64,000 bases of DNA from Peredibacter starrii (GTDB taxonomy: Bacteria; Bdellovibrionota; Bacteriovoracia; Bacteriovoracales; Bacteriovoracaceae). Shown piece by piece: positions 1 to 64,000 of this stretch. The notes beneath the pieces were generated by a model. The model ran no database searches and had not been told where the DNA came from. It saw nothing but the letters and a program-made list of their open reading frames with translations. The translations under genes and the position numbers were made by a program. How positions within the stretch are numbered: position 1 is the stretch's first letter; every line of letters starts with the position of its first letter. The DNA is taken from contig NZ_CP139487.1 of the NCBI RefSeq assembly GCF_034259205.1, positions 2,294,001-2,358,000 of the forward strand, written 5' to 3'.

Positions 1-1
1 T

Positions 2-586
2 TCTCGTCCGCTTGATAAAAACCGTAATGGAATCGCCATCTCTGAAGGTGGATGTGTTTACGTACTTGAGCGTCTTTCAGATGCTAAAAAACGTAATGCT
101 AAAATCTACGCGGAGATCGTGGGCTACGCGATTAACTCTGATGCCTCAGACTTCGTTAACCCGAATACTGATCGTCAGGTAGAGTGTATGCACAAAGCGC
201 TTAAGAAAGCGGGTTTAAAACCTTCTGACATCGATATCTTGAATATGCATGCAACTGGAACCGGAACTGGTGACGTTAATGAAACTCTGGCCGTTCGTCG
301 TGCTTTTGAAGATTCAAATAAGACTTACGTGAATTTCACGAAAGGTCACATCGGTCACTGTATGGGTGCTGCAGGTTCATTAGAGCTTGCTGGAAACATT
401 CCAAGCTTTGATGATGGTGTAGTTCATCCTGGTATGAACATTACAGAACTAGATCCAGAGTGTGATATTAAGAACCTCGTTTATAATCAGCCAAAACAAG
501 TCGGCAACATTAACTACATTCTGAACAATTCATTCGGAATGCTAGGAATTAACTCAGCACTTATTGTTAAGAAGTTTACTGCTTAA
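2..586 (+). CDS. Beta-ketoacyl-ACP synthase (KAS I/II type), C-terminal part, truncated by window edge
   Basis: The reading frame is open from base 2, so the true start lies upstream; 194 residues are visible. This is the C-terminal half of a thiolase-fold condensing enzyme that elongates acyl-ACP with malonyl-ACP. Both catalytic histidines are visible: HATGTGTGD (His83 of the visible part) and GHCMGAAG (His119), 36 residues apart as in FabF. The catalytic cysteine would lie off the window. The segment before them (ISEGGCVYVLE) matches the conserved GEGA-type strand. The stop codon is followed after 10 nt by an acyl carrier protein, so the pair probably works together. It could be a FabF paralogue or a KS of a specialised polyene/fatty-acid locus; the ole genes downstream favour a dedicated role. 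The internal GTG at 119 is not a start, because homology continues upstream of it. Confidence 0.88.
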   Translation, partial: SRPLDKNRNGIAISEGGCVYVLERLSDAKKRNAKIYAEIVGYAINSDASDFVNPNTDRQVECMHKALKKAGLKPSDIDILNMHATGTGTGDVNETLAVRRAFEDSNKTYVNFTKGHIGHCMGAAGSLELAGNIPSFDDGVVHPGMNITELDPECDIKNLVYNQPKQVGNINYILNNSFGMLGINSALIVKKFTA

Positions 587-596
587 GGAGAACTAT

Positions 597-839
597 ATGG
601 ACGTACGTCAAATCGTTATTGATATCATTTCTGATATCGCCCCTGATGAAGATACATCAAACCTTGATGACAAGGTTTCTCTTCGTGAACAACTAGATCT
701 AGATTCTATGGATTTCCTGGACATCGTTATGGAGCTTAGAAAGCGTCATAAAATTGAAGTTCCTCAGGAAGACTATCCAAAGCTAGCGACACTTGAATCA
801 TGTGTTGCTTACCTTTCACCAAAATTCGTTACAGCTTAA
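597..839 (+). CDS. Acyl carrier protein
   Basis: An 80-residue acidic helical protein. The phosphopantetheine attachment serine is Ser37 in the motif LDLDSMDF, with the usual hydrophobic positions after it (FLDIVMEL). The ATG at 597 is preceded by AAGGAG (585-590), which overlaps the stop of the upstream KAS, so the two are translationally linked. It carries the growing acyl chain as a thioester. Its position between a KAS and the ole genes suggests it is a specialised carrier rather than the housekeeping AcpP, which usually sits in the fabD-fabG-acpP-fabF cluster. That role is inferred; the family assignment itself is clear. Confidence 0.92.
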   Translation: MDVRQIVIDIISDIAPDEDTSNLDDKVSLREQLDLDSMDFLDIVMELRKRHKIEVPQEDYPKLATLESCVAYLSPKFVTA

Positions 840-843
840 TTCA

Positions 844-2244
844 ATGAGATACGATGCAATTGTCATCGGTGCCGGGATGTCGGGGCTTGCCGCCGGCATC
901 CGATTGGCAATGTTTGATAAGAAGGTCGTGGTTCTAGAGAAGCACTCCATTCCTGGAGGGCTCAATTCCTATTACCAACGAAGAAACTTTGATAGGGGTG
1001 GCATTCGTCAATTTGATGTGGGCCTTCACGCCCTTACTAATTTTATTAAGAAAGGCGAGAAGGGTAAACCATTCTCAAAACTCTTAAAACAGCTTCGTCT
1101 TTCTTACGACGATTTCAAGCTTTGTCCTCAAACTCATTCGAAAATTTCTTTTCCAGGCATGGAGCTAAAATTCTCCAATGACTTTGAGTTACTTCAGAAC
1201 GAAGTTTATGAAAAGTTTCCTCATCAGATCGACGCTTTCAATAAACTCGTTGATAAAGTTCGCACATTTGATGAATTGAATTTAAATCAAGGCTATTCAT
1301 CTTCAAGAGAAGTACTCAAGCAACTTATCTCTGATGAGCTTCTGGTTGAGATGCTTCTTTGTCCTCTTCTGATCTATGGCTCGGCCTGGGAAGATGATAT
1401 GGACTTTGCTCAATTCGTGATCATGTTCAAGTCGCTTTACTTCGAAGGTTTCTCACGCCCAGAAGGTGGGGTTCGCACTATCATTTCTCTACTTATGAAA
1501 AAGTTAGAAGATGCGGGAGGAGAAATTCGTTTTAAAGCGGCAGTAAATGAGATCCTGACAAATGATCAAGGTGCCGCAGTAGGTGTGAATGTTGGTGGTG
1601 AAGTTCTTGAGGCCCCAGTTATTCTTTCATCGATTGGTTACCCTGAGACTGTAAAACTCACTCAGAAAATGGAAATTGCTCCTCGCGTGGGTGCCATGAC
1701 GTTCTTAGAGAGTATTTTTGTCTTTGATAAAAAGATTCCTCAGAGCTCGAACGATTCAACTATCGTTTTCTATAATAACGCTCCTGAGTACGCTTATCGC
1801 CCGGCCAAGAATTACTTTGATGCCACTTCAGCAGTTGTTTGTTTTCCAGATAACTACGAGGCCCACAAGACTGAAGGCGAGGGCACGATTCGTATTACTT
1901 ATATGGCCAACTACCATCAGTGGCGTGAACTAGGTCGTACGGACTACGATGAAATGAAGGACAAAGTAAGTGCCAGTGCACTTGAACTCGTTCAAAAACT
2001 TACTCCTGGTTTTGATGGCAAACTTCTCTTTAAAGATATTTTCTCTCCGATGACCATTGAGCGCTATACCTGGCACTTAAACGGCACGGTCTATGGTTCC
2101 ATTGATAAGACCCGCGATGGGCGTACACCAGTGAAGAACCTCTTTATAATTGGAACCGATCAAGGTTTCCTTGGAATCGTAGGATCCATGCTCTCCGGGA
2201 TTTCGATGGCAAATCTCCATGGCCTTATGGGAGCTGATGCATGA
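844..2244 (+). CDS. FAD-dependent oxidoreductase of the phytoene desaturase/carotenoid isomerase family
   Basis: A 466-residue protein starting with a Rossmann dinucleotide site (VIGAGMSGLAAG, residues 7-18) followed by the acidic end of the second strand (VVVLEKHSIPGG). Near the C terminus the second FAD motif is visible (NLFIIGTDQG, then a GIVGSMLSG helix). These are hallmarks of the CrtI/CrtISO/RetSat superfamily, whose members desaturate, isomerise or saturate polyenes. The ATG at 844 is chosen because the Rossmann strand starts directly there; an upstream in-frame ATG would overlap the ACP gene. Its stop overlaps the oleA start (ATGA). No phytoene synthase is in the window, so the substrate is more likely an acyl chain than a carotenoid; this is inference. 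A second family member lies at 10852-12273. Confidence 0.85.
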   Translation: MRYDAIVIGAGMSGLAAGIRLAMFDKKVVVLEKHSIPGGLNSYYQRRNFDRGGIRQFDVGLHALTNFIKKGEKGKPFSKLLKQLRLSYDDFKLCPQTHSKISFPGMELKFSNDFELLQNEVYEKFPHQIDAFNKLVDKVRTFDELNLNQGYSSSREVLKQLISDELLVEMLLCPLLIYGSAWEDDMDFAQFVIMFKSLYFEGFSRPEGGVRTIISLLMKKLEDAGGEIRFKAAVNEILTNDQGAAVGVNVGGEVLEAPVILSSIGYPETVKLTQKMEIAPRVGAMTFLESIFVFDKKIPQSSNDSTIVFYNNAPEYAYRPAKNYFDATSAVVCFPDNYEAHKTEGEGTIRITYMANYHQWRELGRTDYDEMKDKVSASALELVQKLTPGFDGKLLFKDIFSPMTIERYTWHLNGTVYGSIDKTRDGRTPVKNLFIIGTDQGFLGIVGSMLSGISMANLHGLMGADA

Positions 2245-3269
2245 AATTTGAAAACCTGAGACTTCATTCTTTTGGTTATCAAGAACCAGCGGAGTTTATG
2301 ACTTCCGATGAGATGGAAGAGAAAATGCGCTCACTGTATGAGAGAGCAAAACTTCCTTTTGGAAGACTCGAGCTGCAAACCGGGATTAAGCGCCGTGGTT
2401 TCTGGCCTAAAGGCACTCGTCCCAGCACGATTGCGAGTCAGGCGGCTGAAAAGATCTTGAAACATTTCCCTCGTGAAAAAATTGATCTTCTTCTTCACGC
2501 TTCGGTTTGTCGTGATTTTCTTGAGCCCGCAACTGCCGCTCAAGTTCACTTTAATCTTAAGCTTTCTCCACATTGTATGATCTCGGATCTTTCAAACGCT
2601 TGCCTGGGCGTACTTTCAAGTATTCTCATGGCCGGACAAATGATTGAACGAGGTGTGATTAAGACCGCTCTTATCGTTTCAGGTGAGAACGCAGGTCCTT
2701 TGATTGAAGAGACACTTAATCATTTAAATACTGATCCCAATATGGATCGAAAGCGCATTAAGCCTTATATGGCCTCACTCACGATCGGTTCTGCGGCCGT
2801 GGCGTTTCTTTTAACTCACGCGAGCCTTGCTCCAGATGCGCCCAAAATTATTGGTGGGTCTACGCTCACAGATTCGGGTGCAGTTGAACTTTGTCAGGGT
2901 GATGGATCAACTCAAGGTCTCATGATGGAAACGGATTCTGAGGCGCTTCTCAAGGCCGGGGTGAAGCTTTCACAAGACAATTGGGAAAAAGCACGTGCCA
3001 TCCTGGGGTGGAAAAATTCAGAAGTTGATAAGATCATTCCACATCAGGTGGGAACTGCCCACCGCCTGGCGATGCTTACAGAGCTTGGTCTTCCAACAGA
3101 TCGTGACTTTCAAACATTTGAACAATTCGGAAATACTGGTTCTGCCGCTCTTCCTTTAACACTAATGAAGGCAAGTGAGGCCGGCTTCTTTAAACCAAAA
3201 GATAAAATTGCATTACTAGGGATCGGCAGCGGTCTTACTAGCACAATGCTCGGAATGGAGTGGGCATGA
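2241..3269 (+). CDS. oleA: OleA-type thiolase (acyl-CoA head-to-head Claisen condensing enzyme)
   Basis: A 342-residue FabH/thiolase-fold enzyme. OleA condenses two long-chain acyl-CoAs to a 2-alkyl-3-ketoacid. Catalytic residues are visible: Cys121 in SNACLGV, His268 in IPHQVG, Asn298 in FGNTGSA, plus the motif SVCRDFLEP with Glu95. That motif corresponds to the glutamate OleA inserts into the partner's active site, and it separates OleA from ordinary FabH. The gene overlaps the FAD protein by ATGA at its start and oleB by ATGA at its end. The neighbours encode OleB and OleC, which confirms the assignment. Without OleB/C/D activity the product would decarboxylate to a ketone. Confidence is high on family and context. 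Confidence 0.9.
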   Translation: MKFENLRLHSFGYQEPAEFMTSDEMEEKMRSLYERAKLPFGRLELQTGIKRRGFWPKGTRPSTIASQAAEKILKHFPREKIDLLLHASVCRDFLEPATAAQVHFNLKLSPHCMISDLSNACLGVLSSILMAGQMIERGVIKTALIVSGENAGPLIEETLNHLNTDPNMDRKRIKPYMASLTIGSAAVAFLLTHASLAPDAPKIIGGSTLTDSGAVELCQGDGSTQGLMMETDSEALLKAGVKLSQDNWEKARAILGWKNSEVDKIIPHQVGTAHRLAMLTELGLPTDRDFQTFEQFGNTGSAALPLTLMKASEAGFFKPKDKIALLGIGSGLTSTMLGMEWA

Positions 3270-4144
3270 ATGCCATCAGAGAAAAAATTAAAGAACTTGG
3301 TTTAGAGAAGGTTTATCCTTTCCGCTCTCATTTTCTTCAATTGGGAAAACATAATCTTCATTACGTGGACGAGGGCCAGGGGAAACCTATCCTTATGCTT
3401 CACGGAAATCCGACATGGTCATTTTACTATCGTAATTTGATTCAGACTTTCTCTCCGAAGTTCAGAACAATTGTTCCGGACCATATGGGATGTGGAATGT
3501 CGGACAAGCCCCAGGACTATGAATACACGCTTGAGACTCACATCCAGAACACTTATCAGCTGATTCGCTTCCTTGGTCTAAGTAAGATCACACTCATCGT
3601 TCACGATTGGGGTGGGGCAATTGGTTTTGGTCTAGTGACAAGATACCCTGAACTCTTTGAAAAAATTGTTATCTTGAATACGGCCGCTTATCCGAGCGAG
3701 CACATTCCTCAGCGTATTAATCTTCTTCGCCAGGGCAAATTTGGTGAGTGGTTAACTCGTAAGTGGAACCTCTTCGCGTGGCCCGCGACTTTCATGACAA
3801 CAACGAAAGCACTTCCTAAGGCCATTAAGGCCGGCTACCTTCTGCCTTATGATTCTTGGGACAACCGCATTGCAGTTGCTCGCTTCGTTCAAGATATTCC
3901 CATGGAGCGCGACCATAAAACCTGGAAGACTCTAAGTGAAATTGAGGCGAAATTAAAATCTCTTCCTCAGCCAAAGCTCATCCTTTGGGGCGGCAAGGAC
4001 TTCTGTTTCAATCATCACTTCTTTGAGAAGTGGGTTGAAATCTATCCAGACGCCAATGCTCATTGGTTTGCTAAAGCTGGCCACTACATTCTTGAAGATG
4101 CTTTGGATGACGTAAGCACAAAAATCTGGGAGTTCATTCGATGA
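3266..4144 (+). CDS. oleB: OleB-type alpha/beta hydrolase (beta-lactone decarboxylase)
   Basis: A 292-residue alpha/beta hydrolase of the haloalkane-dehalogenase-like group. Features: the HGNPTW oxyanion motif (residues 46-51), the nucleophile Asp114 in VHDWGGAIG, Asp245 in GGKDF and His273 in GHYILED. An Asp rather than Ser nucleophile is typical of dehalogenases and OleB. OleB converts a cis-beta-lactone into a cis-olefin and carbon dioxide. The ATG at 3266 forms an ATGA overlap with the oleA stop and is preferred over the GTG six bases upstream. The stop overlaps the oleC ATG in the same way. A stand-alone dehalogenase is the alternative, but the flanking oleA and oleC make it unlikely. 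Confidence 0.88.
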   Translation: MNAIREKIKELGLEKVYPFRSHFLQLGKHNLHYVDEGQGKPILMLHGNPTWSFYYRNLIQTFSPKFRTIVPDHMGCGMSDKPQDYEYTLETHIQNTYQLIRFLGLSKITLIVHDWGGAIGFGLVTRYPELFEKIVILNTAAYPSEHIPQRINLLRQGKFGEWLTRKWNLFAWPATFMTTTKALPKAIKAGYLLPYDSWDNRIAVARFVQDIPMERDHKTWKTLSEIEAKLKSLPQPKLILWGGKDFCFNHHFFEKWVEIYPDANAHWFAKAGHYILEDALDDVSTKIWEFIR

Positions 4145-5733
4145 ATATTGCACACCGGATCCGGGAAGTTTCAAAGAGAATTCCTGATAAAAAATCCGTG
4201 GTGCTGGCGCGAGACGGAAGTTCTTATACCTTCCGCGAATTCGAAGAACGTTCAAATCAAATTGCTAATCGCCTGGTAAAACTGGGAATCACGCCAGGGA
4301 TGCGAACTCTTTTATTCGTGAAACCTTGTCTCGATTTCTCTGTTATTACCTTTGCCCTTTTTAAAGTCGGTGCGGTTCCGGTTCTGATCGATCCAGGTAT
4401 GGGTCTTCCGAATCTTTTAAACTCAGTCAAACAAGTCAAACCGGAAGCAATTGTATCGATTGGCATGGTTCACTGGCTTCGTCGATTTAAGAAAGAATAC
4501 TTTCAAAATCTCAAAGTTAAGGTCTCTTTAAGTCCGGTGGGTGGAAGCACTCATCATCTTTACGATGGCCTTTCACAGGAATCTAAAAGTTTCACTCCAA
4601 TAGAGATGAAACCAACTGATCCTTCAGCGATTCTTTTCACGAGCGGCGGAACTGGAATTCCTAAAGGGGTGAACTACACTCATGGAATTTTAAACGCACA
4701 AACAGATGCTCTTCGCGAGATGTTTTCTCTGGATGAAACACAAACTGATCTTCCAGGTTTTCCGTTATTCGCTCTATTTACCTTGGCGATGGGTATGACA
4801 TCTGTGATTCCAGAAATGGATCCAACTAAACCCGCAAAGTGTGATCCGAAAAAAATCATTAAGAACATCCAAGACCATCGCATCTCATTTGTGGCCGGAT
4901 CTCCTGCGATCTGGGACCGAGTAGGGAAGTATTGTCTTAAACACAACATCAAGCTCCCGACAGTAAAACAGGTCGTGATGTTTGGTGCCCCGGTGCGCGC
5001 AGAAATTCATCAGATGTTTAAACAGATTCTCGTGAGTGGTGATACTTATACGCCTTACGGAGCAACTGAGTGTTTACCAGTGAGTCTTATCTCTGGAAGT
5101 GAAGTTCTAAATCATCATCTTCCGCAAATGCTTCAAGGTGATGGCACCTGTATTGGTAAGGCCGTACCAGGTGTTCAGATCAATATTATTAAAACTACGG
5201 ATATTCCGGAGACGCAATTATCAATGCTAAAACCGGGAGAAATCGGCGAAATCGTTGTAACTGGCCTGCAGGTGACTCCAGGCTACTTTGAAATGGATCA
5301 CGAAACTGCCAAGGCCAAGATCACTCAGGACGGAAAGCTTTGGCACCGTATGGGTGACCTGGGTTGGATGGATCAGAAAGGAAATCTTTGGTTCTTGGGT
5401 CGTAAGGCCCATCGAGTTGATGGAAATAATCAGACATTTTATTCGATTCAGATGGAATCAATTTTTAATCAGCATCCGGCTATTAAAAGATCTGCCTTAG
5501 TGAAACTGAAAGTCGGCGATGCCATTGTGCCTGGACTGGTTATTGAGCGAAAAGATGGCGGAACTCGTATGAGTGATGCTTTCTTGAAGGAGCTTGAAGT
5601 GTTGGCCCAGACAACACACTTTACGAAACACATTAAGCATTTCTTTTTACATGCGGCCTTCCCAGTAGACGTACGTCACAACATCAAGATTGATCGCTTA
5701 AAGCTTTCTCAGTGGGCACAAGAACGAGTTTAG
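4141..5733 (+). CDS. oleC: OleC-type AMP-dependent synthetase (beta-lactone synthetase)
   Basis: A 530-residue adenylate-forming enzyme (ANL superfamily). The phosphate-binding motif is AILFTSGGTGIPKG (residues 163-176). Further motifs are TPYGATE (A5), GELWHRMGD-like text (KLWHRMGDLGW, A7) and GRKAHRV (A8). OleC activates a 2-alkyl-3-hydroxyacid and closes it to a beta-lactone. The start overlaps the oleB stop (ATGA). The gene ends the oleABC unit; a new start with its own ribosome site (GGTGGAG) follows for a permease 60 bases on. By sequence alone an acyl-CoA ligase would be possible; the operon with oleA and oleB decides the call. Confidence 0.88.
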   Translation: MNIAHRIREVSKRIPDKKSVVLARDGSSYTFREFEERSNQIANRLVKLGITPGMRTLLFVKPCLDFSVITFALFKVGAVPVLIDPGMGLPNLLNSVKQVKPEAIVSIGMVHWLRRFKKEYFQNLKVKVSLSPVGGSTHHLYDGLSQESKSFTPIEMKPTDPSAILFTSGGTGIPKGVNYTHGILNAQTDALREMFSLDETQTDLPGFPLFALFTLAMGMTSVIPEMDPTKPAKCDPKKIIKNIQDHRISFVAGSPAIWDRVGKYCLKHNIKLPTVKQVVMFGAPVRAEIHQMFKQILVSGDTYTPYGATECLPVSLISGSEVLNHHLPQMLQGDGTCIGKAVPGVQINIIKTTDIPETQLSMLKPGEIGEIVVTGLQVTPGYFEMDHETAKAKITQDGKLWHRMGDLGWMDQKGNLWFLGRKAHRVDGNNQTFYSIQMESIFNQHPAIKRSALVKLKVGDAIVPGLVIERKDGGTRMSDAFLKELEVLAQTTHFTKHIKHFFLHAAFPVDVRHNIKIDRLKLSQWAQERV

Positions 5734-5792
5734 TCGCCCTTAGTCTTGTCTTCTATACCATGGTTCGTCAGAATTTACTGGTGGAGTGACTC

Positions 5793-6854
5793 ATGCTGAA
5801 TAAGACGGAAAATAAAGTTGTTCGAATTCTCTATATCGTGGCGTTAACTATTGCGTGCGCTGTTCTGGTTTCCCCTTTTTATATACCCATTATTTTTGGT
5901 GCCTCCTTATCTCTGGCGCTGTATCCATTGCAGTTAAAGCTCGAGAGTAAGGGGCTCACACGAAATCGCGCGGCAGCGATCATTACAACTTTTTTCACTA
6001 TTATCATTTCAATTCCTGTGCTGTTCTTTTTGGTGAAAGGAACGATTGCTGTCACTCAACAACTTGAAAAGATGTCTCTGCAGGATCGCTTGAAGGATCA
6101 AGGTGTTCAAGAACTCGTCATGGATCTTAGGCAAGAAATCATAAACATCGTTCATAAGTTTTCTGCTAGGTATTCTTTCATGGACTTTCTCACCGTTAAA
6201 AAGATCGATACTTATCTTGTAACAGTGAACAATTATCTTCTGGGATTTTTCCAGGATCTTGCTTCAGGTCTTCCGCTGATTTTTATGTTCTTACTCATCA
6301 TGGTTCTTTGTATTTATTCTTTTCTTACTCATGCAGACGGAGTCAGAAAATTCTTTAAAGCGCTTCTTGGTTTTGAAGATGAGCGTATGAATCAAATAAT
6401 CAAAGTCTTTATCCGAAATTCTCGTCAGGTTTATCTCTCAAATATTGTGACCGGAGGAATTCAATCATTGATTGTAGCACTGGCCGTGTCGCTCCTTAAT
6501 CAAGGTGACTTTTTTCTCGTCTTCTTTGTGACTTTAATCTTGTCTTTTATTCCTGTTATTGGGGCCGCACCGGTGGCCTTTCTGTTTGGATTAGTTGCTT
6601 TCTTCCGAGACAACACAACGGCCGCGATTATCCTGGCGGTTGTCGGAGTTTTCACTGGTGTCGTTGATAATATACTAAGACCGTGGCTCGCTTCATTTGG
6701 GGAAAGTAAAATCCCGGCCGTGGTGGCATTTATTTGCGTTCTAGGAGGAGCGATCCTTCTAGGATTCCCGGGACTCTTTATTGGATTATTAATAGGTTCA
6801 ATTGCCTACGATTCTTTTCCCATTTTCTGGGAAGAGATCGGCAAGGATCGTTAG
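5793..6854 (+). CDS. AI-2E transporter family permease (PerM/TqsA-like)
   Basis: A 353-residue integral membrane protein with about eight hydrophobic segments: an N-terminal pair around residues 13-45, one near 65-85, then after a soluble helical stretch (about 90-150) several more to the end. The layout, and late motifs such as VTLILSFIPVIGAAPVA and the NILRPWLASFGES stretch, match the AI-2E transporter/UPF0118 family. Members export small molecules or ions; some are Na+/H+ antiporters. It follows oleC and precedes oleD, so it may sit in the same transcript. Export of an ole product is only a guess. Its stop overlaps the stop of the convergent hydrolase gene by four bases. Confidence 0.85.
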   Translation: MLNKTENKVVRILYIVALTIACAVLVSPFYIPIIFGASLSLALYPLQLKLESKGLTRNRAAAIITTFFTIIISIPVLFFLVKGTIAVTQQLEKMSLQDRLKDQGVQELVMDLRQEIINIVHKFSARYSFMDFLTVKKIDTYLVTVNNYLLGFFQDLASGLPLIFMFLLIMVLCIYSFLTHADGVRKFFKALLGFEDERMNQIIKVFIRNSRQVYLSNIVTGGIQSLIVALAVSLLNQGDFFLVFFVTLILSFIPVIGAAPVAFLFGLVAFFRDNTTAAIILAVVGVFTGVVDNILRPWLASFGESKIPAVVAFICVLGGAILLGFPGLFIGLLIGSIAYDSFPIFWEEIGKDR

Positions 6855-7843
6855 ATTAAAAACTTACGAATCTCAGCGAGAGCTTTATCTCGGATATCAT
6901 CCTTCTCTTGAAGAATTTCGTGATGAGATCCTGGACACTGAATTAGAGTACATTTGGCCTTCTTACAGAAATCAACCTGGCGACCCGGATTCACAATGAG
7001 GTCTCCTCCGGCCTGAAGAAGTAGAATAGGCGTCTGAATCTTTTTCCCATCAACATCGATTTTCTCTGTCGCGCGTAGAGCACGGTTCACCCACATTACT
7101 GTCGGACCTTCAACTGCAAGGTTGGGCCAGGTAACAAAGATGTATTTTAGGGCAGTATGGCGGACTTCACTATGTGTGTGCTCATTTGTTTCAAAGCGAT
7201 CTTCTTCCGGAATATAAGGACCGCGGTCTGGAGCATAGTTTGTGCCCTTACCAATTTGAACTAAGAAGGCCGAATAAAGTCGGGCGATCTTTTCCGGATA
7301 CGGCTTCGTGTTCATCTCCATCATGGGGGCCGAGAAGGCGGCCTTCACAAATTGCTTTGGATGTTTCGCCATATACTTTGCAGCTACGGCACCTCCCATA
7401 GAGTGAGCAAGAAGATAAAGCGGCATGTCCTTTGACTGAGGTAGAACAACTTCTTTCATCCATTGTTCCATATCAATAATGTAATTTTTAAAATTACGAA
7501 CGTGGCCTTTATTTGTGTCGCTTAGAACTCGAGTTGATTCGCCCTGTCCCTGGTGATCGATGATGAAGATATTGAATCCATCATTACGAAGATCATAAAT
7601 AAGCTCAGCATATTTCATGGAAGCTTCAGTACGGCCCGGAACGATCACGAGAGTTTTCTTGTTCTCTTTTTTGATCAGACTGTAGTGATGAATCTTCATG
7701 CCCTCAGCGTTGGTGAACTCTGAGTGATTTAAATTTTGAAAATGGGGCACGGCCTTATTGACCCAAACTTCTGGAAAATCCTTCTCAGGAATGGCCCAAA
7801 GGGAAGTCGTAGTTAATAGAAGTGCGAGAAGGGTAAATTTCAT
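6851..7843 (-). CDS. Secreted alpha/beta hydrolase, lysophospholipase/monoacylglycerol-lipase-like
   Basis: A 330-residue protein starting with a Sec signal peptide (MKFTLLALLLTTTSLWA). The hydrolase core shows the nucleophile elbow LLAHSMGGAVA (GxSxG form with Ser in HSMGG), then the Asp in LLLQAGGDLIV and the catalytic His in CPGSHHEI. The pattern follows the PldB/monoacylglycerol lipase group (hydrolase_4). The ATG at 7843 is preferred over an upstream in-frame codon at 7891 because AGAGGA lies 7 bases before it and the signal peptide starts there. It lies between oleC and oleD on the opposite strand, so it is not part of that transcript. Periplasmic or secreted lipid hydrolysis, perhaps of prey lipids, is plausible. 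Confidence 0.82.
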   Translation of the reverse strand: MKFTLLALLLTTTSLWAIPEKDFPEVWVNKAVPHFQNLNHSEFTNAEGMKIHHYSLIKKENKKTLVIVPGRTEASMKYAELIYDLRNDGFNIFIIDHQGQGESTRVLSDTNKGHVRNFKNYIIDMEQWMKEVVLPQSKDMPLYLLAHSMGGAVAAKYMAKHPKQFVKAAFSAPMMEMNTKPYPEKIARLYSAFLVQIGKGTNYAPDRGPYIPEEDRFETNEHTHSEVRHTALKYIFVTWPNLAVEGPTVMWVNRALRATEKIDVDGKKIQTPILLLQAGGDLIVNPGRQVDFCKKAKCTLIQCPGSHHEILQEKDDIRDKALAEIRKFLI

Positions 7844-7928
7844 AAATAATCCTCTTAAATTGACGTTACTAAAGCGGAAGATGTGAGTCAATGTGGACGA
7901 AAAGCCATGCAGGATTTATTATGATTAC

Positions 7929-8936
7929 ATGCGTATCCTTGTAACCGGTGGTGGAGGCTTTCTTGGCACTCACATCATCAAAGAACTCTTAAAAAACTCC
8001 TCTTACATCGTGACGAATTTCTCTCGTCATTCCTATTCCCATTTAGAAGATTTGGGCGTGCCGACGATTAAAGGTGATATTCGCAAGCGCGAAGACGTGG
8101 AAAAGGCCCTCACTCAAGGCTTTGACGCTATCTTTCATGTGGCCGCTCTGGCGGGCGTTTGGGGGAAATATGAGGACTACTACGGCATTAATTACGAAGG
8201 CACTAAAAACCTTGTAGAAGTAGCAAAATCCCAGGGCATTCAGCGTTTCGTTTATACTTCAACACCTTCAGTGGTTTTCAATAAAGATGACCTTCTGGGT
8301 GTGGGTGAAGAGCAGCCTTACGCTACTGAATTCCTTAATGCTTATTCAGAAACTAAGACCATGGCCGAGAAACTCGTCTTGGCCGCCAATGATAATCAGA
8401 ATTTTTTAACCTGTGCAATTCGTCCGCACCTCATTTGGGGCCCGGGTGATCCGCATCTTTTCCCAAGAGTGATTCAAAAAGGGAAAGAAGGAAAATTAAA
8501 GGTCGTTGGTGACGGAGAGAACCTCGTCGATATTGTATTCGTTGAGAATGCGGCCCTCGCCCACGTTCAGGCCTTTGAGCATTTAAAACCTCATAGTCGT
8601 GTTTGCGGACAGGCCTACTTTATTGGACAAGAGCGTCCGGTGAAGCTCTGGGGTTTCATTAATCAGATTCTGGGTTTTGTAAAAGTAGATCCTGTGATGA
8701 ATTCGATTGATGTCACGACCGCTTACCGCATTGGCTGGTTACTTGAGAAAGTATTCAAGGTGCTTGGCATTCAAAAACCTGAGCCACCGATGACACGATT
8801 TGTGGCCCTGAACCTTGGAAAGTCTCATTATTTCTCTCATGAGAAAGCGAAACGAGATTTTGGATATTATCCCAAGGTCTCAATTGAAGAAGGTCTAAAG
8901 AAGACCTTCTCCTATCGAGATTTAATCAAAGATTGA
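7929..8936 (+). CDS. oleD: OleD-type NAD(P)-dependent 2-alkyl-3-oxoalkanoate reductase
   Basis: A 335-residue extended short-chain dehydrogenase (NAD-dependent epimerase/3-beta-HSD type). The cofactor site GGGGFLG is at residues 7-13 and the catalytic YSETK gives Tyr139 and Lys143. OleD reduces the OleA product to the 2-alkyl-3-hydroxyacid that OleC cyclises. The AALAGVWGKYEDYYGINYEG stretch resembles known OleD proteins. The ATG at 7929 starts directly on the first beta strand; the upstream in-frame codon at 7893 would add an unrelated leader. In many bacteria oleD sits directly with oleABC; here a permease and an opposing lipase gene intervene. Its 3' end overlaps the convergent fabI-like gene by 25 bases. 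Confidence 0.8.
   Translation: MRILVTGGGGFLGTHIIKELLKNSSYIVTNFSRHSYSHLEDLGVPTIKGDIRKREDVEKALTQGFDAIFHVAALAGVWGKYEDYYGINYEGTKNLVEVAKSQGIQRFVYTSTPSVVFNKDDLLGVGEEQPYATEFLNAYSETKTMAEKLVLAANDNQNFLTCAIRPHLIWGPGDPHLFPRVIQKGKEGKLKVVGDGENLVDIVFVENAALAHVQAFEHLKPHSRVCGQAYFIGQERPVKLWGFINQILGFVKVDPVMNSIDVTTAYRIGWLLEKVFKVLGIQKPEPPMTRFVALNLGKSHYFSHEKAKRDFGYYPKVSIEEGLKKTFSYRDLIKD
8888..8910. other. Perfect 9-bp hairpin inside the 3' end of oleD
   Basis: AGAAGGTCT (8888-8896) and AGACCTTCT (8902-8910) form a perfect stem with a five-base loop. It lies within the last codons of oleD, just before the overlap with the convergent fabI-like gene. No T-tract follows on either strand, so it is not a standard intrinsic terminator. 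It may still slow convergent transcription or protect mRNA ends; that is inference. Confidence 0.4.
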
Positions 8937-9691
8937 TCGAAGTAGTTGCAGCTCATGCCGGCATCAACCAGAATCGTTGAAGCGTTGATGCCAGAACTTC
9001 TTTCTGAAAGAAGGAAGCAAACCGTGTTGGCCACTTCCTGAGTCTCGAGGTTTTGTTTTCTAAGAGTCAGCTTTTCAGCATAAAGATAATTATCAATATA
9101 ATCCGGAATCCCGGCCGAGGCAGACGTTTTAAGCGGTCCGGCCCCTACTGCATTCACACGAACTTTTGAAAACTCAGAGAATGATTTCGCAAGGAAGGGA
9201 ACTGTTGCTTCCAGCATCGCTTTAATCGGCCCTAGATAGCCGTATGAAGTGGCCTTGGTGTTTGAAATTGAGATCGTTACGATGCTTGCGTTCTCGGTGA
9301 AAAATTCTTTAAGAGCATTTGAAGCTTCTACCAATGAGAAGCTTGAAATTTGTGAGGCCTGAAGATAGTCTTCGCGTTTAGTTTCATGAAAGGGCCTAAT
9401 CCCTTCCGAGAAATTAGCAAACGCCAATGAGTGAAGGAAGCCATCAAGTTTATCGGTGTGTTTTTTCATCTCAGTTGCTAGTGAGGCAATGTCTTTTTCA
9501 ACGTCACAAACAAACACCGGGGAATCTGGGAAAAGTTTCTTCAAGCTGTCTAACTGTTCAGGTCTTTGAACAGAGAATACACATTTCGCACCGGCCTCAA
9601 TCAGAGTCTTTGCAGAGAAATAAGCAACGCTCTTTTTATTGGCCACACCTGCGATGAAGAAGGTCTTTCCATTTACTCCCAAGAAATCCAT
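8912..9691 (-). CDS. Enoyl-[ACP] reductase, FabI-like SDR
   Basis: A 259-residue short-chain dehydrogenase of the FabI type. The N-terminal cofactor site has the divergent FabI form GVANKKSVAY instead of the usual TGxxxGxG, and the active site has Tyr150 and Lys157 spaced Y-x6-K, which is diagnostic for FabI rather than FabG. It reduces trans-2-enoyl-ACP to acyl-ACP. It is the last gene of the minus-strand operon FAD protein-fabG-fabZ-fabI and starts one base after the fabZ-like stop. It could be the sole housekeeping FabI or a second copy tied to the ole locus; the window cannot tell. The enzyme completes a full elongation cycle with its neighbours and the KAS/ACP pair at the left edge. Confidence 0.85.
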   Translation of the reverse strand: MDFLGVNGKTFFIAGVANKKSVAYFSAKTLIEAGAKCVFSVQRPEQLDSLKKLFPDSPVFVCDVEKDIASLATEMKKHTDKLDGFLHSLAFANFSEGIRPFHETKREDYLQASQISSFSLVEASNALKEFFTENASIVTISISNTKATSYGYLGPIKAMLEATVPFLAKSFSEFSKVRVNAVGAGPLKTSASAGIPDYIDNYLYAEKLTLRKQNLETQEVANTVCFLLSERSSGINASTILVDAGMSCNYFDQSLIKSR

Positions 9692-10126
9692 TTACACGTC
9701 TCCGTTTTCTACTAAAGTTGCCGCGAACTCAATGCTCATCACGGTCTTGCCATTAGATGTAATTTTGCCCTTCATGAATGAAGCATTCGCAAGGGTCTCA
9801 ACGAAATCCACAGTGATCATCAGGAGGTCACCGGGTTTGGCCATGTTTTTAAATTTAGCGTTTTGAATTCGAGAAACAACTGCCGTTTTATTGTTACCAG
9901 CACTCTGACCTTTTAGGGCCATAAGAAGCGCGCCAGTCTGGAAAATCGCCTCACACATTAGTACACCCGGAAATACCGGACGTCCTGGAAAGTGACCACG
10001 GAAGAAGTCTTCTTCGCCAGTTAACTTCTTAGAGGTAGTGATGGAGTCTTCAGATCTTTCAACAATGTTCTCGATGAAAAGAAATGGCTCACGTTGAGGA
10101 ATATTATTTAAGATGGTCTCAAGCAT
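9692..10126 (-). CDS. 3-hydroxyacyl-ACP dehydratase, FabZ-like
   Basis: A 144-residue single hot-dog fold protein. The central helix and active site are visible as GHFPGRPVFPG with catalytic His45 and Glu59 in LMCEAIFQ, which is the FabZ arrangement. It removes water from 3-hydroxyacyl-ACP. The ATG at 10126 is chosen because the hot-dog fold begins there ([19 protein letters not shown]) and it overlaps the fabG stop by 8 bases; the longer reading frame back to 10225 would run inside fabG. The next gene downstream is the FabI-like reductase with no gap. Usual FabZ length is 140-160 residues, so it is full length. Confidence 0.87.
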   Translation of the reverse strand: MLETILNNIPQREPFLFIENIVERSEDSITTSKKLTGEEDFFRGHFPGRPVFPGVLMCEAIFQTGALLMALKGQSAGNNKTAVVSRIQNAKFKNMAKPGDLLMITVDFVETLANASFMKGKITSNGKTVMSIEFAATLVENGDV

Positions 10127-10865
10127 TGAGGCCCCCGGCGATGTCAAGGTTTGTTCCAGTGATGTAGCTTGCTTCGCGGCTCGCGAAGAAGAGAACCGCA
10201 TGGGCCACTTCTTCCACTTTACCAAAGCGCTTCATTGGAACCTGTGACTTATATTCTTTGACCTGATCTTCCGGAAGATCAGCGATGAGTTCAGTCTCAA
10301 TGAATCCCGGACACACGTTATTGATCGTGATGTTACGTTTTGCCACTTCTTTAGAAACAGAGAGTGAAAGAGCGATCTGGCCCGCTTTCGAAGCGGCGTA
10401 GTTCGCCTGGCCCTGAAGACCAAGTTTTCCACCAACTGATGACATATTCACAATTCGGCCATAACGATTTTTCATCATGGCCAGAACGCCGAAACGAGTC
10501 ATGTTGTATGTACCTTTAAGATTGGTATCAAGAACATTGTCCCATTCACTTTCATTCATACTGGCAATGATGTTATCGCGGCGGATGCCGGCGTTATTTA
10601 CCAGTACTTCGAGTGAAGGGAATAGCGTTTCGTATTCTTTAAAAAAGTTTTCAACTTCTCCGCTGTTGGCCACGTTGAATTTTTTTAGAACAAGTTTATC
10701 ACCGTAGAGTGCGTGTTTCTCTTTGAAGTTTCTTGCGGCCTCATCATTTCCTGAATAAGTCGCAACGACTGTTGCACCAGCTTTAAGGAAGGCCTCTGTA
10801 ATACCGCCACCGATACCACGAGTTCCACCTGTTACGATTACGTGCTGACCATTAAACTGATACAT
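10119..10865 (-). CDS. 3-oxoacyl-ACP reductase, FabG-like SDR
   Basis: A 248-residue classical short-chain dehydrogenase. Cofactor site [10 protein letters not shown] (residues 12-21), structural NNAG (90-93), and the catalytic set Ser142/143, Tyr156 and Lys160 (NYAASKAG) are all present; the C terminus [15 protein letters not shown] is the common FabG ending. It reduces 3-ketoacyl-ACP with NADPH. It overlaps the upstream FAD-oxidoreductase gene by 14 bases and the downstream fabZ-like gene by 8, so these genes are translated together. Pairing with FabZ and FabI rather than with fabD/acpP suggests a specialised rather than the housekeeping FabG; this is inference. Confidence 0.88.
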
Positions 10866-12273
10866 TCTGTGCTCCTAAGTAGCTTTCAATTGCGTTTACC
10901 TGGATGGCGCCGTAGTTTGCGGCCCCTAGCCAACCTGACATGATAATTCCGACTGATCCTGCGTGGAAGAGTCCTGGAATTGTTTTATGTAGATTCATAG
11001 ATACATCAAGACCTTCGAACTTCGTTCCGAATGATGATCCTTTAGGGTGAAGGGTATAGCGCTCAACCGTGACAGGAGTCGCGGCCTCAACCACTTCCAG
11101 TTTTTCTCTGATATCCGGAATGAAGGCCTCGAGACCCTTGATGGTTTCTTCGATCATAAATTCTTTTTCTTTTTCGTATTCTTCTTTTGAGAGCTTCTTC
11201 CAATCCTCATAGTGACAGTTGGTGCTTGAAACAATTGCAATACGAGGACGACGCTCTTCCTGATAATAAACTGAGAAGGTACGTGAGCTTACTTTTAGAT
11301 CAAGGAGTCTTGCTGGTTCGTAAGTAGGGTGAGTAGAAGTGAAAACCAGTTCCCCGATGTATGGAATAGTGGCCCCTTCTTTAAGACCCATATAAACCTG
11401 ACAGCTTGAAGAGTTAAGACGAATTGCCTTCGTCTTCTCAACATAGTCGGCCGGAAAATGTTCTTCGCCAACCAGGTTAAGAACGGTAGAACGAATGTTT
11501 CCGTTCGATAGAACGGCCTTCGCTTTTACCAGTTTTCCATTAACGTACACGCCCTGAGCTTTTCCATTTTCAATCTGGATCTTCTCAACTTTTGTTTGGA
11601 GTTTAATATCAACATTATTTTTTAGGAGCTCTTCCTTCATGCGGTTAATGAGGTGATCTGTACCGCCCGTAAATGTGTAAACACCCTTGCTCATGAAGTT
11701 TGAGAATACGATGCCGTATGTGATGGCCGGATCATCCAGAGTTGAACCGTTAGCGTAAGTGATTGGCTCCATCAGGAACCGAGTCACATCATTTCTGCCT
11801 GGGAAGAACTTTTCAAATAGCTCGCGGTTGGTCATTTGCGAGTTGTCGTAGAAATTCATTTCGGCCAGGTGCTTAAAGAAGGCCTCAACCGTTTCTTTAG
11901 CTACTCCAAATTTTTCCACCATGGTTTCGGTGTAATGCTCTTTGGTAAAGGTCGTTTGAACGTTGAACTGAGGGTTCACGAAGCGAACGTCTTTGAGTTG
12001 CACGATGGAATCAGCAATTTCTTTGTTCCAGTACTTTCGGCAAGATTTGATCATTCCGACCGGGAAACCATGTAGAGAGATATCAAAAACATGATTTCTG
12101 TCATGTCTGTAGAACCAAGTAGCGAAGCCGCCGAGCTTATTATGAGATTCAAGGAGGAGAACTGAATGGCCATGGCGACCTAGGACATTGGCCGCAGTCA
12201 TACCGGCCAGACCAGAACCTATGATGACAACATCATAGTCTTTCGTTATTTCATCACGGACTTTATAAAGCAT
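10852..12273 (-). CDS. Second FAD-dependent oxidoreductase of the CrtI/CrtISO family
   Basis: A 473-residue protein with the dinucleotide-binding motif [15 protein letters not shown] (Gly19, Gly21, Gly24), an acidic strand end ([13 protein letters not shown]) and a C-terminal FAD contact ([14 protein letters not shown], then AANYG). This is the same superfamily as the protein at 844-2244, but the two differ strongly, so this is not a recent duplication. It is the first gene of the operon with fabG, fabZ and fabI, which argues for an acyl-ACP or polyene substrate. Desaturation, isomerisation or saturation are all possible within the family. No carotenoid genes are seen in the window. Confidence 0.83.
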
Positions 12274-12395
12274 GGATCAAAACCTTGCGTTGCGTAAATA
12301 GTAAATCTTCATTCGAAGAAGATTAGACGAATCTCTCGAAAAAGTCATGAAATCCGTTACAATATTAAGGAAGTAAACTCTGAAAAGGTTCGTAC

Positions 12396-14234
12396 ATGTC
12401 TGTTCTACAGTTGATTAAAAAGACTTTTAGTTTTGATGACCGCTCTCTTGCCCTCTACCGTGTGTTGATTGGATTCATCATCATGGCGGATGTGGTTTAT
12501 CGTTTGCCGGATCTCACGAATTTTTACACTGATATCGGTCTAGTCCCAAGAGCACTTTTTATGAATGAAATGGGGATGCCTTGGTCCCTGTCGTTCCACT
12601 TTGCGAATGGAAGTTTTGCTTTTGCGGCCATTATGTTTGGCATCCATTTTCTTTTAGGCCTCATGGTTTTTCTTGGTTACAGGGCCAACTGGGCCATGTT
12701 TGGTGCCTTCGTCATGAATGTTTCCGTTCACAATCGTAACTGGTTAGTGAATAACGGCGGTGATGATGTCCTGCGCGCGATTTTATTCCTATCGATTTGT
12801 TTACCACTTAGTCGGTGTTTCTCAATCGATTCAGCGATGAGAAAGGAAGAAAAGAAAACCACCGAGTTTAATTCCTTCTGGGTTCTGGCGTTTTTCTTTC
12901 AGGTTTTTGCCATCTATTATGTGAGTTACATTTTAAAAGATCATCCGATCTGGCGTAAGGATTTGACCGCTATTTTCTATTCATCTCGTTTGGATATTTT
13001 TGCGACTCCAATTGGAATCTGGTTACGAAATTCTCCACTGCTTGGAAAAATCTCCACCGCTTTTACCATCTACCTGGAGTGGCTGGGGCCCCTTTTACTT
13101 GTTGGATCTTTCTTATTTGGAAGACGCTGGTGGATCGTGAGAACCCTTATTGTAATTCTTTTCTGGGGTCTTCACATTGGTATCTTCTTAACGATGACGA
13201 TTGGTCTTTTCCCATTCATCTGTCTTGCCATGTGGTCAGTTTTCTTACCTGGCCCGCTCTGGGACAAGCTTTCTGACATTTTTAGAAAGCGTGGTTTCGA
13301 TAAGCTCACGATTTACTACGATGGAGAGTGTGGTTTTTGTCAAAAAGGTGCGCGTCTCATTCGAGAGTTCGTCCTTTTTAGATCTGTACCCATTAAGATC
13401 GCCCAGGAAACTCCTGCGATTTATTCTGATATGCAGAAGAACCACTCATGGGTGGTTGTGAATGAAAAAGGCGAGCGCTTCTTCCAGTACAGTGCTTGGC
13501 TTGAGATCATTAGACATTCACCATTGTTTTACTGGAGTGTTGGAATTTTTGCTGTAAAACCCATTTCCACGATTGGCCAGACCATCTATGTTTGGATTTC
13601 AAATCATCGTCCTTTCATGGGCAAAATGACTCAGTTTCTCGAATATAAAACCGAGAAGAAAGAGATCACAACTTTCAAGTGGATCCGTGAAGCATCCGGT
13701 GCTTTCTTTCTTGTTATGCTCATCATGTGGAACCTCACTACGATTAAGAAATGGAACATTAAAGCTCCTTTCTGGCAGGACGTGACTCGTTGGGTGCATC
13801 TTTATCAGGAATGGAACATGTTTGCTCCTTATCCAAAAATGGACAACGTGTGGGTGGAGATTCCGGGGACACTTAGTGATGGAACTGAGATGGATGTTCT
13901 GACTGGGAATAAAGATATTTACAGTATTCGTGACAAAGAATTTTACCGGGCGATCCCGAATGAGCACTGGAGAAAGTTTTATCTGAATCTTTCGGATAGG
14001 ACTGATTATGCTCGCTACTACGGTGGCTATTTATGTCGTCAGTGGAATGATCGCAAGATCCGCTGGAAGAAAAATACGACTCTTAGAAAAATGGAAATCA
14101 TCGTGTTCTCTCAAGCAAACTTAGAAGATGGTGGCAAAGGCGCCATTAATCGAAAGCTTTCTTGGAGACATTGGTGTTTCGATGAAGATTATAAGCGTGA
14201 TAATCAGGGAGCTCTTCCTCCCAAAGGTCCATAA
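12396..14234 (+). CDS. HTTM-domain membrane protein fused to a DCC (DUF393) thiol-disulfide domain
   Basis: A 612-residue protein. Residues 1-290 carry several membrane segments with the HTTM pattern (horizontally transferred transmembrane domain, related to vitamin K gamma-carboxylase), including the SVHNRNWLVNNGGDD stretch. Around residue 303 a DCC domain starts (LTIYYDGECGFCQKGARL), with the DGxCxxC thioredoxin-like site. Further hydrophobic segments around 370-450 and a soluble C-terminal part with many Trp and Arg follow. The start at 12396 has AAAAGG upstream. It is divergent from the FAD/fab operon and ends at a terminator shared with the cyclase gene. The HTTM core's carboxylase activity is not proven for bacterial forms, so the reaction is unknown; redox coupling between the two domains is inference. 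Confidence 0.75.
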   Translation: MSVLQLIKKTFSFDDRSLALYRVLIGFIIMADVVYRLPDLTNFYTDIGLVPRALFMNEMGMPWSLSFHFANGSFAFAAIMFGIHFLLGLMVFLGYRANWAMFGAFVMNVSVHNRNWLVNNGGDDVLRAILFLSICLPLSRCFSIDSAMRKEEKKTTEFNSFWVLAFFFQVFAIYYVSYILKDHPIWRKDLTAIFYSSRLDIFATPIGIWLRNSPLLGKISTAFTIYLEWLGPLLLVGSFLFGRRWWIVRTLIVILFWGLHIGIFLTMTIGLFPFICLAMWSVFLPGPLWDKLSDIFRKRGFDKLTIYYDGECGFCQKGARLIREFVLFRSVPIKIAQETPAIYSDMQKNHSWVVVNEKGERFFQYSAWLEIIRHSPLFYWSVGIFAVKPISTIGQTIYVWISNHRPFMGKMTQFLEYKTEKKEITTFKWIREASGAFFLVMLIMWNLTTIKKWNIKAPFWQDVTRWVHLYQEWNMFAPYPKMDNVWVEIPGTLSDGTEMDVLTGNKDIYSIRDKEFYRAIPNEHWRKFYLNLSDRTDYARYYGGYLCRQWNDRKIRWKKNTTLRKMEIIVFSQANLEDGGKGAINRKLSWRHWCFDEDYKRDNQGALPPKGP

Positions 14235-14242
14235 ATAATAAA

Positions 14243-14270
14243 GCCCTCTTGCGAGGGCCTTATTTATTTT
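14243..14270. terminator. Bidirectional intrinsic terminator
   Basis: GCCCTC (14243-14248), loop TTGC, GAGGGC (14253-14258), followed on the plus strand by CTTATTTATTTTT. The minus strand also gives a T-containing tail (TTTATTATTT). It sits between the convergent HTTM-DCC and adenylate cyclase genes and partly overlaps the end of the latter. Confidence 0.75.
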
Positions 14271-16462
14271 TCTGTCATGGTTGTTACATCAAACATATCA
14301 GTTACTAGTTCGGGATGATCTATATACTTCCGGCAAAGCTCTTTCATCCTTTTACTCGCCTTATCAGTTTCAATCGCCATCGCTAGTTGACTAAAGGTCT
14401 CATGGGCCCCAGTGAAATTCTTCTCCTGAAACTGCTTCCAGGCGGTCAAATAAAAACTTAGGGCCTCAGGATCTTTTGTCATCGGGTGATGAGGGTGAAG
14501 CACTTCGTGGATGGCCACCGGAGTGGTCTTACCTTTCACGATTACTTTATCAATCGGGCGGGTCTTGATGTTAGTGAGATCCAGTCTCTCTAATGTCATA
14601 TCTGAGATAAGGATCTGAGTACCGTAATACTTGCATAGACCTTCAAGACGAGCACCCAGGTTCATATTATCACCCAGAGCTGTGTAAGAGAAAATTCGGT
14701 CTGAACCCATGTTTCCGACTGAACATTCACCGGAGTTGAGACCAATCCCTACGTTGAAAACCGGTCGCCCAAGCTTTTTGAATTCTTCGTTGATGTCAGG
14801 AAGAATGGTAATCATCTTAATCGCGCCTTCGACTGCATACTGGGCGTGGTTGCCAATCTCAAGCGGAGCTCCCCAGATTGCCACAATGGCGTCACCGATA
14901 TATTTATCAAGTGTGCCTTTAGTATCGAACACGATGTCCGTCATTTTTCCCATGTACATGTTAAGGGAATGAGCGAGTTCGGTGGCCGTGAGTCCCTCTG
15001 AAATTTTGGTAAAATCACGAACGTCAGAGAAGAGACAAGTGATGTCCATCTTCGTTCCGCCGACATGAAGCTTGTCCGGATCTTTTAACATCTCATCCAC
15101 AATAGTTGGGGCAACATATCGGGCAAATGTCCCACGAATTTGCTTCTTCTCTTTGTTCGATTCGTAGAAAGCGAGGAATGTGTTCCAGGAATAACAGGCC
15201 ACAAAACAGAAAAAACAGTAGAAAAGTTTTAATTCATATCCTTTTGGCAAAAAGTGATATTGATCAGCGAAATAGGCCCCTGAAACAATTAAGATCACCA
15301 CCAAGGCATCCAAGAATGGATTACCCATTCTCTGAACGAGAAGGAAAATAATCATTCCTGCGACGAGGATGATGAGTGAGTACTTCACTGATTCATTGGA
15401 ATTTTGGAAGAAATACCCGTGAAGAAGCATGTGGGCCATATTCATGTGCGAATAGACTCCGGGCATTTTGGCATCAATTGGTGATGGACGTAAATCGTGG
15501 GCACCAGTTGCTGTTGAACCAATGAAAGCAATTTTGTTATTCAAAATTTCTTTCATCTTAGGATCATCAGGGGACGCGTTGATGAGGTCATAAAGCGAGA
15601 CTTGGGCAAACTGTTCTTCGCCGCCGATGTAGCGAATTTTAGTTTCACCACCGCGGCTGATTTCCATTTTTTTGCCATCGATTTCAAGTTCACCAGTGGC
15701 GTCGGAGAAGATTTTGACCTGGTCCTTTTTATCGGTGTAGGCCTCATAGGCATTGAATGAAAGTGAGCCGTAATAGATGGTGTCAATATTGGCGATGAGC
15801 TGATACTGACGGAAAATTCCGTCGCGATCTTCTTGAGACGAAATATTACCCAGACCCACTTCTGTCGCCACGAGTTCTGGAATAGGGAAAGTGTAACGAC
15901 CAATTTTTTTAGGAGTCATCTCAACGTTTTGGCTGCGAGTGTCCACGGCATCGTTGAGCATCTCCACTGGTGCTTCTGGAAGGAAATCTTCCCCTTCACC
16001 TGCTAGTGTGTAGGCGAGGAAAACGCGACCACCACCAGCTTGAAAATTTTTGATGGATGTTGCAAGGACCGTATCCGGTGAAATATCTCCAACGTTAGGA
16101 GACTTTTCCGGAAACATAATATCCATCGCGATGACCTTTGTGCCAAATGCGCCGAGCTTGTCGATCATTTGAGCATGGTAGGTTCGCGGGATGGGCCACA
16201 TTCCAAGTTTCTGAAGTGAGTAATCGTCAATTTTGACTAAAGCCACTTCCTTACTTCGGAACTTAGGATTGAGCTGAGATTTCATTCGGAAATCATAAAA
16301 ACGATTTTCAAATGAGATGGTGTAATCGAGGAATTTCCCTAAGAGTGTGGTGCTATCAATGTCCCGCACAAAGATTGACCCGAAGATGCAGGCCGTGGCG
16401 AAGAGAAAGATGAGAAACATCCCTAGAGGGCGTAGTGATTTTGTGATAAATTTTATTAGCAT
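14264..16462 (-). CDS. CHASE2-domain class III adenylate/guanylate cyclase
   Basis: A 732-residue membrane sensor cyclase. An N-terminal hydrophobic segment (about 13-33) leads into a periplasmic CHASE2 domain (about 45-345). Three hydrophobic segments (about 360-440) precede the cytoplasmic catalytic domain, which starts near residue 472. Metal-binding aspartates are visible in CLFSDVRDFTKIS and KYIGDAIVAIWG, and the transition-state region is YTALGDNMNLGARLEG. It makes cyclic AMP (or, less likely, cyclic GMP) in response to an extracytoplasmic signal. A TPR-like or helical tail of about 90 residues follows the catalytic domain. Only 20 bases separate its start from the divergent hemF start, so the promoters must overlap each other or the coding ends. 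Confidence 0.88.
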   Translation of the reverse strand: MLIKFITKSLRPLGMFLIFLFATACIFGSIFVRDIDSTTLLGKFLDYTISFENRFYDFRMKSQLNPKFRSKEVALVKIDDYSLQKLGMWPIPRTYHAQMIDKLGAFGTKVIAMDIMFPEKSPNVGDISPDTVLATSIKNFQAGGGRVFLAYTLAGEGEDFLPEAPVEMLNDAVDTRSQNVEMTPKKIGRYTFPIPELVATEVGLGNISSQEDRDGIFRQYQLIANIDTIYYGSLSFNAYEAYTDKKDQVKIFSDATGELEIDGKKMEISRGGETKIRYIGGEEQFAQVSLYDLINASPDDPKMKEILNNKIAFIGSTATGAHDLRPSPIDAKMPGVYSHMNMAHMLLHGYFFQNSNESVKYSLIILVAGMIIFLLVQRMGNPFLDALVVILIVSGAYFADQYHFLPKGYELKLFYCFFCFVACYSWNTFLAFYESNKEKKQIRGTFARYVAPTIVDEMLKDPDKLHVGGTKMDITCLFSDVRDFTKISEGLTATELAHSLNMYMGKMTDIVFDTKGTLDKYIGDAIVAIWGAPLEIGNHAQYAVEGAIKMITILPDINEEFKKLGRPVFNVGIGLNSGECSVGNMGSDRIFSYTALGDNMNLGARLEGLCKYYGTQILISDMTLERLDLTNIKTRPIDKVIVKGKTTPVAIHEVLHPHHPMTKDPEALSFYLTAWKQFQEKNFTGAHETFSQLAMAIETDKASKRMKELCRKYIDHPELVTDMFDVTTMTEK

Positions 16463-16482
16463 ATTTTAATTGTAGGACATTT

Positions 16483-17370
16483 ATGGAACTGGAAGTATTA
16501 AAAAATTCTTTTCACCAACACGTTAGAGATTTACAGGATAGAATCACTCGGGAAATGCAGGCACTGGACCCGCAACTCGTGATGAAAGAAGATCCGTGGA
16601 CTCGTACTGATCACGCTGGTCACCCAGGCGGTGGTGGTATTACCAGAGCTTTCCAAGGTGAGCTTTTTGAGAACGCGGGAGTTAACACCTCATGTGTTCA
16701 TGGAAAAATCGATCCTCAGTTCGCTAAACACCTTCAAGGTTCAGGCGATGAAATGTGGGCCGCAGGGATCTCACTAATCATTCACCCAAAGAATCCTCGT
16801 GTTCCAACTGTTCATGCCAACTTCCGTATGATTCACCAGGGAAATAAATTCTGGTTCGGTGGTGGGGCAGATCTAACTCCATACTACCCGTATGAAGATG
16901 ACTTTACTTACTTCCATGGTATTTGGAAGAAGGCCGCTGGTACTGATTACGAAACGATGAAAAAAACCTGTGATGAGTATTTTAATAACTCTCACCGTGG
17001 TCTTGAGATGCGTGGGATTGGTGGGATTTTCTTCGATCACATGAACTCTGGTAACACTGAAGAAGATGTGAAGAAAGTAAAACATCTTTCTGAGCATTTC
17101 ATTGAATCCTATTTCCCGATTGTTAAAAAACGCATGTCGGAGAACTGGAACGAGGAAGATGAAGATTTCATGCTTCACCGTCGTGGCCGTTATGTTGAAT
17201 TCAACCTGCTTCACGATCGTGGAACACTTTTTGGGTTAAGAACGAATGGGCGAGTGGACTCAATTCTGATTTCGCTTCCGGCCCGCTGTAAGTACTCTTA
17301 CCAGTACAAACCAAAAGTTGGTTCACCACATGAAAAGATGTGGGGCTACTACACGCCAAAGGCCTGGTAG
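16483..17370 (+). CDS. hemF: Oxygen-dependent coproporphyrinogen III oxidase
   Basis: A 295-residue protein matching HemF throughout. Conserved blocks include FGGGADLTPYYP, the RGIGGIFFDHMN stretch, RRGRYVEFNLLHDRGT and the closing SLPARCKYSYQYKP. The usual length is about 300 residues, so the gene is complete. HemF converts coproporphyrinogen III to protoporphyrinogen IX with oxygen in haem synthesis, which indicates an aerobic organism. The ATG at 16483 follows TAGGAC as a weak ribosome site. It is divergent from the cyclase gene and nearly abuts the convergent FHA gene (1 base gap). There is no other haem gene in the window. Confidence 0.95.
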   Translation: MELEVLKNSFHQHVRDLQDRITREMQALDPQLVMKEDPWTRTDHAGHPGGGGITRAFQGELFENAGVNTSCVHGKIDPQFAKHLQGSGDEMWAAGISLIIHPKNPRVPTVHANFRMIHQGNKFWFGGGADLTPYYPYEDDFTYFHGIWKKAAGTDYETMKKTCDEYFNNSHRGLEMRGIGGIFFDHMNSGNTEEDVKKVKHLSEHFIESYFPIVKKRMSENWNEEDEDFMLHRRGRYVEFNLLHDRGTLFGLRTNGRVDSILISLPARCKYSYQYKPKVGSPHEKMWGYYTPKAW

Positions 17371-17371
17371 T

Positions 17372-17743
17372 TTACTTCTTTAATTTTTCGAAAGTTTCGG
17401 CCTGAGACTCTAATTCGATTGCCCCGGTTATGCCTAATTCGGTATGGCCTGGGCGTCTGTAGAAGGCGAGTTTAAATACTCGTGCAATGACGATGTTTTG
17501 TTGAATATTGAGTGGATATTTCTTGTAGGGTTCGATTCTCACATTATCAATATAAACACCGTTTTTACTGCCTTGATCTTGAATGAAGTACTCTTCATCC
17601 TGCGCGTAGATAATGAAATGATCTTTGGAAATTTCATGGTGAGGAACACACCAATCGTTGTGACTTGCCCTGCCGACACTGACCCGGTCCGTTTCGATGA
17701 CGTACTCGAACGTATGCTGGTCATTCATTAGGAAAATCTTCAT
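17372..17743 (-). CDS. Small FHA-domain protein
   Basis: About 123 residues when started at the ATG at 17743. The FHA core is clear: VSVGRASHNDWCVPHHEISKDH (GR and SxxH motifs), then IQDQGSKNGVYIDN (the NG motif). FHA domains bind phosphothreonine peptides and often report to serine/threonine kinases or secretion systems. No membrane segment or signal is seen, so it is cytoplasmic. Alternative in-frame starts are an ATG at 17761 and a TTG at 17770; none has a convincing ribosome site, so the N terminus is uncertain by up to nine residues. It is one of three FHA genes in this window. Confidence 0.75.
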   Translation of the reverse strand: MKIFLMNDQHTFEYVIETDRVSVGRASHNDWCVPHHEISKDHFIIYAQDEEYFIQDQGSKNGVYIDNVRIEPYKKYPLNIQQNIVIARVFKLAFYRRPGHTELGITGAIELESQAETFEKLKK

Positions 17744-17811
17744 ACTTCTTTTACGGATCATAAACACCAAATCTTTAATAGCTTAAGGTAACATTTAGGT
17801 AAATTTATAAA

Positions 17812-18001
17812 CATTCCCTGCTGACTTGAGCGAGATTTACAGGAATTCAATAAATAATAGTCTACAAAGAATTTAACTATCTCCTCGGTAGCATCGCCAG
17901 AAATCCTCAAAGAAGATTAACCCCCATAAAGGAATATCGCTCCAATTGCTTCCGAAGCATAGTAAGGCCTTAAGAAAGCCATCACTTTCAGTAGTTGAAT
18001 G
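17812..18001 (+). ncRNA. Candidate structured RNA, possibly 6S-like
   Basis: This gene-free stretch (17771-18075) can fold into one long rod. CATTC (17812-17816) pairs with GAATG (17997-18001), and CTGCTGA (17818-17824) pairs with TCAGTAG (17988-17994) with one G-U. Further in, CTTGAG (17825-17830) pairs with CTTAAG (17969-17974). An apical arm forms from ACTAT plus CCTCGGTAGC (17876-17892) against GCTTCCGAAG plus ATAGT (17948-17963). Between the stems lies a large asymmetric bubble. A perfect terminator-like hairpin follows at 18006-18035. Length, closing stem, central bubble and the GGCCTTAAG element on the 3' side recall 6S RNA. A TATAAA box at 17806-17811 would start transcription near 17818, which would leave out the outermost five pairs. 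The family call is a hypothesis. Confidence 0.45.
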
Positions 18002-18005
18002 ATAG

Positions 18006-18038
18006 ATCCCGCATCTAACTATCTAGATGCGGGATTTA
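18006..18038 (+). terminator. Terminator-like hairpin after the candidate RNA
   Basis: ATCCCGCATCTA (18006-18017) and TAGATGCGGGAT (18024-18035) form a perfect 12-bp stem with loop ACTATC. Only a short TTT run follows on the plus strand. It could end the candidate RNA on the plus strand or the suf operon on the minus strand, whose last gene stops 40 bases away. Confidence 0.6.
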
Positions 18039-18075
18039 TGAAATCTTTGTGAGGAAAAAAAGAAGAGAAAAGAAC

Positions 18076-18645
18076 CTAAACCTCAGGGGCAAGATAAACT
18101 TCAATGTCCGGATTGAATTCATCACGGAGAATCGATCTAATGGCCTCTAGAGTACCTGTCGTTGAACTTGGGCAAGTACCACAGGCACCTTGGTACTTAA
18201 CGATAAGAACGTTGTCCTTATAGTCTTTAACTGCAATATCACCACCGTCGCCTTGAAGGCCCGGACGAATTCTTTTATTTAGAATTTCTTCGATTGAACG
18301 AAGCTCTGGTGAAAGGTTGGCCAGACGGTCGGCCTCCGGGTCATAGACCTTGAAGTTTGGATCATGGTCTTCAAGAAAGCTTTCAATACAAGTTTGAACT
18401 GCTGGTTCTAAAGAATCCCATTCTTCAAAACTAAATTTAGAGATTGTGATCACGTTCTGGAAGAAGTGAATCTGGTCCACACCACGAAGATCGAATAGAG
18501 CGGCCGCCAGAGGCACGTCTTTACAGTCCTGAGGAGTTTTAAACGAAACCTTTCCTTCCGTCTTAACATCCTTATCCAGGATGAATTTAAGTGCGTTTGG
18601 GTTTGGAGTCGGCTGAACAATAATTTCTAAAGCTTGCTGTGACAT
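18076..18645 (-). CDS. nfu: Nfu-type iron-sulfur cluster carrier
   Basis: A 189-residue protein with two domains. Residues 5-95 are the Nfu N-terminal domain (IIVQPTPNPNALKF start). Residues about 115-185 are the NifU C-terminal domain with the cluster-binding pair Cys155 and Cys158 in GACGTCPSS. Nfu proteins take assembled Fe-S clusters from the SUF scaffold and deliver them to apo-proteins. The gene starts seven bases after the sufS stop and is the last gene of the rrf2-sufBCDS-nfu operon. It is complete for the two-domain Nfu family, and distinct from IscU-type scaffolds. Confidence 0.9.
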   Translation of the reverse strand: MSQQALEIIVQPTPNPNALKFILDKDVKTEGKVSFKTPQDCKDVPLAAALFDLRGVDQIHFFQNVITISKFSFEEWDSLEPAVQTCIESFLEDHDPNFKVYDPEADRLANLSPELRSIEEILNKRIRPGLQGDGGDIAVKDYKDNVLIVKYQGACGTCPSSTTGTLEAIRSILRDEFNPDIEVYLAPEV

Positions 18646-18652
18646 AAATTAC

Positions 18653-19879
18653 CTATTCTTTAAAAAGATCTACTGCTTTCTTCAGTGCATTGTAGAGCTG
18701 ATCAATATCTTCTTTATTGTTATAAATTGAGAACGAAGCACGGCATGTGGCCGGTACCTGGAAAAAATCCATCAATGGCTGAGCACAGTGGTGACCAGTA
18801 CGAATCGCCACACCAGATTTATTCATCATGAAAGCGATATCATTTGGATGCATGCCTTCAATGCCGAAGGAAATCACAGACGCCTTATGTTCGGCAGTTC
18901 CGTAGATCTTAAGTCCCGGGATCGAGAGAAGTTTCTCTGTGGCATAGGCAAGTAACTCATGTTCAATTTCCATGATCCTGTTAATGCCAACATGATTTAA
19001 GTAATCAACTGATTTACCAAGAGCAATCACTCCGGCGATCGGTGGAGTTCCTGCTTCAAATTTAAGTGGAAGAACATTGTAAGTAGTTTCTTCAAAAGTC
19101 ACTCGGTCAATCATGCTACCGCCACCCTGATAAGGGTCCATAGCATTTAAAACATCTTCTTTACCGTAAAGAACACCAACACCTGTCGGGCCAAACATTT
19201 TGTGGCCAGAGAAAGCGAAGAAGTCTACGTCTAGATCCTGAACGTTAATTGGCAGGTGAGAGATGGACTGAGCTCCATCGACGAAGACCTTTGCTCCATA
19301 TGTATGAGCAAGTTTAATCATCTCGCGAACCGGGTTAATCGTTCCCAGAGCGTTTGAGATATGAACAACTGAAACAAGTTTAACTTTATCTGAAAGAAGC
19401 TTCTTATACTCATCAAAAATAATTTCCCCTTTTTGATTAATAGGAATTTTCTTGATGATGATGCCTTTCTCTTTTGCGGCCATTTGCCAAGGAACGATGT
19501 TTGAATGGTGCTCCATCTGAGATAGAAGGATTTCATCTCCCGCTTTAAGGAACTTTCTCACATAACTTTGGGCCACAAGGTTTACCGACTCAGTCGTGCC
19601 CTTCGTGAAGATCACTTGTTTGCGATCTGGAGCATGAATAAACTTTGCGATTTTGTCGCGAGTTTCTTCAAACTTATTGGTGGCGTTTTCCGAGAGCCAG
19701 TAGTGCGCTCTATGAATGTTTGATGTCTCTGCACGATAATAACGATCCATTTCCTCAATCACGGGAAGTGGCTTAAGTGTGGTATTAGCGCTATCAAGAT
19801 ACGCCAGACGTTTCCCATCCACGATCTGATCGATCAGGGGGAAATCTTTGCGATAAGGGTTATTCTCCAAAATACTCAT
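18653..19879 (-). CDS. sufS: Cysteine desulfurase SufS
   Basis: A 408-residue class V aminotransferase-fold enzyme. The PLP lysine is in FSGHKMFGPTGVG and the persulfide cysteine in RTGHHCAQPLM, which is the short-loop form of group II (SufS/CsdA) desulfurases. It mobilises sulfur from cysteine for cluster assembly. Group II enzymes normally need a SufE or SufU partner; neither is visible in this operon, so a partner is probably encoded elsewhere. The start codon overlaps the sufD stop by one base (TAATG). Confidence 0.95.
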   Translation of the reverse strand: MSILENNPYRKDFPLIDQIVDGKRLAYLDSANTTLKPLPVIEEMDRYYRAETSNIHRAHYWLSENATNKFEETRDKIAKFIHAPDRKQVIFTKGTTESVNLVAQSYVRKFLKAGDEILLSQMEHHSNIVPWQMAAKEKGIIIKKIPINQKGEIIFDEYKKLLSDKVKLVSVVHISNALGTINPVREMIKLAHTYGAKVFVDGAQSISHLPINVQDLDVDFFAFSGHKMFGPTGVGVLYGKEDVLNAMDPYQGGGSMIDRVTFEETTYNVLPLKFEAGTPPIAGVIALGKSVDYLNHVGINRIMEIEHELLAYATEKLLSIPGLKIYGTAEHKASVISFGIEGMHPNDIAFMMNKSGVAIRTGHHCAQPLMDFFQVPATCRASFSIYNNKEDIDQLYNALKKAVDLFKE

Positions 19880-21066
19880 TACATTCTCCCAAGAGCAAAT
19901 TTGCTCTCGAGGCGCTTCAAGATCAACGGACTGATAAGGTTACGTGCTTCTTCGTTTTGAATTTTAAGCACGATCTCTAGACCGAAACCATGGGCAAGAA
20001 TAGTTCTTGCTCTGTCCGCTGGAATCCCGCGGGCCTCTAAGTAAAACACTTCATCATCAGAAAGCTGGCCAGTGGTCGAACCGTGAGAACATTTCACGTC
20101 ATCCGCGAAGATCTCAAGTTGTGGTTGCGAGTGGGCCTGGGCCTTCTTAGAAAGAAGAAGGTTCTTATTTAATTGTCCTGAGGCCACACGTTGGGCCTTA
20201 GGGTGAATATGAATTTTTCCAGTGAAGATTCCCTTTGAATCCCCATCTAAAATGCCTTTCGCCATCTGGTCTGAAGTCGTGTCGGCGGCCTTGTGATTAA
20301 TCACCGTGCTGATGTCCGAGTGCTCAGACCCATTAGTCAGGTAGAGGGCATATGATTCTGCATGAGCGCCGGCCGCATTCAAATTCATTTGAAGGTTTTT
20401 GCGGTTAAGCTTTCCAGAAGCGTTGAAGATCAAGCTTCTAACTGTGGCGTCTTTTGCCAGTTCAGCAAATACTGAACTATGAGAAATACCTTCTTCACTT
20501 CCTTGGTCCATTTGGATGTGCTCAACATTGGCACCGTCATGGGCAAGGATATAAGTCTCATTAACGTTAGCATATGAGCCGCCGCCATGAGTTTCTTCGA
20601 TCACTGTCACTTTTGAAAAGTGGTGAGCAAGAACCACAATAGTCGGAGCAGAAAGACCTGCTTTGTTCATCGAGTGAACAATTCTAATCGGAGTTTTTAC
20701 TTCCGCATTCTTTGCCACTTCCAGAATGATTCCATCATTTAGAAGAGCGTGGTGAAGATTTGAAAGAGCGTTTTCTTCTTTAAAGAGATTTTTTACCTCT
20801 TCAAAGTGGTCTTTTAACTTCTTAACTTTAACTCCTGGAAGGTTTAGATCCAAAGTTGTTAATTCGCCATTCTGAAATGAAAGAGCAGAATCAGTTAAAG
20901 AACCAAAGAATGTTTCAAGATTAGTGAACTTATAACCATCCAGAACCGGAGAGTTGAATCCGTTCTTCTTGAATAGTGAAAGCTGAGCGTTTCTGAAATC
21001 TTTCAGGGCCCCTGCACTATCCTTAATTTGTTGATCTGCCAAAGCAGATAGGTTTTCAATATTCAT
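19879..21066 (-). CDS. sufD: SufD, Fe-S cluster assembly scaffold component
   Basis: A 395-residue protein of the SufB/SufD family with the right-handed beta-helix core. The C-terminal signature is clear (IFADDVKCSHGSTTGQ, then DEVFYLEARGIP and ARTILAHGFG). SufD pairs with SufB and the ATPase SufC in the SufBC2D scaffold. It lacks the extra N-terminal region present in SufB. The gene overlaps both neighbours by one base, sufC upstream and sufS downstream, consistent with stoichiometric coupled translation. Confidence 0.93.
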   Translation of the reverse strand: MNIENLSALADQQIKDSAGALKDFRNAQLSLFKKNGFNSPVLDGYKFTNLETFFGSLTDSALSFQNGELTTLDLNLPGVKVKKLKDHFEEVKNLFKEENALSNLHHALLNDGIILEVAKNAEVKTPIRIVHSMNKAGLSAPTIVVLAHHFSKVTVIEETHGGGSYANVNETYILAHDGANVEHIQMDQGSEEGISHSSVFAELAKDATVRSLIFNASGKLNRKNLQMNLNAAGAHAESYALYLTNGSEHSDISTVINHKAADTTSDQMAKGILDGDSKGIFTGKIHIHPKAQRVASGQLNKNLLLSKKAQAHSQPQLEIFADDVKCSHGSTTGQLSDDEVFYLEARGIPADRARTILAHGFGLEIVLKIQNEEARNLISPLILKRLESKFALGRM

Positions 21067-21827
21067 TATTTTACTCCAGAGATAAGCCAGTCATAGCCTT
21101 TCTCTTCAAGTTCTAATGCAAGAGATTTATCGCCTGATTTAATGATCTGACCCTTATAAAGAACGTGAACATAGTCAGGTACGATATAATCAAGAAGACG
21201 CTGATAGTGAGTCACAAGAATCGTGGCATTGAAGCGGCTCTTAAGTGCGTTTACACCATTTGCTACGATCTTAAGTGCGTCGATATCCAGACCTGAATCG
21301 GTTTCATCAAGAAGCGATAGTCGAGGGTTAAGGATCGCCATCTGAAGAATTTCGTTTTTCTTCTTCTCACCACCCGAGAAGCCTTCATTCACTGAACGCT
21401 CAAGGAATGATTCATTCATCTCAAGGATTTTAAGTTTGGTACGAAGGTGCTTTAGGAAAGCTTCATCGTCCATCTTATCTAGCCCTTGGTGTTCGCAGAT
21501 CTGATTGAATGACTCTTTTAAGAAAGTGAAGTTAGATACACCTGGAACCTCAATTGGATATTGGAAGCCCAAGAACACGCCTTCTTTTGCTCTCTCCGCT
21601 GGATCAAGCTCCAGAAGGTTTTTCATCTTACCGTTGATTTCGAAATTAATCTCACCACCAGTTACTTCGTAGGCCGGGTGACCTGCGATGACTTTTGATA
21701 GAGTAGATTTACCAGAACCGTTAGGTCCCATGATGGCGTGAACTTCACCTTTCTTTACAGTCAGGTTAATTCCTTTAAGGATTTGGTTACCGTCAACACT
21801 TGCACTTAGATTTTTAATTTCGATCAT
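21066..21827 (-). CDS. sufC: SufC, Fe-S assembly ATPase
   Basis: A 253-residue ABC-type ATPase. Walker A is GPNGSGKSTLS, the signature is EGFSGGEKKKNEI, and Walker B with its following residue is LSLLDETDSGLDIDAL; the switch histidine is in LVTHYQR. The ETDSGLD form is typical for SufC. It powers conformational change in the SufBC2D complex in the cytoplasm and is not a transporter. It starts three bases after the sufB stop. Confidence 0.96.
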   Translation of the reverse strand: MIEIKNLSASVDGNQILKGINLTVKKGEVHAIMGPNGSGKSTLSKVIAGHPAYEVTGGEINFEINGKMKNLLELDPAERAKEGVFLGFQYPIEVPGVSNFTFLKESFNQICEHQGLDKMDDEAFLKHLRTKLKILEMNESFLERSVNEGFSGGEKKKNEILQMAILNPRLSLLDETDSGLDIDALKIVANGVNALKSRFNATILVTHYQRLLDYIVPDYVHVLYKGQIIKSGDKSLALELEEKGYDWLISGVK

Positions 21828-21830
21828 AAA

Positions 21831-23264
21831 TTATCCCACGCTATTTTCTAGTTTCATTTCGATTAGTTTTACTGCTTCCACTGAGAACTCTAGAGGTAGA
21901 GTCTTGAACACGTCCTTACAAAAACCGTTCACAATAAGTGATACAGCTTTGTCCTGCGAGAAACCACGCGACTGAAGATAGAAAATTTGGTCAGCGCTGA
22001 TCTTCGAAGTTGAGGCCTCGTGCTCCACGATGGCGGTATTATTTTTTACATCAATAAAAGGGAAGGTATTGGCCGCACACTCGTCACCAATGAGCATTGA
22101 ATCACACTGAGAGTAATTGCGCGCACCAGTTGCTGACGGCATGATTTTCACGAGACCGCGATAGACGTTCTGAGATTTTTCCGCCGAGATACCTTTTGAA
22201 ACAATTGTTGATTTCGTGTTTTTACCCACGTGAATCATTTTTGTTCCTGTATCAGCTTGCATATAGTGGTTAGTCAGCGCCACTGAATAGAATGAGCCTT
22301 GTGAGTTATCACCAAGAAGTACGCAAGAAGGGTATTTCCAAGTGATCGCTGATCCGGCCTCAACTTGAGTCCATGAAATTTTTGAGTTCTTACCACGGCA
22401 CTGGCCACGTTTAGTTACGAAGTTATAGATACCGCCCTTACCTTCTTTATCACCCGCGTACCAGTTCTGAACAGTTGAGTACTTGATCTCAGCATCGTCC
22501 AGAGTGATAAGTTCAACGATCGCAGCGTGCAGCTGATTCTCGTCACGTTGAGGGGCCGTACAACCTTCCAGGTAGTTTACGTATGAGCCTTCATCAGCAA
22601 CGATGAGGGTTCTCTCGAACTGACCTGATTCTTTGGCATTAATACGGAAGTAAGTTGATAGATCCAATGGACAACGAACACCCTTAGGGATGTAAACGAA
22701 TGAACCATCAGAGAATACTGCCGCGTTTAGGGCCGCATAGTAGTTATCTGAATAAGGAACAACTGTTCCCAGATATTTTTTTACCAGATCAGGATATTTC
22801 TCCACTGCTTCAGAGATTGAACAGAAGATAACTCCAACTTTTTCCAGTTCTTCTTTATGAGTTGTACCCACAGATACTGAATCGAATACCGCATCCACGG
22901 CCACACCCATCAGACGCTTTTGTTCAGTCAGAGGAATACCAAGCTTCTCGAACGTTTCAAGAAGTTCAGAGTCCACATCGTCTAAAGACTTATAAGTGTC
23001 TTTTTTCGTCTTAGGTTTTGAGTAGTAGTAGATATCGTTAAAATCGATCGGTGGGATTTTACAATACTGCCACTCAGGGTGAGTCAGAGTCGTCCAGTGA
23101 CGGAAGGCCTTAAGACGGAAGTCTAATAACCATTCAGGCTCATTTTTCTTCTGAGAAATGAGGCGAACGATGTCCTCCGAAAGTCCTTTTGGGAACTCTT
23201 CAGTTTCAATGTCAGTGACAAATCCGTATTTGTAATTGTCCTGTAGTTTGTCTTCAATTTTCAT
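21831..23264 (-). CDS. sufB: SufB, Fe-S cluster scaffold
   Basis: A 477-residue protein matching SufB along its length (usual size 465-495). Conserved blocks include [42 protein letters not shown] and [21 protein letters not shown]. It builds the nascent cluster with SufC and SufD. Its ATG overlaps the stop of the Rrf2 regulator gene (ATGA), so regulator and scaffold are made together. Confidence 0.97.
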
Positions 23265-23734
23265 AAATTCACCTTATCAACCAGAGGGCAGTGCTCAACT
23301 TTCTTCTCTGGTAATTTCTTCAAAGCCAGGAGATTGTCTTCAGCTAATAGTTCATTCAATGTCAGAGCATTGAAGATATTGATCAAATAATCATTTAAAC
23401 GCTTGATGGGCTGAGAGATATTACACTTGTGAAGAAGTTCACAGGGGCCTTCATGACAATCCATCATGAAGCTCTTTCCTTCAATCAGCTGCACCAGTTC
23501 CATATAAGTTACTTGAGAAAGGTCGCGGGCCAATGAGTAACCACCTTTCACACCTTTTTGGGAATGAAGGATACCTACGTTGTTCATTAGCTGCATCACT
23601 TTCGCAGTCGTATCAAAAGGAGTTTCGAATCGGTCACAAACTTCACGAGCAGTCGTGAGATCTGACTTGTCTTTTTCCTTCATGAGCATGAGGACCATCA
23701 GGGCATACTCGACCCGTCGATTGATCTTAATCAT
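23261..23734 (-). CDS. Rrf2-family transcription regulator (IscR/SufR-like)
   Basis: A 157-residue protein. The N-terminal winged helix spans residues 1-75 and shows the Rrf2 wing [13 protein letters not shown]. Three cysteines follow, Cys93, Cys98 and Cys104, with the C-x4-C-x5-C spacing of Fe-S-sensing Rrf2 proteins such as IscR. It very likely senses cluster status and controls its own suf operon, of which it is the first gene. Repeated AAATAGG/CCTATTT boxes occur directly upstream of its start, and are the likely operator. The start at 23734 has no strong ribosome site. Confidence 0.9.
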
Positions 23735-23743
23735 AAGAAATAC

Positions 23744-23811
23744 GCCTATTTTTAGCCTATTTATGTCTTTATGGGCATCGTAACGTAAATAGGGCGAATA
23801 AGCACCTATTT
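23744..23811 (-). promoter_or_regulatory. Candidate operator boxes for the suf-operon Rrf2 regulator
   Basis: Four copies of the heptamer CCTATTT/AAATAGG lie upstream of the regulator gene. Two direct copies, each as GCCTATTT, are at 23744-23751 and 23755-23762 (11 bases apart). An inverted pair, AAATAGG at 23787-23793 and CCTATTT at 23805-23811, is separated by 11 bases. The inverted pair has the dyad form expected for a dimeric Rrf2 protein. The boxes span the region where the suf promoter must lie, so repression by occlusion is plausible. Confidence 0.5.
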
Positions 23812-23895
23812 TTTACCCATTGAAATCATTAGAGTTGTTTGGCATATGAAACACTGCTCATGAATTCCTGACTAAAACCGATAAGTGCCTAGAAT

Positions 23896-24246
23896 ATGAA
23901 AAAACTCACCTTTTTAGTCATGCTTTTGACCTTCAATCTATGGGCGGCCGAAGAGACCTTCGATCCGATGGAAGATCTTCTATCTGATAAATATGAGGCC
24001 GGCTGGCACCTTATTTACGATTGTAAGGATGGGCATTGGGTTTGTGTCAGTAAGCCTTTCTACAAGGAATGTGAGGAAGCTAGAGCGCAAGGGCTCGCCA
24101 AACAGAGCGTGCGATTAGAATGCGCTCCCATTGGGGCCATGCCATCGAAGAAGGCCTGCTATCAGAGAGTATTATTTCTCACGACCCATAATCATGGGCA
24201 TCGCTTCTGCATCAATGATAAATGGAAGGAAAAGGCCTACGAGTAA
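23896..24246 (+). CDS. Small secreted cysteine-containing protein, unknown function
   Basis: A 116-residue protein with a Sec signal peptide (MKKLTFLVMLLTFNLWA, cleavage near residue 17-18). The mature part has six cysteines, in CKDGHWVCVSK, FYKECEE, RLECAPIG, KKACYQR and HRFCINDKW, which would allow disulfide bonds in the periplasm. I do not recognise a family. The stop is followed directly by the stop of a convergent FHA gene with no gap. Its promoter would lie in the same intergenic region as the suf operator, on the other strand. Confidence 0.7.
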   Translation: MKKLTFLVMLLTFNLWAAEETFDPMEDLLSDKYEAGWHLIYDCKDGHWVCVSKPFYKECEEARAQGLAKQSVRLECAPIGAMPSKKACYQRVLFLTTHNHGHRFCINDKWKEKAYE

Positions 24247-24831
24247 TTACTCGTACATTTCTTCTGGAGTCAAAGGTTCATCTTCCGCCATCTTTTCGCG
24301 AATAAAATAGAAGGTCATTGTCGCAATAAATGTCAGAGTGAGAGCAAAAAAGAACATGTTCTTTACGTTGAACTGTACATCTTTCTTGGCCGCTGCTTTG
24401 ACTTCAGCTTTAGGTTTCTTGGTCTTTTTATTAGGTAAGAGAGCAGTAGCAGTCGTAGTCTGATTGTGCTCAACAGGTGCTGGGGCCGCATTATTGGCAT
24501 TTGAAGCAGCTGGACGGGAATAAACGCGGGTACTGTCTTCCATGTCGATTTGGAGGCTTTGTACCGCTCCAAACGAGAGATTTAAATAAACGGGTAATGC
24601 GGTAGGGGTGTCAGGCTGAATACGTTTCTCATCCAGAAAAACGCCATTCATACTTCCAAGGTCAGTAATAAAAAGTTTTCCTCCGACGTTCTCAATAAAG
24701 CAATGCTTTCTCGACATCCCATCATGAGGAATAACTATATCTGCTTGGCTGGATCTTCCGATAGTGAAACTAGGTTTATCAATTGTAAAGTCCTGCTCTT
24801 CACCATTTATGAGTTTGAAATGTAGTCTCAT
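24247..24831 (-). CDS. FHA-domain protein with C-terminal membrane anchor
   Basis: A 194-residue protein. The FHA domain occupies residues 1-95: FTIGRSSQADIVIPHDGMSRKH (GR and SxxH) and ITDLGSMNGVFLDEK (NG). A low-complexity Ala/Pro/Lys linker (about 105-150) leads to one hydrophobic helix (FFFALTLTFIATMTFYF, about 159-177) and a short acidic tail. The FHA domain is therefore held at the inner face of the membrane. It lies 44 bases after the minor-pilin operon on the same strand. The domain order matches the FHA protein at 30921-31493 on the far side of that operon. Confidence 0.85.
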   Translation of the reverse strand: MRLHFKLINGEEQDFTIDKPSFTIGRSSQADIVIPHDGMSRKHCFIENVGGKLFITDLGSMNGVFLDEKRIQPDTPTALPVYLNLSFGAVQSLQIDMEDSTRVYSRPAASNANNAAPAPVEHNQTTTATALLPNKKTKKPKAEVKAAAKKDVQFNVKNMFFFALTLTFIATMTFYFIREKMAEDEPLTPEEMYE

Positions 24832-24875
24832 AAATTAAAGTATAGTGAAGAGACAGGTCTTTGGCAAACTTGAGA

Positions 24876-26327
24876 TTAATCTAGTGGCGACAACCATACA
24901 TCAAATACATCACCAGTTTTGGTTTTACCGTTTTCAACGTAAGTGAACTTACTCTTCTCACGAGCTCTAGCTCGGTTTTCAAACTTCGTCACATCACGAG
25001 TTGAATATTTGAGTGAAATTGAAGCAATTCCACGTGATTTAAGAGAGTGAAGTTCTGAATCATCAGAAACACCGTCACCGTTCTTATCATTCCAAAGAGT
25101 GAGGGAGTTAAAGATTTCATCTTTAGCATCGATCACACCGTCTTTGTTACTGTCATGTACTCCAAGAGCAAGGAAGCCGTTCTCATGCTTATCATCTTGG
25201 CCGAACAATTGGCTGTTCTTAGAAACTTGTTCGCCTTTATTAAGCTTAGCTAAAAAGTATCCTGGAGCATCTTTTTCAGGCCAGTTCACACGAGTACCTT
25301 CTTTCACACCATAAAGTGGGAAAAGTGATACACCATCAAACTTAGGAACTTGTTTATCAAAGAAAAACATAAGTGGAGAGTAGTAACCACCACAGAAACC
25401 TTCTGAACCTGGGAACTTCACTTGGGCCGTGAAGCTTCTGTAGGCAGAGGCTTCATCGAAAGATTCAAGTTCGCGAACTGCGGCCAGACCGCGACCACCT
25501 TGAGTGTATGAAATACGGTGCCCTGGGGGTTTTGGAACTGTGATCTTCCCATGTCGTACTGCAACTTTGCTACTCAGAGAATCAATACTGTCATTGATCT
25601 TAATCTGGATGCTGTTAGCAGAGGCCACAATTTCAGCATTGGCCACAGGAGTTCCACCTTTAAGAAGTTTAACCTGGTCACTGATATCAGGCATAGTTGA
25701 AGGGAAGTAGCAGCTCACAGCATTTGTTTTAAGCTGGCCGTGTTTATCGTTAGAAGTGAATTTATAAAGACATGTAATCTGACTATCTACATCACCAGCT
25801 CCGATTCTTTGGGCAGTCATAGATGACCCGGCATAGTAGTCAAATTCAGCTCCACCATAACCGCGTGGGTTGTGGCTGATTTTCCAGTTCTCTAATTTGT
25901 AATTGAAAGTCCCTACGTTCGGTAGAGAGCAAGTGATGTCTTTGTATCCTTTCACGTTCATGTCCTGACCTTCATTAAATGAACAATCAGTACGAACTCC
26001 ACCTGAAGCGTAAGTGGCCTTAGCTGGGAAAACAATTTGGTAAGTATCAGTTTTAGCAGCATCATCCGGATTCACGATTGTAAAATTCATCGTAATTGGT
26101 TCAGATGGATTCAGTTGAGTTGATACCGGATAGGCACGCAGGTTTGTACCGTAACAAAATGGCTTAAGAGTTACTTCCATATTACAACCAACGGCCCCGC
26201 AACCTGTCTTTCTATTTTGGCCAATGGGAGGTGGCACAGGGCTCGCCGAACCAAATGGCGTAACACTAAATTGCGCGTAGGCCGGAATAGAAACAGCGAA
26301 AACTGTGAATAAAGTGATCATTTTCAT
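24876..26327 (-). CDS. Secreted protein with calcium-loop (EF-hand/dockerin-like) motifs
   Basis: A 483-residue protein with a signal peptide (MKMITLFTVFAVSIPAYAQ). Near residues 388-440 two Asp-rich loops occur, DSNKDGVIDAKDE and DKNGDGVSDDSEL, with the DxNxDGxxD spacing of EF-hand or thrombospondin-3 calcium loops. The N-terminal mature part has several cysteines (TGCGAVGCNMEV, DITCSL) and beta-rich sequence. It follows the PilW-like gene by 20 bases and is probably the last member of the pilin operon. A surface or pilus-associated calcium-binding protein, such as a tip adhesin, is possible but not shown. Confidence 0.7.
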   Translation of the reverse strand: MKMITLFTVFAVSIPAYAQFSVTPFGSASPVPPPIGQNRKTGCGAVGCNMEVTLKPFCYGTNLRAYPVSTQLNPSEPITMNFTIVNPDDAAKTDTYQIVFPAKATYASGGVRTDCSFNEGQDMNVKGYKDITCSLPNVGTFNYKLENWKISHNPRGYGGAEFDYYAGSSMTAQRIGAGDVDSQITCLYKFTSNDKHGQLKTNAVSCYFPSTMPDISDQVKLLKGGTPVANAEIVASANSIQIKINDSIDSLSSKVAVRHGKITVPKPPGHRISYTQGGRGLAAVRELESFDEASAYRSFTAQVKFPGSEGFCGGYYSPLMFFFDKQVPKFDGVSLFPLYGVKEGTRVNWPEKDAPGYFLAKLNKGEQVSKNSQLFGQDDKHENGFLALGVHDSNKDGVIDAKDEIFNSLTLWNDKNGDGVSDDSELHSLKSRGIASISLKYSTRDVTKFENRARAREKSKFTYVENGKTKTGDVFDVWLSPLD

Positions 26328-26347
26328 AAAGACCCCATTTGTATTGC

Positions 26348-27451
26348 TTACTTAGTATTTAAACTCTTTTTTAGTCGAACTTTCTTTAATTTGTAGTCGA
26401 TGATGGAATTCGAAATGTTGGCCCTAGAAAAAACAATAGATTGTAGGCCTGTCATTAAGATTACGCCCTTTTGGAACTTGATTTGGCCGCCAACTAATGT
26501 TGCTCGTGCGCGTCTGAGCTCAATTAAATGGTCGGCAGATGTAGGATTAGGTCTTTCAAGCCAGTACTGAACAATCTCAACTGGAGCGAGAGTTGCGCGG
26601 TTATCATTACCCGGAATATAGGGCAATTTATCAAAGAACGATCTTGTTGTGGTTAGACCACCGGTAAGATCAATAGTGGCCGCACAGTTGTATTCTTTAT
26701 TTGGACGGCAGATCTGATAAGCAGTTTTGATTAGTCCTGCAGGTGCACCTTCAATAGGATAATAAGTCATATCCAATTCATCAGTATTTACTCCACCAAG
26801 CATTTTATAAGGACGTTTTACGATGAAGTTACAAGTACCAGAGTTTTCACATGAAACTTTGCATCCACCAGTACTCCCCATTGAGTGGACTGGTGACATA
26901 CAATCATAAAAATCCATCTCCGAAGTTAGCATGAGCAGGCGGCCCTTCTGCCAAGGAGAGTCGACTCGATCAGCTGTTTTTGTGATCGAGTAGTCTGGAT
27001 TTGATTTCTGCCAGTTGATACCTGCATAAATTTTGCTGGGACTATATACAGAATTTGGATCAATCGTGAACTTTAAGCTCTCTTTCCCTTGAGGACGCTT
27101 CACAATAATGTAGAAAGAGCGAGATTTCGTAGCTCCAGGTTTAATATCGAGAGTTAGCTGACGTGTACAAGTACTGCTTCGACAGAATTCATTCTTAGCG
27201 AGAACAAAGAAAGGAAGGTTATTGTCGTCGGCCAGGTTTACATAGTTAAAGCTTGGCTCACCTGATAACAAATCATAGGTGAGTGTCTTCGAAGCACCGA
27301 AGCGTGCAATGGTGTTGATGATATCTTCACTCAGAACTTTTGTTTCTTTTTGAGAGAAGTCATAAAGGTTTACGGCAATGAGGGCCAGCATCCCGGTCAA
27401 ACCGAGGGCCATCATCATCTCAACCATCGAAAATCCGTTTCTTCTTTTCAT
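26348..27451 (-). CDS. PilW-like type IV minor prepilin
   Basis: A 367-residue protein with a class III prepilin leader: MKRRNG, then FSMVEMMMALGLTGMLALIAVNLYDF. Cleavage after Gly6 gives Phe at +1 and Glu at +5, as required for pilin assembly. The long C-terminal domain contains several cysteines. PilW-type minor pilins prime type IV pilus assembly together with PilV- and PilX-type partners, which lie directly upstream here. The ATG overlaps the stop of the PilV-like gene. Confidence 0.83.
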   Translation of the reverse strand: MKRRNGFSMVEMMMALGLTGMLALIAVNLYDFSQKETKVLSEDIINTIARFGASKTLTYDLLSGEPSFNYVNLADDNNLPFFVLAKNEFCRSSTCTRQLTLDIKPGATKSRSFYIIVKRPQGKESLKFTIDPNSVYSPSKIYAGINWQKSNPDYSITKTADRVDSPWQKGRLLMLTSEMDFYDCMSPVHSMGSTGGCKVSCENSGTCNFIVKRPYKMLGGVNTDELDMTYYPIEGAPAGLIKTAYQICRPNKEYNCAATIDLTGGLTTTRSFFDKLPYIPGNDNRATLAPVEIVQYWLERPNPTSADHLIELRRARATLVGGQIKFQKGVILMTGLQSIVFSRANISNSIIDYKLKKVRLKKSLNTK

Positions 27452-27918
27452 GGATCCTTCACAATGAATACATATTCTCTAAATTGGTTTGGTAAAAGCT
27501 CTCTGTGAGTCATTCTCAGAGTCACTTTATATAAACCTCGGAACTCCATTGTTCCGACTTTGAATGGTGTTACGACATAACCTATTTTCCCTGGACACGT
27601 AGGGTATGCCTCAAGAGGCAGCATCCCATCATTGACCCAGCATAGGTTTAGACTTTTTTCTACAGCATCGTAGGTTGTGTGTTTTAAAAATTCTTCGGGC
27701 TCGAAATCAATCTTTTCCATCATGATGTTAGATCTGATGGAGCCAATGATACCGGAGATCATGTTTTCTAAATTGGCGTTTTTATCTACAACGGTTTTTT
27801 TGTTACTAAGGTAATCGATCCCGTTAAGAATGATGTATCCACCAACGCTGGCGATGGAGATCCCTACCAGAACCTCTAACAGACCCATACCTTTTTGGTT
27901 CTTAAATAGTTTTTTCAT
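27448..27918 (-). CDS. PilV-like type IV minor prepilin
   Basis: A 156-residue protein with the prepilin signature after a short basic leader: NQKG, then MGLLEVLVGISIASVGGYIIL. Cleavage after Gly10 leaves Met at +1 and Glu at +5. Small soluble domain of about 120 residues. It is bound by ATGA overlaps to the large PilX/GspK-like gene upstream and the PilW-like gene downstream. It is probably part of the initiation complex at the pilus tip. Confidence 0.83.
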   Translation of the reverse strand: MKKLFKNQKGMGLLEVLVGISIASVGGYIILNGIDYLSNKKTVVDKNANLENMISGIIGSIRSNIMMEKIDFEPEEFLKHTTYDAVEKSLNLCWVNDGMLPLEAYPTCPGKIGYVVTPFKVGTMEFRGLYKVTLRMTHRELLPNQFREYVFIVKDP

Positions 27919-30800
27919 CTAATCATATCCACTCGAGAATCTTCTCGAATGACCCATTTTTGAATACGGTTAACTTTTTGAGATGTCATAGCATCTCCAG
28001 GATTTGCAATTCCGATGTCCGGATCGACGGTCGTCCAGCTGAAGTTATTTGGCCCGTTACTAACCATGTCCATCGGGCTACAAGCATTTACTCGGGCCAT
28101 GATTGCAGGACTTTCTTTAAGGTCCTTCCACGTATAGCTCATAAGTAGATTCGTGTTTTGGCAAACACCTTTTGAACTACTGAAGTCAGTCATCACTAGA
28201 TCTGTTGCTTTTGTGTCCCAGATACTGTGCCAGTGCACTTGGGTTGAGCCATCCACCGGTTGGATAAGGTCTTTTACGATGAACGTTCCAATCATATAAA
28301 GTGGTTCGCTACGACCACCTTGGATCACGAGTTTGTTACAAACATAGAAGCCATACACGCGATTACGGTTTGGCGGAATGATACATTCTTCAACGACAGA
28401 CTTAGAGAAAGAAGCGGCATGTCCCTCCAGGATCGGAGAGTTATCAGTTGGCATTGTGAATTCTATCGAACTAATGGGATCGTGATTTGGTGTATCGACC
28501 TGTGCACCAGGAGGAGTATTGGCATAGTTCCAGGCGAAGTTTGTACTGCCTGACATATCTAAGTCCCAATCCGCAATTCCCATTCCAGATGGACAACTAA
28601 GGTCATAAATTTCTTTAGGACGTGGATCCCATTTATCATCCGGATCACCGGAAAAGTTGTCGTAGTTATCAGTCTTGCGCCAGTTAGATACACTTAAATT
28701 ATTATATTGATATCCGTTGTCAGTAATAAGAGTTAAGTCATTTCCATCATCACCAGAAATTTTAAGTTTTACGTAACGACTCCACTGGCCGTAGTGGTAA
28801 GGCCAAAAATCAAAACGAAGATTTTTTTCATCGTTACTCATTTTGTTTTTTGCCATATTGAAATACATGCTCCACTGCTGATTATAGGTGAAGCTTAGAG
28901 TCTTCATGTTTAGCACGAATCCTTCAGAGGTCGTGTGATTGGCCAGTTGAAATGATGCCATTGGTTTTTTGTTGGCGTCTTTCAAGTCATCTTTTAATTC
29001 ATTAAGTTTGTTTACCAGATCTTTGCGGGCGTCTTTGTAATCGTCCCAGGCATCTTCAGTATCGTTACAGCTGCCAAAGAGACAGGCGTCTTTTTTCGAG
29101 AATCCCCAGTCTACGCAATCACTATTTGCGTCTTCTTCACATTCATCTTTAAAGTCTTCCCCTTCGTCTTTGAATTTTTTGTATTCCTGAAGTTGAGAGA
29201 AGATATGATCTGATTGAATGGCGTTGTAGAAATTATTTTTCTTGGCGTCCTCTACGCTTTTAATTAGATCTTTGATTTTATTTTCAGTCACATCAAGTTT
29301 ACTTAGATCTAGTTCCATTCTCGCTTCTGAGCCAACTCCAATCGTTCCACGAAGTGAACGATCATCATTTTTTAATCTGAATTCTCCCAGTGAGGTCAGG
29401 CCCGGCGGAGGTGTAGGGATAGAAAAAACAATGATTGGATCTTTCTTGCCACCGCCCCACCAGTTTCCGCTGTTGTCCTCTTCGGAGATAACATCAGGTG
29501 ACATGCTAGAGGGCTTAAATCTGTTTCGAAGATTGAAGCCCAGTAATATTTTTTTGGTTGTCTTGCTGCCATTAGAAGAAACATCGTAATTAGTAAAACC
29601 AAGACGAGAATTGTTGTTCATACTGGGTGTGGTTTGAACTTTGGTCTCTTCAATACATTGTTCAAGGAGCGCCTGGTTTACTGCGGTCTGGGACGCGTGA
29701 TTGTAGAGATTATAGAAACCCTTGTCTTCCGTAGCATCCAGGTTAAGGCCCCCCAGGAAGCCTCTGAAGTTTGGATAATTATCCTGCTTTGACAAATGTG
29801 GATGACCACGGTCATTGAAAGTGTAATCCGCGCCATTACTATTAACCACGCGACCGGCGCGAAAGGTACTACCTGTTCCACCGCCTGAGTTATACATGCC
29901 TAAAACTAATGGGGCATAAAAAACAGAACCCTGATCTTTATCATATCCCTCAGGAGGAAGAACAAGGTCTCCGGCCACATATACGGGTCCTCTGAATTCA
30001 TTCAGGGCCTTTGTATCAAGGTTTCCGTATTTAATGAGCGAGAAGGTATGAAGTCGACGTGGATAGAAAGTGTAGTATGCAGTTGAATCTGCTGTTCTCA
30101 TCACAGTACAGCTGAATCTTGTTCTCGAGATATCGGTTGTGATGTTAATCCCAATTTTTCTTTCTTCACCGGCACCAATATTGTTGTAGTCCTTTACTTG
30201 AAAGATTTCAATGTTCACTTCATTCACGCAGTCTCTAACACTCTTTGAGATGAGATAGAGCGGATGCTGGTCTGTCATATCCTGAAGGATTGCCTGAGTT
30301 ACCTTGAATTTCATTTTTCCGTCTGTCGGATAAACATCTTCATAGGCAAGAAGGCGAGAGGCCTTTTGCGGAGTTTGATGGTAACGAACGTAATTTAAGG
30401 CAAGAATTCGGTTAGCACTTTCGGCCGAAGGCATGGCATTCAGGGGAGTTCCGATGTTCTCGGGTCCCCATAAAATTCTCTCTAGATTTCCCGGATGTGT
30501 AACAATATCTTCCATCGCCTTTCCCGAACCGCAATCGTTGGAAAGCAGAAGATCAGTCACACCATTATTCACTGATAAACACCAGCGTTCACGAATCCCG
30601 TGAATGAGGTAATCATTTAAGCTTGAAATAAAAACGCGATAGTCGATTGTTGATTCGGCCTTCTTCTTCTCACTATGGAGCTTCGGCAGCATTTCAGTCG
30701 TAACATAACCAAGGCCACCAAGGGCAAGGGCCACAATCATGATGGTAAATAGAAGGGAAACACCCGCTTGGTTTTTCAGGATCTTAGAAAAATGTTTCAT
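27915..30800 (-). CDS. Very large PilX/GspK-like minor pilin or pilus-tip protein
   Basis: A 961-residue protein. The N terminus (KNQAG, then VSLLFTIMIVALALGGLGYVTT) resembles prepilins, but residue +5 after Gly13 is Phe, not Glu. Lack of Glu5 is also seen in GspK and PilX, which sit at the pilus tip. The remaining 900 residues are exported, rich in Asn, Asp and Gly, with a charged helical section near 500-600 and paired cysteines towards the C terminus. PilX and GspK are usually 160-330 residues, so this one is about three times longer. It heads the operon pilX-like, pilV-like, pilW-like, calcium-loop protein. A role in surface or prey attachment is a reasonable guess. Confidence 0.72.
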   Translation of the reverse strand: MKHFSKILKNQAGVSLLFTIMIVALALGGLGYVTTEMLPKLHSEKKKAESTIDYRVFISSLNDYLIHGIRERWCLSVNNGVTDLLLSNDCGSGKAMEDIVTHPGNLERILWGPENIGTPLNAMPSAESANRILALNYVRYHQTPQKASRLLAYEDVYPTDGKMKFKVTQAILQDMTDQHPLYLISKSVRDCVNEVNIEIFQVKDYNNIGAGEERKIGINITTDISRTRFSCTVMRTADSTAYYTFYPRRLHTFSLIKYGNLDTKALNEFRGPVYVAGDLVLPPEGYDKDQGSVFYAPLVLGMYNSGGGTGSTFRAGRVVNSNGADYTFNDRGHPHLSKQDNYPNFRGFLGGLNLDATEDKGFYNLYNHASQTAVNQALLEQCIEETKVQTTPSMNNNSRLGFTNYDVSSNGSKTTKKILLGFNLRNRFKPSSMSPDVISEEDNSGNWWGGGKKDPIIVFSIPTPPPGLTSLGEFRLKNDDRSLRGTIGVGSEARMELDLSKLDVTENKIKDLIKSVEDAKKNNFYNAIQSDHIFSQLQEYKKFKDEGEDFKDECEEDANSDCVDWGFSKKDACLFGSCNDTEDAWDDYKDARKDLVNKLNELKDDLKDANKKPMASFQLANHTTSEGFVLNMKTLSFTYNQQWSMYFNMAKNKMSNDEKNLRFDFWPYHYGQWSRYVKLKISGDDGNDLTLITDNGYQYNNLSVSNWRKTDNYDNFSGDPDDKWDPRPKEIYDLSCPSGMGIADWDLDMSGSTNFAWNYANTPPGAQVDTPNHDPISSIEFTMPTDNSPILEGHAASFSKSVVEECIIPPNRNRVYGFYVCNKLVIQGGRSEPLYMIGTFIVKDLIQPVDGSTQVHWHSIWDTKATDLVMTDFSSSKGVCQNTNLLMSYTWKDLKESPAIMARVNACSPMDMVSNGPNNFSWTTVDPDIGIANPGDAMTSQKVNRIQKWVIREDSRVDMIR

Positions 30801-30858
30801 GTCTAATATTAACTCTCAGAATGGAGTTCCAAACAATATAAATTTTTATTATTGTCTA

Positions 30859-30887
30859 ATTATATGTTTACGAAGGTAAAGTAACAA
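30859..30887 (-). promoter_or_regulatory. Sigma70-type promoter of the minor-pilin operon
   Basis: On the minus strand the -35 box TTGTTA (30882-30887) is followed by a 17-base spacer and a perfect -10 box TATAAT (30859-30864). Transcription would start near 30852, giving a leader of about 50 bases before the ATG at 30800. The intergenic region is strongly AT-rich. Confidence 0.6.
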
Positions 30888-30920
30888 TTTTCTTAATGGA
30901 ACACTTTAGATTGAGTGAGT

Positions 30921-31493
30921 CTAATTCTTGTCAGGTGCCATGAACCAGGTGATGGCCAGAATAAGTAGTCCTACTGAGAAAAGAATCCATTTTGTCTTGT
31001 TGGATTTTACAACTTCCACTGGTTCTTCATAGGTGACTGGATTACGCGGTCTTTTTGAGATGGGCTTTTTCTCTAGTTCAAGAGTGATAGAAGGCTTGTT
31101 GAGTTCAATACGAGCAAGTCTAATGGTCGAAGTAAAATCTCCGCTTGGAGCAAGATCTGAACTTACAACCTTATCAGAACTAGAAGCTCCCGGCTTATTT
31201 GAAAGTTCACATTCTAGCTTACCCATCGAAAGAGCAGCATTCGGCGGGATGAGTGTTTTGGTGCTCGGTGGAATTCGCTGACCATTGATAGTCACACCAT
31301 TGGAGCTACCAAGATCAGTGATATAAAAGACTTCTTTTTCTTTGCTGTAATCGATCTGGCAGTGTTGTCTGGAAATTGAATCATGAGGAACAATCAGATC
31401 ACACTTGGGCGAACGACCCACGACCACAGAATTTTTGTGAGTCGTGAGATCCATTGTTTTATCAAATTCAATTTGAACTGATAGTCTGATCAT
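30921..31493 (-). CDS. FHA-domain protein with C-terminal membrane anchor
   Basis: A 190-residue protein. The FHA domain (about residues 18-95) shows VVVGRSPKCDLIVPHDSISRQH and ITDLGSSNGVTINGQ. A linker follows, then one hydrophobic segment near the C terminus (WILFSVGLLILAITWFM, about 169-185). The architecture matches the FHA gene at 24247-24831. Its ATG overlaps the argS stop by one base, so it is translated from the argS message. It may tether a phosphothreonine-binding module next to membrane machinery such as the pilus; that link is inference from position. Confidence 0.83.
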   Translation of the reverse strand: MIRLSVQIEFDKTMDLTTHKNSVVVGRSPKCDLIVPHDSISRQHCQIDYSKEKEVFYITDLGSSNGVTINGQRIPPSTKTLIPPNAALSMGKLECELSNKPGASSSDKVVSSDLAPSGDFTSTIRLARIELNKPSITLELEKKPISKRPRNPVTYEEPVEVVKSNKTKWILFSVGLLILAITWFMAPDKN

Positions 31494-33238
31494 TACATTT
31501 TCTCTGGGGCCTCAATTCCTAGAAGCGCTAAACCTTGTTTCAAAGTAAGGGCAGTGGCCTTTGAAAGCATCAGGCGTGATGAGCGCACTGGTTCAGGGGC
31601 CGAACCCACCGGACATTCAGCATAGAAACTATTATAGGCCCGAGATAGGTCGTATAAATAGCCAGTCAATGCCGAAGGCTTATACTGAAGAGTTGCTTGT
31701 TCCACGACCTGATGAAAATTCATAAGTTGCGCCACTAAATCTTTTTCTTGAGGGGCAGTTGCATGAATTTCATTCGAGGTTGGAGCGCCAAGTTTATTCA
31801 CCATTGAATTAATACGGGCGTAGGCATACTGGATATAGGGACCAGATTCCCCATCAAGCTTCAACCATTCTTGCATATCAAAAACGATTTTCTTTCCTGG
31901 ATCAATGCGGGTCATACCGTATTTGATGGCACCTTTTGCAACAATTTGAGCTGTTGATTCAATTTGTTCAGGCGACCACTCATTAACGTAACGATTCAGG
32001 TATTGCTCCTTAATCATCTTCACCATGTTTTCAATCAGGGCCTGTAGAGGAACGATGTTACCCTTACGAGAACTCATGGCCCCGTCTGGTAGTTCCACGA
32101 AGTCATATTGAAGGTGGAAACACTTCTTAGCATTTTCAAAGCCCATGAGCTCAAGCACTTTGAAAACTTGCTTAAAGTGATGTTCTTGCCGTTTATCTAC
32201 CACGTAGATGTTTTTCTCAATATGGTAGTCCTGAAACTTACGTCTTGCTAGCTCGATATCTTTTGTAGCGTAAAGGCCGTTACCATCAGACTTCAAAAGC
32301 ATGCAGAAACCAAGCTTATAGTCTTCAAGGTTCACACCAACTGCACCTTGATCTTCAACAAAAAGACCTTTCTGCTGATACTCACGGGCAAGTTTCACTG
32401 AAGCTGAATCAACTTCCGATTCCCAGTACCAGACATCAAATTTTACATTGGCCCAGGTATAAACTTCGTTCATGAGTTCAATTGACCACTCACGAGTTTC
32501 TTTCCATAGGTCGTAATACTCACCAGATTTCTGTTCTAGTTGTTTTAGGATGGCAGTTAGTTGCTCACGGTTTGAGGCCTCTTTCTCAGTTCCGCGCTCG
32601 TCCTCAAGTTTATTGTGGCCGGCCGTATAGAGAGTTCCAAGCCAGGCACCTTTCTTTGTTTTAGGAATTTCACCTTTATAGTGAAACTTCAAATACCAAA
32701 GACATTTAGCAACGTGAGTACCCACGTCGCCCGGGAAAGTCGAAGCAACGATATCAAAACCAGAGTAGCGGTGAAGTCGAATAAGAGCGTCACCAAGACA
32801 AAGGTTTCTCATATGGCCCACGTGCATTTCTTTGTGGGTGTTTGGTTGTGAGTATTCAATCATTGTCTTCGGCGTATTTTCTGTAAGCTTCTGCTTAAAC
32901 ATGTCTCCGCTTAGAATTGATGGAATAATCTTTGAGGCGATTGCGTCAAAATTAAAAAAGAAATTGAGGTAAGGCCCCATGGCCTTCTTCTCGGTGATGA
33001 ATTTTGGAAGCTCAGTGAAAGCAGCTTCTAAAGATTTTGCGGCCTGGGCCGGATTCGTTTTTGCTTCTTTGGCAATTTGGAAAAGTGGAAACGCTAGATC
33101 ACCAGCTTCCTTAGATGGTGTAGCACCAAATAATCCATAGGCCTTTTCCCAAGGGAAAATGATTGAAAAAGTTTTTTCGATGATGGGGGCAATAGCAATC
33201 GCAAGTTCTTTGCGAAACTGATCGTGATATGTGAACAC
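31493..33238 (-). CDS. argS: Arginyl-tRNA synthetase
   Basis: A 581-residue class I aminoacyl-tRNA synthetase. The HIGH motif appears as HVGH (residues 139-142, within EMHVGHMRN) and the KMSKS region as MSSRKGN, the usual degenerate ArgRS form. The N-terminal additional domain and the C-terminal DALR anticodon domain (ending in ALTLKQGLALLGIEAPEKM) are both present, so it is full length. It charges tRNA-Arg in the cytoplasm. The FHA gene downstream overlaps its stop. Confidence 0.96.
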   Translation of the reverse strand: MFTYHDQFRKELAIAIAPIIEKTFSIIFPWEKAYGLFGATPSKEAGDLAFPLFQIAKEAKTNPAQAAKSLEAAFTELPKFITEKKAMGPYLNFFFNFDAIASKIIPSILSGDMFKQKLTENTPKTMIEYSQPNTHKEMHVGHMRNLCLGDALIRLHRYSGFDIVASTFPGDVGTHVAKCLWYLKFHYKGEIPKTKKGAWLGTLYTAGHNKLEDERGTEKEASNREQLTAILKQLEQKSGEYYDLWKETREWSIELMNEVYTWANVKFDVWYWESEVDSASVKLAREYQQKGLFVEDQGAVGVNLEDYKLGFCMLLKSDGNGLYATKDIELARRKFQDYHIEKNIYVVDKRQEHHFKQVFKVLELMGFENAKKCFHLQYDFVELPDGAMSSRKGNIVPLQALIENMVKMIKEQYLNRYVNEWSPEQIESTAQIVAKGAIKYGMTRIDPGKKIVFDMQEWLKLDGESGPYIQYAYARINSMVNKLGAPTSNEIHATAPQEKDLVAQLMNFHQVVEQATLQYKPSALTGYLYDLSRAYNSFYAECPVGSAPEPVRSSRLMLSKATALTLKQGLALLGIEAPEKM

Positions 33239-33275
33239 GGGTGTCCTCGGGTCTAAAAAATTATAAAAAGATTAT

Positions 33276-33713
33276 CTAATCAATCTTGATAGACATCAAG
33301 ACATGTTTTCCAATATGAGGAATTGAAAAGAACTCACCAGATGGCTGGAAACCAACTTTCGTATAAAACCCCATGGCCTTTTCACGGGCATTACACCACA
33401 AAAGTGTACACTGGTTTTGTTTGATTACTGGGAAAGCGGTTCTTAATAGTGCTGATGACAGACCCTGTCCTTGATATTCAGGAAGGGTGGCCATGCCACG
33501 CAGGCGGTACTGATATTGATCTGTAAATTTTTCGTTACGTTCGAAGTAGAAAGAAGCAACACTCACGAGCTTTTTGTCTACGAAGGCGCCCAGGTGAAAT
33601 GTCATCTCATCATTATCACCCTGAAAGATACAATCATCGAGCGTACCATTTGGACGCAGCATTTTATGTCTGATGTGATGGGTATCAATAGGTTTGATTC
33701 TTAAAACTTGCAC
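33276..33713 (-). CDS. GNAT-family N-acetyltransferase
   Basis: A 145-residue protein. The acetyl-CoA-binding motif A is visible as LRGMATLPEYQGQGLSSALLR, the Q/RxxGxG/A signature being QGQGLS. The following strand and helix (LLWCNAREKAMGFYTKVGFQ) are motif B of GNAT enzymes. The substrate is unknown. The start is a GTG at 33713 with no clear ribosome site; the next in-frame Met would remove the first strand. Confidence 0.85.
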   Translation of the reverse strand: MQVLRIKPIDTHHIRHKMLRPNGTLDDCIFQGDNDEMTFHLGAFVDKKLVSVASFYFERNEKFTDQYQYRLRGMATLPEYQGQGLSSALLRTAFPVIKQNQCTLLWCNAREKAMGFYTKVGFQPSGEFFSIPHIGKHVLMSIKID

Positions 33714-33761
33714 GCATCGAGATTAAACATAACGATGTGATTTGACAAAGAAAAAACCTGA

Positions 33762-34397
33762 TTAAAAAATTGAGACGCGAATTAAGTGCTCAAGCCCTAG
33801 TCGGCCTACGGTTTGGACAAACGTACTGAAAACCACATTTGGTATCTTGGATTCCGGACCCCTCCAGTCGGTTTTCAGACCCAAAAGACAATACTTGCCA
33901 ACATCATGAACGATGACAGTTCCTTTCAAATCTTTCAAAAAACCTTTTTCAAACACAAACGGATAGTGACCGGGTTTTGTGATTCGAGGAATTTTAAATT
34001 CGACCACCATCGGGAAAGGTAGAAGAGCATGATCGATGGTGAAATTTAGTCTCTGTGTTTTGTCGTCGTATTTACTACTTTTAACGAAATCCATGTAGTT
34101 GTGATAATTCTCATAGAGAGAAAGTTTTCTCATGGCCCGAATACAATTACGTGGATGAATGCCGGAAACGAACAACATCATTTGTTGTTCTTTCGGGGTA
34201 GGAGAGTCGACTTTACCTACTGAAATAACTTCGCCTTTCAATAAATCTTCGATTTGTCCTTCTGAAGGCGTATAAAAAGGTTTAAGCTCCTCCAAAATTG
34301 GTTTATCAAAACTTGCAGAAAGACTCACTTTAGTCTGAGATAAAGAACTTTCGTTGATAAAGAAACTCAAGAAAAGAAATAAAAATCGCCATCTCAT
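33762..34397 (-). CDS. Secreted protein of unknown function
   Basis: A 211-residue protein when started at the ATG at 34397, where a signal peptide begins (MRWRFLFLFLSFFINESSLSQ). The reading frame is open further upstream, but that part is basic, low in hydrophobic residues, and overlaps the divergent topoisomerase gene, so it is not used. The mature part mixes beta strands and ends in an amphipathic helix (FVQTVGRLGLEHLIRV). The general layout could fit a START/SRPBCC-like lipid-binding fold, but I cannot support that firmly. Confidence 0.6.
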   Translation of the reverse strand: MRWRFLFLFLSFFINESSLSQTKVSLSASFDKPILEELKPFYTPSEGQIEDLLKGEVISVGKVDSPTPKEQQMMLFVSGIHPRNCIRAMRKLSLYENYHNYMDFVKSSKYDDKTQRLNFTIDHALLPFPMVVEFKIPRITKPGHYPFVFEKGFLKDLKGTVIVHDVGKYCLLGLKTDWRGPESKIPNVVFSTFVQTVGRLGLEHLIRVSIF

Positions 34398-34476
34398 TGG
34401 TTGACCTATTGTTCGGGATGCCCTTAATCTTATCCTATTGATTTTCCTGCAAGCAACTTTAAAGGAGACTTTGACA

Positions 34477-36498
34477 ATGGCCGTCGAAGAAGTGAAGCGC
34501 CGTGGCGCAAAGGTCAAGGAAGCTCTTATTGAGAGCAAAGACCAGCGTTGGCACTGCCGAAACCGTGTAACTCTAGTTTTCGGAAGTAATGACATTGAAG
34601 AGCTAGATACTTACGTTTATACAACCGATTCTCTCGAGTTTAAGAAAGTAAATTTCCATCAGGCCAAATCCAAGGCCATCGAAGAAATCCTTGATAACTG
34701 TATTGATGAGTTTTATCGCGGTCACGTGACTGAAATTCACTGTAACCTTTCACCGGATGGTAAGGTCGTTACAGTTCAGGATAACGGAATTGGGTTCCCG
34801 CTCGCTAAAATGAAGGACGTTTATACGGAATTCAGAACGGGTTCGAAATTTAAAGATGAAGAAGTGGATGATAAGGGTTTCCTTTACCGTACTCTTGGCC
34901 AAAACGGCCTGGGTGCTTCAGCTACATGTCTAACATCTGATATGTTCAAGGCCACTGTTCGTCACTATAACTCGAAAAAAGAACAAACTTACGAGTTCAT
35001 TGATGGCGCTCTGAAAATTCATAAAACAAAAGAAAAGCCATTCAAAGGTCCATCTGGTGTAAGAGTTGAACTAACTCTTGCAAAAGAAGTTTATAAAAAC
35101 CAAGTTGTAGATAAAGAGCTTCTTCGTAAGCGTATTATTGACCTTGCTTACAATAACCCGGGACTAACGTTCTATTTCAATGACGAGAAATACCTTTATA
35201 AGAAAGGTCTTTTCGAACTTGCTCAGCGTATTGATGGAACAACTGCTCAGCTCATTGGTGATGAGAAGTTTGTCTATGAAACAACCAACATCAAAGGTGC
35301 CAAAGTCAAGGCCCAGTATGATGTTCACGTTTCTGTGACTTTCGATAAGAAGTCAGATGATAAAGAAAGAATGATTTCTTTCGTTAACTCGACTCCGACA
35401 TATGACGGTGGTTTCCACCACGATCGTATTAAGCGTCTTTATATCAATACCATTAAAGATAAACTTGAAAGAACGGCCAAGAAAGACAAGCTAACACTTG
35501 TAGATAACGATGTTCTTGCCGGTATGACTTTCGTGATCGGTATCGTCATGCCGAACCCACGTTTTGAGTCTCAGACTAAGCGTAAGCTTGTTCGTGATGC
35601 TCTTCTTGAGAAAGCACTTGAAACTTTCATGGCCGATGGCATGACTAAGTTCATGCGTAAGAACCAAGAGCTTCTTGATCATATCATGGAGAGAGCGAAA
35701 TCTCGTCAACGTATGATGGATCTAAAAGATGCATCAAAACTTGCGAAGAAAGGTAAAAAGCAAAGAGTTGAAAAACTTCTTGATGCTAACGAAAGAAAAG
35801 ACCGTACAAAATGTGCTCTATTCATCTGCGAAGGTGATTCGGCCATTGGTGGTCTACGTTCTGCTCGTGATAAAATGTATCAAGGTGGAATTGCGCTTAA
35901 AGGTAAGCCGATGAACGTTTCTCAAGCTTCGATTAAAGAAGTTCTTGAGAACCAGGAGTTCGCGGACATTATGAGTTCAATTGGTCTTGCGATTGGCCAG
36001 AAAGCAGAAGCTCAAGAGCTTCGTTTCTCTAAGATCGTCTTCCTTGCCGACTCAGACGTGGATGGTGGTCACATCAATACACTTCTAACGAACTTCTTCT
36101 TCACGTTCTGGCCTGAAATGTTTGAAAAGGGCATGATCCAGATCGCGAAAGCTCCACTTTTTGAGGTTGTGACAGATAAAGGAACAATTTACTGCGAATC
36201 AACTGATGAACTTGAGAAGCTTAAAGTTCGTAAAGACATTAAGATTAAAGAGATCATGCGTAACAAGGGTCTTGGTGAAATGAGCCAGGAAGCGTTTAAG
36301 CATGTACTTAGCCGGAAAGATTTCACAAAAATTTCTGTGAAAGATATGAGTGCTTCTAAATCAATGCTTGAAACTTGTTTCGGTAAAGAGTCTCAGCTTC
36401 GTAAAGACCTATTGATCGATTCAGATGAAATCGATGTTGATCTAACGAACGTGATTGCCGGTAATAAGGCCAAGAAAAAAAGTGAAGCGAGAGCGTAA
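34477..36498 (+). CDS. Type IIA DNA topoisomerase, B/ParE-like ATPase subunit
   Basis: A 673-residue protein. The GHKL ATPase domain has the N box EEILDNCIDEF (near residue 70), the Mg-binding DNGIGFP and the lid GQNGLGASA. The transducer domain follows, then the TOPRIM domain with ICEGDSA (near residue 448) and ADSDVDGGH (near 524). The motif LKGKPMNV matches the topo IV/eukaryotic topo II pattern rather than the gyrase form. ATG 34477 has AAAGGAG upstream. It is two bases upstream of the A subunit gene. The protein hydrolyses ATP to drive strand passage. ParE is the nearest label, but similarity to phage-type topo II large subunits is possible, so no gene symbol is given. Confidence 0.87.
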   Translation: MAVEEVKRRGAKVKEALIESKDQRWHCRNRVTLVFGSNDIEELDTYVYTTDSLEFKKVNFHQAKSKAIEEILDNCIDEFYRGHVTEIHCNLSPDGKVVTVQDNGIGFPLAKMKDVYTEFRTGSKFKDEEVDDKGFLYRTLGQNGLGASATCLTSDMFKATVRHYNSKKEQTYEFIDGALKIHKTKEKPFKGPSGVRVELTLAKEVYKNQVVDKELLRKRIIDLAYNNPGLTFYFNDEKYLYKKGLFELAQRIDGTTAQLIGDEKFVYETTNIKGAKVKAQYDVHVSVTFDKKSDDKERMISFVNSTPTYDGGFHHDRIKRLYINTIKDKLERTAKKDKLTLVDNDVLAGMTFVIGIVMPNPRFESQTKRKLVRDALLEKALETFMADGMTKFMRKNQELLDHIMERAKSRQRMMDLKDASKLAKKGKKQRVEKLLDANERKDRTKCALFICEGDSAIGGLRSARDKMYQGGIALKGKPMNVSQASIKEVLENQEFADIMSSIGLAIGQKAEAQELRFSKIVFLADSDVDGGHINTLLTNFFFTFWPEMFEKGMIQIAKAPLFEVVTDKGTIYCESTDELEKLKVRKDIKIKEIMRNKGLGEMSQEAFKHVLSRKDFTKISVKDMSASKSMLETCFGKESQLRKDLLIDSDEIDVDLTNVIAGNKAKKKSEARA

Positions 36499-36500
36499 TT

Positions 36501-37931
36501 ATGAAAGATAATCAACAAGCACTACATTCAATGACGGCCGTGCCTCTTGAGGCACTGGTAAAAGAAGAATACAGAACCTATCAGATCTATACGCTGATGG
36601 ATCGCGCGATTCCATACCTTCAGGATGGGTTGAAGCCTTCTCAACGTCGTATTCTTTTCACTCTTTGGAAGAACTCGAACAAAGGTCTCATTAAAGTAAG
36701 CTCACTTACTGGTCTTGTTCTGACTCTTCACCCACACGGTCCGGCATCGGTTGAGCAATCAATCGTAAACCTTGCTCAAGACTATACTTTCTCGAATAAC
36801 TACCCACTTATCGATAAGAAGGGTTACTTCGGGGAAAGAATGGAAACTCAGGCGGCCGCTGCCCGTTACATTGAGTGTAAATTAGGGAAAGTTGCTGAAC
36901 TTCTTCTTTTCGATGATATGAACCAGGTTGAAATGGTTCCTAACTATGATGAGAAAGTCATGGAGCCAATGGGACTTCTTCCGAAACTTCCTATCATGCT
37001 TCTAAACGGAGCTGAAGGTATCGGAACTGGTTTCTCTTCGGTGATTCCAAGCTTTAACCACGAAGATATTATCAAGTCGATGATCTCATTCATCGAGACT
37101 GGTAAAATCAAAAAGATTAAACCTTATTTCCGTTATTACACTGATAAAGTGGAAATTGATGAGAAGGGAAGAATCATCACTAAGATGAGCTTCAAGCAAG
37201 TGGGCGAGAAGATCTTCATTACTGAAGTTCCTAAGGGCTACGATGCTCAGAAGATTTACCGTCATCTTAATAAGCACATGGATAACGATTTCTTGAAGGA
37301 TTACATCGATTCTTCGGTGGATAACGTGATCAATGTGGAGCTTATCTTTAAGCGCGGTCAAACACCGACACTTGCAGAAGTCGAGAAGACCATGGGTACG
37401 ATCAGCTCGATCGTTCCTAACTACACACTTATTACTGAAAAAGGTGTGAAGGTTTTCAACGCTGTAGAAGAAATTCTGGAAGTGTTCACGGTTCAGCGTC
37501 TTGCTGTAACAAAACGTCGTTACGAGCTTCTTATTAAAGATTACGAAGACCGTTTAACAAAGAACAACGAGATCATCCGCTTCATCCGTGAAAAGCACTA
37601 TGCAATCGCTGAGAAGAAGGCCAACCGTAAAGACTATATCGACTATCTATCTAAGCAGAAGTTTACTTATGCTGAGTACTTGGCCGATATGGCGATCTAC
37701 CGTATGACTAAGGAAGAAGTTGAGAAACGTCAGCTTCTTATCAAGGAAGAAACAAGCGCTCTTAACGAGTTCAGAAAGGTCCTAAAATCGCCTGAGCAAA
37801 TTAAGAAGAAGCTTATCGAAGAGCTGGAAGATACCGGCAAAAAACTATCGGCCATCATGAATGATAAAGAGTCCGAGAAGAAAAGAAACTTCGCTAAAGC
37901 TAAAGCTGAAAAAACCAAGACAAGACACTAA
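36501..37931 (+). CDS. Type IIA DNA topoisomerase, A/ParC-like cleavage subunit lacking the C-terminal domain
   Basis: A 476-residue protein with the DNA breakage-reunion core only. The winged helix shows GLKPSQRRILFT (residues 43-54) and the catalytic Tyr123 in AAAARYIECKL. The isoleucine/tower region and the coiled coil with C-gate follow, and the protein ends in a Lys-rich tail. ParC and GyrA are 740-880 residues because of a C-terminal beta-pinwheel; that domain is absent here and no GyrA box is seen, so this is not gyrase. The size resembles the phage T4 cleavage subunit. A terminator lies directly after the stop, so the short form is not a frameshifted gene. Confidence 0.85.
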   Translation: MKDNQQALHSMTAVPLEALVKEEYRTYQIYTLMDRAIPYLQDGLKPSQRRILFTLWKNSNKGLIKVSSLTGLVLTLHPHGPASVEQSIVNLAQDYTFSNNYPLIDKKGYFGERMETQAAAARYIECKLGKVAELLLFDDMNQVEMVPNYDEKVMEPMGLLPKLPIMLLNGAEGIGTGFSSVIPSFNHEDIIKSMISFIETGKIKKIKPYFRYYTDKVEIDEKGRIITKMSFKQVGEKIFITEVPKGYDAQKIYRHLNKHMDNDFLKDYIDSSVDNVINVELIFKRGQTPTLAEVEKTMGTISSIVPNYTLITEKGVKVFNAVEEILEVFTVQRLAVTKRRYELLIKDYEDRLTKNNEIIRFIREKHYAIAEKKANRKDYIDYLSKQKFTYAEYLADMAIYRMTKEEVEKRQLLIKEETSALNEFRKVLKSPEQIKKKLIEELEDTGKKLSAIMNDKESEKKRNFAKAKAEKTKTRH

Positions 37932-37932
37932 T

Positions 37933-37960
37933 AAAAAGGGCCCCTAACGGGGCCTTTTTA
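37933..37960. terminator. Bidirectional intrinsic terminator
   Basis: GGCCCC (37939-37944), loop TAAC, GGGGCC (37949-37954), flanked by A5 on the left and T5 on the right, so it works on both strands. It lies between the convergent topoisomerase and histidine kinase genes and touches the last codon of the latter. Confidence 0.85.
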
Positions 37961-39289
37961 TTGGGTAATAGGTAGTTTAAGAACAAAGCTCGTTGAGTAC
38001 TCATCCATTTCAAAATACAAATCCCCTTTATGATCCATGGCCATGCCTTTGGAGATGCTGAGGGAAAGTCCTGAGCCTTGATTTACATCCTTGGTAGAAA
38101 AGAACGGCTGGAAGAGCTTGGTTTGGTTTTCGGGAGAAACTGTGTTCCCGCAGTTTTTAACTTTAATCAGAATGAAGCCCTTAAGGATTTCAAACTCATA
38201 ATGAATCCATTTAGTGGTCTTGCAGGTAACAAGGGCATCGTCAGCATTTTTTGTCAGGGCAAAGAGGATCTGGGTAATCTGAAAAGGATTACAGAGGATT
38301 TTTACATCAGGGACATCATGAACCTGGAAGTCCACATTGTGGGCCATTAAAAGTTCGTGGCAGTAATTAAGAGTTCTATCGATCACGTCTTTTAGGGGAA
38401 CAACTTCTTTTGGGGCGGTTTCCATCTGAAGCGAGAAGTACTTAAGGCCCTCAATCACATTTTTAATTTTAAAGATCGCCTGAGAAGTCAGATCCATCTT
38501 TGATTGAAGTTCAGGCGTCATTACTTCTTTTTTCTTGAGGTCTCTTTCAACCTGCTGAGATGAACCCAGAATGACCATGAGAGAATTATTTACTTCATGG
38601 GCAAGACCTCCGGCCATGTCCCCCAGGGCCGAAATTTTCGAGGCATGAATGAGTTTAGCAGTCTGATCTTTTAATTCATCATAAGAGTCTGCGAGCTCTA
38701 ATTGAGTGGTAAAACGTTGAATCAGCAGGGCCCGATAATCCCGGTACTGCTTTAACTGGTAGACGATGAAAAAGGCCATGGCCATGGCGACCCATTTCGC
38801 GTCTTGGGTTCCTCTTACCTCATATTGGTACAAAGTAACAAGAATCATAGGAACCAAAATCAATAACTGAAAAGGAATAAAGAGAGTCTTGTCGTAGGCC
38901 AGAGTAATGAGAGAGGAAGCAAGAAACCCCATCATCACTGTAATGAGAATGGCGAATTGGTACCCGGCCATATTAAGTTCGTAAGTAGAAAGTGAAAAAA
39001 TCAATCCCCAACCAACTGAGTTGAGCCAAATACTAATTCGAAGCTGATTACGCTGTGATTCGGTCGCAATATCATGAGTGCCGATTTGTTTTGAAACGTA
39101 GTATCTCAGGATGTTTGAGAAAATAACGACGAGGCAGGCCCCTTCAATGATACTGGCGTAAATCGTCAGATTGAAGTGATACCAGGAAACCAGGATCGCA
39201 ATGACAATAAAAGTAATGGCCGCAGGGGTACTTTTGGCCGCCACTTCTTTCCATAACAGATTGTTAATTTGCTTCTGCCTCTGATCCAT
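37958..39289 (-). CDS. Membrane sensor histidine kinase
   Basis: A 443-residue protein. Residues about 20-180 hold six hydrophobic segments with very short loops, so the sensor is membrane-embedded and no periplasmic domain is seen. The HisKA helix has the phospho-accepting His231 in GGLAHEVNNSL. The ATPase part shows the N box (LTKNADDALV), a diverged G1 region (KNCGNTVSPE) and G2 (GSGLSLSISKGM). No response regulator gene is adjacent, so it is an orphan kinase here. A predicted helix around 190-215 links sensor and catalytic parts. Confidence 0.87.
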   Translation of the reverse strand: MDQRQKQINNLLWKEVAAKSTPAAITFIVIAILVSWYHFNLTIYASIIEGACLVVIFSNILRYYVSKQIGTHDIATESQRNQLRISIWLNSVGWGLIFSLSTYELNMAGYQFAILITVMMGFLASSLITLAYDKTLFIPFQLLILVPMILVTLYQYEVRGTQDAKWVAMAMAFFIVYQLKQYRDYRALLIQRFTTQLELADSYDELKDQTAKLIHASKISALGDMAGGLAHEVNNSLMVILGSSQQVERDLKKKEVMTPELQSKMDLTSQAIFKIKNVIEGLKYFSLQMETAPKEVVPLKDVIDRTLNYCHELLMAHNVDFQVHDVPDVKILCNPFQITQILFALTKNADDALVTCKTTKWIHYEFEILKGFILIKVKNCGNTVSPENQTKLFQPFFSTKDVNQGSGLSLSISKGMAMDHKGDLYFEMDEYSTSFVLKLPITQ

Positions 39290-39381
39290 TGAAAATGAGT
39301 AAGCGGAGAATGGAAATTCCGCAACAACTCTTTCTGAGACGAACCAATTCTTAAGGTCCGCTTTAGGTGGAAATGTAGAAT

Positions 39382-40989
39382 TTACTCTAGTCTATTACGC
39401 CATTCGATAATCGCATTCTCATATTGAGTTGCGATACTGTCACAATTGGCACCGCAATTATGGCGCTCAGTACGCATTTTACGGACGATTCGCGAGTTAG
39501 AAGGGGTATTAAAATCTACCACGCCTAAAGTCGCATCATGGGCCGTTTGAGCGTTATCTGATGCGTGTCTAGGACTGGTGCTCATGTGGCAACCCACGCA
39601 GCTATAGGCCGAGCTGCGAGAAATGGGATAAACAGTTCCTTGATAGGCCATGAGCGAAGTTTGAGTCTCTGTTCCGCCGCCCGTTCCACCAGTGGTTGTG
39701 CCAGTTGCATCTGTTGGATAAATTTCTTCGAATGAGAATTTAAATCTGTCTCCCGACAGACCCTTGTCCTTGATCACGATCATGGCGTATTTTGAAAGAA
39801 GATTATCACTGGCCGAGGTGATCTTATTTACCAAGGTATAGGCCGAATGTTGAGGTGAGTAGGCGCCGTTAATAAAGAGTTTGATGTTTTTTACTTTAAC
39901 GTTTGAAGGTGCCACGATCCGAGGCTTAGTGAGCTTGTAACTATAAAGATCATAATCCACGATATCGATTTTAAAACTTCCGTTGGGAATTCGAGGCGAA
40001 AGATCAAAGCTCAATGTGATTCCGAAAAAGTCATTCACTTCCTGGCCATTAAAGGCCGGATCTGAAGTGACCACAAAGGCCTGAGCGCGAGCGCCGTCCT
40101 CACGTTGACGAAGTTCCAGAGTATATTCTGTTCCGGCCACGAGATTCATGGAAACATTTAACTGTCGCCATTCAAATCGAGAGCCAGCTGGGAACTCTAC
40201 ATTTCGGGTACTCAGAAGAACTGAAGTTGGTCTCTTGGTGTCTCTTACAGTCATGAAAAACGAATTGTCCTGATCTGTTGGCCCTTGAACCAGACCCCAA
40301 ATGCGATAGGCCCCACTGGTTGGAACTTTGAAATTCATGAAGGCAAGACCTGCGTTTTGGTCATTGTTCGCAAGAGTATTGTTAAGATTATTTTCTACCG
40401 TGAGATAAGGGCCATCGCCTGAATTCACTAGAACCATCGGCGCTTGTCTCATGGCCGCTTCAACATTAATTTTTACCGTATTTGAACTAGGAGCATTTCC
40501 AGCGTCGACAAATTCCATCTCGAGTGTGTCGGTTTCAGAGGTATAAATCGCCAGATCAGAAGGTCCTTCATTATCCACTTCACCGGAAACATCACGGGCC
40601 GCTTTCCAGGATTCAATGGCCCTCTCCATCGCCTGAGCATTGGCCTCGCAATCACTCCAGCAGTTATGGTTTTCACCACGAAGCTTCGCCACAATACGAG
40701 AGGCTGAGATGTTTTCAAAATTTACTTTTTTCTGAGAGACAAGAATGTCATGGGCCTCACGATAGTCATCAGAGGCATGCATTGGTTGAATAGTTGAGTG
40801 ACAGCTAATACAATTTGAACGAGTGATCGAATAAACCGACTTCTGGAAAGATTCATAAGAAGCTTCTGAACCGCTTGAGTGGTAACCACTCTCAAACATG
40901 AGTTCACCGGGTTTACCACAGTTGGTGTAAACCGCCAGGATCGTTCCCAATAAGAAAATGACTGCTAATTTGAAAATATTAAAATTCAA
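39382..40989 (-). CDS. Exported protein with two duplicated CxxCH modules
   Basis: A 535-residue protein with an N-terminal hydrophobic signal (about residues 6-22) ending YTNCG, which may be a variant lipobox with Cys24. It has two haem-type motifs: CISCH at residues 60-64 and CVGCH at 464-468. The regions around them are an internal duplication: each has SV/TVY-x-I-R-S before the motif, HASD-x(5)-HD after it, then SRIV-x-K-R/MR, HNC-x(2-3)-NC/DC and a closing helix with W. Between them lies a beta-rich part. It ends a four-gene minus-strand operon (39382-44262). Covalent haem is plausible, since ccsBA is in the window, but not proven. Confidence 0.75.
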   Translation of the reverse strand: MNFNIFKLAVIFLLGTILAVYTNCGKPGELMFESGYHSSGSEASYESFQKSVYSITRSNCISCHSTIQPMHASDDYREAHDILVSQKKVNFENISASRIVAKLRGENHNCWSDCEANAQAMERAIESWKAARDVSGEVDNEGPSDLAIYTSETDTLEMEFVDAGNAPSSNTVKINVEAAMRQAPMVLVNSGDGPYLTVENNLNNTLANNDQNAGLAFMNFKVPTSGAYRIWGLVQGPTDQDNSFFMTVRDTKRPTSVLLSTRNVEFPAGSRFEWRQLNVSMNLVAGTEYTLELRQREDGARAQAFVVTSDPAFNGQEVNDFFGITLSFDLSPRIPNGSFKIDIVDYDLYSYKLTKPRIVAPSNVKVKNIKLFINGAYSPQHSAYTLVNKITSASDNLLSKYAMIVIKDKGLSGDRFKFSFEEIYPTDATGTTTGGTGGGTETQTSLMAYQGTVYPISRSSAYSCVGCHMSTSPRHASDNAQTAHDATLGVVDFNTPSNSRIVRKMRTERHNCGANCDSIATQYENAIIEWRNRLE

Positions 40990-40998
40990 AATTTCACC

Positions 40999-42450
40999 CT
41001 ATCTTAGTTTATCAAAAACCAGGTAACGATCCAGATTATTTCTAAACGGGTCATCTCCGACCACATTTTCAAAGTTGCCTTCAAGCCCATGAAGGGCGAG
41101 ATAGTTTGCGACCATCGCCTTTGAAGTTGTCACTACGCTGTTACTGGTAAGAAGGGCAGAGCCTTCTACGGCACCATTTGCCTTGAAGTAACCAATCTGA
41201 CGTTTCGTTGTTCTGAGGCCTGGACGACCGTCTTTTTTGTAGACCATCATAAAAGTTGATGAACGCTGACCTGAGTCTCCGGACCAGATAAATTTTCCAG
41301 AGCCATCGACAGTGCCACCGGCCGCAACTCCGCCGTCTGTTAAAACATAAATGACAACATCTGTGTCTTTCACTGCCGCAAGTTCCATAATGGCACCCAT
41401 AAGCTGGCCAAGTTCAAAATCCTTGGTGTCACCTGTGGTTCTTGTGCCGTCGTGATAATCAAATCCACCGAGTGTAATAGTTCCTACACCGATGCGACCT
41501 TCCAGCACTAATTTAGTGATGGCCCGTGAACGATTGCGTACATCTTGATTGTTAATTTTATTAAAAATAGTTTGAGAGTCGGTATCATTGTTCGGATCAA
41601 CGTCAGTTGATTTTACTCGGTATAACTGATCTGAGGATTCAGAAAATCCACATGCCACCAGGGCCTGCACTTGTTCTGGAAGTGAGCGACGTGAAAAACC
41701 AGCGAGCTTTCTTTCGCTGATTCTTGAGGCCGCATTCAGGATGCTTTTAACTTTTGTTTCAGAGAATGAACCAAGAACGTTTCCGGTACTCACGAGGTTA
41801 ATCGCCTCTTGGCGAGAGGTGATTCTCACGGGAGCAACTGCCGGGTTAATGGAGTCAATGGGTGAAGTCGAATTACCACCTGAATCGGTTTGTTGAGTTC
41901 CGGCCAGTTGAGTAAGACTGCCCTTGGCACCGGCCTTGTGTAACCAGTAAATAGGGTTTGATTGATTGTTACCGGTATCATCATCTGAAGTTGAACAAAA
42001 AATGGCCCCTTCAGTTTTGTCACGAGTTCCTTGAGAGGTGATATTGCGAATACCCTGGAGGATCCCTGATCCAGAATGAAAAGCAAGTCCCATTTCAGTG
42101 TTTACCTGTCCAGATTTAGAGGGATGAAAATCATTGGGAAGACCAAGGGAAGCGTAGTTCGCGAGGAAGTCCATTTGTCCTCCAGCGCCGCCAACCATGA
42201 CGTTAGAACCCGCGATATTTCCACCGCCGGCAAGATCAATGATAATGACCGGAGTTAAATGACTGATGATTGCAGGAGAACATTCCGCCGCGTGAGCACT
42301 TGAAGAAAGTAAAGATAGGGCACTTGGTGCGAGAGCAAACGCTGTCATTCCAAGAAAGCCTTGAGCGAGGAAATCACGTCTGGTTTTAAGACGGTGTCCT
42401 TCGTGATACATGGGTTTCAAAACATCATCAACGTCATGTTTCTTCTTCAT
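40999..42450 (-). CDS. Tat-exported DUF1501-like protein
   Basis: A 483-residue protein. A twin-arginine signal is visible (RRDFLAQGFLGMTAFALAPSA, Arg24-Arg25), followed by an Ala-x-Ala site (SSSAHA). The mature protein contains GGGNIAGSN-type glycine stretches and FDYHDGTRTTGDTKDFELG, similar to DUF1501 alkaline-phosphatase-like proteins of Planctomycetes. The ATG at 42450 has AAGGAA upstream and is preferred over a longer form from 42501. DUF1501 genes often sit beside cytochrome-like DUF1549/1588 genes; here too CxxCH proteins flank it. Enzymatic activity is unknown. Confidence 0.7.
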   Translation of the reverse strand: MKKKHDVDDVLKPMYHEGHRLKTRRDFLAQGFLGMTAFALAPSALSLLSSSAHAAECSPAIISHLTPVIIIDLAGGGNIAGSNVMVGGAGGQMDFLANYASLGLPNDFHPSKSGQVNTEMGLAFHSGSGILQGIRNITSQGTRDKTEGAIFCSTSDDDTGNNQSNPIYWLHKAGAKGSLTQLAGTQQTDSGGNSTSPIDSINPAVAPVRITSRQEAINLVSTGNVLGSFSETKVKSILNAASRISERKLAGFSRRSLPEQVQALVACGFSESSDQLYRVKSTDVDPNNDTDSQTIFNKINNQDVRNRSRAITKLVLEGRIGVGTITLGGFDYHDGTRTTGDTKDFELGQLMGAIMELAAVKDTDVVIYVLTDGGVAAGGTVDGSGKFIWSGDSGQRSSTFMMVYKKDGRPGLRTTKRQIGYFKANGAVEGSALLTSNSVVTTSKAMVANYLALHGLEGNFENVVGDDPFRNNLDRYLVFDKLR

Positions 42451-42458
42451 ATATTTCC

Positions 42459-43148
42459 TTAAAGTAGGATCACGTGGGCACTCGAAAGAGTGGCCGTGCA
42501 CAGACCTTTCATGGCCTTTACTGTAAGTGCTGAATTGTTTCCTTCATTGGCCACTGGAGTTGAAAGTTGCACCAGGAGTGCATCGAGTTCCAACTGAGCT
42601 TCTACCAGTTCTTCACCTTCTACCATTCCGAGCCAAAACGCATCGATGACACTGTTAATGGCATCTGTTCTTCGTGCCGGTGCCATTTCTGCTCCCGGCG
42701 CCATCCCGAAATTAAACGTTGGCCACACCACAGTTCTTAGTGTCTGACTATCAACCAATGAGTTACAAAATTGGGCCGCGAGTTTTGAAACAGCGATTTG
42801 ATGAGTAGGTGAAAAGACCTTTACGTCATTTCCGGTAGGAAGAGAAAGTGCCACTTCATTATACACTCTCATAACATCGTTATTTGTCTGAGGATCAACA
42901 CCAGTGAGTGTTGCCATGGTTTGAAGAATCTGTTCATGGTTTTTGATCCCGACTGATACTTGAGTCTCATTCAGCTCTTGTTCTTCACTCTTAGGCACAC
43001 TTGATGGAGGCGTATAATTACTATACTCAGAGTCAGTGTGCTTAATGTCCAAAGTGTTACTCGGCATACAATGAGTAAAGGTCACGAGGAGAATCCCGAG
43101 CATCAGGATTGCAGTCATTTTGACTGCGATTTTATTATTCATCTTCAT
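42459..43148 (-). CDS. Probable lipoprotein of unknown function
   Basis: A 229-residue protein with a hydrophobic leader (about residues 10-26) ending in FTHC, where Cys27 could be lipidated, though His at -1 is unusual. The mature part is acidic and mostly helical, with no CxxCH motif. It overlaps the upstream secreted CxxCH gene by 14 bases and lies 8 bases before the Tat protein, in the middle of the operon. I do not recognise a family. Confidence 0.65.
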   Translation of the reverse strand: MKMNNKIAVKMTAILMLGILLVTFTHCMPSNTLDIKHTDSEYSNYTPPSSVPKSEEQELNETQVSVGIKNHEQILQTMATLTGVDPQTNNDVMRVYNEVALSLPTGNDVKVFSPTHQIAVSKLAAQFCNSLVDSQTLRTVVWPTFNFGMAPGAEMAPARRTDAINSVIDAFWLGMVEGEELVEAQLELDALLVQLSTPVANEGNNSALTVKAMKGLCTATLSSAHVILL

Positions 43149-44262
43149 CGGTAATACATCCCACTGAAGTGTTCACAATTAAGTTTTTAAGATTGTAATT
43201 ATCTTGCTCAAATTCATTGGCGAGACTGTCAACCGTCGCCTTATCATCAGTATTGACGGCATCTTTCATGCACACGAGTTGAAAGACCTTTGAAGCAATA
43301 CAAGCTGAGAAGGCCTTCGACTGCGAGAACATCTGACCGATGGCCTTAGCACCACTTCCAGTTGTGTTTCCGCGCCAGCCAAGTTTTGCGTTCTGGCCCT
43401 GGGCCCAGAGGTTTAACCAGGAGTCATCAGTCGTCACATAAGCATCTGAGTGATAAACATTGTGATTCATTTTGGTCACAACTGTTCCTTGCGTGTAATT
43501 CAGGCGACCACTTACAAAATCATAGTAGGCGTAGGCGCCACCAAGAGCGTCCTGGCCCGCGTGACAACCAACACATTTATTTTTGTAGGTTCGCGCGTCT
43601 CCACCTGGTTTTCTCTCCACGTCTCCGCGTACTCGAAAATCCGGAATAGTCACGTCATGAAGTTCCTCATAGTCTTTACAGAGATAATTCATGAATATGA
43701 ATCGATTCACGCGACGATTGGTTCCCGCAGAGAAGAAGGCCTCACCAGCAGCGCGAGTGGTTGTAACTCCTGCAACTGCGGTGGCCGGAAGACCCGTCAT
43801 GGCAGACTGAGTTTGCCTTACCAGATTGTCTTTCAGATTGAGATTTCTTGATTCGGCATTTTTATAGTGATCATTATTTGTGAATGAATAGGCCGGAGTC
43901 GCACCAGAAACCGTATAAAGAATGTCACTGTGAAGAACCTGGGCAAATGGAACTTCGTCACGAACCACACCAATGATGGTGGCAACGTAATCGTTTAGAT
44001 CCGCCCGAGAAGTTTGCTCGCGGTTACTCCAGGGTTTAATCCAGTTCTTCAAAACGATGTTGTAGAAATTTGGATTATTCATGGCGACTTTCGCCGCATC
44101 TTCTGCACGGCCGCCACGAATATGGTTTGTCATTACCTCTAACACATCTTTTTTCGGCGGAACTCCGGTCAAGCGGTTGTGGAGTTTCCACGCTTGCTCT
44201 TTCGGGCCGGCCCATGTGTGAGAGACCATGAGAATAGCTAGAAATAATAATCGCTTTTTCAA
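43135..44262 (-). CDS. Secreted CxxCH-containing protein, first gene of the export cluster
   Basis: A 375-residue protein with a signal peptide (MKKRLLFLAILMVSHTWAG). A single haem-type motif, KCVGCHAGQDALGG, lies near residues 228-240, so a monohaem c-type cytochrome role is possible. The region before it, including SYFxx-like helical stretches and DVERKPGGDARTYKNK, resembles cytochrome-like proteins found next to DUF1501 genes. The first gene of a four-gene operon, it is divergent from the LspA-like gene with about 117 bases between starts. Confidence 0.7.
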   Translation of the reverse strand: MKKRLLFLAILMVSHTWAGPKEQAWKLHNRLTGVPPKKDVLEVMTNHIRGGRAEDAAKVAMNNPNFYNIVLKNWIKPWSNREQTSRADLNDYVATIIGVVRDEVPFAQVLHSDILYTVSGATPAYSFTNNDHYKNAESRNLNLKDNLVRQTQSAMTGLPATAVAGVTTTRAAGEAFFSAGTNRRVNRFIFMNYLCKDYEELHDVTIPDFRVRGDVERKPGGDARTYKNKCVGCHAGQDALGGAYAYYDFVSGRLNYTQGTVVTKMNHNVYHSDAYVTTDDSWLNLWAQGQNAKLGWRGNTTGSGAKAIGQMFSQSKAFSACIASKVFQLVCMKDAVNTDDKATVDSLANEFEQDNYNLKNLIVNTSVGCITDEDE

Positions 44263-44379
44263 AAAGCCTCCTGAATGTATTAATCCCTTCGGAATTCGTT
44301 CTTAAAACTTGTTTAAAATGAGGTTGAGCGGTGGAGTCAGGAATTGAAGATATTTCAGCGTTTTCCGATGAGAAGACCA

Positions 44380-45207
44380 ATGAACAAAAGATTTCTTATA
44401 TCAGGATTAATCCTGGTGATAAGTATAGTAGTGGATCAGCTCACCAAATGGTGGGGGATGACCCTTTCTACCCTGCATTTCAATCAGGGTTTTATCATGG
44501 GTCTCTATGCAAATCTTCCCGACAATATTCGAATTGTGGCCCTGGGCTGTTTTGCGGGGCTGGTGTTTTTCGTTTACGTGTTCTTGATGTACATCATTCC
44601 ATCACGCGCGAGTATTTTGAAATACGGTCTTTCACTTTTAGTAGGTGGAATGTTTGGAAACGTGATCGATAAAATTATCTATGGAAAAACCATCGACTTC
44701 ATTCCGTTCAATGGAACTGTTTTTAATTTCGCCGATGTCTTCTTGTGGGTCGGGGTCGCACTGGTTTTGTTCGTCATTTTCGGGAAAGAAAAGCTCGTTT
44801 GGCATCCAGATTCTATGAGAGGCAATTATCTTATCTGGCCCAAAGAGCAGTACAAGGTCGGATTAAACTTTGCGTTGGTAGTTTTTTCATGCTCTTTGAT
44901 TTTAGGGATATTTTCATTTTCGTTTTTTAACACCTCGGTTTCACCATTTATCACGAACAAACAGCACCTCATGCTGACGTATTTTCTAACTTATATTTTG
45001 ATCACTTTATTATTCTGCTCCATGGCCTTCCTGGCCGGAATTGTAATTAGTCACAAAAGTGCGGGCCCTCTCTACGCTTTTGAACTTTATGTAGATGATT
45101 TAATTGAAGGGAAGGACCGTAAGCTCACTTTCCGTGATGGCGACAACTATCGTGACCTCGAACAGGTGGCCGATCGTCTCCGAGATTACATTAATAAGCA
45201 TAAATGA
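44380..45207 (+). CDS. Signal peptidase II-like protein with extra membrane and HAMP-like C-terminal segments
   Basis: A 275-residue protein. Residues 1-140 match LspA: VDQLTKWW (residues 18-25), the catalytic aspartates Asp97 in GNVIDKI and Asp119 in FNFADVF, and four membrane helices. LspA normally ends near residue 160-170. Here two more helices follow (about 161-182 and 199-222), then a hydrophilic segment (223-272) with a Pro and the DLEQVADRLRDYI pattern typical of HAMP linkers. The ATG at 44380 has AGAAG upstream; earlier in-frame codons lack a ribosome site. It may be a lipoprotein signal peptidase with an added module, or a repurposed homologue. Confidence 0.78.
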   Translation: MNKRFLISGLILVISIVVDQLTKWWGMTLSTLHFNQGFIMGLYANLPDNIRIVALGCFAGLVFFVYVFLMYIIPSRASILKYGLSLLVGGMFGNVIDKIIYGKTIDFIPFNGTVFNFADVFLWVGVALVLFVIFGKEKLVWHPDSMRGNYLIWPKEQYKVGLNFALVVFSCSLILGIFSFSFFNTSVSPFITNKQHLMLTYFLTYILITLLFCSMAFLAGIVISHKSAGPLYAFELYVDDLIEGKDRKLTFRDGDNYRDLEQVADRLRDYINKHK

Positions 45208-45233
45208 CGCATGGCTAATTTTACCCCCTAAAC

Positions 45234-45262
45234 TTGTCACTTCGCCCCTTATTTGATCAAAT
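45234..45262 (+). promoter_or_regulatory. Possible promoter of the M1-like peptidase gene
   Basis: TTGTCA (45234-45239) is followed by a 17-base spacer and TCAAAT (45257-45262), giving a fair -35 and a weak -10 box. The gene starts 29 bases further on, after AAGGAG. Confidence 0.3.
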
Positions 45263-45290
45263 GCGCTACTTGATTGATTAAGGAGTTCTT

Positions 45291-46646
45291 ATGAAATTTT
45301 TCCTTCTAGGTCTTTTGTTTGTGACGTCTGCTTTTGCCAGCAATGATCTATCACACAGACCAAAATCATTTCTAACGAGCAGTGGAAAAGCTGTATTTGT
45401 AGATTTCACAACTGCCGACTACACCATCAATTACGACATTACTTCACGTCGTGCGGTTGCAACCGCCATGATTAAGTTCTTCGCCCCTGAAGCTGGTATG
45501 CCGATCTTTGACAGTTACGCAGATCCATCTTTCGTGGTTCTCAATGGCCAGAACGTTTCAAGCTTCTCAACAAAAACTCCCGGCCGCGAAACGACTCTCC
45601 GTGTAGTTAATCAAAACGTTGCCGTAGGTAACCATACGCTTTCTGTAACTGTTCCACTTACCACACTCGTTGATTACGTTGATGGTGGTGTGAAGAGTGC
45701 TTTCTGGGCCTCTGACCTTGATGACCGCCGCTTCCTTGAGCGCTACATGCCCGCAAACTTCGAGTTCGATCAAGTTAAAATGACACTTACTCTTAATTTC
45801 CTGGGCGCTAAAACAATTCAAAACGTCTACACCAACGGTGTGGTTGAAGAAGTTAAAGCTGGTACCTACAAAATCAATTATCCGGCCCATTACACTTCAT
45901 CGAGTATTTTCTTTCATACAACTCCTGCATCAAGTGTAGTTGAAACTCGTTATTCACTTAAATCAATCGATGGCCGTGAAATCCCAGTTGTTATCTACGT
46001 TACTAAATCTGCTTCTGCAGCAACTGCTCTTGATCAAATGAAAGCGGCAGCTACTGACGTTTTCCAAGAGCTTGAGCGCGACTACGGCGCTTGGCCTCAC
46101 CCATCACTTACAATCTACAACGCCGGCTCAGGCGGCATGGAGTACTGTGGTGCTACCATGACTTCAGTAAGCGCAGTTGGGCATGAGATGTTTCACTCAT
46201 ACTTCGCCCGTGGTGTAATGCCGGCCAATGGTAACACAGGTTGGTTAGATGAGGCCTTGGCCTCTTGGAGAGACAAAGGTTACCAATCCATTTCTGTTCT
46301 TTCAGGCACAAGCATGATGTCGAACAGACTTTATTACACTCGCCATACTGATTACTCAGCTTACTCATTTGGTGAGCGTTTCATGAGCTATATGGACAAC
46401 AAACTTTCTTCGAAGGGCGGCCTTAAACCTTTCATGCGCCATATGGTTGAGAATCGTCGATTTGCTCCATTATTCGTTGAAGAGTTCATTCAAGAAATGA
46501 GTCAGTTCTATGGCGTATCTCTTGAAGACGATTTCAAGAAATACACTTTCGGAACAAAAAATAAATTCGACTACAATAAGAGCATGCAGACTGTTCCTCA
46601 CATGCACCAAAAACTTTCTCTCGAACAACTTCAAGAACTTCTCTAA
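45291..46646 (+). CDS. Secreted M1-like zinc metallopeptidase
   Basis: A 451-residue protein with a signal peptide (MKFFLLGLLFVTSAFAS). The zinc site is HEMFH (His298, Glu299, His302) and the third ligand Glu321 lies in WLDEALASW, which gives HExxH-x18-E as in M1 aminopeptidases. An N-terminal beta-rich domain of about 200 residues precedes it. The GAMEN exopeptidase motif is replaced by a GGMEYCGA stretch. It therefore may not be a strict aminopeptidase. Well-placed AAGGAG ribosome site. A strong terminator follows. Confidence 0.82.
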   Translation: MKFFLLGLLFVTSAFASNDLSHRPKSFLTSSGKAVFVDFTTADYTINYDITSRRAVATAMIKFFAPEAGMPIFDSYADPSFVVLNGQNVSSFSTKTPGRETTLRVVNQNVAVGNHTLSVTVPLTTLVDYVDGGVKSAFWASDLDDRRFLERYMPANFEFDQVKMTLTLNFLGAKTIQNVYTNGVVEEVKAGTYKINYPAHYTSSSIFFHTTPASSVVETRYSLKSIDGREIPVVIYVTKSASAATALDQMKAAATDVFQELERDYGAWPHPSLTIYNAGSGGMEYCGATMTSVSAVGHEMFHSYFARGVMPANGNTGWLDEALASWRDKGYQSISVLSGTSMMSNRLYYTRHTDYSAYSFGERFMSYMDNKLSSKGGLKPFMRHMVENRRFAPLFVEEFIQEMSQFYGVSLEDDFKKYTFGTKNKFDYNKSMQTVPHMHQKLSLEQLQELL

Positions 46647-46653
46647 ATTCTCG

Positions 46654-46676
46654 GCGGGGATTCGTCCCCGCTTTTA
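46654..46676 (+). terminator. Intrinsic terminator with TTCG loop
   Basis: GCGGGGA (46654-46660), loop TTCG, TCCCCGC (46665-46671), then TTTT. It lies eight bases after the stop of the M1-like peptidase gene. Confidence 0.85.
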
Positions 46677-46700
46677 ATCTCCTATACTTAACTTGATTTT

Positions 46701-46718
46701 ACTTTCGCCAGCGAAAGT
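46701..46718. repeat. 18-bp palindrome, copy 1
   Basis: ACTTTCGCCAGCGAAAGT has two perfect 8-base arms around a CA centre. No T-tract follows on either strand, so it is not a standard terminator. A near-identical copy lies 95 bases downstream; both sit between convergent genes. Confidence 0.6.
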
Positions 46719-46795
46719 GGATTGTTCCCACATCACTTTTTGCTTGCAATTAATATACGGAAATGTTACGTATTGATCAAGTAAAAAAGAAAGTT

Positions 46796-46813
46796 ACTTC
46801 CGCCAGCGAAAGT
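46796..46813. repeat. 18-bp palindrome, copy 2
   Basis: ACTTCCGCCAGCGAAAGT matches copy 1 at 17 of 18 positions; the single change breaks one pair of the dyad. The centres of the two copies are 95 bases apart, close to nine helical turns, so proteins bound to both would face the same side. The intervening bases are AT-rich with no gene. Confidence 0.6.
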
Positions 46814-46840
46814 AAAAAGGAGAGAAGTTATTGAAATGAA

Positions 46841-47674
46841 TTATTTTAATGAGGCCGGATGACGGTTTACAACCTTACCATTCATACGGTGAACACATTC
46901 CCCATCAGGATATAACTCGATCTGCATTTTAACTTCCGTACCGGCGTCGCGAGGCTTGTACTCTTTACGAGGCGTCACCATTTGAGAAGAACCAGAAGAG
47001 CTACTGAGGGTGTAATTGTAGTGAGAGGCGAGAGTCACTTGATCAAGTGGAGTTGGATCTCGTTTCTTATCACCTGAGCTCACTGAAGGGTACATTACTG
47101 TTGAGTATCGTTGCGAGTAAGTGACGTTCTGATGGTTAAGACCAATGAAGTGGCCCATCTCATGGAGGATAACGGTTTTTAGATCGTAACCGTAGCCAGA
47201 GTCACCGCTGTAAAATGTGTATCGGTAATTCACTAAAATATCGGCGTGCTGAATAGAAAAGTACTCATCACTTGCGCCAGAGTTATAAAGTGTTCCGAAC
47301 ATCTGAGTAACTGCAAGTGCACTTGGAAGATCCGTGGGCCACTTAACAACTTTATAGATGCCGAAAATGCTGTCTTTAAAGCCATCTGAGCTTGCGACGG
47401 TATCAGATTTTTCAGCAACAGGAGTGCTTTGAACTAAAAAGAATGATTTTTTGCCTTCAGAGGCAACATCCCATTTGTCGGCCATGTCGTTGATGTTTTC
47501 AACTTCGGCCGTATCAAAGTCTTCTGAAACATAAACTGTTTTAGGGAATGATTGACTGCCCCAGACGTGCGGAGTTTTGCTTGTAACGACACCACCGGAG
47601 GTGATCTCTTCAGTCTTCGTTGCATTACAGGCAACCAGTGAGAATAAAATGGGAACGAATAATAGCGTCTTCAA
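46841..47674 (-). CDS. Metzincin-type zinc metalloprotease lipoprotein
   Basis: A 277-residue lipoprotein: the signal ends in SLVAC, with Cys16 as the lipidation site. The zinc motif is HEMGHFIGLNH (residues 171-181), the HExxHxxGxxH form of metzincins, and a Met-turn follows in STVMYPS. The matrixin (M10A) family is the closest match. The enzyme would be anchored to a membrane with its protease domain outside the cytoplasm. It is transcribed towards the palindrome pair. A hairpin lies 19 bases upstream of its start. Confidence 0.85.
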   Translation of the reverse strand: MKTLLFVPILFSLVACNATKTEEITSGGVVTSKTPHVWGSQSFPKTVYVSEDFDTAEVENINDMADKWDVASEGKKSFFLVQSTPVAEKSDTVASSDGFKDSIFGIYKVVKWPTDLPSALAVTQMFGTLYNSGASDEYFSIQHADILVNYRYTFYSGDSGYGYDLKTVILHEMGHFIGLNHQNVTYSQRYSTVMYPSVSSGDKKRDPTPLDQVTLASHYNYTLSSSSGSSQMVTPRKEYKPRDAGTEVKMQIELYPDGECVHRMNGKVVNRHPASLK

Positions 47675-47692
47675 ATGTACTCCGGAGTCAGG

Positions 47693-47714
47693 GCCGACAC
47701 ATTTCTGTATCGGC
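47693..47714 (-). other. 9-bp hairpin with GAAA tetraloop
   Basis: On the minus strand GCCGATACA (47714-47706), loop GAAA, and TGTGTCGGC (47701-47693) form nine pairs with one G-U. It lies between the transaldolase stop and the metzincin start. No T-run follows, so it may be a weak terminator for transaldolase, or a structured leader or processing site for the protease mRNA. Confidence 0.45.
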
Positions 47715-47748
47715 TCTTTCCGAAGTAATTTGAGATTAAATTAGAGTC

Positions 47749-48393
47749 TTATTTCTTAGACTTAGCGTGATCGGCCATGAATTGGTCTAGACCATTTTTA
47801 GTTAGCGGGTGGTTGAATAAACCTTCGATAACTTTGAATGGTAGAGTAGCTGTGTCGGCCCCTACCATCGCGCAATCTTTCACGTGAGTCGAGTGACGAA
47901 GAGAAGCGGCCAGGATTTTTGTTTCGAAACCGTAGTTGTTAAAGATCACACGGATTTCCTGGATAAGATCCATACCTGTCTGGCCAACGTCATCCAAGCG
48001 ACCAACGAACGGAGAAACGTAAGTCGCACCGTTTTTAGCAGCGAGAAGGGCCTGGTTAGCAGAGAAGATAAGAGTAACGTTCGTTTTGATGCCTTTCTTT
48101 GAGAAATGCTTACAAGCGATCATTCCGTCTTTTGTCATAGGAAGCTTGATCACCACGTTCTTGTGGATTTTAGCTAGTTCTTCGCCTTCTTTGATCATGC
48201 CGTCAGCTTCAAGTGAAATAACTTCAGCTGAGATCGGGCCATCAACGATTTCTGAGATTTCGCGGATAAGAGCGGCCTGGTCTTTACCAGTTTTTGCCAC
48301 TAGGCTTGGGTTAGTCGTAACACCATCAACGAATCCCCAGGCGTAGGCCGTCTTGATTTCGTTAAGGTCACCAGTATCAATGAAAAATTCCAT
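47749..48393 (-). CDS. tal: Transaldolase, short MipB/TalC-type
   Basis: A 214-residue TIM-barrel aldolase of the short transaldolase/fructose-6-phosphate aldolase group. The N-terminal [15 protein letters not shown] motif and the Schiff-base lysine in [12 protein letters not shown] are present, as is the [10 protein letters not shown] stretch that favours transaldolase (Arg) activity. It transfers a dihydroxyacetone unit in the non-oxidative pentose phosphate pathway. The F6P aldolase alternative cannot be excluded by eye. It is divergent from the gene at 48464. Confidence 0.9.
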
Positions 48394-48463
48394 ATTAGTC
48401 TCCTAAAGGGGTCGGGTTTAAAACGTCTTGGGTTTCTTAAGAATCTGAACCATAATAAAAAGC

Positions 48464-49249
48464 ATGAGGACATTTGGCCACTTTTCACTCCTGTTTTTTT
48501 TCGTATTCAGTCTGACTGCTGGAGCAGTTGTCGTTGTGCCAAATTTACCCAATGAAGGTGTCCTAGGCCCTGAGAACCGAGGATCGATCGATCCAAACGT
48601 GGATTATGAGCGTTTTTCAGGGAGAGTTTCAGATAAGGATGACAGTGCTCGGGTTTTTAAAATTCACGTTGAAAACAACAACACTAAATTCTTCCGTGCC
48701 GGTGACTCGGTTCTGTTCAAGGTAAACCTCAAAGACACTCGTGATTTCTGTAAGGCCTTCGTTCGAAACGTTGAGGATTTCCATTTTACAATTTATGTAG
48801 AAAGCCTGGGCCCATGTTATTCCACTACGGAATATTTCCGTCGCGGCACCGTTCTGAATTTTTATTCAAAAACTCTGGCCCTGAGGGTTTTTGAAGCGAG
48901 TAAATACCGCGATCAATTGATTCTTCGAAAGGAAGACTTCTTAAAGCAACTGAATGACATAAATCACTTTTTATGGACCTTCGATCAGCAAAAAGTAAAA
49001 ACTGCCGCTGACTACGACGAGCAAATCAACCGTCTGCAAAGAGAAAAACGTAAGGCCATCGATGATATGATAACTCTTAAACAAGAACGTCTGGTGCTCC
49101 AAAATGAGCTTATGAAAAAGCTCAATGAGCTGGATGAATCCTTGTTATTCTATAGAGTTGAACGTCAGGAGCTCATGACTGACCGTTGGCAACTGGATCA
49201 CGATCAAGGTCTTCCTGTTGGCCACAGACCACAAGACATCAAACAATAG
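48464..49249 (+). CDS. Secreted protein with coiled-coil C terminus, unknown function
   Basis: A 261-residue protein with a signal peptide (MRTFGHFSLLFFFVFSLTAGA). A beta-rich part (about residues 45-140) contains KIHVENNNTKFFRAGDSVLF and two cysteines (DFCKAF, GPCYST). After residue 165 the sequence is charged and heptad-like with many Glu, Lys and Leu, likely a coiled coil. I do not recognise a family. The next gene (DUF3050) starts 33 bases downstream. Confidence 0.65.
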   Translation: MRTFGHFSLLFFFVFSLTAGAVVVVPNLPNEGVLGPENRGSIDPNVDYERFSGRVSDKDDSARVFKIHVENNNTKFFRAGDSVLFKVNLKDTRDFCKAFVRNVEDFHFTIYVESLGPCYSTTEYFRRGTVLNFYSKTLALRVFEASKYRDQLILRKEDFLKQLNDINHFLWTFDQQKVKTAADYDEQINRLQREKRKAIDDMITLKQERLVLQNELMKKLNELDESLLFYRVERQELMTDRWQLDHDQGLPVGHRPQDIKQ

Positions 49250-49282
49250 AAATGCTATAGTGCCCTCACTTCGAGGACATTT

Positions 49283-49996
49283 ATGGAAGCCATCAAACTT
49301 AAGCAAAAAGACCTTACTCATCACCCTGTCTACGGAACATTTCAAGACCTGGAATCGATTCGTCACTTCATGGGGTATCACGTTTTTGCAGTCTGGGATT
49401 TCATGAGTCTTTTGAAGTCTCTTCAACGTCACATCACATGCGTTTCTGTTCCCTGGAGACCTAGCACCTATCCGGCCGATATGGTCCGTCTGATTAATCA
49501 GATTGTTCTAGGTGAGGAGAGTGATGTGGATCAAGACGGGAAACCTATCTCTCATTTTGATTTGTATCTTAAAGGTATGGAAGAAATCGGAGCTAACACC
49601 GAAAACATCAAAGCGTTTCTCGCCTCTGGAAATTTAAATCTTATTCCGGCCGGCGCTCGAGAATTTGTGGATCACAATTTAAAAGTTGCCCAGGATGGTC
49701 ACGTCGTTGAAGTCGCAGCGAGCTTCTTTTTTGGACGAGAAAAGCTCATTCCCGACATGTTTCAGTCAATTGTCGACGTATTAAAGAAAGAAAACATTTC
49801 AGCTCCTACGTTTTTATATTATCTTGAAAGACACATTGAAGTGGATTCAGGAGAGCATGGACCGCTCGCTCTAAAGTGTTTCGATTATCTGGTTGGAAAC
49901 GATCCAAAGTTAAAAACGATGGGTCTGGATGCTGGATTGAAGGCACTGGAAATGAGGCAAATGCTCTGGGACACCGTTCTTAACGGACGAGTCTAG
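49283..49996 (+). CDS. DUF3050 protein with haem-oxygenase-like fold
   Basis: A 237-residue protein. The motifs HPVYGTF, MGYHVFAVWDFMSLLKSLQRH and FDLYLKGMEEIGA match DUF3050, whose members have the haem-oxygenase-like helical fold. In such folds the conserved His and Glu residues can bind a di-iron centre or haem; the candidate ligands here are in the YHVFAVWDF helix and the YYLERHIEVDSGEH stretch. No signal peptide, so cytoplasmic. The reaction is unknown. Ribosome site GAGGA lies before the ATG. Confidence 0.8.
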   Translation: MEAIKLKQKDLTHHPVYGTFQDLESIRHFMGYHVFAVWDFMSLLKSLQRHITCVSVPWRPSTYPADMVRLINQIVLGEESDVDQDGKPISHFDLYLKGMEEIGANTENIKAFLASGNLNLIPAGAREFVDHNLKVAQDGHVVEVAASFFFGREKLIPDMFQSIVDVLKKENISAPTFLYYLERHIEVDSGEHGPLALKCFDYLVGNDPKLKTMGLDAGLKALEMRQMLWDTVLNGRV

Positions 49997-50029
49997 TCCA
50001 GTTCTCAAGCTTTCTACCTAGAGACCGAC

Positions 50030-51001
50030 ATGACCAATATGAAGTACTACCAAGTTCTTCTCTGTACATTATTGATCACGGCCTTTACTCCGGTGAAGAT
50101 CGAAGAAAAGATGGATGCCTACCGAGGTCTCGCCAGCTCGTGGACAATTGTGCCTTCTCGAAGTCTAGCAGGTCTTCATTATCTCTTTAAAGGCTACAAA
50201 ATTTCTGAAGAAGAAGGTCTGGTTAAAGTAACTGGCCCGGTAGTCGAAATCACCAACAATGATCAACTTAGTGCCAAGGTCTTCAAAGAGGGTTACGAAA
50301 GCGAAATGGACCCGGAAGACTTTGAAGAAGAGCAGTTTCTTGCTCAATCCGTCTTTGAGGCCACGACCAGAACCGGAACCAGTGTGGGCACGGCCTTCTT
50401 AGTGGGACTTAATATCGTTCTCACTAATCGCCATGTGATGGCCTACACTCCGACTGCTAAAAATTGGAGCTGTGGAAAGTTCTCTATCAAATTAAATCAT
50501 CGTGAAGAGCGGGTTGAATGCTCAAAAGTTCGTTGGTGTAGTCCCAAATACGACTACTGTGTGGTGGAAATGCATCCCATGAGTAATGGGCTCCCCATCG
50601 GCACAGATGTAAAACCTCTTCGTCTAACGAAAAAAGTTCGCGCTGATAAAGATGCTTCCTTACTTCACATCGGAAATGCAGCTGGTCTGGGAATCCAAGG
50701 TTCAAGTGGCCGCGGCATTAAGATCAAAGAAGGAGAGTTCTATCATTACGTTCCGACCTTAAACGGCTCCTCGGGAGCTCCGATTTTTAATGAGCGTCGT
50801 GAAGTGATTGGGATCAATTGGGCCCACACAGGTGACAACTACATCGCTGATACATCTTTTAATCGTGGAGTTCTCATTTCTACGATCTTTGATGAACTCA
50901 AAACCTTCCAGCCAAAAACCCTCCGTGACATCAAGAGCTTTAAGTCTTGGTACCACCGCATGTTCAATCACCGTCAGGTGAAAATCGATCCGAAAGACTG
51001 A
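50030..51001 (+). CDS. Exported trypsin-like (S1/V8-type) serine protease
   Basis: A 323-residue protein with an N-terminal hydrophobic segment (YYQVLLCTLLITAFTPV). The catalytic triad is His135 (LTNRHVMAY), Asp175 (PKYDYCVVE) and Ser248 (NGSSGAPIF), with the usual chymotrypsin-fold order. A propeptide-like acidic region (about residues 60-110) precedes the catalytic domain. The S1 pocket specificity cannot be read by eye. The start could also be the Met three codons downstream. It belongs to a run of exported proteins from 45291 onwards. Confidence 0.82.
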   Translation: MTNMKYYQVLLCTLLITAFTPVKIEEKMDAYRGLASSWTIVPSRSLAGLHYLFKGYKISEEEGLVKVTGPVVEITNNDQLSAKVFKEGYESEMDPEDFEEEQFLAQSVFEATTRTGTSVGTAFLVGLNIVLTNRHVMAYTPTAKNWSCGKFSIKLNHREERVECSKVRWCSPKYDYCVVEMHPMSNGLPIGTDVKPLRLTKKVRADKDASLLHIGNAAGLGIQGSSGRGIKIKEGEFYHYVPTLNGSSGAPIFNERREVIGINWAHTGDNYIADTSFNRGVLISTIFDELKTFQPKTLRDIKSFKSWYHRMFNHRQVKIDPKD

Positions 51002-51149
51002 TTAAAGTAGTTTGATTGTAAGAAAATAATAGTCATCTTACCTCATTTCAACTCCTTCCGAGATTGTCTTACCGTTTGGGTCTTCGATAGCATTAACTAC
51101 TACATTGAATAACCAACGGAATGGTTTTTATAAATTAAGGAGGATATGC

Positions 51150-52385
51150 ATGTCCCGTTTATTAACATTGGCCATGGGTCTGGCACTCTCTGTGTCGGCA
51201 TTCGCTCAAGACCTATCAATTCAAGGCTTCAACGAACGCTTCACACTAGTAAAAAATGAACAAGGTGTTGTCACGACCGTAAAATTAAAGAAGGCAATCA
51301 CTCGTTTCACGATTAAGCCGTTCATTGAACAGCTTAAGAATGATCTTAGACTTGAACAGAAAAACTTCATGAACCTAACTGACAGTCAGGTTGAGGCCGA
51401 GATCGATGACATGCTTTATGGAATGGGTCTTGATCCATATTCAAAAGCTCAGGGCAATCAAGAAGCTCAGAAGATCAAAGAATCTCTTCTTAATATCCCA
51501 AACATCAACGTAAACAATACATTTGCTGAAGTTCTGGCACCAAAAGACTTCTGGAAAGAATTCGAAACAAAACTTAACGAAGCTTTCCAATTCGTTGATC
51601 CAACAATCCTTGCAAACCTTGAAGATCCTCGTTTCTTCTATAAGAGACAGGTGACTTACAGAGTTGTGGTATGGGCACTTGAACAAGCTAAGAAACACTT
51701 TGCTAACGTTCCGGCACTTAATATCGCAAGCTTCGTGATCGTTCGTGTTCACGACATGATGATGGAACAGCGTCACTTCCACCACAACATGCTTCTTCAT
51801 TATTTCGAGTCACTTCCTGAGTCAAAACTTGGAATGACAAAAGAAGAAGTGGATCGCACTGTTTCTTCAATCTATGAATACCGCATTGATATGCTTGATA
51901 TCTTCTCATCAAACAATGCTGCCCGTGACTGGTTAAACTTTGGTTTCCAACGTTTCTACCAGGAAGTTCGTACAGGTAACACTCGTATCAGAACTTGGGA
52001 AGGCCCGATGTCGAATGTTAACTTCGAAGACATTAAGAAGCTTAATTATGCTTTCGTAAACGTTACTGAAGCTGGTGCAAAGAAGATCTATCACCTTCAC
52101 CACACAGCTCACCAGTTCTCGTCTAAGCCGGCACTTGCTTACGATTACTCAAATCCAAATCGTGTAAAACGTAACCGTGCTCTTCTTAACCTTGCGGGTG
52201 TGGCCCTTGGCTTCATCCAGATGCCAGGCTGGCTAAAAGGTAACGTAGACGCTTTCATCGAGTCGTTCTATGTGAAACAAGTTCGCACGGAAGGTGCTCT
52301 GGTTGGTTACTTTGAATCAACTGGTGATCAGGGTATGATCAATCGTATCTACGCTCAGAGAGCAAATTTCTACATCGTTCAGTAA
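51150..52385 (+). CDS. Secreted protein of unknown function, 411 residues
   Basis: The ATG at 51150 has AAGGAGG upstream and begins a clear signal peptide (MSRLLTLAMGLALSVSAFAQ). The mature part is mostly helical, with a His-rich stretch MMMEQRHFHHNMLLHYF near residues 205-222 and a later HLHHTAHQF. These could bind metal. I do not recognise the family. The codon use is typical of a well-expressed gene. A strong terminator follows directly, so it is a single-gene unit. Confidence 0.72.
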   Translation: MSRLLTLAMGLALSVSAFAQDLSIQGFNERFTLVKNEQGVVTTVKLKKAITRFTIKPFIEQLKNDLRLEQKNFMNLTDSQVEAEIDDMLYGMGLDPYSKAQGNQEAQKIKESLLNIPNINVNNTFAEVLAPKDFWKEFETKLNEAFQFVDPTILANLEDPRFFYKRQVTYRVVVWALEQAKKHFANVPALNIASFVIVRVHDMMMEQRHFHHNMLLHYFESLPESKLGMTKEEVDRTVSSIYEYRIDMLDIFSSNNAARDWLNFGFQRFYQEVRTGNTRIRTWEGPMSNVNFEDIKKLNYAFVNVTEAGAKKIYHLHHTAHQFSSKPALAYDYSNPNRVKRNRALLNLAGVALGFIQMPGWLKGNVDAFIESFYVKQVRTEGALVGYFESTGDQGMINRIYAQRANFYIVQ

Positions 52386-52390
52386 TAAAA

Positions 52391-52421
52391 AATGGGGCCC
52401 TTTGGGGCCCTTTTTTTTGGT
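52391..52421 (+). terminator. Intrinsic terminator
   Basis: Two GGGCCC blocks separated by TTTG pair with each other, followed by a run of eight T. It lies just after the stop of the 411-residue secreted protein. Confidence 0.85.
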
Positions 52422-52468
52422 CTTTTATCTCTGGATTAAAATATTTTAAGAGATTAGAATTCTTCTAA

Positions 52469-52783
52469 ATGAAATTATTGTTGGGTCTTCTCATCTCATT
52501 TTTTCTTGTCTTTTTTGCCTCATCCCGGGATTTATCCGGAGTGGGCGATGGCCATTTTCGTCTTGATAAAAAAACTGTCGTTAATAATTCCAGACTGGTC
52601 ACTCCTCAAAATATCATTCAGAAAAAGCAACTGCATCCAGCGGGCGACGCTCTGGAATTCTTCAATGTCACGCCTCAGAACCTTTTGAATCAAAATGGAT
52701 TTCTGTCCAATTATAACTGCCGAGAAATTTCGAATTTCATTTCCTCAGGTGCAAAAATTTATCAACAAATGGCCTCCGCTTAA
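52469..52783 (+). CDS. Small secreted protein, unknown function
   Basis: A 104-residue protein with a hydrophobic signal (MKLLLGLLISFFLVFFASS). The mature part is about 85 residues with a single Cys near the end, and contains repeated VTPQN words (residues about 44-48 and 67-71). No family recognised. It has no strong ribosome site, so confidence that it is expressed is moderate. Confidence 0.5.
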   Translation: MKLLLGLLISFFLVFFASSRDLSGVGDGHFRLDKKTVVNNSRLVTPQNIIQKKQLHPAGDALEFFNVTPQNLLNQNGFLSNYNCREISNFISSGAKIYQQMASA

Positions 52784-52832
52784 TCCCTTCAAACGTTCTA
52801 GTCACTACTACAACTGTTAATTTAGGGATCAC

Positions 52833-53402
52833 ATGCTATTTGCAAAGTTACATCAAAAGATTCAGAAGTATATTAAATGGCTTGAGCAGTTTGCGGACAG
52901 GCCCTGGTATCCATTATTGATTGGATTTTTATCCGTACTGGATAATTTTCTGATTGTTATCCCGAACGATGGCATTCTGGTGGCGAGCTCAATGCTCATT
53001 CCAAAGCGCTGGTTTATTTTTGCTCTCTTTGTCTCGGTTGGTTCAACTCTTGGCTCCGTTTTATTTTCGGCCTTTGTCGAGATGCAGGGACTACCGTGGA
53101 TCCAGGAATACTATTCAGGAATTACAGAAACCCAGATCTGGATCTGGACCGAGAGGTTTTTTGATAATTACGACATTCTGATTGTTTTTGTCGTGGCGAT
53201 TTTACCTATTACTCAACATCCGGTTTTGATTCTGGCGGGGCTATCCAATACACCGCTAGTAACGTTAACGATTGTGATCTTCATTGGAAGATTTTTGAAG
53301 TTTGTGTTGATGGCCTATCTGGGATCGCATTCGCCGAAGCTTTTGAAGAAGATTTGGGGAATGCAGGACGAGTTAAAAGATGCAGGAATGAATATTGATT
53401 AG
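52833..53402 (+). CDS. VTT/DedA-family (YqaA-like) membrane protein
   Basis: A 189-residue protein with about four to five hydrophobic segments. The motif VIPNDGILVASSMLIPKRW near residues 43-60 and a later TQHPVLILAGLSNTPL stretch resemble the SNARE-associated/VTT domain seen in YqaA and DedA proteins. VTT proteins act in lipid scrambling or undecaprenyl-phosphate recycling, but the substrate here is not known. A terminator follows. Confidence 0.75.
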   Translation: MLFAKLHQKIQKYIKWLEQFADRPWYPLLIGFLSVLDNFLIVIPNDGILVASSMLIPKRWFIFALFVSVGSTLGSVLFSAFVEMQGLPWIQEYYSGITETQIWIWTERFFDNYDILIVFVVAILPITQHPVLILAGLSNTPLVTLTIVIFIGRFLKFVLMAYLGSHSPKLLKKIWGMQDELKDAGMNID

Positions 53403-53403
53403 A

Positions 53404-53435
53404 TAAAAAAAGGGCCCGTTTTAGGGCCCTTTTTA
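53404..53435. terminator. Bidirectional intrinsic terminator
   Basis: AGGGCCC (53411-53417), loop GTTTTA, GGGCCCT (53424-53430), with an A-run before and a T-run after. It separates the convergent VTT gene and ccsA. Confidence 0.87.
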
Positions 53436-53436
53436 T

Positions 53437-54957
53437 TTAAGCAGTCTTTTTCATTTTAACTGTTCCGATCACGAGAATCACGATCTGAACCAGGAAGAAC
53501 GTTCCAAGGAAGATCGCTCCACCTTCTGAGAACCCGTAAGAGTGAAGCCCTGAAGCGAGGATGTAATTCACACCAAACCACGCCATCATCACACTCATAA
53601 ACGCTCCGGCAACCAGGGCAACGAAGCGGTGTGGAGGAATCCAGCTCGTGTATTTACCGTGAAGGATCGCCATATAAACCAGAAGTACAATCAGTGACCA
53701 GGTTTCTTTCGGGTCCCAGCCCCAGAAGCGGCCCCATGAGTAGTCGGCCCATACGCCACCCAGGATAACTCCCGCGGCCAGCATCACCACACCAACTTTA
53801 ATACAAGTGTAGATCAGGTCTACCTGATAACGATACTCAGCTGAAGTCACAGTCGAGAAACGGCTTCTAAGAAGAAGCGAGTTCGCAATTAACCATGAAA
53901 GGGCAAGTGCCGCGTATGAAAGGATCACGGTTGAAACGTGAGTTGATAGCCAGAAATTATCACGAAGAACTGGAACGAGTGGTGAAATACCTTCATCCAG
54001 CATCCCGTGAGCAAATTTCATCATGAATAGACCCAGGATATTGCAACCAAGGCCCGCCAGTATGAATACGATCTCTTTTCTGAAAGCAAAAATAATGCAG
54101 CTGATCACTAGGGCACCAAAGCCCGAGAACATCACTGTTTCATACATATTTGTGATCGGAGCACGACCTGAGATCAAAACTCTCAGGGTCATAGATGCGA
54201 TTTGCAGGGCGATAGTGATGACGGTGAAGATGGTCCCCGGGATTTTATTCTTCGTTACCACAAACGCGATAATCGCAAGTAATGAGCTAATGAGGGCCCA
54301 TACAAACAGGTTCCACTTAAAGTATTTAAGCTCCAGCATGTAGTGGTCGCCCTTAACACCTAAGTAATCAGACTTGGCCTGGCCAAGGAGGAATGAAACG
54401 GGGTTTGAACCTCTTCCGGCCGCACCTTCAACTCTTTCCTGAGTCATGAATTCGCCAATAGAAAGGAACTTGATCTTGTCCGCTTCCTTTACCGGGATGG
54501 TCCAGGCGCGACCATTTACAATGGCGGCATATGTTCCAAGGCGAGAATTAACTTTTGAAAGTTCTTTCTTATAAGAGTTGTTCTCTTTAAGCTGAGCAAG
54601 TTCAGTTTCCATAATGCCCACTTTCCCTTCAAGTTCTGAAACAGGAATAGTGGTTTGATCTTCTTTCATGCCTAAAAGTTTTCTCACATCTACGTGATCA
54701 ACTTTGATGTTTACTGGAATTTCCAGCGGCATACCAAAGGCCTTCAAAGACAACTTACAAAACGCTGTCGTGGCGTCCATATCTTGAATTTTGCTCTCAC
54801 CCGTCATGAACTTCACTGTATCCAGCGCCAGAACATAAAGAGGTTTTTCACGTCCGCCGGCCTGAACTGGGAAAGTATCAAGGTCAGAGTTACAAACGTT
54901 CATCTGAGCAAAAGCGCTCGAGATACTGATAAGGAAAATAACAATAAACTTAAGCAC
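53437..54957 (-). CDS. ccsA: CcsA/ResC-type cytochrome c haem lyase component with periplasmic N-terminal extension
   Basis: A 506-residue membrane protein. The haem-handling WWD signature is present as WGRFWGWDPKETWSL, with membrane helices on both sides. Typical CcsA is about 300-350 residues; here about 200 extra residues precede the first core helix: a signal-like segment, then the motif QAGGREKPLYVLALDT, similar to a segment in fused CcsBA proteins of Bacteroidetes. It works with CcsB to attach haem to CxxCH apocytochromes on the periplasmic side. The gene overlaps ccsB by eight bases. Confidence 0.9.
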   Translation of the reverse strand: MLKFIVIFLISISSAFAQMNVCNSDLDTFPVQAGGREKPLYVLALDTVKFMTGESKIQDMDATTAFCKLSLKAFGMPLEIPVNIKVDHVDVRKLLGMKEDQTTIPVSELEGKVGIMETELAQLKENNSYKKELSKVNSRLGTYAAIVNGRAWTIPVKEADKIKFLSIGEFMTQERVEGAAGRGSNPVSFLLGQAKSDYLGVKGDHYMLELKYFKWNLFVWALISSLLAIIAFVVTKNKIPGTIFTVITIALQIASMTLRVLISGRAPITNMYETVMFSGFGALVISCIIFAFRKEIVFILAGLGCNILGLFMMKFAHGMLDEGISPLVPVLRDNFWLSTHVSTVILSYAALALSWLIANSLLLRSRFSTVTSAEYRYQVDLIYTCIKVGVVMLAAGVILGGVWADYSWGRFWGWDPKETWSLIVLLVYMAILHGKYTSWIPPHRFVALVAGAFMSVMMAWFGVNYILASGLHSYGFSEGGAIFLGTFFLVQIVILVIGTVKMKKTA

Positions 54958-56566
54958 GGGCCTCTCCTGGTTTAGCGACCGTTTTTCTTCTCAGGATGTA
55001 GTGCCAGATGGAACCAAGTACCAAGAGAAGAGAACCAAGGTATTTCCAAAATCTACCTGGGTCGAAGTTCACACTTAGAACACTTCCAAAAGGGCCTTCA
55101 TTCGTTTGGAAATATGAGGCCTGATAGAAAGTGAAGTTCTGATACTTCAAAGGGTGATTCATATAAACGTGATGTTTTTCTGAGCCTTCGTTACCTTTAA
55201 AGACGGTCACAAAAGACTCATAACTTGCTGGATTGTTCGTACCTGGATCAGTGTCCATTTTGAAATTATCCAGAACGATTTCGTAAGGGAGCGTGATGGT
55301 TTTCTTCGTCACCATGAAGGTCACGCGCTCACCATCTTTGTTATAGGCGATTGGTTCCTGAGAATTTACCCAGAAAGTATGTCCGTCCATCATTACTTCA
55401 ACCGCTTTAAGGTCGCCCTTAACTGTCTGGCCGTTGTCCTGAACTGGCTTCACATAGCTTGGAACCATTGTTGGGTAAGCGTCACTTCTGTGTTCAAGAA
55501 GTCTTAGTTTGAATCCCATCCATGGAAGTGGAATTTCACCATTCATTTCCACTTTTTCTGAGACCCATTTTGAAGTGGTCTTATCAAAATAGGCGGCACT
55601 CTTACCGAAAAGGAAAAGATGAGGATTCTTTTCGAATAGCTTTTTACTAAAGATGCGATACGGAGAGTTCTCGTTGAGCTCCATCTTATCATTCAATGGA
55701 AGAGGAGACATTTCCGGCATGAAAGTAACTTTATCGCCTTTGAAGTCGATTTCCACCACGTCTTTGCCGGCAAGATTCTTCCTGCGTTTAAGTTCTGCTG
55801 GAGTCGGACTCTTACAATCAGTGGTTTCACCGTTCCAGACAATCAAACCATCCGGAGTATTGTTACTAAAACAAGCAGCGAGATTAAATGGCATATAGTG
55901 CACATTTAATAGACCCAGTTGTTGGGTGTTACTGAAGTCTGATTGAGGATGAAGACTTAGGGTAATAAATTCCCCGAAGTTCTCATTATATAGACGGTAC
56001 CGAGATGAGGTCTGAGTTTGGTCTTCAATCTTGGCCGGAAGCCAGTCTTGTTTGTTTTCAGAAAACGGAAGGAACGTTCCAAGTTTAATTCCTTCATACT
56101 CGTAGCCAAGATTCTTAGGACCGGCCACATAAGGAAGATCAACTGTTACTTCCTTGCCCTTTGAAGGGAATTGAATCTTTAACTCATCCTGATTGATCTG
56201 AACCTGACGGGCCGGAAGATTTGGCGTCAAAGTCACAGTTCCATCTACACCTGACTGATAGGTCACGTAAGAACCTAGGAACAGGATGATCAGCCCCGCG
56301 TGGATGACATAAAAACCATAAAGGTGTTTTTTCATCGGCAGCCTGATGAGGGTCGCGAACAGAATAGACAGGAACATTCCAAACTGGATGCCCATGAACC
56401 AAAGCGATTTATAAATTAATCGATTGGCGTATTCCGTGCCGTGATAGGACTCCATAAAGGTTCCGTATCCCAAGGCGATGGCAAAGAGGAGTATGATGAC
56501 TACAGCGAACTTAAGGTTACCGAAGAAGAGTTCTACTTTTCGGTAGTAAGAAACTAAGGTGTTCAT
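54950..56566 (-). CDS. ccsB: ResB/CcsB-type cytochrome c biogenesis protein
   Basis: A 538-residue protein with three N-terminal membrane helices (about 17-35, 52-72 and 82-105), a large periplasmic domain (about 110-500) and a closing helix (about 505-525). The N-terminal ELFFGNLKFAVVIILLFAIALGYGTFMES-type opening, described by its start ELFFGNLKFA, and the late PLKYQNFTFYQASY match ResB. It chaperones apocytochrome and haem together with CcsA. This is cytochrome c maturation system II. It may serve the CxxCH proteins at 39382-44262. Confidence 0.9.
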   Translation of the reverse strand: MNTLVSYYRKVELFFGNLKFAVVIILLFAIALGYGTFMESYHGTEYANRLIYKSLWFMGIQFGMFLSILFATLIRLPMKKHLYGFYVIHAGLIILFLGSYVTYQSGVDGTVTLTPNLPARQVQINQDELKIQFPSKGKEVTVDLPYVAGPKNLGYEYEGIKLGTFLPFSENKQDWLPAKIEDQTQTSSRYRLYNENFGEFITLSLHPQSDFSNTQQLGLLNVHYMPFNLAACFSNNTPDGLIVWNGETTDCKSPTPAELKRRKNLAGKDVVEIDFKGDKVTFMPEMSPLPLNDKMELNENSPYRIFSKKLFEKNPHLFLFGKSAAYFDKTTSKWVSEKVEMNGEIPLPWMGFKLRLLEHRSDAYPTMVPSYVKPVQDNGQTVKGDLKAVEVMMDGHTFWVNSQEPIAYNKDGERVTFMVTKKTITLPYEIVLDNFKMDTDPGTNNPASYESFVTVFKGNEGSEKHHVYMNHPLKYQNFTFYQASYFQTNEGPFGSVLSVNFDPGRFWKYLGSLLLVLGSIWHYILRRKTVAKPGEARA

Positions 56567-56597
56567 AGAGGCCCATAATTTCTCACAAAAATTACGC

Positions 56598-57263
56598 TTA
56601 CACTAGCTGAGAAACCAACCAAATTGAGCCAAAAATGATGGGCTGATGAATTAAGTAAATCTTCAATGAGTGCTGGCCCAGAAAGTTTAAAAATTTATTC
56701 GGTTTCATCTGCTGCAGCACTGTATTTCTTGACAAATAAGGGCCCACTAGAATCCCAAGTAAAATGGCCCAGAACCACGGATAGATAGGAATGAAATCCA
56801 TTGATGGTTTTTGAAGGATCGAAGAAACCCAGCGGATGTCATAGTGAAGGAGGTATTGCAGCACTAAAATGGCCGCTAATAGGCCCCAGGCGAGCTTTCG
56901 GTGATTCACCACAAGTGCACCCAGGATCGAACCCACAAAAATGCAATGGAGAGTTCCAAAGAAAATCCATTGAGAAGGAAAAGCGATATAGCTTCCGATA
57001 CTCACGGCAAGTGCCGCACCACCAAGTTTTAAGCTTCTCTTATTAAGTGACTTCCAGTTGATCTTCGGTCGATGCCCGTAGTTAAGAGACATGCCTACGC
57101 AAAATAAGAAAGTGAAAGCAATCACGCGAGGAAAGGCGTACCAGAAACCCTCGGAGAAGTTCCAGGTGACGTATTGAAACATTTTTAAATCGTAGGCAGT
57201 GTGGAAAATAATCATCCAGATCACGGCCAGTCCACGCAATGAATCGAGAAAAACCGCTCTCAT
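56598..57263 (-). CDS. DUF1624-family acyltransferase-like membrane protein
   Basis: A 221-residue protein with about six hydrophobic segments. The N terminus RAVFLDSLRGLAVIWMIIFHT is the DUF1624 signature (heparan-alpha-glucosaminide N-acetyltransferase-like), with the conserved D-x-x-R-G and later His. Members transfer acyl groups to sugars or other acceptors across the membrane. The substrate is unknown. Its ATG overlaps the stop of the thiamine pyrophosphokinase gene (ATGA). Confidence 0.8.
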   Translation of the reverse strand: MRAVFLDSLRGLAVIWMIIFHTAYDLKMFQYVTWNFSEGFWYAFPRVIAFTFLFCVGMSLNYGHRPKINWKSLNKRSLKLGGAALAVSIGSYIAFPSQWIFFGTLHCIFVGSILGALVVNHRKLAWGLLAAILVLQYLLHYDIRWVSSILQKPSMDFIPIYPWFWAILLGILVGPYLSRNTVLQQMKPNKFLNFLGQHSLKIYLIHQPIIFGSIWLVSQLV

Positions 57264-57886
57264 TTCCCCTCCGGATAATAGATAAAGACAGGGCCATCCA
57301 CTTTTAGAACGATGGTGCCTTCTCCAATATTAGAGAGACCCAGACTGGATAATGGATAAACAAAAGTTGATCTCGGAATAGGATATTTGCATTCACCGGT
57401 CATTTTCACAGTGACTTTCTTTAGAGTTCCCAAAGAAAAAAGACCTTCATGACGAAATTTCCAATCACCCGCACCTAAGAGATGAAAAGAAATTTTTCCA
57501 TCTGCTCCATAAAAGATGATCTGAGACTCCGGATGATTCTCTAAATAGGTCAGCGCCTCGCCGAGATTAAACAGTTCATGATCTCTTCTTCCTCCCAGAA
57601 ATCCCCAGAAATGGAACTTATAGAGGAGATTTTCCCCAAAAAAGCTCAATGCTAGTGCTAAATCAGACTGATTTTTATCTACCGGATGCTTATATTGATG
57701 TTCGCAGTTCACTTTTTCCGTGTAGGAATCAGCGTCGCCCACCCAGATATCTAGCTTAGGAGAGTGATGAGCACCACCATCAACGGCAATCAGAGGAAAA
57801 GCAGATAGAGTATTCGGAACAACTGGACCCATGGGGCCCACGAAGGTCCATTCAGTCATATTAGTAAGAGAGCTTGGCAAGATCAT
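57260..57886 (-). CDS. Thiamine pyrophosphokinase
   Basis: A 208-residue protein with the four TPK motifs: AVDGGAHH, WVGDADSY, HPVDKNQSDLALAL and GGRRDHELFN. It transfers pyrophosphate from ATP to thiamine to make the cofactor thiamine diphosphate. Length is normal for bacterial TPK. The start at 57886 lacks a good ribosome site, and the next in-frame ATG lies nine codons on; the first motif lies well inside either form. It overlaps the DUF1624 gene downstream. Confidence 0.85.
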   Translation of the reverse strand: MILPSSLTNMTEWTFVGPMGPVVPNTLSAFPLIAVDGGAHHSPKLDIWVGDADSYTEKVNCEHQYKHPVDKNQSDLALALSFFGENLLYKFHFWGFLGGRRDHELFNLGEALTYLENHPESQIIFYGADGKISFHLLGAGDWKFRHEGLFSLGTLKKVTVKMTGECKYPIPRSTFVYPLSSLGLSNIGEGTIVLKVDGPVFIYYPEGK

Positions 57887-57934
57887 AAGAAGTATCTTAG
57901 CCTTGAATGCACTTCATGAGTAGGAGGAAGAGTA

Positions 57935-58591
57935 GTGTTAAAGATAAATTCTGAGCGTGCCCGCAAAGTTATAGCGAACCCAAAATATATAAAAAGTGAG
58001 TTGTCTCCCATCATGAAAAGATTCCCCGGTGATGGTCTTATCCTCTGGGTAGGGCTTGAGTGGGAGGGAAATATCGTCAAAAATTTGTCATTTTACGGAG
58101 AGCTTGGTGATGCTCAAAAAATAATTTTTGAATCTATGGCCAGTCTTTTGATTGGTAAACCAATCACCAGTTTAGACACTCTTTCGATCCGCGAATGCGA
58201 GGCCTTTTTACGAGATAGAAATTCAGAGGCCGCCTTCGAAGGAATGACAGATTCCGATGAAAATGAGCTCAAAAAGGTCTTCACCTGGATTCGTCAGTGG
58301 CCCAAGCATGTTGATGCAAAAGAATATCATTTCTCCTCTGAAAAAGGGCCTTTTCACACATTGAAATTGGTGGATAAAATTCGTGAGATTAAGGCCTTTT
58401 TAAACTCTCCGGAAATTCTTACATTGTATCAAAATCTGGCCCGCCCAGAGCTAGTTGACGTTGAAGATCTTACGGTTTATATCCATGCGCCTTACTCATC
58501 CCAGAGGGAAAAAAGCCTGTTCGAAGAGCTGCATATCCTGGGGGTAGAGGCCTTCCAAGAGGAGAATTTGAACTTTATTCCTGATGCTTAG
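57935..58591 (+). CDS. Unknown protein with a NifU-N/IscU-like pattern
   Basis: A 218-residue protein. The start is a GTG at 57935 with a good GGAGG seven bases upstream. The segment LEWEGNIVKNLSFYGELGDAQKIIFESM, here cited by its ends LEWEGN and IIFESM, followed by LLIGKPITSLDTLSIRECEAFL, has the hydrophobic and turn pattern of the NifU N-terminal/IscU fold. The first cluster-ligand cysteine position appears replaced (FYGELGDA rather than a FGCGA form). If the fold is right, it may be a non-binding relative. This is a weak call. Divergent from the TPK gene. Confidence 0.5.
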   Translation: MLKINSERARKVIANPKYIKSELSPIMKRFPGDGLILWVGLEWEGNIVKNLSFYGELGDAQKIIFESMASLLIGKPITSLDTLSIRECEAFLRDRNSEAAFEGMTDSDENELKKVFTWIRQWPKHVDAKEYHFSSEKGPFHTLKLVDKIREIKAFLNSPEILTLYQNLARPELVDVEDLTVYIHAPYSSQREKSLFEELHILGVEAFQEENLNFIPDA

Positions 58592-58673
58592 AAAAAAATC
58601 TGTTTGATAAATTGAAATTTTTATTACTACAATAGGTAGAAGAGCTGTTAAGACAATTATTCAAAAGAAGAAA

Positions 58674-59126
58674 ATGGAAGATACCAAGCCGTTAGTTTTC
58701 AAAGAAGCGAAGAAAGAAGAAGAGGTCGTGAACCTCTCTAAATTCGATATTCAAGCATTCACTGATACCCAAGATTTCTCTTGGTCATTAGACAATATTA
58801 AAAAAGAAGTTAAGACAGGATGGAAGCTTTTCTCTGTAACCACAGATGAAGAGATCGTTGCTGCTGTTCTTATGAGAAAAGACGGGGACACTCTCTTTAC
58901 TAAGAACACTCCGATCAAAATGGCGTTCCAAGGGAATGGTTTTTCCCATCAGATTAAGAATTTTTACGAAGAAGAAGCTAAGAAGCAGCAGATTCGCAGA
59001 GTAGTGAACTACTGCCCGGTAGATAATTTCCGTATGATTGCCCTGAACGAGAGTCATGGCTATAAGAGAACGGGAAATGCTTTTGGTGTAAGTAATAATA
59101 TAATCGAATGGGTAAAAGTCCTATAG
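58674..59126 (+). CDS. GNAT-like N-acetyltransferase
   Basis: A 150-residue protein. After a charged N terminus (EEAKKEEEV-type residues), the core strands ITxx and VAAVLMRKDGDTLF lead to a helix with QGNGFSHQIKNFYEE, which has the Q-G-N-G-F form of the acetyl-CoA loop. MIALNESHGYKRTGN near the end is the typical closing GNAT strand. The substrate is unknown. It is followed by the H1/SWIB gene with 55 bases between. Confidence 0.7.
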   Translation: MEDTKPLVFKEAKKEEEVVNLSKFDIQAFTDTQDFSWSLDNIKKEVKTGWKLFSVTTDEEIVAAVLMRKDGDTLFTKNTPIKMAFQGNGFSHQIKNFYEEEAKKQQIRRVVNYCPVDNFRMIALNESHGYKRTGNAFGVSNNIIEWVKVL

Positions 59127-59181
59127 AAAGCCAATAACAACAAAGGGAATAATATTTCCCAAATTAGACGGAGGAATTTTT

Positions 59182-59628
59182 ATGGCTAAGAAGACAACAA
59201 AGAAAGCTGCTGCTCCAAAGAAAGCAACTGCTAAGAAAGCTACAGCTAAAAAAGCTGCTGCTCCTAAGAAAGCTACTGCTAAGAAAGCTGCTGCTCCAAA
59301 AGCTACAGCTAAGAAAGCTGCTGCTCCAAAAGCTACAGCTAAAAAAGCTGCTGCTCCTAAAAAAGCAAAATCAGCTCGTAAACCAAATGCTGCTTTCATG
59401 AAGCCGCTTAACCCTTCTAAAGAGCTTGCTGAAATCGTTGGTGCTTCTGCACTTCCACGTACAGAAGTTATGAAGAAAGTATGGGCTTACATCAAGAAGA
59501 ACAACCTTCAAGATGCTAAAAACCGTCGTGCAATCAACGCTGACGATAAGCTAAAAGCTGTATTCGGCGGTAAAAAACAAGTTACTATGTTCGAAATGAC
59601 TAAACTTGTTTCTAACCACCTTAAGTAG
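59182..59628 (+). CDS. Histone H1-like Lys/Ala-rich tail fused to a SWIB domain
   Basis: A 148-residue protein. Residues 2-67 are almost only Lys, Ala, Pro and Thr in repeats such as AKKAAAPKAT, like the C-terminal tail of histone H1. Residues about 70-148 form a SWIB/MDM2-type domain (FMKPLNPSKELAEIVG, LPRTEVMKKVWAYIK, then MFEMTKLVSNHL). Similar proteins occur in Chlamydiae and Bdellovibrionota. It probably compacts or organises DNA. Ribosome site GGAGG is well placed, and a strong terminator follows, which suggests high expression. Confidence 0.88.
   Translation: MAKKTTKKAAAPKKATAKKATAKKAAAPKKATAKKAAAPKATAKKAAAPKATAKKAAAPKKAKSARKPNAAFMKPLNPSKELAEIVGASALPRTEVMKKVWAYIKKNNLQDAKNRRAINADDKLKAVFGGKKQVTMFEMTKLVSNHLK
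59185..59382 (+). repeat. In-frame tandem repeats encoding the H1-like tail
   Basis: Codons for AKKAAAPK(K)AT are repeated with near-identical DNA (words such as GCTAAGAAAGCTGCTGCTCC), giving units of about 30 bases. Such repeats can expand or contract by slippage, so tail length may vary between strains. Confidence 0.8.
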
Positions 59629-59653
59629 TCTTTACTAAGATTTTCTTAAAGAG

Positions 59654-59678
59654 AGGGGGACTTCGGTCCCCCTTTTTT
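59654..59678 (+). terminator. Intrinsic terminator with TTCG loop
   Basis: AGGGGGAC (59654-59661), loop TTCG, GTCCCCCT (59666-59673), followed by a T-run. It ends the H1/SWIB transcription unit. Confidence 0.9.
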
Positions 59679-59737
59679 ATTTCCAATCCCCACAAATTTA
59701 GCGATGATTTCTTCAAATTTTTTTGAGGAGTTTCACG

Positions 59738-61447
59738 ATGAAATTGTTAGCAGCACTTTCGTTAGTAACTCTGTTTTTAGTCGGTTGTACTAAGAGCAAA
59801 GTATCTGACGTTAAAGAACTAAACCTTCTCTCAGTTATGAAGGTTTCTGGCTTCGATCCGGCCCTGGGCGGCGATATGTACACTTCTGCCGAAATGGGGA
59901 AGGTGTATGAAGGTCTATTCGAATTCCACCCTACAAAGCGTCCATATGAGCTTATGCCAAACCTTGCTGAAGCTCTTCCAGAAGTTTCAAAAGACGGTCT
60001 GACATACACTTTCAAAATCAAGAAAGGTGTAATGTTCAGAGACGATCCTGCTTTCCCAAATGGCAAAGGTCGTGAGCTTAAGGCCTCTGACGTTGTGTAC
60101 TCAATTAAGCGTCTGGCCGACGTTAACGTTCGTAGCCGCGGTTGGTGGTTATATGACGATAAAGTTGAGGGCCTAAACGAATGGCGCGATAGAAAAGGTA
60201 AATACGAAGAGGAAGTTTCAGGTCTTAAGGCCCTGGATGACCATACTCTTCAAGTAAAAGTGAAGAAGCCGTATCCGCAACTTCTCTACGCTATGGCGAT
60301 GCCTTTCTCATTCATCGTTGCTCCAGAAGCTGTTAATCACTATGGTAATGAGTTCATTAACCACCCAGTGGGAACAGGTGCGTTCATTCTTAATAAGTAT
60401 GAGCAGAGTAATACCATCGTTTATCACAAGAACCCTAACTACCGTGAAAAGTACTTCCCGAATGAAGATGGCAGCAAAGGTCTGCGTGTTCCGGGTGTAG
60501 ACAAAATTACGGTTCACATCATTCTTGAGTCTCAGCCTCAGTGGCTTCAGTTTAAGAAGGGAAAACTTGATATCTCAAACATCCCTAAGGACTTCTTTGA
60601 AGAGACTGTAGGTCCGGATAAACAACTTAAAGGCGAGCTGAAAGATAAGGGCGTTAAGTTGGATTATATGCCAATGCTTGACGTAACTTTTTACGCTTTC
60701 AACCACGAAGATAAAACATTCAAAGACGTGCGCGTTCGTCGTGCAATGTCTCTTGCTTACGAGCGTTCTGAATCAAACCGCCTGTTCTATAACAGCACAG
60801 CGATGGTTGCTCAGGGTGTGATCCCTCCAGGAATGGGCGGATACGATGAAAAATTCGAAAACCCATGGGTAAAATTCGACGTTGAACAGGCGAAGAAACT
60901 TATGGCCGAGGCCGGTTACCCAGATGGTAAAGGTTTCCCGGAAATCACAGTTCAAACGGTGAATGATACTGAAGCTCGTCAGGGTATCGAGTTCTTCGCT
61001 AAGTGTATGGCAAGAATTGGTATCAAAATCAAGATCGGTACAAACACATGGCCTGAGCTTGTGAACAAGGTTTCTAAGAAGCAGCACCAGATGTACACCA
61101 TGGCATGGGGTGCGGATTATCCGGATGCTGAGAACTTCCTAGGTTTACTATACTGTCCTTACCAGGCCCCAGGTTCAAACGGTTCTAACTACTGTAACCC
61201 TAAGTTTGATGAGTTGTTCAGAAAGTCGACTATCATGCAAGACGGCCCTGAGAGATCTGCTCTATACCGCGAGATCAATCAGATGGTTTCTCAAGATGTT
61301 CCTTGGATCTTTGGTTTCCACAGAACCAAGTTCACTGTGACAACACCATGGGTTCGTAACTACAACTTCATGGAGTTTAACCACTCTCAATATCAATACC
61401 TAAGCATTGATGTTGAAGCGAAGAAGAAAGAAATTTCAAAATTCTAA
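59738..61447 (+). CDS. Oligopeptide/dipeptide ABC transporter substrate-binding lipoprotein
   Basis: A 569-residue SBP family 5 protein. The lipobox is LVGC with Cys17 when started at the ATG at 59738, which has GAGGAG upstream. The signature region is LMPNLAEALPEVSKDGLTYTF with KKGVMFRDD, and later DVRVRRAMSLAYER. It binds peptides or similar solutes outside the inner membrane for an ABC importer. No permease or ATPase gene is adjacent and terminators lie on both sides, so the partner genes are elsewhere. The family includes OppA, DppA and nickel-binding forms; specificity is not readable by eye. Confidence 0.9.
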   Translation: MKLLAALSLVTLFLVGCTKSKVSDVKELNLLSVMKVSGFDPALGGDMYTSAEMGKVYEGLFEFHPTKRPYELMPNLAEALPEVSKDGLTYTFKIKKGVMFRDDPAFPNGKGRELKASDVVYSIKRLADVNVRSRGWWLYDDKVEGLNEWRDRKGKYEEEVSGLKALDDHTLQVKVKKPYPQLLYAMAMPFSFIVAPEAVNHYGNEFINHPVGTGAFILNKYEQSNTIVYHKNPNYREKYFPNEDGSKGLRVPGVDKITVHIILESQPQWLQFKKGKLDISNIPKDFFEETVGPDKQLKGELKDKGVKLDYMPMLDVTFYAFNHEDKTFKDVRVRRAMSLAYERSESNRLFYNSTAMVAQGVIPPGMGGYDEKFENPWVKFDVEQAKKLMAEAGYPDGKGFPEITVQTVNDTEARQGIEFFAKCMARIGIKIKIGTNTWPELVNKVSKKQHQMYTMAWGADYPDAENFLGLLYCPYQAPGSNGSNYCNPKFDELFRKSTIMQDGPERSALYREINQMVSQDVPWIFGFHRTKFTVTTPWVRNYNFMEFNHSQYQYLSIDVEAKKKEISKF

Positions 61448-61455
61448 TGAGTTAG

Positions 61456-61479
61456 GGCCCGGGTTTCCGGGCCTTTTTT
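61456..61479 (+). terminator. Intrinsic terminator
   Basis: GGCCCGG (61456-61462), loop GTTT, CCGGGCC (61467-61473), then six T. It follows the substrate-binding protein gene. Confidence 0.9.
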
Positions 61480-61515
61480 ATTTAATCAATTCAGTCAACC
61501 TTCCGATAAGAGGGC

Positions 61516-62289
61516 ATGGGAAAATGCCTCCTTCCTACCTTATTCTTGATTCTTTCAATCACTGCTTTCGCAGATGAGTTCTATGAGTTTAAGAAAGGGG
61601 ACCCCATTGAGCATGTTTTGCAAGTATTACAAGACCCCATTGAACCCGTCGTTTACTGCACAGAAGAGTTTGAAAAGTTCAAAGTAAGTAACTGTGACGC
61701 TGAAAAGAGCGCCATCATTTTTAATCTCTTCGATGAGAACTATAAGCTCATCTTCAAGGTCGACAGTCAGATTCAGCGCTATCGTGATGTCCCGGAAGTT
61801 AAATCCGATCCAAAACGCATGAAGGATCTGAATAAGATCAGCGATACCTTACGTTGCATGAAAGACAAGATGAGCAACGCTCAGGTGACATGCCAAACCA
61901 ATCGCTCCCTTGGTTGTTTAGATAAAAAACGAGTCGCTTACGTCATGAATTTGCCTCAGTTTATGAGGAAGAATTTGAATTTATGTCCACGTTACTGGAA
62001 AGAAGAAGATGCGCACGAAAGGGCCGGAGTGATGTTTCATGAGATCTCTCACTTCTGTGGGACGATCGATCATCAGTACTATTGGAAGTTAAATGATGCT
62101 CCTAATGAAAAGAAGCTGGTTAAAAATTCTACTCGTCTGACCCGTCCAAATGGTGAGCCCATTTATCCGGATCACTTAAAACCACCGGCCTATTATCATG
62201 AGGACATTGCTTGCACTAATGCAGATTCATATCGCTATTGGGCCGATAATGGTTTCTGTCTGCCTGGTTACGACTGTGCGAAACGATAA
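61516..62289 (+). CDS. Secreted M35-like (deuterolysin-type) metallopeptidase, copy 1
   Basis: A 257-residue protein with a signal peptide (about residues 1-19, ending in AFAD). The zinc motif is HEISH (175-179), followed by CGTIDHQYYW, which resembles the GTxDxxYG Asp-ligand motif of aspzincins. The later NADSYRYW matches the NADxY motif of M35. Cysteines in SNCDAE, LRCMKD, VTCQTN, LGCLDK, NLCPRY and GFCLPGYDC suggest several disulfides. It would cleave proteins outside the cell. A paralogue follows directly. Confidence 0.78.
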   Translation: MGKCLLPTLFLILSITAFADEFYEFKKGDPIEHVLQVLQDPIEPVVYCTEEFEKFKVSNCDAEKSAIIFNLFDENYKLIFKVDSQIQRYRDVPEVKSDPKRMKDLNKISDTLRCMKDKMSNAQVTCQTNRSLGCLDKKRVAYVMNLPQFMRKNLNLCPRYWKEEDAHERAGVMFHEISHFCGTIDHQYYWKLNDAPNEKKLVKNSTRLTRPNGEPIYPDHLKPPAYYHEDIACTNADSYRYWADNGFCLPGYDCAKR

Positions 62290-62350
62290 ATTAAAGCATA
62301 AAAAGCAGTATTGCCGCTCTGGTTTTAAGTTCCCCAACTAGCACTCCGAA

Positions 62351-63100
62351 ATGATCTTTATGAAAGGTTTAACACTAATATTAAGTTTCATTCTGTTTGC
62401 ACCGGCCTTTGCTGAGGAGCTTTTCCAATATCGGCCGGGCGATGATGTTAATCATATGGTGGAGCTCTTAGGTGGGCCGATTGAACCAACGGTCTATTGT
62501 ATTGATGACTTTAAACGTTTTAAAGTTTCCAACTGTGGCAATCAAGAGAAAGATGCGGTTAATCTCTTTAATACCGCCCATTCAATGCTGCTTAAACTGG
62601 AATTTGAGCTTTATGATTACTCCGTTCGTCCCGAGGTAAAAAATGATAAAAAAAGGGCGAGTGATCTGGAGAATATCTCTCAAAAAGTTTCATGCATTAA
62701 AGACAAAATGAAGAACATTCAGATTACTTGCCAGGACGGCGGCAAGGTCTGTGCTAAGAACGCCACCGCTTATGTCACTCTTTTTAATCCCTTCCAAAAA
62801 AAGAATAATTTAAATCTTTGCCCAGTTTATTGGCTGGGTCCGCAAGATTATAAATCAGCAGTGATCATTCACGAAATCAGTCACCTTTGTGGGACGAGGG
62901 ACCATGAATATATCAGTGATCCTGGTTATGTTGTTGGGGTGCCTAAGAACATGAAAGAAGTGAATAAGAAATTTCGTCTTTGGAAGAAAAGTCCAAAGAC
63001 CAAGACTGTGAATATCGCGGCCGTTAATGCCGATTCTTATGAGTTCTGGGTCTTGTACGGGTTTTGTCTGCCTGGGTTTGATTGCGATAAGAAATATTAG
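62351..63100 (+). CDS. Secreted M35-like metallopeptidase, copy 2
   Basis: A 249-residue paralogue of the gene at 61516. It shares the order signal peptide, PGDDVNHMVELLGGPIEP, FKVSNC, the zinc motif HEISH (174-178) with CGTRDHEY, NADSYEFW and the ending GFCLPGFDC. The two differ at many positions, so the duplication is not recent. A second in-frame ATG three codons on is an alternative start, with no strong ribosome site at either. The stop overlaps the stop of the convergent gene at 63097 by four bases. Confidence 0.75.
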   Translation: MIFMKGLTLILSFILFAPAFAEELFQYRPGDDVNHMVELLGGPIEPTVYCIDDFKRFKVSNCGNQEKDAVNLFNTAHSMLLKLEFELYDYSVRPEVKNDKKRASDLENISQKVSCIKDKMKNIQITCQDGGKVCAKNATAYVTLFNPFQKKNNLNLCPVYWLGPQDYKSAVIIHEISHLCGTRDHEYISDPGYVVGVPKNMKEVNKKFRLWKKSPKTKTVNIAAVNADSYEFWVLYGFCLPGFDCDKKY

Positions 63101-64000
63101 ATCTTTCTCACGTCCTGATACTGCTTAATCTTAAAATCATCAATGATCGCTGGCGCCAGTTCCGAATCCATGAACTGCTGACAATGAACAGTTGGGTTTC
63201 CTGACGGGAAACTGCCTTTACCACCGTAATAGAGCACACACTGATCCGTGTAGTAGCTCAGGTACTCAGGGAAATAAGTCTTAAAGTGATTCAAGATTGC
63301 GCGCTTTTTGCGTTCATCCAAAGAGGCCAGAATATCATCCGGTAGAGGATCAAGTTCGCGCATTTTCTTCATTACCGCATCTCGACGGGTGCTTTTTCCG
63401 GCAAGCTCTCTTAAACGATTCCATGAATAGTTAAAAAGCTCACCCTGAGAAGGATTGTCTAACAGGTAAACCGTGTAGAAGAAATCCTGCACGAAGGTAT
63501 CGGCCTTGCTTTGTGACTTTAGAATTTGAAACGCCAGCTCTCGATCAAGCATTTTTGGCGGCGAAAAGAGACGCTTACGGGCCTCGAGAATCAAAGACGG
63601 CATACAATCCGGGTGGATCGTCAGGTCGATCTTTCTCATCAGATCACCCTCAGGGCCGAGCTTAATATAGTCGATTTCGATTTTTCCCCATAGGGCGGTC
63701 ATTACGAACTCTTTTTTACAGTAGAATTCGGAAAGATTACTTTTCAGGGCCACTTCCAGGAAAGACCAACTGGAAAGAGGGGACTCTTTGTAGTTTACGG
63801 TCAGCTCGGAAAGCTTAAAGGCCACTTCCGGATCAGTTTTGTCTTTTTCCCAAAAGGCCTTAAGGTCATTCCAACAAGGATTGTCCCCTTTCAGGCAAGA
63901 TCTTAAAAAACGCTGCCCGATCTCCTGGCGGCGCCCCTTAAAGACGTCGTCGATTCTTAGGCTTGGCCAGTCATAAAGAGACTCGATCTTCTGGAAATCC
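63097..64000 (-). CDS. Unknown protein, N terminus beyond the window
   Basis: The frame is open from the right edge (first complete codon at 63999) to the stop at 63097, giving about 300 visible residues. No stop or convincing start occurs before the edge; the GTG at 63825 is internal. The sequence is mostly helical with repeated charged/hydrophobic patterns and several cysteines (RSCLKGDNPCWNDL, FYCKKEF, HPDCMPS, DQCVLYY, TVHCQQF). I do not recognise a family. Whether the full protein is secreted cannot be judged without the N terminus. Confidence 0.6.
   Translation of the reverse strand, partial: DFQKIESLYDWPSLRIDDVFKGRRQEIGQRFLRSCLKGDNPCWNDLKAFWEKDKTDPEVAFKLSELTVNYKESPLSSWSFLEVALKSNLSEFYCKKEFVMTALWGKIEIDYIKLGPEGDLMRKIDLTIHPDCMPSLILEARKRLFSPPKMLDRELAFQILKSQSKADTFVQDFFYTVYLLDNPSQGELFNYSWNRLRELAGKSTRRDAVMKKMRELDPLPDDILASLDERKKRAILNHFKTYFPEYLSYYTDQCVLYYGGKGSFPSGNPTVHCQQFMDSELAPAIIDDFKIKQYQDVRKI

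Follow-up and report, generated by a model that had tools for sequence, protein, structure and literature searches.

An LspA-TM-TM-HAMP fusion encoded in Peredibacter starrii is probably a dedicated second signal peptidase II with a shifted lipobox specificity. The gene lies in a 64,000 nt stretch of genome, referred to here as the window (GCF_034259205.1, contig NZ_CP139487.1, positions 2,294,001-2,358,000 of the forward strand). Its product joins a peptidase core with an intact catalytic dyad to two added helices and a HAMP-like tail, and belongs to a single clade that is separate from canonical LspA. It is accompanied by a conserved neighborhood in which the two main lipoproteins carry [FY][TN][HQN]-Cys in place of [LV][ASTVI][GAS]-Cys, a switch that follows the presence of the fusion across genomes. 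The features of the gene and its neighbors are collected in Table 1.

Table 1. Coordinates of the fusion, its predicted parts and the neighboring genes, counted from the first nucleotide of the window.
Feature	Position	Strand	Details
LspA-TM-TM-HAMP protein P0001	44380..45207	+	275 aa, ATG start; full-length relatives across Bdellovibrionota
LspA core, residues 1-137	44380..44790	+	Z 14.7 against 6ryo_A; conservation in 110 members
Linker, residues 138-153, with W141 and R147	44791..44838	+	Conservation; Q157 lies just beyond
Two added long helices, residues 154-190 and 194-225	44839..45054	+	AlphaFold; the second continues to 242
HAMP-like helix-connector-helix, residues 226-275	45055..45204	+	Z 6.7 against 2y21_G; C-terminal, without a domain beyond
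Secreted CxxCH protein, weak PSD2/DUF1585 match	43135..44262	-	Pfam PSD2 1.1e-4, below cut-off
Operon lipoprotein 1, 229 aa, lipobox FTH-C	42459..43148	-	Homologues in 28/118 relatives
Operon protein with RRDFL twin-arginine-like N-terminus	40999..42501	-	Conserved in 12 neighborhoods
Operon lipoprotein 2, 535 aa, two CxxCH, lipobox YTN-C	39382..40989	-	Box switch in second family
Secreted Peptidase_M1-like protein, downstream of the fusion	45291..46646	+	Weak Peptidase_M1 match, 0.0038

Peptidase core and paralogs

The sole Pfam match of the fusion is Peptidase_A8 (PF01252), which covers residues 11-133 at 58.2 bits against a cut-off of 25. The AlphaFold model (pLDDT 86, pTM 0.75) places the four LspA helices first, followed by long helices at residues 154-190 and 194-242, a connector and a final helix at 259-274, in agreement with the two added helices and HAMP-like tail described in a first-pass annotation made from the sequence. 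The four-TM LspA fold is present, with an rmsd of 3.1 over 132 residues to 6ryo_A and a Z score of 14.5 to 5dir. Core residues of the window protein comprise D19, K23, N35, N94, D97, K98, D106, N116 and D119, so that both catalytic aspartates are kept, as the annotation had read them, with D106 encoded at 44695-44697 and D119 at 44734-44736. Across 110 fusion members, Asp is found at one site of the dyad in 108 and at the other in 109, while N94, D97 and N116 are almost invariant and K98 of the window protein is R in most. Conservation extends into the linker (W141 in 107/110, R147 in 109/110, Q157 in 108/110) and through the tail (G229 in 110/110, R252 and D255 in 108/110).

The near-invariance of the dyad, N94, D97 and N116, together with the gene's association with lipoproteins, makes a peptidase far more likely than a signaling protein derived from a dead LspA. 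The annotation had left open the choice between a regulated peptidase and such a signaling protein; of these a peptidase is favored, and its regulation is no more than a suggestion from the HAMP-like fold of the tail. A dead enzyme was ruled out for the window protein by its intact dyad, changed dyads being confined to two divergent fusion paralogs (K/G in L062:4845-5750 and N/D in L071:3806-4720) that are likely pseudo-enzymes. A broken gene that has lost an output domain was also ruled out, as relatives stop at approximately the same point and the tail is conserved; the annotation was right that no output domain follows. Elsewhere in the family, one LspA-HAMP fusion (L055:3921-5378) has an extension that by eye is peroxiredoxin-like (AhpC/TSA-type) and adjoins a lipoprotein with an LQNC box. 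One in-frame stop was reported in the matched stretches L015 and L016 (from G030 and G069), where it probably sits at the edge of the match, and these orthologs are otherwise intact.

The full-length beta-cradle, which is usual in LspA but does not decide membership, is absent from the window protein, in which the segment between K23 and N35 has 12 aa compared with 27 in the canonical LspA of the same genome; the first-pass annotation does not mention this shortening. Cradle lengths are 9-14 residues in the subgroup of the window protein and 22-25 in the Bdellovibrionia group. The short cradle does not strictly match the odd boxes described below, as it is missing in some odd-box cases.

Three A8 genes are found in the single-contig 4.15 Mb genome: the window gene, a second fusion and a housekeeping lspA. 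The last of these, an ordinary lspA whose existence the annotation had raised, lies at 177126-177560 of the genome, adjacent to an Lgt-like gene, and encodes 175 aa (131 bits). The second fusion (L002:1108-1935; G000:C1 about 1544370-1545197) has 275 aa and a 22-residue cradle, and is flanked by ArsR-like and methionyl-tRNA-synthetase-like genes; no odd-box lipoprotein partner was found nearby. Against the NCBIfam lspA equivalog TIGR00077 the window fusion scores 34.4 bits, under the cut-off of 73.95, and in LspA-domain trees 75 fusions and 39 canonical LspA sequences fall on opposite sides of one branch with support 100/100. The tree and the separate lspA beside the Lgt-like gene rule out the window gene as the housekeeping enzyme, and since a single branch splits the two groups the fusion looks, from these sequences, like one old event. 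Of 26 genomes of the same genus, 12 encode a full-length relative; in the family such relatives are scattered, and among the Bdellovibrionia most genomes have one. When 84,980 species were scanned, the names attached to the best 80 loci were of Bdellovibrionota type or were unspecific MAG names, one bin labeled Streptomyces being the exception.

Lipoboxes of the linked lipoproteins

The fusion forms part of or adjoins one conserved operon in roughly twelve genomes of the family, with the order CxxCH/PSD2-like protein, lipoprotein of ~230 aa, twin-arginine-like protein, CxxCH lipoprotein of ~450-535 aa and then the fusion. Frequent further members are a CxxCH outer-membrane-like protein, a TPR protein, a small CxxCH lipoprotein and a YceI protein. 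Within the window's genus, fusion and linked operon are divergently oriented; in the window the operon opens 117 bp away with the secreted CxxCH/PSD2 protein, which is kept in 15 of the neighborhoods compared. The twin-arginine-like protein is DUF1501-like by eye and has no Pfam match. The M1-like gene is linked in the window's genus only (4 loci) and its membership in the system is uncertain. The fusion of Bdellovibrionia has different linked genes, and the boxes nearby are mostly ordinary.

The published lipobox consensus is [LV][ASTVI][GAS]C (PMC8689077). The boxes of the two main operon lipoproteins are FTHC, YTHC, FNHC, YNQC, YTQC, FTQC, YTNC and YNNC, with an aromatic residue at -3, Thr or Asn at -2 and His, Gln or Asn at -1, the last holding for both lipoproteins in every linked copy examined. 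Neither the neighboring lipoproteins nor their boxes appear in the first-pass annotation of the fusion. The remaining lipoproteins of these regions, the small operon lipoprotein among them, have Gly, Ala or Ser at -1. Lipoproteins were called with a simple script and not with SignalP; in an 864 kb sample of the P. starrii genome this gave 48 G/A/S boxes, and the two operon lipoproteins alone had H/N/Q boxes. The same test applied to one fusion-free relative gave 17 ordinary boxes and no H/N/Q box, a looser test adding one doubtful SLN-C. A Bdellovibrio-type genome that carries the fusion has YQNC, FQNC and FQNC among ~36 boxes, two of them on CxxCH proteins. Near the fusion in three further Bdellovibrionia loci (L296, L300 and L301), a lipoprotein has FN-C, SH-C or SQ-C where relatives have G or S at the same place.

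The association between box and fusion was examined for the 229-aa lipoprotein family in 369 genomes. An H/Q/N box is found in 44 of 51 genomes with the fusion and in 2 of 19 without it (Fisher p 6e-9, without phylogenetic correction). The other 17 fusion-free genomes have ordinary boxes on these homologues, and both exceptions are incomplete assemblies. Odd boxes with the fusion undetected occur in G172, where the contig ends at the expected start of the fusion, and in G021, which is 91% complete, has its odd-box genes on short contigs and, unlike sister genomes, in which the M1-like gene goes along with the fusion, also has no close homologue of that gene. The 535-aa family shows the same switch by profile search. 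Throughout, the cysteine is invariant while the -1 residue alternates between G/A/S and H/Q/N. Unlinked paralogs with ordinary boxes are found in several fusion-bearing genomes (G001, G011, G060, G121, G129, G134 and G138).

Operon inheritance by itself would yield such a correlation, and the fusion could be an ordinary, redundant signal peptidase II, with canonical LspA also cutting the odd boxes and the two traits simply co-inherited. Asn at -1 in one atypical box is indeed reported elsewhere without a special LspA: the metallo-beta-lactamase CIM-1 of Chryseobacterium, with box FLNC, is described as potentially lipidated (PMC10920655), so that Asn at -1 may need no special peptidase. We nevertheless consider redundancy unlikely, as odd boxes appear repeatedly beside the fusion on lipoproteins whose mature parts are unrelated. 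Six divergent fusions directly adjoin a lipoprotein gene, at distances of -3 to 51 bp, and the boxes of these lipoproteins are YQNC, FQNC, LQNC, YNNC, YQNC and FQNC; BLAST among the six aligns essentially only the signal peptides, which argues for a functional pair over operon inheritance. Odd boxes are also found unlinked to the fusion in fusion-bearing Bdellovibrionia, where the 229-aa family has FNNC, FQNC, MQNC or FNC in 10 of 12 genomes sampled, and in fusion-free genomes both lipoprotein families have G/A/S boxes.

The HAMP-like tail

HAMP domains are dimeric helical bundles known from sensors. Among solved structures, residues 226-275 best match 2y21, the HAMP domain of Af1503 (Z 6.7, rmsd 2.5 Å over 50/52 residues), followed by 2y0t_A (Z 6.0), and in the model the HAMP fold is continuous with the transmembrane helix, which runs on into a helix-connector-helix as in known HAMP domains. 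For helical segments this short, Z scores of 6-7 are modest. Pfam HAMP (PF00672) is absent at E<=10 from all 22 fusion members tested, so the profile search proposed with the first-pass annotation did not bear out a HAMP link by sequence. A HAMP scan of the P. starrii genome gave no signal at the window gene, and hhalign of the tail against HAMP domains of the same genome gave a probability of 14% with the alignment in register. HAMP identity by sequence was set aside on these results and kept as a HAMP fold from the structural match; since the Z scores are modest and sequence profiles fail to recover HAMP, we name the tail “HAMP-like”. The annotation had named, as evidence against its reading, a tail without HAMP similarity that is common in LspA of related genomes. 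This combination is not observed: sequence similarity is weak, but the predicted fold matches HAMP, and in the tree the tail is common only in the separate paralog clade and not in canonical LspA. Known HAMP domains also lie between sensor and output domains, whereas the tail is C-terminal to the peptidase and the chain ends after it.

Two other proteins touch on this subject. A stand-alone 2TM protein of ~185 aa akin to the fusion tail (L073:3961-4518; G000:C1 about 201960-202517) is found in nearly all relatives and has no Pfam match, and an ORF of 1835 aa with about a dozen consecutive HAMP repeats (G000:C1:2861106-2864300) is probably a large sensor kinase.

The HAMP fold of the tail, the stand-alone occurrence of the related 2TM-HAMP stretch and the loss of dyad residues in two divergent members would all suit a sensor, in which the LspA fold binds uncleaved odd-box prolipoproteins or their signal peptides but hardly cuts them, passing a signal to a partner protein via TM5-6 and HAMP. 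Retention of the dyad in 108-109 of 110 members speaks against this, as does the window protein's ending without an output domain, and a comparison of neighborhoods with Pfam found no conserved signaling partner beside the fusion; we regard a sensor as improbable. Returning to a peptidase, we tentatively suggest that the tail most likely dimerizes the enzyme and may modulate it.

Proposed maturation route and significance

The least probable explanation, to which we give very little weight, is that the odd-box cysteines are unlipidated, the proteins membrane-anchored or cut elsewhere and the fusion directed at another substrate; the departure from the published consensus (PMC8689077) and the CxxCH motifs in many odd-box proteins, where cysteines serve other uses, would fit, but the cysteine persists through the -1 switch and is preceded by signal-peptide-like n- and h-regions.

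In LspA, two aspartates cut before the lipidated cysteine, and LspA antibiotics mimic lipobox residues (PMC8689077). We infer cleavage, specificity, dimerization and regulation by the fusion as follows. In operon prolipoproteins with [FY][TN][HQN]-Cys, the cysteine would be lipidated by Lgt. The housekeeping LspA, with its preference for Gly, Ala or Ser before the cysteine, would process these odd boxes inefficiently, if at all; their cleavage would fall to the LspA-HAMP paralog and its own D106/D119 dyad. The simplest reading is a changed pocket that admits His, Gln or Asn at -1, presumably through changes around the FNxADxFQWxG motif and the shortened beta-cradle. Dimerization would most likely come from helices 5-6 together with the HAMP-like tail, and the same elements may couple cleavage to a membrane or cytoplasmic state.

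The fusion shares with LspA (MEROPS A8, PF01252; 5dir, 6ryo) the four-helix core, the Asp dyad and the conserved Asn/Asp around it. It differs in its separate clade, shortened cradle, QW after the second Asp motif and 138 extra residues after the core, and in being linked to odd-box lipoproteins rather than to lgt. Myxococcus xanthus likewise has several LspA copies with separate roles (LspA1-4), but LspA3-4 lie in an antibiotic cluster, and neither a HAMP tail nor a lipobox switch is described there (PMC8689077). CIM-1 (FLNC) and Ycf48 (CVSC) are single lipoproteins with non-canonical boxes; in the parts of those reports available they are isolated cases for which no dedicated peptidase is proposed, and CVSC keeps Ser at -1. 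A literature search on LspA with HAMP, and on lipobox or LspA with Bdellovibrio, found nothing on the fusion or the odd-box system.

To our knowledge, the lipobox is generally regarded as nearly universal, and a single LspA in each cell as the rule. If the proposal is true, a paralog paired with a changed lipobox makes LspA specificity directly testable and an orthogonal lipidation tag becomes available, and globomycin-type inhibitors would be affected should the second enzyme be less sensitive. In that case, lipoprotein predictors based on the [GAS]-Cys consensus may also overlook some of the lipoproteins that predatory bacteria make. For the Bdellovibrionota as a whole we consider it quite possible, though just short of probable, that two insulated maturation lines exist, LspA for [GAS]-Cys and HAMP-tailed LspA for [HQN]-Cys, forming an orthogonal enzyme-signal pair that could gate lipoproteins, many of them with CxxCH heme-type motifs, upon a signal.
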